A stretch of 32,468 nucleotides of DNA from an uncultured Flavobacteriales bacterium (GTDB lineage: Bacteria > Bacteroidota > Bacteroidia > Flavobacteriales_F > PHOS-HE28). Below are positions 1 through 32,468 of the stretch, in pieces (position 1 is the first letter of the stretch; each line of letters opens with the position of its first letter). Location: NCBI GenBank assembly GCA_937873385.1, contig CALMYC010000250.1, positions 1 through 32,468 of the forward strand, written 5' to 3'. The notes below the pieces were generated by a model. It saw only the letters and a list, made by a program, of their open reading frames with translations. It was not told the DNA's origin and made no database searches. Both the position numbers and the translations under genes were made by a program.

Positions 1-1571
1 AAGTTGCTGAAGGAACCGCTGTACCAGCCGGGCTGATAACCGGGATCCACCAACGCCTTGCCCACCATGTCCTGAAAACGCCCTCCCCAGATCTTTTCCA
101 CTTTGAAGGCGATGGCATAGGGCAGGAACTTCTCGAAGACCTCGGGCGTGAGCGCGGGCGGATTGAAGTGCTGCAGCTGCTTCTCTTCCGCCGCGCCGAG
201 GTACATCTTGAAGCCGAGCAGTTTCGCCCGCAGCGCCTGCTTCTGTTCGCTGGGCCGCTTGATCAAGTATTGGTACAGCAGGAAGAGGATCACGTTGGCC
301 ACCAGGAAGCCGATGGCGTACACGGCGTCGTTGTCCCCCCAATACGAATAATGCAGCACGATGATGGCGATGGAGCACACGAGCACCGTGAGGATGGGGA
401 TCCACCAGAACCGTTTGTTGTTGCCTTTGTTGAGGAAGCCGCCCCACTGGCCGCGCATCGTGAGGCGGAACGCGGTGGCCATGCTTTGCACGCCCGGTGA
501 GTAGGTTCCGTCGATCACATAGTGTTTCTGGCCGGTGCCGAACATGCGGTCCAGCAGTTCTTGTTCCTCCTGCGGCAAACCGGAACCTCCCTTCAACTGT
601 ACGATGGTGTACGTTTCCTTTTTGATCAGGCCCAACAGCACGTTCTCCTTGTGTTCCTCGATCCGGATATGGCCCTTGACGGCCAAACTGATCATCGCCG
701 GGGTGATCTGGTCGTTGTCGTAGCCGCCTTTCATCACCATGGCCACGGATGCCGGTGAAAGACCGCCAGGAGCCTCGAAGAGCGGGATCACGGTGGGCAT
801 GTCCGGGTCACGGCCGAAGCGGAACCAGGTGATGAAGTAGTACAGCAGGAGCAGCGCCGTGATCAGCCCGCCGAACAGGGGCACCGCGTTCTTCTCGAAA
901 AAAGTGGGCGGGGGCGGCTCGGCCACCACGCCTTTCCGGAATCCGACGGCCACGGTAAGGCCTTCGTACGATCCCATGGCGCGCCCTTTGAACTGCACGG
1001 TGTGCGCGTCGATGACGGAATCCGAACAGGCGTTCTCGGTGCTGCCCGCCACCCCGGTATAGCAGGCGGTCTGCTTCACATGCGCATCGGCCGGCAGGTG
1101 GATCCATGCCGCGATGCTGTCGATGGCGAAGTCCCAGCCGTTGCCGTTCACGTTCCAGTAGATCTCGTCGTAGTCCGGGAAGAAGCCCACCTGGCCCTTG
1201 GTGGTGTAGGTGATGCGGTAGGCATGGTCGCCCGGCTCCAAGTAGCTGTCCTTCTCCCCTACATACAGTACGAAGTCGCCGTTCTCCGTTTCGGTGTGGT
1301 AGGGCGAGGAAGTGCCGCCCACCTCCACCTTGCCCAACTGGTACTTCACCCGGTGGCTCCTGCCTTTGTGGTCGGTGAAGTGCATCGGAAGGCGGCGCAC
1401 GATGCCGTGCTTGAACTCCACGCCTTCCGCGTGGATGTTGATCTCCTCGGTCACCGTGAGCTGGCCGTCGGTCGCCACGGTGAGGTCCGTCCGGAAGGAG
1501 TTGATCTTCTCGACCTGCGCGTGGGCGCTGAGCACGCACACAAGCGCCGCCAGCAGCAATGCGCGCCGCAT
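1..1571 (-). CDS. DUF2207 domain membrane protein (3' end outside window)
   Basis: The reading frame opens with ATG at 1571 and stays open to the left edge, giving about 523 residues without a stop, so the C-terminus is missing. The first 19 residues (MRRALLLAALVCVLSAHAQ) look like a signal peptide. An extracytoplasmic beta-rich N-terminal half follows, typical of DUF2207/YciQ-like proteins, with motifs such as EEINIHAEGVEFKHGIVRR and YYDEIYWNVNGNGWDF-like text. Membrane segments lie near residues 225-245, 385-408 and 413-435. The start codon shares one base with the stop codon of lemA (TGATG), so the two genes are almost certainly co-transcribed and translationally coupled. LemA-DUF2207 pairing is common in bacteria. 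The molecular function is unknown; an envelope role is inferred from topology. Family assignment is by recognition, not by search. Confidence 0.85.
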   Translation of the reverse strand, partial: MRRALLLAALVCVLSAHAQVEKINSFRTDLTVATDGQLTVTEEINIHAEGVEFKHGIVRRLPMHFTDHKGRSHRVKYQLGKVEVGGTSSPYHTETENGDFVLYVGEKDSYLEPGDHAYRITYTTKGQVGFFPDYDEIYWNVNGNGWDFAIDSIAAWIHLPADAHVKQTACYTGVAGSTENACSDSVIDAHTVQFKGRAMGSYEGLTVAVGFRKGVVAEPPPPTFFEKNAVPLFGGLITALLLLYYFITWFRFGRDPDMPTVIPLFEAPGGLSPASVAMVMKGGYDNDQITPAMISLAVKGHIRIEEHKENVLLGLIKKETYTIVQLKGGSGLPQEEQELLDRMFGTGQKHYVIDGTYSPGVQSMATAFRLTMRGQWGGFLNKGNNKRFWWIPILTVLVCSIAIIVLHYSYWGDNDAVYAIGFLVANVILFLLYQYLIKRPSEQKQALRAKLLGFKMYLGAAEEKQLQHFNPPALTPEVFEKFLPYAIAFKVEKIWGGRFQDMVGKALVDPGYQPGWYSGSFSN

Positions 1572-2128
1572 CACGCAAACATCACTTGGGGTGCCTGTTT
1601 CTCCGCGGGGCTTTCCAGCTCGAACATCACGGATTTCACGAAGCCGAACAGGTTGGCGATGATGTTGCTGGGGAAGCTCTCAATGAGCGTGTTCTGTTCG
1701 CGCACGTTGCCGTTGTAGTAGCGCCGCGCCTTTTCGATGTCGCCTTCCACATCGCGCAATGTGCCCTGCAGCTCCAGGAAATTCGTGTTCGCCTTCAGGT
1801 CCGGATAACGCTCCGCCACGGCGATCAGGTTCATCAGCGCGCCGCTCAGGTTCTTCTCGGCCGCCTGCTGGCCTTCCACCGAGGTGGCCTGCTGCGCAGC
1901 GGCGCGGGCGCGGGTCACATTCTCAAAGGTCTCCTTCTCATGGGCGGCATAGCCCTTCACGGTCTCCACCAGGTTGGGGATCAGGTCGTAGCGCTTCTTC
2001 AATTGCACGTCGATGCCGCTCCAGGCCTCGGCCACGAGGTTCTTCAGCTTGATCAGCTTGTTGTAGATCGCGATGGCGTAGAACGCCGTGATCAGGATCA
2101 AGGCGAGGATGATGGCGATGAGGACCAT
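1571..2128 (-). CDS. lemA: LemA family protein
   Basis: This 185-residue protein has the standard LemA layout. One N-terminal membrane helix (residues 2-21, rich in I, L and A) is followed by the family signature AWSGIDVQLKKRYDLIPNLV and a long helical cytoplasmic or periplasmic domain (VAERYPDLKAN, QGTLRDVEGDIEKARRYYN). It ends with the usual short variable tail. The start at 2128 places the membrane helix at the extreme N-terminus as in other LemA proteins; longer upstream frames add only non-conserved low-complexity residues. It is the first gene of a two-gene unit with the DUF2207 protein. LemA's biochemical role is not established; membrane association is known for the family. Confidence 0.93.
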   Translation of the reverse strand: MVLIAIILALILITAFYAIAIYNKLIKLKNLVAEAWSGIDVQLKKRYDLIPNLVETVKGYAAHEKETFENVTRARAAAQQATSVEGQQAAEKNLSGALMNLIAVAERYPDLKANTNFLELQGTLRDVEGDIEKARRYYNGNVREQNTLIESFPSNIIANLFGFVKSVMFELESPAEKQAPQVMFA

Positions 2129-2315
2129 GTGGTGGGGTTTTGGTGGAACGGAGGTCGAATGTAGCCGTGATCCGCGGCATTGGTTCCCAGTGGGCCTGCA
2201 AACGGCCCGAACCCTGCCGCCGATGGCGATGCGGGCTTCGTGCCATCCACGCACCAGGATGCGCAACAACTCGGGCGGAGGTACGCACGGGCGGGGCCTG
2301 TGCAATTGAAGCGCC

Positions 2316-2807
2316 CTATGCGCCTAACCGTTCCGCCAGCGCATCCATGCTGTCGCACCAGCCGCCGATATGGCTGTCTCGCGAAGCTTCCGTGGCCAGG
2401 CCTGTCTGGCGGAATTCCATGCGCGTGCGCTCCCTTTCGTCGTGCAGGTCCACGGTGACCAACGTGCGGTGGTGCGCGGGGTTCACGCTGGCCACTTCCT
2501 TTTCCCATTGGTGGGGGAAGGCCAGATGATCGATCGGGCGCACGGCGGTGTAGGTGCCGAATGCCGGAAAGTCCGTGCCGTCAGGGGCGCGCAGCACCAC
2601 GCGCCAATGGCCGCCTTCACGCAGATCGCATTCCGCATTGATGGTGCTGAAGGCCGCGCAACCGAACCAATGCACCAGCATGGCGGGCGTGGTCCAGGCC
2701 CGCCACACCAGTTTGCAGGGCGCGTTGAAGATGCGGGAAATGCGGATCTCGTCGGCAGCCCGTGTGCTGACGTTGTTGCGGGTGCGTTGGGCGGTCCGAT
2801 CATCCAT
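2316..2807 (-). CDS. SRPBCC/AHSA1-type protein
   Basis: The 163-residue product is a single START-like (AHSA1/SRPBCC) domain. Recognisable landmarks are the opening strand with FNAPCKLVWRAWTTPAMLVHWFG, the DLREGGHWRVVLRAPDG turn, and the C-terminal helix GGWCDSMDALAERL that lids the hydrophobic cavity. Such proteins bind small hydrophobic ligands, but the ligand here cannot be read from sequence. A TATTTTCG box lies 7 nt before the ATG, which supports this start and an independent promoter. The gene is transcribed away from the VOC gene at 2872. It is one of eight SRPBCC genes between here and 11570. Confidence 0.88.
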   Translation of the reverse strand: MDDRTAQRTRNNVSTRAADEIRISRIFNAPCKLVWRAWTTPAMLVHWFGCAAFSTINAECDLREGGHWRVVLRAPDGTDFPAFGTYTAVRPIDHLAFPHQWEKEVASVNPAHHRTLVTVDLHDERERTRMEFRQTGLATEASRDSHIGGWCDSMDALAERLGA

Positions 2808-2814
2808 GGTTCAA

Positions 2815-2822
2815 CGAAAATA
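2815..2822 (-). promoter_or_regulatory. Putative -7 box (TATTTTCG)
   Basis: The minus strand reads TATTTTCG, a TTCG variant of the Bacteroidota -7 consensus TAnnTTTG, 7 nt upstream of the ATG at 2807. No convincing -33 TTTG is seen. The predicted transcript would have almost no leader. Confidence 0.4.
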
Positions 2823-2871
2823 AGGGGACTACCTTCACGCATTCATCCTGAGGCGACCAAGACGCGATCCA

Positions 2872-3261
2872 ATGGACGACCTGAACATCCCTTCCGGCCA
2901 CCACCGCATGACCCCGTATTTCCTGGTGAACGATGCCGATGCGTTCATCACCTTCCTCAAGGATGTGTTCGGTGCGCAGGACCGCGAGATGCACCGCGAC
3001 GAAGCGGGCCATGTGCGCCATGCGGAGCTGGCCATTGGCGATGCGGTGCTGATGCTGGGGCAAAGCAGCGAGCAGTGGAAGGCGCAAGGCTCGATGAACT
3101 ACCTGTACGTGGCCGATACCGACGCCACGCACCGCGCATGCCTCGCCGCAGGTTGCACCGAACTCTACCCGCCCAGCGACCATGTCTACGGTGTGCGCGG
3201 ATCGGGGATCACGGATCCGTGGGGCAACATGTGGTGGCTGGCGCAGCGCTCCGTTCAGTGA
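2872..3261 (+). CDS. VOC family (PhnB/glyoxalase-like) protein
   Basis: The 129-residue product matches a PhnB-like single vicinal-oxygen-chelate protein. It has the opening MTPYFLVNDADAFITFLKDV, the AELAIGDAVLMLGQ strand, MNYLYVADTDATHRACLAAG, and the characteristic ending YGVRGSGITDPWGNMWWLAQ. VOC proteins of this type are usually metal-binding lyases, dioxygenases or antibiotic-binding proteins; which one applies here is not evident. It is the only plus-strand gene inside a run of minus-strand genes (1-11931) and is divergent from the SRPBCC gene at 2316-2807, with 64 nt between their starts. Confidence 0.87.
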   Translation: MDDLNIPSGHHRMTPYFLVNDADAFITFLKDVFGAQDREMHRDEAGHVRHAELAIGDAVLMLGQSSEQWKAQGSMNYLYVADTDATHRACLAAGCTELYPPSDHVYGVRGSGITDPWGNMWWLAQRSVQ

Positions 3262-3318
3262 AGCTGTGGTGAAAGCGACCGAAGCGGTGCGCATCGATCG
3301 TTGGGCACCTCTCCCCTC

Positions 3319-3843
3319 TCAGCCCTTTTCCACCTCCGCCTTCAGCGCCGCCAAACCCTTCTCGAAGTCCTTGCCGATGAGCTTGTCCATGTTCATGAAC
3401 AGGCCGAAAACCTTGCCCATGAAGGTATTGGGGCCGTCCATCGACCAACGCACCCGGGTTCCGTCGGGCTGCGATGCAAGCTGAAACCCAGCCAGGCAAT
3501 CCGACTTCCATGGCTTGATGAAACGCAGGTCCACCTTCACGCCACTGCCATCCACCTCCGTGACCTCCATGCTGCCCGCGCCGGCCTTCTTCCGGCCCAC
3601 CCACGCATACTTGGCCCCAACGCCGCTGGATGCACCCGCGTAGCTCCGCTGCATGTCCGGTTCCAGCTTGTCCCAAGGGCTCCAGGCCGCCCACTTGCGG
3701 AAGTCGATGAGGTGCGGAAGGATCTGTTCCGGTGACGCGTTGATCACCGTGCTGCGCTCGTAGTGGACCGTGTTGGGCCTGGTGCTGGCGATGATCAGGA
3801 CCAACGCGATGATGGCGACGATCGCGAAGAGGATGTAGAGCAT
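3319..3843 (-). CDS. SRPBCC family protein with N-terminal membrane anchor
   Basis: This 174-residue protein starts with a hydrophobic helix (LYILFAIVAIIALVLIIAST, residues 2-21). A polyketide-cyclase-like SRPBCC domain follows: YERSTVINASPEQILPHLID, FRKWAAWSPWDKLEPDM, and a long C-terminal helix (MGKVFGLFMNMDKLIGKDF, then EKGLAALKAEVEKG). This sub-type differs from the AHSA1-like neighbours: it has the KWAAWSPW motif and a membrane anchor. The start at 3843 is chosen because the anchor immediately follows; a longer frame extends upstream but would overlap the DoxX gene. It lies 13 nt downstream of the DoxX gene, suggesting one transcript. Confidence 0.87.
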   Translation of the reverse strand: MLYILFAIVAIIALVLIIASTRPNTVHYERSTVINASPEQILPHLIDFRKWAAWSPWDKLEPDMQRSYAGASSGVGAKYAWVGRKKAGAGSMEVTEVDGSGVKVDLRFIKPWKSDCLAGFQLASQPDGTRVRWSMDGPNTFMGKVFGLFMNMDKLIGKDFEKGLAALKAEVEKG

Positions 3844-3856
3844 GGGGTCGGTTGTT

Positions 3857-4246
3857 TCAGTGGTTGATCGCGGTGCGAAATGAAAGCCGATTGCGGTGGA
3901 GCCAGTACGCCCAGACCAGCACACCGATGAACAGGAACATCGGTGCCCAGCCTGAGACGGGATCGCCAACAGCGATGAAGGAGAGCACTGCCGTGCAGAG
4001 GTCGATGAAGAAGCCGAAATAGGCCCAGTCCTTCACGCGGGCCGGCACGAACGGCAGCAGGATGGCGATGGCCCCGAGGATCTTCATCACCGAGATCCAT
4101 TGGATGAAGTAGTTCGGATAGCCCAGGTGGTCATGCATCAGGGCCACGGCCTTGGCTTCCAGCAACAGCCCACCGGAGCTGGAGAAGAGCATGAAGGCGC
4201 TAAAGAGCGCAGTGACGACCCAGTAGGTGATGTTGGTGCGTTTCAT
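3857..4246 (-). CDS. DoxX family membrane protein
   Basis: The 129-residue product is a four-helix integral membrane protein of the DoxX-like type. Helices lie near residues 8-30, 45-66, 72-92 and 98-116. DoxX-like text includes WISVMKILGAIAILLPF and VKDWAYFGFFIDLCTAVLSF. The start ATG at 4246 overlaps the stop of the upstream SRPBCC gene (ATGA), indicating translational coupling. Small DoxX-like proteins often neighbour AHSA1/SRPBCC genes in Bacteroidota; the physiological role is not known. Family assignment is good; any redox role is only inferred from distant relatives. Confidence 0.85.
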   Translation of the reverse strand: MKRTNITYWVVTALFSAFMLFSSSGGLLLEAKAVALMHDHLGYPNYFIQWISVMKILGAIAILLPFVPARVKDWAYFGFFIDLCTAVLSFIAVGDPVSGWAPMFLFIGVLVWAYWLHRNRLSFRTAINH

Positions 4247-4749
4247 GGCCGGCGCGGGAAATTTCCCGCCCGTACGGGATTTTCGCCGATGTGCGGAATT
4301 CCGCTCCCGTTCAATTCCTTTTCCAGCTTGTCCATGTTCTCCGCGTTCGCCTTGGCGATGAATGCGCGGACCGGTGCCAGTTCCTCCGGCGTGTTGAAGC
4401 GCATGGTCCAATCGATGCGCGTGGAGCCTTCCACTTCGGTGAATGTCACCATCGCCTTGTAGAAGTGCATCTCCTTCAGGTGGTCGAATTCCAGGTAGCC
4501 CGGCGGCTCGATGCGCCGGAAGAGGCAGGTGTTGTGGAAGTCATGGCCGTCCGGCCCGTGCATGGTGAATTCCCAGATGCCGTCGGGTTTCAGTTCGAAA
4601 CGGTGGAAGGTGTTGGTGAAGCCGTTCGGCCCCCACCAGCGTGCAAGCTGCTCCGGCTCAGTCCATGCGGCGAAGACGCGCTCGCGCGGGGCGGCGATGG
4701 TACTCGAGGTGCGCACTTCGCGGCCATCGTTTTTCAAGGTATCCATCAT
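4243..4749 (-). CDS. SRPBCC/AHSA1-type protein
   Basis: A 168-residue START-like protein with the AHSA1 hallmarks SSTIAAPRERVFAAWTEPEQ, LARWWGPNGFTNTFHRFELK and WEFTMHGPDGHDFHN, and the late helix FIAKANAENMDKLEKELN. I chose ATG 4749 because it lies 11 nt after the stop of the upstream DUF1801 gene; a start at 4782 would add 11 residues and overlap that gene. The last ten residues (NPVRAGNFPRRP) are encoded by a REP-like palindromic repeat (4254-4269), so the C-terminus appears to have been extended by a repeat insertion. The stop overlaps the DoxX start by ATGA. Confidence 0.88.
   Translation of the reverse strand: MMDTLKNDGREVRTSSTIAAPRERVFAAWTEPEQLARWWGPNGFTNTFHRFELKPDGIWEFTMHGPDGHDFHNTCLFRRIEPPGYLEFDHLKEMHFYKAMVTFTEVEGSTRIDWTMRFNTPEELAPVRAFIAKANAENMDKLEKELNGSGIPHIGENPVRAGNFPRRP
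4254..4269. repeat. 16-bp perfect palindrome, REP-like
   Basis: GCGGGAAATTTCCCGC reads the same on both strands. It sits over the 3' end of the SRPBCC gene and 8 nt before the DoxX start. Related A/T-centred or hairpin units lie at 10513-10533 and 11071-11105, each followed by a CGCCCTTAC-like tail, so it is probably a member of a dispersed intergenic repeat family. Confidence 0.55.
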
Positions 4750-4759
4750 TTGTGTGTTG

Positions 4760-5179
4760 TCAATGCTGCGCTTCAGCGCCATGCCGTATCGCGGTTTCGA
4801 GCGTCTCCTCGTGGATGTCCTTCAACGCCTTGAACTTGATGCAATAGCCGGTGATGCTGGCCTTGCCGAGCTTATCGCCGTATGTCTTGGCCAGGTAGGT
4901 CTTGTCTTCGAGGCCCATGATGTACACGGAGATCCCGCCCGTGTTCGCGCTAAGGCCGATGCGGTAGAACTCCTTGGTCGTTCCGCCGGCGTACTTCAAT
5001 TGCCGGGTGCCATATCCAATGTTCGGATTCGAGACCACCTTGCCTTCGGGGTTTTTCCCGTCCAGGAACCACAGTTTGCAGTTGGGCATGGTCCGCAGGA
5101 TGGTGCGATGCAATGCGTGCAGGTCGCTGCGCTTGGGTTCCGGCTGGCTGTTGATGTAGGCTTCGGCCTGTTGCTGCAC
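4760..5179 (-). CDS. DUF1801 domain protein
   Basis: The conserved part runs from about QQQAEAYINSQPEPKRSDLH through CKLWFLDGKNPEGKVVSNPN, IGYGTRQLKYAGGTTKEFYR and GLSANTGGISVYIMGLEDKT to YCIKFKALKDI, about 139 residues. This matches DUF1801 proteins of unknown function. The frame is open further upstream (ATG at 5284 and 5386), but those residues are translated from the short TGTGCGRCACCCTTCGGGGTC-like repeats at 5208-5368 and are not expected in the protein. I therefore chose GTG at 5179, which gives the usual family length; this start is uncertain. The next gene starts 10 nt after the stop. Two DUF1801 genes occur in this cluster (see 6527). Confidence 0.75.
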   Translation of the reverse strand: MQQQAEAYINSQPEPKRSDLHALHRTILRTMPNCKLWFLDGKNPEGKVVSNPNIGYGTRQLKYAGGTTKEFYRIGLSANTGGISVYIMGLEDKTYLAKTYGDKLGKASITGYCIKFKALKDIHEETLETAIRHGAEAQH

Positions 5180-5207
5180 GTTTATTGGCAGTTTGGAATT
5201 TGGGGTT

Positions 5208-5368
5208 TGTGCGGCACCCTTCGGGGTCGGACTTCGCTTGACGTTGGAAGTGCAACGTTGTGTGAACCCGTTGGGGTCGATCATTGGAACGTTTGAGGTG
5301 ACCCCGAAGGGCGTCACACAGCGTAGCATAAATTTCCCGTAGTAACCGACCCCGAAAGGTGTCGCACA
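5208..5368. repeat. Cluster of four short intergenic repeats
   Basis: A ~21-23-bp unit occurs at 5208-5230 (TGTGCGGCACCCTTCGGGGT...), in degenerate form at 5260-5279 in the same orientation, and inverted at 5299-5320 and 5346-5368. The 5208 and 5346 copies are inverted relative to each other with 21 of 23 positions matching. The block lies between the YdeI-like gene and the DUF1801 gene and can fold into hairpins. Units like this are, from experience, frequent in Bacteroidota intergenic DNA; the copy number elsewhere in this genome cannot be seen. Confidence 0.7.
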
Positions 5369-5422
5369 GCAGATGGCCTTCAGCATTGGGGATATGATGC
5401 ATTTGCCTGGTGCGGTGATGGT

Positions 5423-6007
5423 TCAATGGAACGTTTCACCGCGCTCCATCATGCCGACAAAGAGCGCAAGGCGTTTGGCGCGCGTTTCCTCTTTCTTGGC
5501 CGTGTGCAGCCGGTGCAGGAACGCATAGCGATTGCTGCCCTTGAGCGTGGCGAAGAATTCGCGGGCCTTTTTGTTCTTCTTCAGTGCGGCCTCCAGATCG
5601 GGAGGCACGGTGATGGTGCTGGCCGGTGCGTAGGCCTTGTCCCATTGGCCGTTGGCCTTGGCGCGTTCCACGGCGGCGATGCCTTCGGGCCGCATCAGCT
5701 TGGCCTTCATCAACGCTTGCACGGACTTCCTGTTGATCTCGCTCCAGATGCTGCGCGGGCCGCGCGGGCAATAGCGCTGCAGGAAGGTCTTGTCGTCGTT
5801 CCCTTTGCGGATGGCATCGATCCAGCCGTGGCACAGGGCCACTTCCAGCGCTTCGGGGCAGGTGATGGACCGGATGCCGCTGCCCTTCTTGCCCACGCGG
5901 ATGTACACGCCCTTGGAGGTTGCGTGGTGCTTGGTGAGCCAGGCATCCCATTGCTGGGCGGTCTCAAAGGTGATGATGGGCTGGTCGTCGGTGGCGTTGG
6001 TGCTCAT
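5423..6007 (-). CDS. YdeI/OmpD-associated (OmdA) family protein
   Basis: The 194-residue protein fits the YdeI/OmdA family. The N-terminal part has FETAQQWDAWLTKHHATSKG, the HGWIDAIRKGNDDKTFLQRY segment and the CPRGPRSIWSEINRKSVQAL motif. The C-terminal OmdA-like part has VPPDLEAALKKNKKAREFFA, LKGSNRYAFLHRLHTAKKEE and TRAKRLALFVGMMERGE. E. coli YdeI has been linked to peptide and stress resistance, but a precise biochemical function is not known. It is separated from its downstream neighbour by the repeat cluster at 5208-5368 and from its upstream neighbour by an inverted repeat at 6052-6148, so it may be transcribed alone. Confidence 0.88.
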   Translation of the reverse strand: MSTNATDDQPIITFETAQQWDAWLTKHHATSKGVYIRVGKKGSGIRSITCPEALEVALCHGWIDAIRKGNDDKTFLQRYCPRGPRSIWSEINRKSVQALMKAKLMRPEGIAAVERAKANGQWDKAYAPASTITVPPDLEAALKKNKKAREFFATLKGSNRYAFLHRLHTAKKEETRAKRLALFVGMMERGETFH

Positions 6008-6051
6008 TGCTCTTCAGGTTGCGCACAAGGTCGCGGATTCTGATTCACCAG

Positions 6052-6148
6052 AGCGGCACAGAGGACACAGGGGAATATCCTCAAATCCACAGTCGCGTCC
6101 ATGCGGGAATTGCCATTTCGGTGGGTTCTCCGTGGCCTCTGTGCCGCT
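6052..6148. repeat. Inverted repeat, 13-bp perfect arms
   Basis: AGCGGCACAGAGG at 6052-6064 is repeated in inverse at 6136-6148. Partial matching continues inward for about 8 bp, with about 71 bp between the arms. The unit fills the gap between the DUF2200 and YdeI-like genes. It resembles a small dispersed intergenic repeat rather than a terminator, because the loop is long and no T-run follows. Confidence 0.65.
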
Positions 6149-6163
6149 GCGGTGGTGTATTCC

Positions 6164-6523
6164 TCATTTCCGCAGGATCTTCTCCATTGCCCTTCCCTTG
6201 GCCAGTTCATCCACCAGCTTGTCCATGCGGCGGATGTCCTGCATCAGCGGATCGCCGATCGCCTCGATCCGCACCCCGCAGATCAACCCCGTGACCTGGG
6301 CGGCGTTCGGGTGCATGCTCGGGGCTTCGGCGAAGAAGGTCTTCAGGTCGCTGTTTGCCTGGATGTGCTTTTGCAACCCTTGCGCGTCGTATCCAGTGAG
6401 CCAGCAGAGCACCTCATCCAGTTCGGCCTTGGTGCGGCCTTTCTTCTCCGCCTTCTGCACGTACAGCGGGTAGATGGAAGCGAACGTGTAGGCGAATACG
6501 CGGGCATTTCCCTTCGGATCCAT
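6164..6523 (-). CDS. DUF2200 family protein
   Basis: The 119-residue product is full length for DUF2200. Conserved stretches are FAYTFASIYPLYVQKAEKKG, RTKAELDEVLCWLTGYDAQG, LKTFFAEAPSMHPNAAQVTG, LICGVRIEAIGDPLMQDIRR and the end MDKLVDELAKGRAMEKILRK. It is a soluble helical protein of unknown function. The start lies 3 nt after the stop of the upstream DUF1801 gene, so the two belong to one transcript that probably also includes the KilA-N gene. Confidence 0.88.
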   Translation of the reverse strand: MDPKGNARVFAYTFASIYPLYVQKAEKKGRTKAELDEVLCWLTGYDAQGLQKHIQANSDLKTFFAEAPSMHPNAAQVTGLICGVRIEAIGDPLMQDIRRMDKLVDELAKGRAMEKILRK

Positions 6524-6526
6524 GGG

Positions 6527-6949
6527 TCAACTTTTTGTGGGGCGATCCTTCACGGGTTTGTGTGTTGTGTTCTTCACGCGCTTCACCGGCCACCGCACCT
6601 CGATCTCCGCTCGCTTCGCCTGCACGATATCCTTTACAAGCGCCGCAGGCAACGGCTTCCCAGGCGTGAATTGGATGGTGCCCTTGCTGACGGTGAAGTC
6701 CTTCAACCTCTCCTTGAAGCCCGCCGGCACCGCGCCGTACAGCGCGCAATGGTTCTTCGCCGCGCCCATGTATACCAGCGGATGGCCGTTGTACTTGAAG
6801 GCGGGCAGGCCATAGCCGAAGTGCTCCTGACAACCGGGCACCGCCGCGATGATCTGCTTGCGGAGGGTCTGCAGGGCTTTGCGCTGGTCGGCTGACAAAG
6901 CCGCCAGGTAGTCGCCCGTTGTGGTCGGTTTTTGGGGGAGGTCGCGCAT
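6527..6949 (-). CDS. DUF1801 protein, iron-chaperone-like
   Basis: A 140-residue single-domain protein with the DUF1801/YdhG-like pattern: DYLAALSADQRKALQTLRKQ, IIAAVPGCQEHFGYGLPAFK, YNGHPLVYMGAAKNHCALYG, and a KGTIQFTPGKPLPAALVKDI ending followed by a basic tail. This sub-family is related in fold to frataxin-like/Fur-regulated iron chaperones, but iron binding is not demonstrated by the sequence. It sits 8 nt after the KilA-N gene and 3 nt before DUF2200. Confidence 0.85.
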   Translation of the reverse strand: MRDLPQKPTTTGDYLAALSADQRKALQTLRKQIIAAVPGCQEHFGYGLPAFKYNGHPLVYMGAAKNHCALYGAVPAGFKERLKDFTVSKGTIQFTPGKPLPAALVKDIVQAKRAEIEVRWPVKRVKNTTHKPVKDRPTKS

Positions 6950-6957
6950 GGTGTGGG

Positions 6958-7791
6958 CTATGGCTTGTTCGCTTTTTCCAATAGGGACGCTGCTCCTGCC
7001 GTCAACGTGGTCATTTGCCGGATCGCGATCGCGTTGAGCTTGGTCAATCGTTCCCCTTGCGCGAGCCCCATGTGGATGAACTCCGCGTTCATGCTTTCCA
7101 GGTTCGCCAGCACGAGCAACTGCTCAATGGAGGCGTGGTCGCGCACGTTCCCATCCAATTTCGGGTTGGCCGCCCGCCATTGCCGGGCCGAAATGCCGAA
7201 CATGGCCACATTCAATACATCCGCTTCGTTGGCGTAGGTGATCGCGGCCTGCGCAGCGGTGATCTCCGGCGGCACCAAGTGTTCCTTGATCGCGTCAGTG
7301 TGGATGCGGTAGTTGATCTTGGAAAGCGTCCGGTTCAGGTTCCAAGCCAAGGACGATCGCCGGCCTTCATCATCCTTGAGGCGTTGGAACTCCTTTATCA
7401 GGTACAACTTGAACTCGACCGAAACCCAGGCAGCGAATTCGAATGCGATGTCCTTATGTGCAAATGTCCCGCCATAGCGGCCAGCGGAGGATCGGAGGCC
7501 GATGGCCCCGGTCGGCTCTATCCATTTCTTGGCGGTCAACACAAAACTGTTCAGCCCGGCTTGTTTTCTAATCCCGTCGAATTCGACGGGATTAAAAGCC
7601 GGGTTGTTCAATCGCTCCCACACACCAAGAAACTCGATCGTATTTCGGTTTCTCAGCCAGTTCTTCACTACATCGTCCGGGTGGTCGGCGTTCTTGAATC
7701 GTGCGATATCCGTCAGACTGATGAAATCCTGGCCAGCATCAGGACGAACGCTGATGATGGCGCCTTGTACATTGATCGTTGCTTGTTTCAT
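6958..7791 (-). CDS. KilA-N domain protein
   Basis: The 277-residue product has an N-terminal KilA-N domain (about residues 10-130). Motifs include FISLTDIARFKNADHPDDVV, NWLRNRNTIEFLGVWERLNN, SFVLTAKKWIEPTGAIGLRS, and the diagnostic AGRYGGTFAHKDIAFEFAAW followed by VSVEFKLYLIKEFQRL. The second half is helical, with no recognised domain. KilA-N is a DNA-binding domain originally seen in phage and large DNA viruses, but many Bacteroidota carry stand-alone chromosomal copies. No phage genes surround it. It heads a three-gene unit (KilA-N, DUF1801, DUF2200). A 7-bp inverted repeat 22 nt upstream of the start (7814-7839) could be its operator or a terminator for the upstream unit. Confidence 0.9.
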   Translation of the reverse strand: MKQATINVQGAIISVRPDAGQDFISLTDIARFKNADHPDDVVKNWLRNRNTIEFLGVWERLNNPAFNPVEFDGIRKQAGLNSFVLTAKKWIEPTGAIGLRSSAGRYGGTFAHKDIAFEFAAWVSVEFKLYLIKEFQRLKDDEGRRSSLAWNLNRTLSKINYRIHTDAIKEHLVPPEITAAQAAITYANEADVLNVAMFGISARQWRAANPKLDGNVRDHASIEQLLVLANLESMNAEFIHMGLAQGERLTKLNAIAIRQMTTLTAGAASLLEKANKP

Positions 7792-7813
7792 GGCGTTGCC
7801 GGTAATTCCGTCA

Positions 7814-7839
7814 CCGGTCCAAGGACAAGATAGGACCGG
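7814..7839. promoter_or_regulatory. Inverted repeat upstream of KilA-N gene
   Basis: CCGGTCC at 7814-7820 pairs perfectly with GGACCGG at 7833-7839 across a 12-nt spacer. On the minus strand no T-run follows, so a simple intrinsic terminator is unlikely. Its position just upstream of a DNA-binding protein gene fits an operator. The remaining gap up to 8036 holds only a 34-codon minus frame (7843-7947) with no recognisable family and no other feature I can support. Confidence 0.35.
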
Positions 7840-8036
7840 CGTTCATCCCTGCAAAGCAGTTGGATCGAAGTGGAACAATCCCGGAATGGCCCCATCCAGT
7901 TCGCTGGGTCCGTGGCAGAACAGGAAGCCGTGGACCTTTGCGTTCATGTAGACCAAATTTCGGGGGGGCATGTACTTGGTCGCTTTGGCAGGGGCTGTGT
8001 ACTCGTTGTGATCGCTGCAAGACCGGTCTGGATGGT

Positions 8037-8528
8037 TCAGCCCTTGAACGCCTTCTCCAGATCCGCGATCACCAGCTTCTTCATGCCCATCAGCGTCACC
8101 ATCATGCGGTCATAGCCTTTGGGATCCTGCATCATGTCCGTGAGGTTGGCCGGGATCACTTGCCAGCTTAGCCCGTACTTGTCCTTCAGCCAGCCGCAGA
8201 CCTGCGCTTCCGGCGGGCCGCCTTCGCCCAGCTTGTTCCAATAGTGGTCGATCTCCTGCTGGTCCTTGCAGCGGACCATCATCGAGACGGCCTCGGTGAA
8301 GTTGAACTGCGGGCCGCCGTTGAGTGCCAGGTAGGGTTGGCCGTCCAGCTCGAACTCGATGCAGAGCACTGCGCCTTCAGGGTTCCCGCTCTGTGCAGCC
8401 ACTTCCTTCGAGACCCTCGGCTTGCTGATGACCTTGGAATTGGGGAAGATGCCGGTGTAGAAATCCACGGCCTCCTCGGCGTGGCCGTCAAACCAAAGGC
8501 AGGGTTGGATGCGATGGGTCGTTTTCAT
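8037..8528 (-). CDS. VOC family (PhnB/3-demethylubiquinone methyltransferase-like) protein
   Basis: The 163-residue product begins MKTTHRIQPCLWFDGHAEEA and continues VDFYTGIFPNSKVISKPRVS, FELDGQPYLALNGGPQFNFT, EAVSMMVRCKDQQEIDHYWN, and WLKDKYGLSWQVIPANLTDM. This is the pattern of PhnB-like VOC proteins once named 3-demethylubiquinone-9 3-methyltransferase, a misnomer for most members. The ATG at 8528 overlaps the stop of the SRPBCC gene by four bases (ATGA), so both are translated from one message. Function unknown beyond the fold. Confidence 0.9.
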   Translation of the reverse strand: MKTTHRIQPCLWFDGHAEEAVDFYTGIFPNSKVISKPRVSKEVAAQSGNPEGAVLCIEFELDGQPYLALNGGPQFNFTEAVSMMVRCKDQQEIDHYWNKLGEGGPPEAQVCGWLKDKYGLSWQVIPANLTDMMQDPKGYDRMMVTLMGMKKLVIADLEKAFKG

Positions 8529-9013
8529 GATCGCGGGTTTTGGGTCTGGTTCATTGCCATTGAAGTCGCGTACACCACCATGCGGTCCAGGCATTCGCCC
8601 CAGCCAATGGCGTGTTCCTCGCAATGGGCCACCGTGGCGAAGGTGGTCTGTTCCAAAGTGAGCAGTGTAATGGCGCCGCGTTGTTCCAGGGTGATCGCCA
8701 CCACGGTATCGCACCAGATGTCGCCAGCGCCGTCCTCGCGCAGCCAGGTGAAGACAAGTCGTGTCGGGTGCTTGATATGCGTGTACGCTCCCCGCACCCA
8801 ATGATCGCTGCCGTCCGGTGCGCGCATGCAGAAGCGGTATGCGCCGCCCACGCGGAAATCCTGCTCACAATGCGGCAAAGTGAAATCCTTGGGCCCCCAC
8901 CAGCGCACCAGGTGCTTGGGATCGCTCCAGGCCTCGAAGACAAGCTCGATGGGCGCGTTGAGCGTGCGCGTGAGGACGAGCGTGCGGGCATCGGTGGCGG
9001 TGATCGAGTCCAT
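8525..9013 (-). CDS. SRPBCC/AHSA1-type protein
   Basis: A 162-residue START-like protein: LVLTRTLNAPIELVFEAWSD, HLVRWWGPKDFTLPHCEQDF, RVGGAYRFCMRAPDGSDHWV and the helix GWGECLDRMVVYATSMAM. ATG 9013 was chosen; the frame is open to 9079, but the extra residues come from a 19-bp intergenic palindrome and would overlap the preceding gene. The stop overlaps the VOC gene start. It lies 44 nt after the SRPBCC-GyrI fusion gene, in the same direction. Confidence 0.88.
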   Translation of the reverse strand: MDSITATDARTLVLTRTLNAPIELVFEAWSDPKHLVRWWGPKDFTLPHCEQDFRVGGAYRFCMRAPDGSDHWVRGAYTHIKHPTRLVFTWLREDGAGDIWCDTVVAITLEQRGAITLLTLEQTTFATVAHCEEHAIGWGECLDRMVVYATSMAMNQTQNPRS

Positions 9014-9027
9014 GGGGTGTGGGAGTG

Positions 9028-9046
9028 GTCGACCCAATGGGTCGAC
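9028..9046. repeat. 19-bp near-perfect palindrome
   Basis: GTCGACCCAATGGGTCGAC is a 9-bp perfect inverted repeat around one central base. It lies in the 44-nt gap between two SRPBCC genes. A long-stem hairpin without a T-run suggests a REP-type repeat or an RNA-processing stem rather than a terminator. Confidence 0.55.
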
Positions 9047-9057
9047 GGTACATGGGG

Positions 9058-10041
9058 TTAGGCCTCTTCGATGATCCAATTGAGTTCCGTGCGGTAATCC
9101 CTCGCGTCCTTCACCTCATCCGGGTTGTTCAGGTAGCTCTCCCAGAAGCGGCCCGTTTCGCCATGGCCGTTCTCGCGCACCCATTGCTGCACCGCGCCCC
9201 ACGCCGTTCCCAGTCCATCATACGGCCCTTGGTACACGCTGCGCACCACCTTCACCGCGGGCAGCTTGCTGTTGATCACACGTCCTTCCTCGGTGATCGC
9301 TTTCGCCACCGGAAAGCCGATCTCGAAGTCGAAGCTATCGCTGGGGCGGCGGTGATGATAGGAGAACATCGGCCCGGCGATCTTGATGCCTTGCCCGGTG
9401 ATGGCCTTGATGATCTCCTGAATTGCGGGATCCATGTACGTGCCCATGTCCTGGCAGGGGATCACGAGCGGGATGGTCGCCGTGATGATCTCCTTGGTGG
9501 TGATCACCTCGGGCAGGGTGATGATCGGGTTCGTTCCCTGTTGAACGCGCTCCAGATACTTTTCCAATCCGGCATAGCCCGTGCCCATGCCGCTCATCAC
9601 CGGTGAAGCCAACACTTTGTCGCGCACTTCTTGCGATTCGTACGCGATGACCAAGGTCATGAGCGTTGCCTTTCCGACCGTCGTAAGCTCAAACGTCCCC
9701 ACTGCTACCCCGGGATACCAAGGTTGGTCATACAGTTCGGTGCGCACCACGCGCGCAGGCCGTTCCACCTCTTGGAACACGCCGCCCATGCCCATGGATT
9801 CACCGGCATCATTGGTCCATTCCCGGCGGTAGGTGCCGCCCACGCGCAGGTCCACCTCGCAAGTGGTCAGCTTCCAGCCGGGCGGGCCGTGGAACCATTC
9901 CTTCAGCATTTCCGGCTTGTTGAAGGCATCGAAGACCAGTTCCCGAGGTGCGTTGAATTGCCGGGTGATCACCATGGCGCGGTCGCCGTGTGCGGCCACC
10001 TGCAATGTCGATCCCGTCCGGGTGGTGGTTGTGTTGCTCAT
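9058..10041 (-). CDS. SRPBCC - GyrI-like domain fusion protein
   Basis: The 327-residue product joins two domains. Residues about 20-165 are AHSA1/SRPBCC (ITRQFNAPRELVFDAFNKPE, MLKEWFHGPPGWKLTTCEVD, LRVGGTYRREWTNDAGESMG, the late helix GMGTGYAGLEKYLERV). Residues about 175-327 are a GyrI-like/AraC effector-binding domain (DMGTYMDPAIQEIIKAITGQ, FDFEIGFPVAKAITEEGRVI, KLPAVKVVRSVYQGPYDGLG, and the ending RDYRTELNWIIEEA). Both folds bind small molecules in hydrophobic pockets, so the fusion could be a two-site sensor or a small-molecule-modifying protein; this is inference. The start ATG at 10041 is chosen because upstream residues are non-conserved and overlap the next gene. Confidence 0.9.
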   Translation of the reverse strand: MSNTTTTRTGSTLQVAAHGDRAMVITRQFNAPRELVFDAFNKPEMLKEWFHGPPGWKLTTCEVDLRVGGTYRREWTNDAGESMGMGGVFQEVERPARVVRTELYDQPWYPGVAVGTFELTTVGKATLMTLVIAYESQEVRDKVLASPVMSGMGTGYAGLEKYLERVQQGTNPIITLPEVITTKEIITATIPLVIPCQDMGTYMDPAIQEIIKAITGQGIKIAGPMFSYHHRRPSDSFDFEIGFPVAKAITEEGRVINSKLPAVKVVRSVYQGPYDGLGTAWGAVQQWVRENGHGETGRFWESYLNNPDEVKDARDYRTELNWIIEEA

Positions 10042-10072
10042 TGTTGTTGGGTACTGAGGTTGCCCGATGTGA

Positions 10073-10495
10073 TCAATCTTGTTGCTCCGCGTGTTTCTTG
10101 AACCGGTCCAGTATCGCCTGCCAGCCGCCGCGTTGCATCTCCACGGGATTCTGCGACTCCGCATCGAAGGACTCCACCACCCTGGTTCCGCCGTGCTCCT
10201 CCGCGAAGAGGATCTCGCAGGTGCGGCCATCGCCCAGGGTGTAGGCAATGCGCTTGTGGAGTTGCACATCATCATATACGCCGCCGAAGTCGAAGCTGGA
10301 GCTGCCATCGCGCGCGGCCATGGTGCTGCTGAAGAAGCCGCCTGCCCGCAGGTCATTGGTCGACGCAGGACAATGCCAATCGGCGCTGGCGGCATTCCAT
10401 AGCATGATGTGCGCGGGCTCGGTCCAGATCTTCCAGACGTGAGCCACTGGCTTGTTGACCAGCGCGGAGACGGTGATGCGGGTTGCGGTGCTCAT
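10073..10495 (-). CDS. SRPBCC/AHSA1-type protein
   Basis: The 140-residue protein is a short AHSA1-type domain: RITVSALVNKPVAHVWKIWT, IMLWNAASADWHCPASTNDL, RAGGFFSSTMAARDGSSSFD, RTCEILFAEEHGGTRVVESF and the terminal helix GGWQAILDRFKKHAE. The start at 10495 is the MSTATRI methionine; the frame extends further up but only through a repeat-containing spacer. It lies 31 nt before the SRPBCC-GyrI gene. It differs from its neighbours by having MLWN instead of the RWWGP motif. Confidence 0.88.
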   Translation of the reverse strand: MSTATRITVSALVNKPVAHVWKIWTEPAHIMLWNAASADWHCPASTNDLRAGGFFSSTMAARDGSSSFDFGGVYDDVQLHKRIAYTLGDGRTCEILFAEEHGGTRVVESFDAESQNPVEMQRGGWQAILDRFKKHAEQQD

Positions 10496-10512
10496 GGGTT
10501 TGGTAGTTGGTC

Positions 10513-10533
10513 GGGGCCCGAAATTTCGCGCCC
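10513..10533. repeat. REP-like near-palindrome between SRPBCC genes
   Basis: GGGGCCCGAAATTTCGCGCCC has A/T-centred dyad symmetry like the 4254-4269 palindrome and is followed by TTACTGCG. The 53-nt spacer it occupies has the same length as the spacer at 11053-11105, and both contain TTGGTCGGG on the left and CGCCCTTAC on the right. Confidence 0.5.
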
Positions 10534-10548
10534 TTACTGCGTTCGTTG

Positions 10549-11052
10549 TCAGTGCTTGAGCGCAGCGAGCAGTTCGTCGAGTTGCCTGAAGTCCTGCTGC
10601 ATGCCTTCCTTGAAGCCCATCTTCAGGATCTGCTCCACCTCTTCGGCTGTGCTGAACGATATCGTGATATGCACGATGGTCTTCCCGGCGCCTTCGCTGA
10701 AGCGGTTCTCCCACTTCGCGCTGGGCCTCCCTTCATTGGGCACACCCTTTTCATCGCAGAACCCGTCCCGGCCAGCATAGAACGTCTTCGGCCGGATGGT
10801 CTCGTAATGAAAGTAGGACCAATGCCGTTCGCCTTCGGGGCTTTGCATGGCGTAATGCCAGCGGCCGCCTTCGCGGAAATCGAGTGACTTGATCACGCAG
10901 GTCCACGGTGCCGGCGCCCACCACTTACAGAGGATGTCCGCCTCGGTCCATGCGGCCCATACGGGATCCAGCGGTGCGCTGAAGGAGCGTTCCATCGTGA
11001 TGCTCTTCTCCTCCTTCTTCACGATGAAGGTGTTGATCTGCTGCGTGTTCAT
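10549..11052 (-). CDS. SRPBCC/AHSA1-type protein
   Basis: A 167-residue START-like protein. Landmarks are ITMERSFSAPLDPVWAAWTE, DILCKWWAPAPWTCVIKSLD, FREGGRWHYAMQSPEGERHW and the final helix MGFKEGMQQDFRQLDELLAA. It carries a loop with a DEKGVPNEGRP sequence absent from the other copies. The gene lies 53 nt downstream of the next SRPBCC gene in the same direction, with a hairpin repeat in the gap. Ligand unknown. Confidence 0.88.
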   Translation of the reverse strand: MNTQQINTFIVKKEEKSITMERSFSAPLDPVWAAWTEADILCKWWAPAPWTCVIKSLDFREGGRWHYAMQSPEGERHWSYFHYETIRPKTFYAGRDGFCDEKGVPNEGRPSAKWENRFSEGAGKTIVHITISFSTAEEVEQILKMGFKEGMQQDFRQLDELLAALKH

Positions 11053-11070
11053 TGTTCCAGGCTTTTGGTC

Positions 11071-11105
11071 GGGCGGGTGCTTCGGCTTCGCTCAGTATCC
11101 CGCCC
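11071..11105. repeat. REP-like hairpin between SRPBCC genes
   Basis: GGGCGGG at 11071-11077 is inverted as CCCGCCC at 11099-11105, with a 21-nt loop (TGCTTCGGCTTCGCTCAGTAT). On the minus strand, no T-run follows the second arm. It is related in its ends to the unit at 10513-10533. It may stabilise or attenuate the transcript between the two genes. Confidence 0.5.
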
Positions 11106-11570
11106 TTACCGTGTTTCGATGTATTCGGCCAGTCTCGCCAATGTCTGCTTGCCGCCTTCGATGGCATGCGCCCGCTCCACGGTCTCGTCCCGCGCTTCCT
11201 TGGTGGCGAACAGCAGGCGGATGGTGACCACGGTGCCTTCCTCGGAATCAGTGAAGGTCAGGGAACCCTGGAACATCTTGGGGTTCTCCCAATCGCCATG
11301 GTCGTACACGAGGCGATCGATCGGCGAGATCTCCGTATAGGTCACCAGGTTCGGGTATACCGTGCCGTCGACGTAGGTCATGGTGTACTTCCACTGGCCG
11401 CCCACGCGCAGTTCGTGCGCGATGGTCTTGTTGGAGAAGCCGTTCGGCCCCCACCATTGGTCGATGTGCTTTGGATCGGTGCAGACCTTCCACACCAACG
11501 CGCGGGGTGCTTTCACCGTGCGGCTCAGCACCACTTCCCGGTCCGCGTTGCTTTTACTTGCTGCTTCCAT
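11106..11570 (-). CDS. SRPBCC/AHSA1-type protein, ArsR partner
   Basis: The 154-residue protein is a typical ArsR-linked AHSA1 protein: VVLSRTVKAPRALVWKVCTD, HIDQWWGPNGFSNKTIAHEL, RVGGQWKYTMTYVDGTVYPN, LVTYTEISPIDRLVYDHGDW and the terminal helix EGGKQTLARLAEYIETR. Its start overlaps the 3' end of the ArsR gene by 17 nt, the standard arrangement of ArsR-SRPBCC pairs in many bacteria, so it is almost surely controlled by the repressor next to it. Its role in ligand binding is inferred from the fold. Confidence 0.92.
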   Translation of the reverse strand: MEAASKSNADREVVLSRTVKAPRALVWKVCTDPKHIDQWWGPNGFSNKTIAHELRVGGQWKYTMTYVDGTVYPNLVTYTEISPIDRLVYDHGDWENPKMFQGSLTFTDSEEGTVVTIRLLFATKEARDETVERAHAIEGGKQTLARLAEYIETR

Positions 11571-11931
11571 TTCTCCTGCGTTTGGGCGCCGACTTCTCCG
11601 GCGCGGGTTTCCCTTGAGCCTGCAGTTCTTTCAAGTACTCATCCAGCCGGTCGAAGCGCGCTTCCCAGAACTGGCGGTACTGTTCCATCCAATCGGTGGC
11701 CTCTTTCAGTGGCGCGGCCTTGATCTCACACGGGCGCCACTGGGCCTCCTTCCCCCGGGCGATCAACTGTGCGCGCTCCAGCACTTTCAGGTGCTTGCTC
11801 ACCGCGGGCAGGCTCATGCTGAAGGGAGCGGCCAGGTCGTTCACACTGGCAGGGCCGCTGGAAAGCTGTGCCAGTATTGCCCGCCGGGTGGGATCGGCGA
11901 GGGCGGAAAAGGTGAGCGAGAGGCGGTCCAT
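11554..11931 (-). CDS. ArsR/SmtB-family transcriptional repressor
   Basis: The 125-residue protein is a winged-helix ArsR regulator: LTFSALADPTRRAILAQLSS, GPASVNDLAAPFSMSLPAVS, KHLKVLERAQLIARGKEAQW, with the recognition helix around SLPAVSKHLKVLE. No cysteine pair typical of metal sensors is present in the helices; together with the AHSA1 partner this points to a non-metal-sensing sub-family. The C-terminal helix DWMEQYRQFWEARFDRLDEY is typical of the ArsR-SRPBCC type, with a basic tail. The start at 11931 is supported by the promoter at 11948-11955; an ATG at 11964 would lie upstream of that promoter. It probably autoregulates and controls the genes downstream. Confidence 0.93.
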   Translation of the reverse strand: MDRLSLTFSALADPTRRAILAQLSSGPASVNDLAAPFSMSLPAVSKHLKVLERAQLIARGKEAQWRPCEIKAAPLKEATDWMEQYRQFWEARFDRLDEYLKELQAQGKPAPEKSAPKRRRNGSSK

Positions 11932-11947
11932 GGGTGCGATGACGGCA

Positions 11948-11979
11948 CAAATGTAATTAACCATTTAGTTAAATACAAA
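11948..11979 (-). promoter_or_regulatory. ArsR promoter with dyad operator
   Basis: On the minus strand TTTG (11979-11976) is followed after 20 nt by TACATTTG (11955-11948), an exact match to the Bacteroidota -33/-7 promoter. The spacer holds TTAAC-N6-GTTAA (11957-11972), an imperfect dyad centred between the boxes, where a dimeric repressor would block RNA polymerase. The start codon is about 17 nt further on. Binding by the adjacent ArsR protein is inferred. Confidence 0.7.
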
Positions 11980-12013
11980 TGCCCCTGCGTTTTCCATGCT
12001 GGCGGAAATTGTC

Positions 12014-12021
12014 CTCCTTTG
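12014..12021 (+). promoter_or_regulatory. Weak -7-like box (CTCCTTTG)
   Basis: CTCCTTTG resembles TAnnTTTG with one mismatch and lies 4 nt before ATG 12026, the spacing seen for other near-leaderless starts in this window. It supports the choice of 12026 over 11996. Confidence 0.25.
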
Positions 12022-12025
12022 CGCG

Positions 12026-13057
12026 ATGCACGCGCCGAACGAGATCAGAAACCGGAAGCCTGCCTATCCCATCGGCGCTCCACTTTCCGGCCTGCTGCGC
12101 TCCATCGACCGCGCGCAGCAGCTACCGGTGGCCTACCACGACCTGCTCCGGCATGAGGGCCTGCTGGCCCAGCGGGACGCGCAAGGCCGCGAGACGCTTT
12201 GGACCACGGTGATGCTGCTGCCCGCCGAACTGGAGGACATGCACGAGCGCCTGGTCCACCTGTACCAGATGATCGTGGCCGACGGGCGGATGGTGGACCA
12301 CCTGCGGGTGGCGAGCATTGATTTCTGCGCCTATGGCAACAGCCAGCCGTTCCGCATCAAGATCCTCAACCAGATCAACGACAACCACGACTACTACTAC
12401 ATCAAGAAGGCGGACGCCAGCCGCGTGTACGGCCTGGAGCTGGAGCACATGCTCAGCCCGAACCGCATCAATTACCTGGTGGACGGTGATACGTTGGTGG
12501 AGGAGCACATCATCGGGGTGCCGGGGGACGATTTCATCCGGAACCCGGAACACTACGGGGGCAACCTCAATCCCGTCCGCCTGAGCAAGGAATTCGTGAA
12601 GTTCAACGAGCGCTGCTTCGCCCGGCTGCTGGGCGACATGCGCGCCTACAACTTCGTGGTGGACGTGATCCAGGACTTTGACCAGGTGCAGTACCGCCTG
12701 CGCAGCATCGACTTCGACCAGCAGTGCCACGAAGGCCGCCACCGCATTTACCTGCCGCAGTTCTACAAGGAGAACTTGCCCTTTGTGCAATTCGCCCGTC
12801 GGCACATCGACGGCGAAAGTGCCATCCAGTACAGCAACGAGGAGCTGGCCCTGCTGCGCAAGCGCTACCGCCTGTCCCAAGCCCGTTTGGAGGAGTTGCT
12901 TGCCGTGATGGCCAAGGACAAGATCAGCACGCAGGCCCACGTGCACCAGTTGGCCGCCGAGCTCGCGGCCATGCATGGCGTGCCTGCATTGGCAGCTTGC
13001 CGGAGCATGGGCGGATTGCTGGGGAAGCACCTGAAACTGCGCCTGGGGCTGGAGTAA
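12026..13057 (+). CDS. Conserved hypothetical protein (Bacteroidota)
   Basis: The 343-residue product resembles a conserved uncharacterised family in Flavobacteriia. Highly conserved-looking stretches are NRKPAYPIGAPLSGLLRSID, SIDFCAYGNSQPFRIKILNQ, DNHDYYYIKKADASRVYGLE, LEHMLSPNRINYLVDGDTLV, EHIIGVPGDDFIRNPEHYGG and VKFNERCFARLLGDMRAYNF. The YIKKADASR and DFDQQCHEGR segments (ending in YLPQFYKEN) could suggest a kinase-like or nucleotide-binding fold, but I do not recognise a catalytic motif and assign no function. No signal peptide or membrane segment. ATG 12026 is preferred over 11996. The gene stands alone before mutL and is divergent from arsR. Confidence 0.85.
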   Translation: MHAPNEIRNRKPAYPIGAPLSGLLRSIDRAQQLPVAYHDLLRHEGLLAQRDAQGRETLWTTVMLLPAELEDMHERLVHLYQMIVADGRMVDHLRVASIDFCAYGNSQPFRIKILNQINDNHDYYYIKKADASRVYGLELEHMLSPNRINYLVDGDTLVEEHIIGVPGDDFIRNPEHYGGNLNPVRLSKEFVKFNERCFARLLGDMRAYNFVVDVIQDFDQVQYRLRSIDFDQQCHEGRHRIYLPQFYKENLPFVQFARRHIDGESAIQYSNEELALLRKRYRLSQARLEELLAVMAKDKISTQAHVHQLAAELAAMHGVPALAACRSMGGLLGKHLKLRLGLE

Positions 13058-13095
13058 TTGCGCCCGTCCGCGATCTTCCTTCGCCCGTTCGTCCG

Positions 13096-13103
13096 CATCT
13101 TTG
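13096..13103 (+). promoter_or_regulatory. Putative -7 box (CATCTTTG) for mutL
   Basis: CATCTTTG differs from TAnnTTTG only in the first base and is followed by C, as in typical Bacteroidota boxes. It lies 30 nt upstream of the mutL ATG. No clear -33 element is seen. Confidence 0.3.
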
Positions 13104-13133
13104 CGGCACCTGTGCCAAGGCACGTCCACGGGC

Positions 13134-14945
13134 ATGAGCGACATCATCAAACTTCTCCCGGACCATGTGGCCAACCAGATCGCTGCGGGCGAAGTGGTGC
13201 AGCGCCCGGCCAGCGTGGTGAAGGAACTGCTGGAGAACAGCGTGGACGCCGGGGCCGGGCAGATCATCGTGCTGCTGAAGGATGCTGGCCGCACCTTGAT
13301 CCAGGTGACCGACGACGGGCAGGGCATGAGCCCGACCGATGCGCGGTCCTGCTTTGAGCGCCATGCCACCAGCAAGATCCGGCTTGCGGACGACCTGCAG
13401 CACATCCGCACCAAGGGCTTTCGCGGCGAAGCGCTGGCCAGCATCGCGGCCATCGCGCAGGTGGAACTGAAAACACGGCAGGCCGGTGATGAGCTTGGCA
13501 CACGTGTGCTGATCGAGGGCAGCCGCGTGCAGGCACAGGAAGCATTGGCCTGTCCGGTGGGCACCAGCCTGTTGGTCCGCAGCCTGTTCTACAATGTGCC
13601 CGCACGGCGGCAATTCCTGAAGAGCGACCCGGTGGAGCTGAAGCACGTGATCGAGGAATTCCAACGCGTGGCCCTCGCACATCCGGCCATCCGTTTCCGC
13701 CTGTTGCACAACGACCAGGAAGTGTTCCACCTGGAATCGGGCAATGAGCGGCAGCGCATTGTGCACCTCTTCGGACGCAAATACGATGAGCGGCTGGTGC
13801 CGGTGGAGGAATCCACGGAATTCCTGCACGTGGAAGGCTTCATCACCAAGCCCGAATTCGCCAAGCGCAGCCGGGGCGAGCAGTACTTCTTCGTGAACCG
13901 CCGCTTCATCCGCAGCCCCTACTTGGAGCATGCGGTGCGCCGGGCCTACGAGGAGTTGATCCAGCGCGACAACTACCCCGGCTGGTTCCTATTCCTGGAG
14001 CTGGACCCGGCGTGGATCGACATCAACATCCACCCCACCAAAACGGAGATCAAGTTCCGGGATGACCGCGCCGTGTACGCCATCGTGCATGCGGCCGTGC
14101 GGCGCGCCTTGGGGCGGCACAACCTCACCCCGAGCCTGGATTTTGAGCCGGAGCCCGCGTTGCTGCACGGAGCCGTGCCCACCGGCCCGTTACCCATGGA
14201 ACCGACCATTGGCAGTGGCCGTTGGCGCCCCCGGGACCTGCCGAGGCAGGCATCGCCCGCAGGCTGGCAGCAGTTGTTCGACCTGGGTGAAACACCCGTG
14301 GTGCAGCACGATGAACAACTGCCCGGGCTTGCCCCCCCGGCAGATGGCGCAGCAGCGCCGGCCCCGCGCGAATGGAACAACAACAGGCCCGTGTTCCAGT
14401 TGCCCGGGCATTACATGCTGGCGCAAGTGAAAAGCGGATTTGTAGTGGTGGACCGACAACGCGCGATGGAGCGCATCACCTATGAGCGGGCCCTGCAATC
14501 GCTGGAAAGGGGCACTGGCGCCAGCCAGGCCCAGTTGTTTCCGGTGACCATGGAGCTGAGCGGGCCCGACCATGCCCTGTTGCTGGCCCTGCTGCCGGAG
14601 CTGCATGCCTTGGGCTTCCAACTGGAACCGCTCAGCGGGCGCAGCGTGGCGGTGAACGGCATGCCCGCCGAATGCGGTGCGGAAGATCCGGCCGACCTGC
14701 TCGGCCAACTGCTGGAACAGGTCCACAACGAACGCGGCTCGCTGAAGGCCGAGCGCCATGCCACACTGGCAAGGGGCATGGCCCGCAGCACCGCGGTGCA
14801 TCTTGCCAAGCACATGGACGTCGCGGCCATGCACGACCTCATCGACCGCCTGTTCGCCTGCGAAATGCCTTACTTCACGCCGGGCGGAAAACCTGTGCTC
14901 ATCACCTACGGGCTCCAGGAGCTCGACGAACGCTTTGAACGCTGA
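13134..14945 (+). CDS. mutL: DNA mismatch repair protein MutL
   Basis: The 603-residue protein has the GHKL ATPase of MutL: VVKELLENSVDAGA with E31 and N35, TDDGQGM (residues 59-65), ATSKI (78-82) and GFRGEAL (95-101). The transducer domain ends with DINIHPTKTEIKFRDD. After a proline-rich linker (about 355-420) comes the dimerisation domain. The endonuclease motif DQHA-x2-E is degenerate: DRQRAME at 440-446 lacks the Q and H. The C-terminus ends with CEMPYFTPGGKP. MutL couples MutS mismatch recognition to strand removal. ATG 13134 matches the family N-terminus (SDIIKLLPDHVANQIAAGEV). The stop shares a base with the next start (TGATG), beginning a tightly packed four-gene run. Confidence 0.97.
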   Translation: MSDIIKLLPDHVANQIAAGEVVQRPASVVKELLENSVDAGAGQIIVLLKDAGRTLIQVTDDGQGMSPTDARSCFERHATSKIRLADDLQHIRTKGFRGEALASIAAIAQVELKTRQAGDELGTRVLIEGSRVQAQEALACPVGTSLLVRSLFYNVPARRQFLKSDPVELKHVIEEFQRVALAHPAIRFRLLHNDQEVFHLESGNERQRIVHLFGRKYDERLVPVEESTEFLHVEGFITKPEFAKRSRGEQYFFVNRRFIRSPYLEHAVRRAYEELIQRDNYPGWFLFLELDPAWIDINIHPTKTEIKFRDDRAVYAIVHAAVRRALGRHNLTPSLDFEPEPALLHGAVPTGPLPMEPTIGSGRWRPRDLPRQASPAGWQQLFDLGETPVVQHDEQLPGLAPPADGAAAPAPREWNNNRPVFQLPGHYMLAQVKSGFVVVDRQRAMERITYERALQSLERGTGASQAQLFPVTMELSGPDHALLLALLPELHALGFQLEPLSGRSVAVNGMPAECGAEDPADLLGQLLEQVHNERGSLKAERHATLARGMARSTAVHLAKHMDVAAMHDLIDRLFACEMPYFTPGGKPVLITYGLQELDERFER

Positions 14946-15754
14946 TGGACTACTCCGGACAAACCAACCGCCTGACCGTGGTGGTGAAGAACCTGCTCAT
15001 CATCAACGGCCTGTTGCTGCTGCTGAAGATCGCATTGGGCAATGACCAACTGGGGCGCAGCATCCTGGACAACTGGCTCGGCCTGCACACCATCGGCTCG
15101 CCGGATTTCAAGCCGTGGCAGGTGCTCACCCACATGTTCATGCACGCGGGGCCGAACGGCGGGGCGGGCTGGTACTGGCACATTGCCTCCAACATGTTCG
15201 CGCTGTGGATGTTTGGCATGCCCATTGAGCGGACCATGGGTGCCAAGCGCTTCCTGAACTACTACCTGCTCTGCGGCCTGGGTGCCGCCGCGTTGCAAAT
15301 GGGCGTGAGCTACTACGAAACGCAGGCTGCGGTGAGCGCCGTGGAGGCCACCGGCGCCACCGTGGGCGATGTGCAGCGCATGGTGGAGGCCAGCCATGCC
15401 TCCACCGATGATGCCAACATGGTGCTCAACGACATTGCCCGGCAGCACCCGGGCAGTGAGGCCGCGGTACAAGCCCTGTTCTGGGACTACAACGGCGTGA
15501 TGATCGGGGCCAGCGGCGCCATCTTCGGCATCCTCATCGCATTCGGCATGCTCTTTCCCAATGTGGAGCTCATGCTGCTCTTCCTTCCCATCCCCATCAA
15601 GGCCAAGTACTTCGTGGCCCTGTACGGCCTCTGGGAATTGTATTCCGGCGTGCGCCAGCAGGCCGGTGACAACGTGGCGCACTACGCCCACCTCGGCGGC
15701 CTCATTTTCGGCTTCTTCCTGATCCGGTACTGGAGGCGGAAAGGCGTGCTCTAG
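14945..15754 (+). CDS. Rhomboid family intramembrane serine protease
   Basis: The 269-residue multi-pass membrane protein carries the rhomboid dyad: serine in GASGAIFG (S190) and histidine in AHYAHLGG (H249). The helix-1 to helix-3 region has HMFMHAGPNGGAGWYWHIAS and NMFALWMFGMPIERTMGAKR, typical of bacterial rhomboids. A soluble insertion of about 50 residues (about 125-175, QAAVSAVEATGATVGDVQRM...) lies before the catalytic serine helix. Rhomboids cleave substrates inside the membrane. The start overlaps the mutL stop by one base. Order mutL-rhomboid-rhomboid-exonuclease is a recurrent arrangement in Bacteroidota. Confidence 0.95.
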   Translation: MDYSGQTNRLTVVVKNLLIINGLLLLLKIALGNDQLGRSILDNWLGLHTIGSPDFKPWQVLTHMFMHAGPNGGAGWYWHIASNMFALWMFGMPIERTMGAKRFLNYYLLCGLGAAALQMGVSYYETQAAVSAVEATGATVGDVQRMVEASHASTDDANMVLNDIARQHPGSEAAVQALFWDYNGVMIGASGAIFGILIAFGMLFPNVELMLLFLPIPIKAKYFVALYGLWELYSGVRQQAGDNVAHYAHLGGLIFGFFLIRYWRRKGVL

Positions 15755-15846
15755 GATCCAAGCGGGCACCGCGCGGGGGCACTGGCCGCACCCGGCCAAC
15801 CAGCATGCACCAGCCCACGGCAACCATTCACCACCCGCCCGGGCAC

Positions 15847-15854
15847 TACCTTTC
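15847..15854 (+). promoter_or_regulatory. Putative -7 box (TACCTTTC)
   Basis: TACCTTTC matches TAnnTTTG in seven of eight positions and lies 26 nt before the ATG of the second rhomboid gene, within the only sizeable gap (126 nt) of the mutL run. It may be an internal promoter. Confidence 0.35.
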
Positions 15855-15880
15855 AAAAACCAATTTGAAGCTTTCGGGAA

Positions 15881-16780
15881 ATGTCCATCGCTGACGACAT
15901 CAAGCAACAGTGGAACACCGGCGGGATGACCAAGCGGCTGCTGATCGTCAACATCGGTGTCTTCGCGGTGGTCTGGGCCGTGGAACTGGTCGGCTGGCTG
16001 CTGGGCTACAAGGGTGCCAGCGTCCTTTTGCTGGACCAGCTGATGGGCACCAACATTCCGGCCAAGTTCATCACGCGCCCCTGGACACCGGTCACGTACA
16101 TGTTCACCCACCAGGCGCCCATGCACTTGTTCTGGAACATGGTGATGTTCTGGTTCAGTGCCCAACTTTTCCAGGTCATCCTCGGCGACAAGCGCCTTTT
16201 GGGGAATTACCTCCTTGGCGGTCTCACCGGCTACTTGTTCTATGTGCTCGGGTCCTTCATGCCGGCGCACCTTGACCTCGGCAGCAACGGCCCCATCCTT
16301 GGTGCCTCGGCGGCGGTGATGAGCGTGCTGATCGGCATTGCCAGTTACCGGCCGGACATGGAGGTGAACCTCTTCCTGATCGGCCCGGTGCGCCTGAAGT
16401 ACGTGGGCATCGCCGTGCTGGCCCTGGACCTGATCGCCATTCGCGGCGGGAGCAACACCGGCGGCCACTTGGCGCATTTGGGCGGCGCACTCTATGGTTT
16501 CTTGGCCGCCCGCCAACTGGCCAAGGGCACGGATTGGTCGGGGGCTTTCGCCGGCTGGCTGGAACGCATCACCAAATGGCCCGGGCGCAGGCAGCGGATG
16601 CGCGTGGAGAAAAAGTCGCCGCACAAGGCCAGGGGCGCCTCCGACACCGATTTCAATGCCTCGAAGAAGCACAAGCAGGAACGCATCGACGCCATCCTGG
16701 ACAAGATCTCCCGCTCGGGCTACGACAGCCTGAGCAAGGCCGAACGCGACTTCCTCTTCCGCAACGGCAATGAACATTGA
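15881..16780 (+). CDS. Rhomboid family intramembrane serine protease, second copy
   Basis: The 299-residue protein has the rhomboid core with S143 in GASAAVMS and H199 in GHLAHLGG; other landmarks are TYMFTHQAPMHLFWNMVMFW and LLGNYLLGGLTGYLFYVLGS. After the last helix a basic cytosolic tail of about 90 residues follows. It ends in a small helical motif (HKQERIDAILDKISRSGYDS, LSKAERDFLFRNGNE) that recurs at the C-terminus of many Bacteroidota rhomboids. It is clearly different from the neighbouring copy, so this is an old pair rather than a recent duplication. The 3' end overlaps the next gene by 11 nt. Confidence 0.95.
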   Translation: MSIADDIKQQWNTGGMTKRLLIVNIGVFAVVWAVELVGWLLGYKGASVLLLDQLMGTNIPAKFITRPWTPVTYMFTHQAPMHLFWNMVMFWFSAQLFQVILGDKRLLGNYLLGGLTGYLFYVLGSFMPAHLDLGSNGPILGASAAVMSVLIGIASYRPDMEVNLFLIGPVRLKYVGIAVLALDLIAIRGGSNTGGHLAHLGGALYGFLAARQLAKGTDWSGAFAGWLERITKWPGRRQRMRVEKKSPHKARGASDTDFNASKKHKQERIDAILDKISRSGYDSLSKAERDFLFRNGNEH

Positions 16781-17915
16781 ACAGGCACCGGCCCAGGTGC
16801 CCAAGCGCGTTTCCCGTTGGCACCTGCCCATCTGGTGGGCCAATGGGCTGGCCGTTGCCGCCTTGCTGCTCTCCTACCTCAGTGTGCACGTGGACCCCGG
16901 CACGTTCTGGCCGCTGGCCCTGTTCGGCATGGCCTATCCATACATCCTGCTGGCCAACGTGCTGTGCATCGCCTGGTGGTTGCTTTTCCGCCGCAAGCGC
17001 ATGGTACCTTCGCTGCTCGCCATTCTGCTGGGCTGGGGCCCTCTGGGCGACCTCGTGCAGGTCAAGGGCACGCATGCACCCCCGGCCGCAGTGCACGCCC
17101 CGTTCACCCTGATGAGCTGGAACGTGCGGCTCTTCGACCTGTACAACTGGACGCACAACCAGCAAACGCGTGATGAGATGATGGCGCTGATCCGCGTGGA
17201 AGACCCCGATGTCCTGTGCATGCAGGAATTCCTCAACGTGGGCCCGGGCAATCCGCTGATGGTGAAGGACAGCCTGCTCAGCAGCTACCGCTTCACCGCA
17301 TGCGCCGATGCGTACACCGTGCATGCGCGCGGCGACCACTACATCGGCATCGCCATCTTCAGCACCAAACCCATTGTTGCCCAAGGCACCATCCACTTCC
17401 CGGACGAGTTGAACAACCTGTGCCTGTGGGCGGACATTGCCATGGGGCGGGACACCATCCGCGTGTACACCGCCCAACTGGCCAGCCTGCGCTTTGGCGA
17501 CCAGGACTATCGCTTCATCAAGAACCTTGAGCAGGGCGGCGGAAGGGACTCCCTGGCCACCGCGGGAGGCCGCATCCTGGGCCGCATGCGGAACGGCTTC
17601 ATCCGGCGCTCCGCAGAAGTTTCGGAACTGGTGGCCCACATGCGCACCAGTCCCTGGCCCGTGGTGTACTGCGGCGACCTGAACGACACGCCGATGAGCT
17701 ATGGCTACCACCTGTTGCGCAAGGAAGGCCTGAAGGATGCCTTTACCGAAAGCGGGCAAGGCTTCGGCACCACGTACATCGGCGATGTGCCCAGTTTCCG
17801 CATCGACCACATCCTGCATGGGCCGCGCTTTGCCGCCTGGGGGTTCCGCACCCTGCCCGATGAGCTCAGCGACCACCGCGCCATCATCACCTTCCTGGGG
17901 CTGAAGGACCCCTAA
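16770..17915 (+). CDS. Endonuclease/exonuclease/phosphatase family membrane protein
   Basis: The 381-residue product starts with about three membrane helices (residues 18-95: LAVAALLLSYLSVHVD, PLALFGMAYPYILLANVLCI, SLLAILLGWGPLGDL). A C-terminal EEP domain follows. Active-site landmarks are MSWNVR (N118), MQEF (E153), CGDLND (D303, N305), RIDHIL and SDHRA (D368, H369). Such enzymes are metal-dependent phosphodiesterases acting on nucleic acids or phospholipids; the topology would place the catalytic domain next to the membrane. It overlaps the rhomboid gene by 11 nt. The 3' end overlaps the convergent TraB-like gene by four bases. Confidence 0.93.
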   Translation: MNIEQAPAQVPKRVSRWHLPIWWANGLAVAALLLSYLSVHVDPGTFWPLALFGMAYPYILLANVLCIAWWLLFRRKRMVPSLLAILLGWGPLGDLVQVKGTHAPPAAVHAPFTLMSWNVRLFDLYNWTHNQQTRDEMMALIRVEDPDVLCMQEFLNVGPGNPLMVKDSLLSSYRFTACADAYTVHARGDHYIGIAIFSTKPIVAQGTIHFPDELNNLCLWADIAMGRDTIRVYTAQLASLRFGDQDYRFIKNLEQGGGRDSLATAGGRILGRMRNGFIRRSAEVSELVAHMRTSPWPVVYCGDLNDTPMSYGYHLLRKEGLKDAFTESGQGFGTTYIGDVPSFRIDHILHGPRFAAWGFRTLPDELSDHRAIITFLGLKDP

Positions 17916-18799
17916 CGCCGCCGCCCCTGCACGGCTGGGCCCCGCTCCACCATCGGGGAAACCACGTAGCCCATCTCCCGCAACAGGTCCAGCACGCCGT
18001 CCGTGCCGGGCAGGTGTGCGGCCCCGATGGCGAAAAGGAAGCTGCGCCCTCCCTGCATCAGGCTGTCCATGCGCAAGGCCATCACGTGGTTGCGTTCCTT
18101 CAGCAGCTTCTCACCCAGTTGGTCCGGCATGTCGCCCCGGGCCACCAGCTTGGCCAGGCGGCCCAGGTCCTGCTGCGCATAGGCGTCCAGGAAACGGTCC
18201 ATCCCTTTTTCATCGGCACCGCTGCGGACGGTCCGGTAGAGCATGTCCGCCTGGTCCTGCAACGGCAACCCGTCCACGGCGGCCACTTGCTCCGCGACCG
18301 TTTCCAGGCCCATCACGTCCTTGCCCATTTCCTTGGCCTTCACCTGCAAGTACTGGTCCAGCACCATGGAACTGTCGGCCTGCATGGTGGATTCCGTGAG
18401 GAACGCCATCAGGAAGAAGGGCTTCATGCGGCCGGCCATCAGCGCCATGGGGCCGATCTTCGCGCTGAGCGCCTTCTTCACCCGGCCCAGCTCCTTGGGC
18501 GTGTAGAAGTCACTCAATTCCTTGCCGGGGGGCATCATCAGGGCATCGGCCCTCAGCCGTGACGCAGCCGGTCCGGCCAGGAGGTCCAACTCCCCCGCCA
18601 GGACATCGCGGCCCTCAAGCACGGCAAGCAACCGGGGCACCTGGCGGAAGGCCCGGGCATCCTTGCTGTGCACGGTGCCCACCACGCAGCTGGGCGTGGC
18701 CAACCCATGCCCTTCGACCTGCCAAAGCAGGGCCTTTGGAGGGCTTTGGCCCCAGCCCAGCAACGGCAGCAAGAGGAATCCAAACGTGTAAGGGCGCAC
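17912..18799 (-). CDS. TraB/GumN family protein
   Basis: The 295-residue protein starts with a short signal peptide (MRPYTFGFLLLPLLGWGQ) and matches the TraB/GumN fold: ALLWQVEGHG-LATPSCVVGTVHSKD with the conserved GTVH, AGELDL, the middle GLETVAEQVAAVDGLPLQDQ and the late SFLFAIGAAHLPGTDGVLDL followed by LREMGY. Distant relatives (TIKI, PrgY/TraB) are metalloproteases, and GxxH is a candidate metal ligand; activity here is not proven. It is exported or periplasmic. It may be co-transcribed with the small membrane protein 42 nt upstream. Confidence 0.88.
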   Translation of the reverse strand: MRPYTFGFLLLPLLGWGQSPPKALLWQVEGHGLATPSCVVGTVHSKDARAFRQVPRLLAVLEGRDVLAGELDLLAGPAASRLRADALMMPPGKELSDFYTPKELGRVKKALSAKIGPMALMAGRMKPFFLMAFLTESTMQADSSMVLDQYLQVKAKEMGKDVMGLETVAEQVAAVDGLPLQDQADMLYRTVRSGADEKGMDRFLDAYAQQDLGRLAKLVARGDMPDQLGEKLLKERNHVMALRMDSLMQGGRSFLFAIGAAHLPGTDGVLDLLREMGYVVSPMVERGPAVQGRRR

Positions 18800-18841
18800 C
18801 GCACGAAGGTAGGCCGTTGGTGCCGTGCCGCTGGACAGGGT

Positions 18842-18967
18842 TCACCAAGGACGGTAAGCCAGCATCAACATCACCACGGCCAGCACGGCACTGATCAGCC
18901 CACCCATGAAAATCACCTGGACGCGGTCACCCGGGCGGGTCTGCGAAGGGGAATGTGACCTCAACAT
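18842..18967 (-). CDS. Small single-helix membrane protein (41 aa)
   Basis: A short frame reads MLRSHSPSQTRPGDRVQVIF, followed by MGGLISAVLAVVMLMLAYRP and W. It has a polar N-terminus and one hydrophobic helix at about residues 19-37. It lies 42 nt upstream of the TraB-like gene in the same direction, inside an otherwise empty region. No family is recognised. The helix and position make it plausible, but length alone makes it uncertain. Confidence 0.5.
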   Translation of the reverse strand: MLRSHSPSQTRPGDRVQVIFMGGLISAVLAVVMLMLAYRPW

Positions 18968-19185
18968 GGGAACGGGGGATTGGGGTTTGGGGGGCTGCTG
19001 GATCCTGAAGACGAAGTGCCGTGGTGCGGGTTGCCGCCGGGTGATAAATAATCAATGCGCAGCGCCACGGCCCGGGCCGGATTCCAAGCCAGCGGCCCGC
19101 CCGCCTTTCGCACCGGTCCCCTGGGTGGTCGGGCAGCAAGGGTTCAACGTTCCGTTCACGGACCACGGCCCCAAAGCCGGTTGGA

Positions 19186-19193
19186 TAACTTCG
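19186..19193 (+). promoter_or_regulatory. Putative -7 box (TAACTTCG) upstream of mtaB
   Basis: TAACTTCG fits the TTCG variant of the Bacteroidota -7 box and follows CGGTTGGA. It would give a transcript starting close to the ATG at 19201, which opens a 13-codon frame. The gap 18968-19238 otherwise contains only a small TGAT-N5-ATCA dyad (19042-19054). Confidence 0.4.
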
Positions 19194-19200
19194 CGCCCCC

Positions 19201-19242
19201 ATGGACCAGGGCCGCCTGCCTGAATTCCGTGCACAGCGATGA
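19201..19242 (+). CDS. Possible 13-codon leader peptide upstream of mtaB
   Basis: ATG 19201 opens a frame reading MDQGRLPEFRAQR and ends at TGA 19240-19242, sharing ATGA with the mtaB start at 19239. A promoter box ends 7 nt upstream, so this ATG would be at or near the 5' end of the message. Translation could be coupled to mtaB. The peptide has no recognised motif; chance occurrence is possible. Confidence 0.25.
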   Translation: MDQGRLPEFRAQR

Positions 19243-20618
19243 GCACCCCCCGGAAAGCCGCCTTCCATACGTTGGGCTGCAAGCTCAACTTTGCGGAGAC
19301 CAGCACCCTGGCCCGATCGCTGGAGGATGCCGGCTATGCGCGGGTGCGCGAGGAGGACCGCCCGGATGTCTTCGTACTGAACACGTGCAGCGTCACTGAG
19401 AACGCCGACCGCGAATGCCGCCGCCACGTGCGCCGCTTCCGCGCCATCAACCCGGATGCGTTCATCGTGGTGGTGGGCTGCTATGCGCAATTGAAGCCGG
19501 GGGAGATCGTGGAGATCCCCGGCGTGGACCTGGTGCTGGGGGCCAGCGAGAAATTCAACCTGGCGGGCCACATTGACCGGCTGGCCGGGAGCGAAAAGGG
19601 CCATGGGCAGGTGATCGCGGGGCCGCTCAAGGAGGTGAAACGCTTCATACCCGCCCACAACGTGCCCGGGCCCGGTTCCGCCGGCAGGCGCACCCGCACC
19701 TTCCTCAAGGTGCAGGACGGCTGCGACTACTTCTGCTCGTTCTGCACCATTCCCCTGGCCCGCGGCCGCAGCCGCAGCGGCACCGTGGCGGAGACCGTGG
19801 AGACCGTGCGGTCCATTGCGGCCACGGGCGTGCAGGAAGTGGTGCTCACGGGCGTGAACACCGGCGACTTCGGCCGGGGCCATGGCGAAGACTTCCTGCA
19901 ACTGGCGCAGGCCCTGGACCGCGTGGAGGGCATCCGGCGCTTCCGCATCAGCAGCATCGAGCCCAACCTGTGCAGCGATGAAGTGATCGACTTCGTGGCG
20001 CAGAGCCAGCGCTTCATGCCGCACTTCCACATCCCCTTGCAAAGCGGGAGCGACACCATCCTGCAACGCATGCGGCGCCGGTACGGCACCACCTTGTATG
20101 CCGGACGCGTGGAGCGCATCAAGGCACTGATGCCCCATGCCTGCATCGGGGTGGACGTGATCACCGGCACACCGGGGGAAACGGAGGCGGAATTCCTGAA
20201 GACGCACGCTTTCCTGCGCTCCGTTCCGGTGGACTACCTCCACGTGTTCACCTACAGTGAACGCGCCCACACCACCGCCGTGCGCATGGACCACGCAGTG
20301 CCCATGGAAGTGCGGCGCGACCGCACCAAGCAGTTGCGCTCGCTCAGCGCCAAACTGCACCGCTCCTTCCAGGAGCGGCACCTCGGCACCGAACGGCCCG
20401 TGCTCTTCGAATACGGCGACACGGAGGCTCCCGCGGACCACATCCTCGGCTTTACGGACAATTACGTGCGCGTCTCGCTTCCCTGGAACACCACGCTTGC
20501 GAACAGCATCGCCCCGGTCGCGCTTGATCACATCGATGCCGAAGGCCACATCGCGGGCATGATCCACGGTGACAGCACCGAGACCGCTCCCCGCCGCAAC
20601 CTCACAACGGCCAACTAA
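19239..20618 (+). CDS. mtaB: tRNA t6A37 methylthiotransferase MtaB
   Basis: The 459-residue enzyme has the MiaB/MtaB architecture. The N-terminal UPF0004 domain has cluster cysteines C14 (LGCKLN), C50 (NTCSVT) and C81 (VGCYAQ). The radical-SAM core has CDYFCSFC (C162, C166, C169), TGVNTGDFG and PLQSGSDTILQRMRRRY. A C-terminal TRAM-like region follows (HILGFTDNYVRVSLP). HTLGCKLN rather than the MiaB-type TYGCQMN signature points to MtaB, which adds a methylthio group to t6A at position 37 of ANN-decoding tRNAs using two 4Fe-4S clusters. The start gives the canonical N-terminus. lgt follows 20 nt later. Confidence 0.95.
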   Translation: MSTPRKAAFHTLGCKLNFAETSTLARSLEDAGYARVREEDRPDVFVLNTCSVTENADRECRRHVRRFRAINPDAFIVVVGCYAQLKPGEIVEIPGVDLVLGASEKFNLAGHIDRLAGSEKGHGQVIAGPLKEVKRFIPAHNVPGPGSAGRRTRTFLKVQDGCDYFCSFCTIPLARGRSRSGTVAETVETVRSIAATGVQEVVLTGVNTGDFGRGHGEDFLQLAQALDRVEGIRRFRISSIEPNLCSDEVIDFVAQSQRFMPHFHIPLQSGSDTILQRMRRRYGTTLYAGRVERIKALMPHACIGVDVITGTPGETEAEFLKTHAFLRSVPVDYLHVFTYSERAHTTAVRMDHAVPMEVRRDRTKQLRSLSAKLHRSFQERHLGTERPVLFEYGDTEAPADHILGFTDNYVRVSLPWNTTLANSIAPVALDHIDAEGHIAGMIHGDSTETAPRRNLTTAN

Positions 20619-20638
20619 CAACCGGCGATCCGCCCCCC

Positions 20639-21835
20639 ATGTACCCCACGCTCTACCACGCCCTCCTGGACCTCACCGGACTGGACTGGCCCGTGCTGAA
20701 ATTCCTCAACAGCTTCGGCTTCTTCGTGGCCATTGCCTTCATGGCGGCATACTGGACGCTGGTGTTGGAACTGAAGCGCAAGGAGGGCATCGGCCTGATC
20801 AAGCCCACCATGCGCAAGGTGATGGTGGGTGAAGGGGCCAAGCCGGCCGAATTGGTGCAGCAGGGCCTCACGGGCTTCATCCTGGGCTGGAAAGGCCTGT
20901 ACATCGTGATGCAGACGGCGGAAGTCACCGCCGACCCGCCCGGCTTTCTGCTCAGTGGCAAGGGCAACTTCATCGGCGGCCTGGCGCTTGGGGCCCTTTT
21001 TGCCTGGCTGTTGTGGCGCGAAAAGGAAAAAAAGCGCCTGAAAGAACCCAAGGAGGAGATCATCGCCGTTCATCCGGCGCAGCACGGCGGGAACATCACG
21101 CTCACGGCTGCGCTGTGGGGCTTCATCGGCGCCAAGGTGTTCCACTGGCTGGAAAGCCCCAAGGATTTCATGGACCTGCTGGCCACGGGCAATGTGAAGG
21201 ACCTGGTATCCGGCCTCACCATGTACGGGGGCCTGATCGTGGCGGGGATCATGGTGGTGCGCTACTTCAAAAGGAACGGCCTGGCCATCTTGCCCAGCAT
21301 GGATGCCGCGGCACCCGGGCTGATGCTGGCCTACGGCATCGGCCGCCTGGGCTGCCAGGTGTCCGGCGACGGCGACTGGGGCATTGCCAACACCGCGCCC
21401 AAGCCGGGCTGGATACCGCAATGGCTTTGGAGCTATGACTACCCCAACAACGTGAACGCGGTGCTGGGCCCGCACCGCGGCGGCTACGTGGGTGTTCCCA
21501 TCACCAACGGCACCTGCTTTGAGGGGTATTGCACCCACCTCGTGCCGGGCGTTTACCCCACACCCTTGTACGAGGTGATCATGTGCCTGCTGCTCTTCGC
21601 CGCGCTGTGGTGGCTGCGCAAGCGCATCGCCCTGCCCGGAGTGCTTTTTTGCGTGTACCTCATCATGAACGGCGTGGAACGCTTCCTCATCGAGCATATC
21701 CGGGTGAACAACCTCTTTCTGGGCACCTGGACCCAAGCGGAAGTGATCAGCCTGGGCCTCATCATCCTCGGTACCGCAGGGATCCTGTGGCTCCACAAAC
21801 GCAACAGCAATGGACAACCTGCAGCAGCTCACTGA
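20639..21835 (+). CDS. lgt: Prolipoprotein diacylglyceryl transferase
   Basis: The 398-residue multi-pass membrane protein carries the Lgt signature region AYGIGRLGCQVSGDGDWGIA with R236, the preceding MYGGLIVAGIMVVRYFKRNG and AILPSMDAAAPGLMLAYGIG, and the late YPTPLYEVIMCLLLFAALWW and MNGVERFLIEHIRVNN. Lgt transfers diacylglycerol from phosphatidylglycerol to the lipobox cysteine of prolipoproteins. It is about 100 residues longer than the E. coli enzyme. The extra length is near the N-terminus and in a charged loop (WREKEKKRLKEPKEEI), as is usual for Bacteroidota homologues. The 3' end overlaps the next gene by 26 nt. Confidence 0.92.
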   Translation: MYPTLYHALLDLTGLDWPVLKFLNSFGFFVAIAFMAAYWTLVLELKRKEGIGLIKPTMRKVMVGEGAKPAELVQQGLTGFILGWKGLYIVMQTAEVTADPPGFLLSGKGNFIGGLALGALFAWLLWREKEKKRLKEPKEEIIAVHPAQHGGNITLTAALWGFIGAKVFHWLESPKDFMDLLATGNVKDLVSGLTMYGGLIVAGIMVVRYFKRNGLAILPSMDAAAPGLMLAYGIGRLGCQVSGDGDWGIANTAPKPGWIPQWLWSYDYPNNVNAVLGPHRGGYVGVPITNGTCFEGYCTHLVPGVYPTPLYEVIMCLLLFAALWWLRKRIALPGVLFCVYLIMNGVERFLIEHIRVNNLFLGTWTQAEVISLGLIILGTAGILWLHKRNSNGQPAAAH

Positions 21836-22613
21836 GCGCGTTGAACTACTCAGCCGCGAGATCGCCGGCTTCATCCGCACGGAAAGCGCCAAGATCACCG
21901 AGGCGAGTGTGGAAAGCAAAAGCCTGAACAACCTGGTGAGCTATGTGGACAAACAGGCCGAGCAGCGCTTTGTGGACGGCCTCAAGGACCTGCTCCCGGA
22001 AGCGGGCTTCATTGCCGAGGAAGGCACTGGCGAGCGCGCCCAGGGCCTGAACTGGGTGATCGACCCCCTGGACGGCACCACGAACTTCGTGCACGGCGTG
22101 CCCTGCTACTGCACCAGCGTGGCGCTGGTGCAGGGTGGCGATGTGCTGCTCGGCGTGGTGCTTGAAGTCACGCGGGACGAATGCTTCATGGCGTGGAAGG
22201 GCGGCGGCGCCTTCATGAACGGCAAGCCCATCCATGTTTCCGCGCGCGGCCATCTGCAGGACAGCCTGCTGGCCACGGGATTCCCGTATGATGACTTCGG
22301 GTTCGAGAGCGAATACATGGACCTGCTGCGGGAACTGATGCACCGCACGCGCGGCATCCGCCGCCTGGGCAGCGCCGCCGCCGACCTGGCCTACGTGGCC
22401 TGCGGGCGCTTCGAGGCGTTCTACGAGTATGGCCTCAACAGTTGGGACGTGGCCGCCGGGGTGATCCTGGTGCGCGAGGCGGGCGGAAAGGTCAGCGGCT
22501 TCCTCCCCGCCAAGGACCCGGTTTTTGATGAGGAGATCGTGGCGAGCAACACCGCCATCCACGATGAACTGCTGGAGGTGATCGAGCGCAGCTGGCAACG
22601 CCAGGATTCCTGA
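21810..22613 (+). CDS. Inositol monophosphatase family protein
   Basis: The 267-residue protein has all the metal-site motifs of the inositol monophosphatase family: AEEGT (E70), the WVIDPLDGTTNFVHG motif with D85 and D88, and the late NSWDVAAGVILVREAGG motif with D213. These enzymes hydrolyse myo-inositol monophosphates or related sugar phosphates with magnesium, and are inhibited by lithium. SuhB is the E. coli member; substrate here is not resolved. It overlaps lgt by 26 nt, so they are co-transcribed. Confidence 0.95.
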   Translation: MDNLQQLTERVELLSREIAGFIRTESAKITEASVESKSLNNLVSYVDKQAEQRFVDGLKDLLPEAGFIAEEGTGERAQGLNWVIDPLDGTTNFVHGVPCYCTSVALVQGGDVLLGVVLEVTRDECFMAWKGGGAFMNGKPIHVSARGHLQDSLLATGFPYDDFGFESEYMDLLRELMHRTRGIRRLGSAAADLAYVACGRFEAFYEYGLNSWDVAAGVILVREAGGKVSGFLPAKDPVFDEEIVASNTAIHDELLEVIERSWQRQDS

Positions 22614-22759
22614 CGGGCTGGATCTCATTGCCATGCCGCAGGGCGCAACCCGTGCGCCGAAGCGTCCCCGCGCAGGCGCCGTACCTTGTACGGGCGCAAC
22701 TCCCGGCTGATCCGGTAACCTTTTCCCGGTCCGGGCGACATTCTTTTTGAGCACGCACC

Positions 22760-23305
22760 ATGTCCCCCGATCCCCGCACCGCGTTCATGGAGGCCTACGC
22801 GCCTTGCCACGGACCCTTTGTGCGCTACTGTTCCGCCGTGGCCTATGGCCGCATGGATGCAGAGGACCTGATGCAGGACGTGCTGCTCAGCGCCTTCCAG
22901 CACTTTGGGCAGATCCGCGGCAAGGATGAGCTCCTGCACTACCTGGTGCGCGCCGCCCGCAACCGCTCGATCAGCCTTTGGCGCGGCATGCGCCGCAGCG
23001 TGCCCCTTCAGGAGGCACATGCCGCACGCCTCCTGGCGGACGGGGCCACCGCCGAGCAGATCACCGATGCGGGCATCCTGTACCGCGCCCTGGCCAAGCT
23101 CCCTTCCGCCCAGCGCGACGCGTTGGTGCTCTTTGAGGTCTCCGGTCTGTCCATGGCCGAGATCGCCACCATCCAGGGCACCACCGAAGGTGCCGTGAAA
23201 ACCCGTGTGAGCCGCGCCCGCGAAGCATTGCGCCGACGCCTGGCGGGCCGCACCAAGCCCTTGCATGCCGCCCTGCCCGCCATCATGATGATCCTGTTGC
23301 CATGA
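22760..23305 (+). CDS. ECF-type RNA polymerase sigma factor
   Basis: The 181-residue protein has sigma region 2 (about residues 5-75: FVRYCSAVAYGRMDAEDLMQ, DVLLSAFQHFGQIRGKDELL, HYLVRAARNRSISLWRGMRR) and region 4 (about 115-165: LAKLPSAQRDALVLFEVSGL, SMAEIATIQGTTEGAVKTRV, SRAREALRRRL), linked by a short segment with no region 3. This is the extracytoplasmic-function group. The stop overlaps the start of the proline-rich membrane protein (ATGA), the usual position of an anti-sigma factor. The 146-nt upstream gap contains GTAACCTTTT and a GTACCTTGTAC palindrome as possible control sites. Confidence 0.93.
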   Translation: MSPDPRTAFMEAYAPCHGPFVRYCSAVAYGRMDAEDLMQDVLLSAFQHFGQIRGKDELLHYLVRAARNRSISLWRGMRRSVPLQEAHAARLLADGATAEQITDAGILYRALAKLPSAQRDALVLFEVSGLSMAEIATIQGTTEGAVKTRVSRAREALRRRLAGRTKPLHAALPAIMMILLP

Positions 23306-24666
23306 ACCCTGCCAACCACATCGGCCGAAGTCTGCTCGCTCCGCTCAGCGCCCTGCCGGAGGAATTCACCCTGGCACAGGTGCAGGCCCTTGTGGCCGCG
23401 CTTCCATCGGCAGGCGCATCGGGCCCACGCGGCTCCTGGTTCAAGTACCGCCTCAATCTCCTGGTCCTTGCCATCCTCGGCACCGTGGCGGCATGCTTGT
23501 TCCTTGCACGCGGAGGTGCTCCCCTTGCCGACGTACCCGGTGCGGCGCACGACCCTGAAAACCTTCACCGCCCCAACTTGGAACCTGCGCGGGGAAGGGC
23601 CTCCGTGCTTTCCACGGATACGGCCAGCCCCGACCGGCAGAATGGCCGTCCGGACGCCTCTTCCGCGGATGCATCGCACCAAGGTTACCGGGCTGGCAAC
23701 GACCTGGCAAGGGGAATGGATCAACCCGGCGCAGGCCCGCACGCATCCGATCCGCCACCGGCCCATTGGCGTGCATCATCCTCGGGCGGTACACCGGTCG
23801 CCCGACAGGAACACGGGCGGAATAAACCGCGGCAAATGGACTTGTTGACCACCATCCCGACTGCCGCCGTCCGGCCACCGGCCGCCCCCTTGGCCACCAC
23901 CTCCAGCCCCGGCTATTTCCAGGTGGTGTTGCATGCCTGGGACCGAAGAACCATCACCTACGTGTGCGCCGATGCGGACGGAGGAAGCCCCGCCGCCGGG
24001 GTACCAGCGCTCACGGTGCGCGTTGATGTGGTCTCCGCTGGCGGCTACAACTGGCACATCGTCGGTGGCACGGCGCCGTTCACGGTGCTCGCCAGTGGCG
24101 TGGACCCCGCCGGCAATGCCTGTGTGCGCGTTCAGGATGCCGAAGGCCAATTGTCCACGGCCTGCGGAATGATCGGTACCATGAACGAGATCCGGGCGAT
24201 CCACTGCGCGTTCAGCAGGCCGGACACGAATTCATTCAAAGCGCTACACAAGCACGGAAGCGCCCCCGGGCACGGCGCGGTTGGAACCGCCCCAGTAAGC
24301 CCGCCCCGGCAGCCCGACCCACCACCGCCCGCGCGCAAAGACCCTTCCCCACTTCCCTCTCCGCCACGGGGCCCGGATCCCACAAAGCCGCAAGATCCCT
24401 ACCGGCCGCCGGTGCGGGTGGTCCTGACCGATCCGGACCCGCCCCCGCCCCCCCCTGGGCCTGTGGGCCGTAACCCCTCAGTGCCCGATCCGCGGAACAC
24501 GCCGTTGCACCCGCCGGGGACCATGAACGGCGGCCACCGGGATCCGGCCATCCAGCGCCCGGCCCTGATGCCGTCCCCGGTCACCCATGGTGGCAAGCCC
24601 TCACCAAGCCCACAGCCCCGGCCTTCGCCTGCACCTGCGGCACCGGCCAAAGGGAAGGCTTGGTGA
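23302..24666 (+). CDS. Proline-rich membrane protein, putative sigma-factor partner
   Basis: The 454-residue product has an N-terminal cytosolic part of about 50 residues (LLAPLSALPEEFTLAQVQAL), a single membrane helix near 51-70 (NLLVLAILGTVAACLFLA), a low-complexity polar stretch, a compact region around residues 205-300 (YFQVVLHAWDRRTITYVCAD, GGYNWHIVGGTAPFTVLASG, three or four cysteines) resembling an immunoglobulin-like or PKD-like beta fold, and a tail of about 120 residues extremely rich in Pro. Its ATGA overlap with the ECF sigma gene and type-II topology suggest an anti-sigma factor, but no zinc-binding anti-sigma motif is visible. I do not recognise the family. Confidence 0.85.
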   Translation: MNPANHIGRSLLAPLSALPEEFTLAQVQALVAALPSAGASGPRGSWFKYRLNLLVLAILGTVAACLFLARGGAPLADVPGAAHDPENLHRPNLEPARGRASVLSTDTASPDRQNGRPDASSADASHQGYRAGNDLARGMDQPGAGPHASDPPPAHWRASSSGGTPVARQEHGRNKPRQMDLLTTIPTAAVRPPAAPLATTSSPGYFQVVLHAWDRRTITYVCADADGGSPAAGVPALTVRVDVVSAGGYNWHIVGGTAPFTVLASGVDPAGNACVRVQDAEGQLSTACGMIGTMNEIRAIHCAFSRPDTNSFKALHKHGSAPGHGAVGTAPVSPPRQPDPPPPARKDPSPLPSPPRGPDPTKPQDPYRPPVRVVLTDPDPPPPPPGPVGRNPSVPDPRNTPLHPPGTMNGGHRDPAIQRPALMPSPVTHGGKPSPSPQPRPSPAPAAPAKGKAW

Positions 24667-24701
24667 GCACTGCGGGTGCGGCACGAACACGCCGCACCCC
24701 T

Positions 24702-24709
24702 TATGTTCG
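24702..24709 (+). promoter_or_regulatory. Putative -7 box (TATGTTCG)
   Basis: TATGTTCG is a TTCG variant of TAnnTTTG and ends 4 nt before ATG 24714. The spacing implies a leaderless or near-leaderless mRNA and supports 24714 rather than 24660 as the start of the TIGR02757 gene. Confidence 0.4.
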
Positions 24710-24713
24710 GCCC

Positions 24714-25499
24714 ATGCCGCGCACCCGGATCAGGCAGCAGGAACTGCGGGAAATATTGGAGGAAGCGTACGACCGCTTTGCCACGCCGGATTTCATTGCG
24801 GACGATCCCATCCAAGTACCGCGCTCCTTCGCCCTGCGTGAAGATGCGGAGGTGATCGGCTTCCTCACCGCCACCATTGCCTGGGGCCAGCGCAAAACCA
24901 TCATTGCCAATGCGTGGAAGCTGGTGCAGCTGATGGACGAGGCTCCGCATGATTTCGTGATGCACGCCACCGCACTGGACCTGAAACGCCTGGATTCCTT
25001 CGTGCATCGCACGTTCAACGGCACCGACCTGCGCACGTTCATCGGCGGCCTGCGCCACTTGTACGCCACCTACGGCGGTCCGGAGGCATCCTTCCTGCCT
25101 ACCGAAGAAGGTGCGCAGTTGCCTTCCTTGGCGGAAATGATCGCCCTGTTCCGCACGCGCTTCTTCGAACCCCGGCACCCGCACCGCTCGGAAAAGCACG
25201 TGGCCAACCCCGCTCGTGGCAGCAACGCCAAGCGCATCAACATGTACCTGCGCTGGATGGTGCGGCCTGCCGATCGCGGGGTGGACCTGGGCCTATGGAA
25301 ACGCATCCCGACCTCCGCCTTGCACGTACCGCTGGACGTGCATACCGGCCGGGTGGCGCGCGAGCTGGGCTTGCTTCAACGCAAGCAGGACGATTGGAAA
25401 GCCGTGGAAGAACTCACCTTGGCCCTGCGCCGCTTCGACCCCAACGATCCCGTGAAGTACGATATCGCGCTTTTCGGATCGGGTGTGAGCGGCAGGTAG
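24714..25499 (+). CDS. TIGR02757 family protein (DUF2400)
   Basis: The 261-residue protein matches the TIGR02757/DUF2400 family common in Bacteroidota. Its opening includes YDRFATPDFIADDPIQVPRS. The central part includes GFLTATIAWGQRKTIIANAW, FNGTDLRTFIGGLRHLYATY and NPARGSNAKRINMYLRWMVR. The end includes LHVPLDVHTGRVARELGLLQ and RFDPNDPVKYDIALFGSGVS. The C-terminal half is similar in pattern to helix-hairpin-helix base-excision glycosylases, which is only a suggestion. No function is established. The start at 24714 gives the family N-terminus; an upstream ATG at 24660 overlaps the previous gene. Confidence 0.9.
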   Translation: MPRTRIRQQELREILEEAYDRFATPDFIADDPIQVPRSFALREDAEVIGFLTATIAWGQRKTIIANAWKLVQLMDEAPHDFVMHATALDLKRLDSFVHRTFNGTDLRTFIGGLRHLYATYGGPEASFLPTEEGAQLPSLAEMIALFRTRFFEPRHPHRSEKHVANPARGSNAKRINMYLRWMVRPADRGVDLGLWKRIPTSALHVPLDVHTGRVARELGLLQRKQDDWKAVEELTLALRRFDPNDPVKYDIALFGSGVSGR

Positions 25500-25524
25500 T
25501 TGATGGTGGGGTGGGTAGCGTGAT

Positions 25525-25560
25525 CTACGCCCTGCGCACTACGCCCTACGAACTACGCCC
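25525..25560. repeat. Three direct CTACGCCC repeats
   Basis: CTACGCCC occurs at 25525, 25539 and 25553 with an exact 14-bp period, in the short gap between the convergent TIGR02757 and guaB genes. Flanking GTGGGGT (25506-25512) and ACCCCAC (25578-25584) form a 7-bp inverted repeat that could act as a weak two-way terminator. Confidence 0.5.
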
Positions 25561-25575
25561 CAACAACCACACCAC

Positions 25576-27447
<1,872 letters not shown>

Positions 27448-27535
27448 CAAATAAGCGACCCGGCAACATTGCTGCGCCGGGCCGAGTGAATGTTCACACA
27501 ACGGGATAAACCCTTATTGTGATCTGCTTCAATTC
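27448..27535 (-). ncRNA. tracrRNA of the type II-C CRISPR system
   Basis: Read on the minus strand, the segment begins AATTGAAGCAGATCACAA, the complement of a repeat starting (G)TTGTGATCTGCTTC, close to known Bacteroidota type II-C repeats that begin GTTGTGATTTGCTT. It continues TAAGGGTTTATCCCGTTGTG, in which GGG/CCC pair and CACAA can face TTGTG, a nexus resembling AATAAGGATTATTCCGTTGTG of related tracrRNAs. A small hairpin GTGAACATTCAC (27497-27486) and a 9-bp terminator stem follow. An exact -7 box lies about 6 nt before the predicted 5' end. The RNA pairs with crRNA repeats and guides Cas9. Ends are predicted to within about 5 nt. It is transcribed away from cas9. Confidence 0.82.
27456..27484 (-). 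terminator. tracrRNA terminator hairpin
   Basis: On the minus strand CGGCCCGGC (27484-27476) pairs with GCCGGGTCG (27464-27456) in a 9-bp stem with one G-U, across an 11-nt loop, followed by CTTATTT. The T-run is short, but the hairpin would also serve as the 3' stem of the tracrRNA. Confidence 0.65.
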
Positions 27536-27541
27536 TTGGCA

Positions 27542-27549
27542 CAAATATA
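27542..27549 (-). promoter_or_regulatory. tracrRNA promoter -7 box (TATATTTG)
   Basis: TATATTTG is an exact TAnnTTTG match on the minus strand, about 6 nt before the predicted RNA start. The -33 position falls over the first codons of cas9 (TCTTTTTC on the minus strand), a weak match. The promoter therefore sits inside the cas9 leader. Confidence 0.65.
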
Positions 27550-27564
27550 GAAAGCAACCACCAC

Positions 27565-30500
27565 ATGAAAAAGATCTTGGGATTGGACCTGGGCACCACC
27601 TCCATCGGCTGGGCGGTGATCAACGAAGCGGAGAACGAAAATGAACAAGCCTCCATCGTCGGTACTGGCGTGCGCGTAGTACCGCTCACCGTGGATGAGC
27701 AGACCGACTTCGAGAAGGGCAGGCCGCTTTCCACCAACGCCGACAGGACCCTCAAGCGCGGCATGCGCCGCAACCTGGACCGCTACCAGGACCGCCGCGC
27801 GCACCTGCTGCAACTGCTGAAGCAGCACGGTCTCATCACTGAGGATACGGTCCTGACGGAAACCGGCAGCAACAGCACCCACTCGCTATGGGCGTTGCGT
27901 GCAGATGCAGCCACCAAGCCGATCGCGCTGGAAGCCTTCGCACGGGTGCTGCTGGCCATCAACAAAAAGCGTGGCTACAAGAGCAACCGCAAGGCCAAGG
28001 ACGAGGATGATGGACAGGCCGTGGATGGCATGACCATCGCCAAGGAGCTGTACGACAACGACCTCACCTGCGGGCAGTACGGGCTGAAGCGGCTACAAGA
28101 CGGCAAGCGCCACATCCCCGACTTCTACCGCAGCGACCTGAAAGCAGAACTGGAGCGCATCTGGCGCAAACAACGGGAGTACCACGGCGAACTGCTGCGC
28201 CATGAACTGCTGGAGAAGATCGCGGGCAAGGCACAAAAAGCCACCTGGGCCATCTTGAAGGAACCCTGGGGCCTGGTGGGTGAAAAGCGCACCACCAAGG
28301 GCTTCGAGCAAAAGGTCGAAGACTATCAATGGCGTGTGAATGCCCTGAGCGAGAAGATGAGCCTGGAACAATTGGCCGTGGTGGTACAGCAGGTGAACGG
28401 CGCCATCTCCTCTTCAAGTGGACTCTTGGGCGCCATCAGCGACCGCAGCAAGCAACTGCTGATCCAAGACATCACCGTGGGTCAGTTCCTGTACAAGCAG
28501 CTCCAGGAAAACCCGCATACCCGCACGAAAGGTCAGGTTTTCTACCGGCAGGATTACTTGGACGAGTTCGAGCGGATCTGGGAAGTACAGAAGGAAGCCC
28601 ACCCGCAACTCACGGATGACCTGAAACGCGATGTGCGCGATACGGTGATCTTCTACCAGCGCCGCCTGAAGTCGCAGAAGGGCCAGTTGGCCGTGTGCGA
28701 ATTTGAAGGCGTGAAGAAGCCGGTGATCGACGAGAACGGACAACCGGCAATGACCAAGGACGGTAAGCCGAAGATGCGCAAGGTGGGACCGCGCGTGTGC
28801 CCCAAAGCCTCACCCCTGTTCCAGGAATTCCGGATCTGGCAGGTGCTGAACAATGTGGAGCTGACCTACGAGGGAAAAGATGGAAGCGCCGATGATCGCT
28901 CGGAGAACGGCATCATGCGCAAAGGCAAAGCTTGGTGCCTCGGTCCGGAATACAAAGCGAAGCTATTCGCCGAACTCAGTTGGACGAAGGAACTCACCGC
29001 AGCCGATGCACTGAAGGCCATCGGCCTCAAACCCAAGGAATGGAAGGTGAACTTCAAGAAGCTGGAAGGGAACCGCACCAACCAGAAGTACATGGAAGCC
29101 TTCGGGGCGATGCTGGCTGTTACCGGCCATGATGACGTGAACCTCGAGGAGCTACCCGCTGAAGAACGGGCAAGCACCGTGGAAGCCGTGTTGAACACCT
29201 TGGGCGTGGATACCGGGATCCTGCACTTCGACGCCACGCTGGCGGGAAAGGAGTTCGAACAGCAACCCGCGTACGCACTGTGGCATCTCCTGTACTCGTA
29301 TGAGAGCGACAACAAGTCGCGCACCGGCAACGAGCGGCTGATCAAGCAACTCCGCGACAAATTCGGGTTCAACCGGGAATGCGCGGAGACCCTGTGCAAG
29401 ATCTCCTTTGAGGATGACCACGGCAGCTTGAGCGCACGGGCGATCAAAAAGATCCTGCCCCATTTGAAGCAAGGGGAGATCTACGATGTGGCCTGCGAGC
29501 TCGCCGGGTACAACCACTCCCATTCCGTGACGGCCGATGAGAACGAAGCCCGTGAACTGATCGACACCCTGGAGATCCTGCCCAAGGGCGCCTTGCGCAA
29601 CCCCGTGGTGGAGAAGATCCTGAACCAGATGGTCCACGTGGTGAACAAGGTGATCGCCGTGTACGGCCGCCCCGACGAGATCCGCGTGGAAATGGCCCGC
29701 GAACTGAAGAAGAGTGCCAAGGAAAGGGAGGAAATGACCAAGAGCATCGATGCAGCTAACCGGGCCCACGATACCATCCGCAAAGAGATCGCGCAGCTCC
29801 ACCCCTTCAGTACCGGTGTGCGCATCACCCGAAACGACATCATCAAGTACAAACTGTACCAAGAACTGAGCGTGAATAGTTACAGGACCTTGTACAGCGA
29901 TGTGGAGATCATCAAGGAGAAGCTCTTCAGCAAGGAATACGACATTGAGCACATCATTCCCCAAGCACGCCTGTTCGACGACAGTTTCAGCAACAAGACC
30001 ATCGAGCTGCGCAGTGTGAACCTGAAGAAAGGCAACGCCACGGCCATGGACTTCATGGAGACCGAGTACGGTCCCGACAGCGAGCAGGTGGCCGAGTACA
30101 AGGCACGCGCGGAGAAGTTCTTCAAGAAGGAAAGCCCAGGGAAGTTCAAGAAGCTGCTGATGAAGGAAGCCGACATCCCGGACGGCTTCATCGACCGCGA
30201 CCTGCGCAATACCCAGTACATCACGCGCATGGCCCTGGGCTTGTTGCGGCAGGTGGCCCGCACCGTTACGCCCACCACCGGCAGCGTCACCGACCGCTTG
30301 CGCCAGGATTGGCAACTGATCAACGTGCTGCAAGAATTGAACTGGGACAAGTACGAGAAAGCGGGCCTCACCTACACCGAGAAGGACAAGGACGGCGGCG
30401 ATGTACGCAAGATCAAGGACTGGACCAAGCGCAACGATCACCGCCACCACGCCATGGATGCCCTTGCCGTTGCTTTCACCCGGCCGAGCCACATTCAATA

Positions 30501-31899
30501 CCTGAACTACCTGAACGCCCGGCGCGATGAGGACCACAGAAAACACAAAGTGATCCTCGCCATCGAGAACAAGGAGACCACCGTGGACAGCAAGAAACGT
30601 CGCCTCTTCAATCCGCCCATGCCACTGGACCAGTTACGCGCCCAAGTGAAGCAACACCTAGAAAGCACCTTGGTGAGCTTCAAGGCCAAGAACAAGGTGA
30701 CCACCCGCAACGTGAACAAGAGCAAGACCAAGAACGGCCACTTCCGCAAGGTGGAACTGACCCCGCGCGGCCAACTGCACAAGGAGACCGTGTATGGCAA
30801 AAAACGGTTCTACACCACCACGGAAGTGAAGGTGGGGCCCAGCTTCGGTGCGGACATGATCGCCCAAGTGGCCAAGGCCAGCCACCGGCAGGCCCTGTTG
30901 CTGCGGCTCCATGCGGTGGGCGGTGGCGACCCCAAGAAAGCCTTCGGTGGCAAGAACGCCCTTGCCAAGAATCCCTTATGGTTAGATGACCAGCACAAGG
31001 AGCAGGTACCGGAAAAGGTGAAGCTGGTGCAGATGGAGGAGCAGTTCACCATCCGCAAGGACATCACCCCGGACTTGTTCAAGGACTCAAAGAAGAAAGA
31101 CGACTTCGCGAAAAGGGTCGAGGATGTGCATGACAAGGCCGTGAGAAATGCCTTGAAAGCCCACTATGAACGCACAAAGCTCGAAGTGGAGGCATTCAAT
31201 GAGACCGTTACGAACGCCAAGGAGAAAAAGAAGGTACTGGAAACAGCCTTCTCAAACCTTGCCGGGAACCCCATCTGGCTCAATCATGCGAAGGGGATCA
31301 AAGTGAACAGAGTGACGATAACCGGAGTGAGCAATGCCGTAGCACTGCACGTGAAGCGCGACCACCACGGCAAGTCGATCCTGGATGCCGACGGTCATGA
31401 GATTCCATCCGACTACGTTCAGACCGGCAACAACCACCACGTGGCCATCTACCGCGATGCCGAAGGGAACTTGCAGGATGAGGTCGTATCCTTCTCCGTG
31501 GCCGTGGAGCGTGTACGCCAAGGCTTATCGCCGATTGACAGAAGTTTCAATAGCAATAAGGGCTGGCGATTTGAGTACACACTGAAGCAAAATGAGTTTT
31601 TCGTCCTTCCAAGTGCAGAAACCGGATTTGACCCAACCGTAGTCGATCTGCTTGATGGGCGGAATGCCAAGCTCATTTCTCCGAACTTGTTCAGAGTCCA
31701 AAAATTCTCAAAGCTGCAATATGGGAACAGCTTTGTCCGGCAGTACATGTTCAGACATCACTTGGAAACTACGTTGTTGGACACCAAAGAACTGAAGGAT
31801 GTAGTCTACAAGGACATCAAAAGTTTAGGGTACTTCCATGGGATCAGAAAGGTGAGGCTGAATCATCTTGGTCAAATTGTCCACGTTGGCGAATACTGA
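27565..31899 (+). CDS. cas9: CRISPR-associated endonuclease Cas9 (type II-C)
   Basis: The 1444-residue protein has every Cas9 catalytic element. RuvC-I is GLDLGTTSIGW with D8. The arginine-rich bridge helix spans about residues 61-85 (RTLKRGMRRNLDRYQDRRAH). The REC lobe includes GPRVCPKASPLFQEFRIWQV. RuvC-II is IRVEMARE with E709. The HNH domain is YDIEHIIPQARLFDDSFSNK with H796 and N819. RuvC-III is HRHHAMDALAVAF with H962 and D965. It is at the long end for type II-C, like other Bacteroidota Cas9s. With crRNA and tracrRNA it cleaves both strands of matching DNA. cas1 follows 3 nt later. Base composition in the last 400 nt and in the upstream gap is richer in A and T than the flanks, consistent with transfer. 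The PAM cannot be deduced. Confidence 0.98.
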   Translation: MKKILGLDLGTTSIGWAVINEAENENEQASIVGTGVRVVPLTVDEQTDFEKGRPLSTNADRTLKRGMRRNLDRYQDRRAHLLQLLKQHGLITEDTVLTETGSNSTHSLWALRADAATKPIALEAFARVLLAINKKRGYKSNRKAKDEDDGQAVDGMTIAKELYDNDLTCGQYGLKRLQDGKRHIPDFYRSDLKAELERIWRKQREYHGELLRHELLEKIAGKAQKATWAILKEPWGLVGEKRTTKGFEQKVEDYQWRVNALSEKMSLEQLAVVVQQVNGAISSSSGLLGAISDRSKQLLIQDITVGQFLYKQLQENPHTRTKGQVFYRQDYLDEFERIWEVQKEAHPQLTDDLKRDVRDTVIFYQRRLKSQKGQLAVCEFEGVKKPVIDENGQPAMTKDGKPKMRKVGPRVCPKASPLFQEFRIWQVLNNVELTYEGKDGSADDRSENGIMRKGKAWCLGPEYKAKLFAELSWTKELTAADALKAIGLKPKEWKVNFKKLEGNRTNQKYMEAFGAMLAVTGHDDVNLEELPAEERASTVEAVLNTLGVDTGILHFDATLAGKEFEQQPAYALWHLLYSYESDNKSRTGNERLIKQLRDKFGFNRECAETLCKISFEDDHGSLSARAIKKILPHLKQGEIYDVACELAGYNHSHSVTADENEARELIDTLEILPKGALRNPVVEKILNQMVHVVNKVIAVYGRPDEIRVEMARELKKSAKEREEMTKSIDAANRAHDTIRKEIAQLHPFSTGVRITRNDIIKYKLYQELSVNSYRTLYSDVEIIKEKLFSKEYDIEHIIPQARLFDDSFSNKTIELRSVNLKKGNATAMDFMETEYGPDSEQVAEYKARAEKFFKKESPGKFKKLLMKEADIPDGFIDRDLRNTQYITRMALGLLRQVARTVTPTTGSVTDRLRQDWQLINVLQELNWDKYEKAGLTYTEKDKDGGDVRKIKDWTKRNDHRHHAMDALAVAFTRPSHIQYLNYLNARRDEDHRKHKVILAIENKETTVDSKKRRLFNPPMPLDQLRAQVKQHLESTLVSFKAKNKVTTRNVNKSKTKNGHFRKVELTPRGQLHKETVYGKKRFYTTTEVKVGPSFGADMIAQVAKASHRQALLLRLHAVGGGDPKKAFGGKNALAKNPLWLDDQHKEQVPEKVKLVQMEEQFTIRKDITPDLFKDSKKKDDFAKRVEDVHDKAVRNALKAHYERTKLEVEAFNETVTNAKEKKKVLETAFSNLAGNPIWLNHAKGIKVNRVTITGVSNAVALHVKRDHHGKSILDADGHEIPSDYVQTGNNHHVAIYRDAEGNLQDEVVSFSVAVERVRQGLSPIDRSFNSNKGWRFEYTLKQNEFFVLPSAETGFDPTVVDLLDGRNAKLISPNLFRVQKFSKLQYGNSFVRQYMFRHHLETTLLDTKELKDVVYKDIKSLGYFHGIRKVRLNHLGQIVHVGEY

Positions 31900-31902
31900 G
31901 CC

Positions 31903-32468
31903 ATGATCAAGCGCACCATCGCCATCACCACGCCCTGCCACCTGTCGCTGAAGCTGGGGCAGATGCTGGTGCGCAGCAAACTGATCGAAGGTGATGCGGG
32001 CAAAACTGTACCGATCGAGGACATGGGCCTGCTGCTGATGGAGCACGAGCAGATAACCGTGACCCAGGGCCTGCTGGCCAAACTGCTGGAGCACAACGTG
32101 GCCGTGGTCAACTGCGATGAGAAGCACCATCCGGCGGGCATGTTGCTCAACTTCCAAGGGCGTAGCACCCAAACGGAGACCTTCATCGCCCAGGCGGAAG
32201 CCCCGAAGCCCTTGAAAAAGCAACTGTGGCAGCAAGTGGTGAAGGCCAAGATCGGCAACCAGGCGGCCGTGCTGGAGGCCATGGGCCAGGATGGGGGCAG
32301 GCTGCTCAAACTGGCCCAGGAAGTGCGCAGTGGCGATACCGACAACCGCGAAGGGGCCGCCGCCGTGTACTACTGGCCGCGCGTGTTCAAACGCATTCCC
32401 GATTTCCTGCGCGACCGGGAAGGCGATTATCCCAACAACTTGCTGAACTACGGCTACGCCATCCTGCG
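31903..32468 (+). CDS. cas1: CRISPR-associated endonuclease Cas1, 5' part
   Basis: 188 codons are visible before the right edge. The sequence is a type II Cas1: the N-terminal beta domain (MIKRTIAITTPCHLSLKLGQ, IEDMGLLLMEHEQITVTQGL, LLEHNVAVVNCDEKHHPAGM) and the helical domain with the metal-binding glutamate in DNREGAAAVYYWPRVF (E150) and the DREGDYPNNLLNYGYAIL motif. Cas1 with Cas2 integrates new spacers. The 3-nt spacing from cas9 shows an operon. No cas4 or csn2 lies between, which fits type II-C, although csn2 downstream cannot be ruled out. Confidence 0.96.
   Translation, partial: MIKRTIAITTPCHLSLKLGQMLVRSKLIEGDAGKTVPIEDMGLLLMEHEQITVTQGLLAKLLEHNVAVVNCDEKHHPAGMLLNFQGRSTQTETFIAQAEAPKPLKKQLWQQVVKAKIGNQAAVLEAMGQDGGRLLKLAQEVRSGDTDNREGAAAVYYWPRVFKRIPDFLRDREGDYPNNLLNYGYAIL

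Follow-up and report, generated by a model that had tools for sequence, protein, structure and literature searches.

A type II-C CRISPR-Cas locus of an uncultured Flavobacteriales bacterium with a putatively mosaic Cas9 C-terminus

PAM specificity restricts Cas9 both in nature and in genome editing, and the PAM is read by the PI domain. Nme1, Nme2, Nme3 and related enzymes are close type II-C Cas9s with differing PI domains, and swaps of this domain between II-C orthologs alter the PAM (PMC9433092). In the Flavobacteriales, the II-C proteins Fp1Cas9 and Fp2Cas9 of Flavobacterium psychrophilum (the latter of 1548 aa, with PAM SNAAAG) have a strain-variable C-terminus, and in situ replacement of cas9 has been reported (PMC10309648, PMC12609912), with variable Cas9 C-termini in Flavobacterium described in the first of these studies (PMC10309648). 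In situ shuffling in the same order exchanges the effector and leaves cas1 in place (PMC12669027, Extended Data Fig. 9). Such cas9 exchange and variable C-termini are thus already known; the locus described here adds the instructive twist of patches within the PI region, whereas the reported shuffling involves whole cas9 genes. The Nme enzymes differ in being compact, in belonging to another clade and in having measured PAMs, whereas the present protein has two separate C-terminal patches, known from sequence; Fp2Cas9 is likened to it by description. A search of the literature brought up no relevant account of a naturally mosaic Cas9. Among solved structures, the best sequence match is CbCas9 (type II-C; PDB 8iyq, 8wmm and 8wr4), which is similarly long (1442 aa).

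The window, that is, the whole analysed stretch of 32,468 nucleotides (contig C250), carries cas9 followed after 4 bp by cas1, and it ends there because the contig ends, with 188 of ~301 Cas1 residues covered. A family search of this genome located the 3' part of cas1 on another contig, C82, at its end (L003 14530-14225, minus strand), and alignment to the Cas1 of G032, the nearest relative, indicates that ~12 codons are absent between the two contigs. On the minus strand of L003, cas1 (to 14225) is succeeded by cas2 and the array, and the overall order is tracrRNA < cas9 > cas1 > cas2 > array. The outer neighbors are guaB, on the far side of cas9, and a convergent gene for a T9SS protein past the array, whose match to the T9SS type B sorting domain falls under the model's cut-off.

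27565..31899, + strand: cas9, ATG start, 1444 aa, type II-C
31903..32468, + strand: cas1, first 188 codons of ~301, remainder on contig C82
L003 14228-13890, minus strand: cas2, 112 aa, TIGR01573, adjoining cas1
L003 11744-13787: CRISPR array directly after cas2, 27 identical 47-nt repeats and 26 spacers of 29-31 nt

Cas1 is of the II/NMENI kind (TIGR03639, E = 1.7e-53; PADLOC Cas1_II), and neither csn2 nor cas4 nor any other accessory gene was found in the neighborhood of cas9, cas1, cas2 and the array, and the locus is therefore classified as type II-C. This agrees with an earlier note, made from the window's letters alone, which had called a type II-C locus in a GC-rich Bacteroidota genome with an adjacent cas1, intact as far as visible, and had proposed looking for cas2 and for the absence of csn2 in the flanks: the genome is indeed GC-rich and from this phylum, cas2 adjoins cas1, no csn2 stands beside the locus and the Cas1 C-terminus was recovered on C82. 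The tracrRNA, the array and the mosaic nature of the Cas9 C-terminus are additions to what that note had seen. Subtype II-D (Cas9d) was considered and rejected, with NF049971 scoring 72.7 bits against a cut-off of 375 and no cas4 adjoining the locus. Judged from its sequence, this is a complete type II-C CRISPR-Cas locus that is ordinary apart from the Cas9 C-terminus. In the related genome G060, cas1 (L180 ~13408-14318, minus strand) appears to be split into two frames of 106 aa and 175 aa, reflecting a frameshift or an assembly error.

The effector matches the Cas9 profiles NCBIfam TIGR01865 (Csn1/Cas9, E = 1e-146), Pfam RuvC_III (E = 1e-52) and Pfam HNH_4 (E = 7e-17).

29890..30045, + strand: HNH domain, residues 776-827, includes H796 and N819 (Pfam PF13395)
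30172..30702, + strand: RuvC-III, residues 870-1046, includes H962 and D965 (Pfam PF18541)

An intact protein of 1444 aa with six catalytic residues had been proposed beforehand, and D8, E709, H796, N819, H962 and D965 all stand at exactly the positions claimed and are unchanged across five related Cas9s; a single effector with RuvC, HNH and all six residues accords with type II. The high lysine and arginine content that had also been remarked on is real (K+R 16.5%, pI 9.2) and usual for Cas9. The protein has relatives at 552 or more public loci, and the best 80 of these share 49-66% identity over the full length and are nearly all from Bacteroidota, placing the protein by sequence comparison in a large, common and uncharacterized II-C clade (Flavobacteriales BAC5, Prevotella, Bacteroides heparinolyticus, Algoriphagus) that is not close to any solved Cas9; it differs from the clade in its long patch 1 and a tail of its own. 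The suggestion that it may be a distinct ortholog stands only in a weak sense, as the best solved relative, CbCas9, matches in scattered blocks; the clade is very common in Bacteroidota, and distinctness alone is therefore unremarkable.

It is highly improbable that the locus is a PcrIIC1-assisted system of the CbCas9 type. CbCas9 is the nearest solved structure in both sequence and C-terminal fold and is of similar length, but the sequence similarity is partial and block-wise, the C-terminal residues alone have no significant sequence match to it, and no PcrIIC1-like or other additional gene lies within or beside cas9, cas1, cas2 and the array. Within the genus (45 genomes searched), the window's Cas9 lineage occurs in four other genomes, G032, G060, G012 and G002. 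A second, distant Cas9 lineage (~35% identity) is present in G004, G007, G008, G024 and G026 (L021-L025), with a different repeat in the loci examined (GTTGTGAAAGGCTTTCAGG...), giving the genus at least two II-C-like Cas9 lineages.

A guide RNA scaffold could be predicted upstream of cas9 from sequence and conservation.

27440..27540 (approx.), - strand: predicted tracrRNA with anti-repeat, nexus-like hairpin and terminator hairpin
27517..27539, - strand: anti-repeat, complementary over 22 nt (one gap) to the crRNA's repeat end
27459..27481, - strand: terminator-like hairpin at the tracrRNA 3' end, a strong GC hairpin

The anti-repeat, the complement of the repeat end and a further hallmark of type II, sits between guaB and cas9 and is followed on the minus strand by the nexus-like AAGGGTTTATCCC and then the GC hairpin. 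This element is kept upstream of cas9 in G032, G060, G012 and G002, and one base pair of the terminator shows a compensatory change; an Rfam search near cas9 gave no match above threshold. The repeat is identical in G032, where the array lies past the contig end and a single repeat is visible, and differs at 3 of 47 positions in G002 and G012. Because of the orientation of the tracrRNA, the crRNA would be read opposite to the cas genes. From what is known of the family, the locus would be active in vivo: the array would be transcribed opposite to the cas genes, the crRNA:tracrRNA duplex trimmed by host RNase III, matching mobile DNA cut by Cas9 beside a 3' PAM, and spacers added by Cas1-Cas2(-Cas9). 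In crRNA orientation, the repeat carries CTTTG where Bacteroidota repeats may have a -7 promoter box; repeat-encoded promoters have been discussed (PMC10309648). In G036 (L020, contig C111, 1-375), a 146-bp tandem unit ~0.7 kb downstream of cas9 holds pieces resembling the repeat end (AAAGCAAATCAC).

Comparison with G032 (L017) located two patches in which the Cas9 C-terminus departs from its nearest relative.

31075..31308, + strand: patch 1 ('MID'), residues 1171-1248, long form, apparently exchanged, modelled as a helical hairpin that separates the WED-like part from the PI part
31309..31464, + strand: island, residues 1249-1300, back to 83% nucleotide identity with G032
31465..31896, + strand: patch 2 (C-terminal PI tail), residues 1301-1444, apparently replaced relative to G032 and G060

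Amino acid identity to G032 is 91% over residues 1-1170 but 35-39% over patch 1 and 53% over the tail, and the neighboring Cas1 and Cas2 are 93-95% and 89% identical. The borders are abrupt, with nucleotide identity falling from 96 to 56% at residue 1171 and from 93 to 60% at ~1306. Among pairs of 95 Cas9s, window and G032 form an outlier: the other non-identical pairs with bodies at least 80% identical keep tails at least 66% identical. The long form of patch 1 places 57 aa between TPD and AFSNL, compared with 28 aa in 87 of 95 relatives, and was seen in 4 of the 96 proteins compared, namely the window, G060, L119 and L108 (the L108 version being longer). Across 395 genomes of the class, it was found outside the window's own genome in G060 only. 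There, patch 1 is long and 79% identical to that of the window and the tail resembles that of G032 (68-84%); G060 thus combines the window's patch 1 with G032's tail, and the patches therefore assort independently. Searches for the tail donor yielded a best tail identity of 63-64% and none higher. The short form is present in L062, a close relative of L108. Over the equivalent of residues 1171-1248 these two are 40% identical, compared with 86% in the body and 81% in the tail, a difference that corresponds to a separate event in which the hairpin segment was exchanged or inserted.

Approximately unbiased (AU) tests gave a different grouping for each part of the protein. In the body, window and G032 grouped together, with window+G060 (p = 0.0003) and G032+G060 (p = 0.0006) rejected; in patch 1, window grouped with G060 (and L119), with window+G032 rejected (p = 5e-6); and in the tail, G032 and G060 grouped together, with window+G032 (p = 0.001) and window+G060 (p = 0.0015) rejected. 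On an earlier sampling without G060, the tests were not significant (p = 0.09-0.49). As read from these trees, the three parts of the protein each have a history of their own. Third-position GC content (GC3) also shifts, from 81% in the body to 69% and 58% (the latter in the tail).

PI domains evolve fast and, among relatives, conservation is somewhat lower in the tail than in the body, which would suit a C-terminus that diverged in place under rapid positive selection, driven by an arms race over PAM or anti-CRISPR proteins and without recombination. Four-fold degenerate sites have diverged too, however (330 of 459 identical in the body, 11 of 33 in the patches; p = 1.4e-5), and in-place positive selection at the protein level is therefore no explanation for them. 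Divergence in place is further opposed by the conflicting trees, the abrupt borders and the 29-aa longer segment common to the window and the distant L119 (MAG palsa_966), which are 63-67% identical in patch 1 but only ~50% in the body, and we consider it improbable. Nor is the mosaic at all likely to have arisen in metagenome assembly through the joining of two strains: the genome is fragmented into 359 contigs, and the one in question breaks off within cas1, ~570 bp beyond the tail, but the reading frame is open throughout, the tail closes with the GEY terminus conserved across the clade and is followed at once by a cas1 94% like that of G032, the long patch 1 recurs in the independent genome G060 and in L119, and several switches would be needed within 0.8 kb. 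From the trees and AU tests, together with the four-fold sites and the GC content, there is strong reason to think that the two patches were each exchanged independently, through recombination with divergent alleles of cas9. Under recombination, the nuclease and recognition body, Cas1, Cas2, tracrRNA and repeat would belong to the genus lineage, nearest G032, and patches ~1171-1248 and 1301-1444 of the WED/PI region would have been swapped in.

AlphaFold2 modelled residues 1046-1444 with a mean pLDDT of 86.6; in this prediction, a WED-like portion rich in beta structure is followed by the helical hairpin of patch 1 (model residues 136-185) and then by a C-terminal portion of mixed structure. 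The best fold match of the whole model by VIA-align was the WED/PI region of CbCas9 (residues 1124-1428, Z = 10.6, moderate), with further matches to the WED/PI regions of Nme, Hpa and Geo Cas9, and the tail matched CjCas9 residues 827-976 (Z = 7.7, moderate); the WED and PI names are those we take to apply in the CbCas9, Nme, Hpa, Geo and Cj structures. In solved Cas9s, the PAM is read in the region that corresponds to the patches, which makes a changed PAM the likely consequence. We hold with moderate confidence that the exchange may have altered PAM specificity, with inhibitor escape as the main alternative; guide RNA and catalysis would in either case have been retained.

Type II-C Cas9s have known anti-CRISPR inhibitors, some of which bind to the PI region, so the patches might serve escape from such proteins and not a PAM change. 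We regard this as unlikely: neither an inhibitor nor a prophage bearing one was identified, and PI differences among II-C orthologs are known to alter the PAM (PMC9433092). To the overall reading, a complete II-C system whose Cas9 C-terminus became mosaic by recombination, with PAM specificity changed or a PI-binding inhibitor escaped, we assign a probability of roughly 80%. More tentatively, the PI region might consist of two separately exchangeable modules, a hairpin cassette (residues 1171-1248) mobile between distant Cas9 lineages and a PAM-reading tail, mixed and matched for PAM or inhibitor specificity, which we regard as possible rather than probable. The locus itself is ordinary, and its Cas9 may be a natural example of re-aiming by gene exchange. 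The genus offers a natural experiment of three proteins, one guide scaffold and two patches, with bodies, tracrRNAs and repeats nearly identical; their comparison would reveal where in a large II-C Cas9 the PAM is determined and in what way bacteria redirect the enzyme while keeping its guide RNA.

Finally, we searched for targets of the array. The 26 spacers had no match among phages and plasmids, and no self-targeting spacer was found in the window's own genome. No PAM was obtained from protospacers, the window's array having one good protospacer; targets of G002 and G012 spacers have flanks TGGTAATT and TTGGTAGC, which are few in number and belong to a different Cas9 tail. Scans of viral contigs with seed pieces of 20-22 nt gave an uncertain hit for spacer 25, an exact 20-nt seed in one contig with 7 mismatches over the 30-nt spacer and no second spacer match in that contig. 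The window's genome and 44 further genomes of the genus yielded one good target, that of spacer 13 (27 of 29 positions, 3' flank AAGTTTTG); it lies at the beginning of a gene that belongs to an integrative element in G002. The targeted 456-aa protein matched no Pfam family, and the element (L043, contig C39, 547-6246) carries tyrosine recombinase, HTH_17 and D5/DUF5906 primase-like genes; by its sequence match, the spacer 13 target is consistent with defense against mobile elements.
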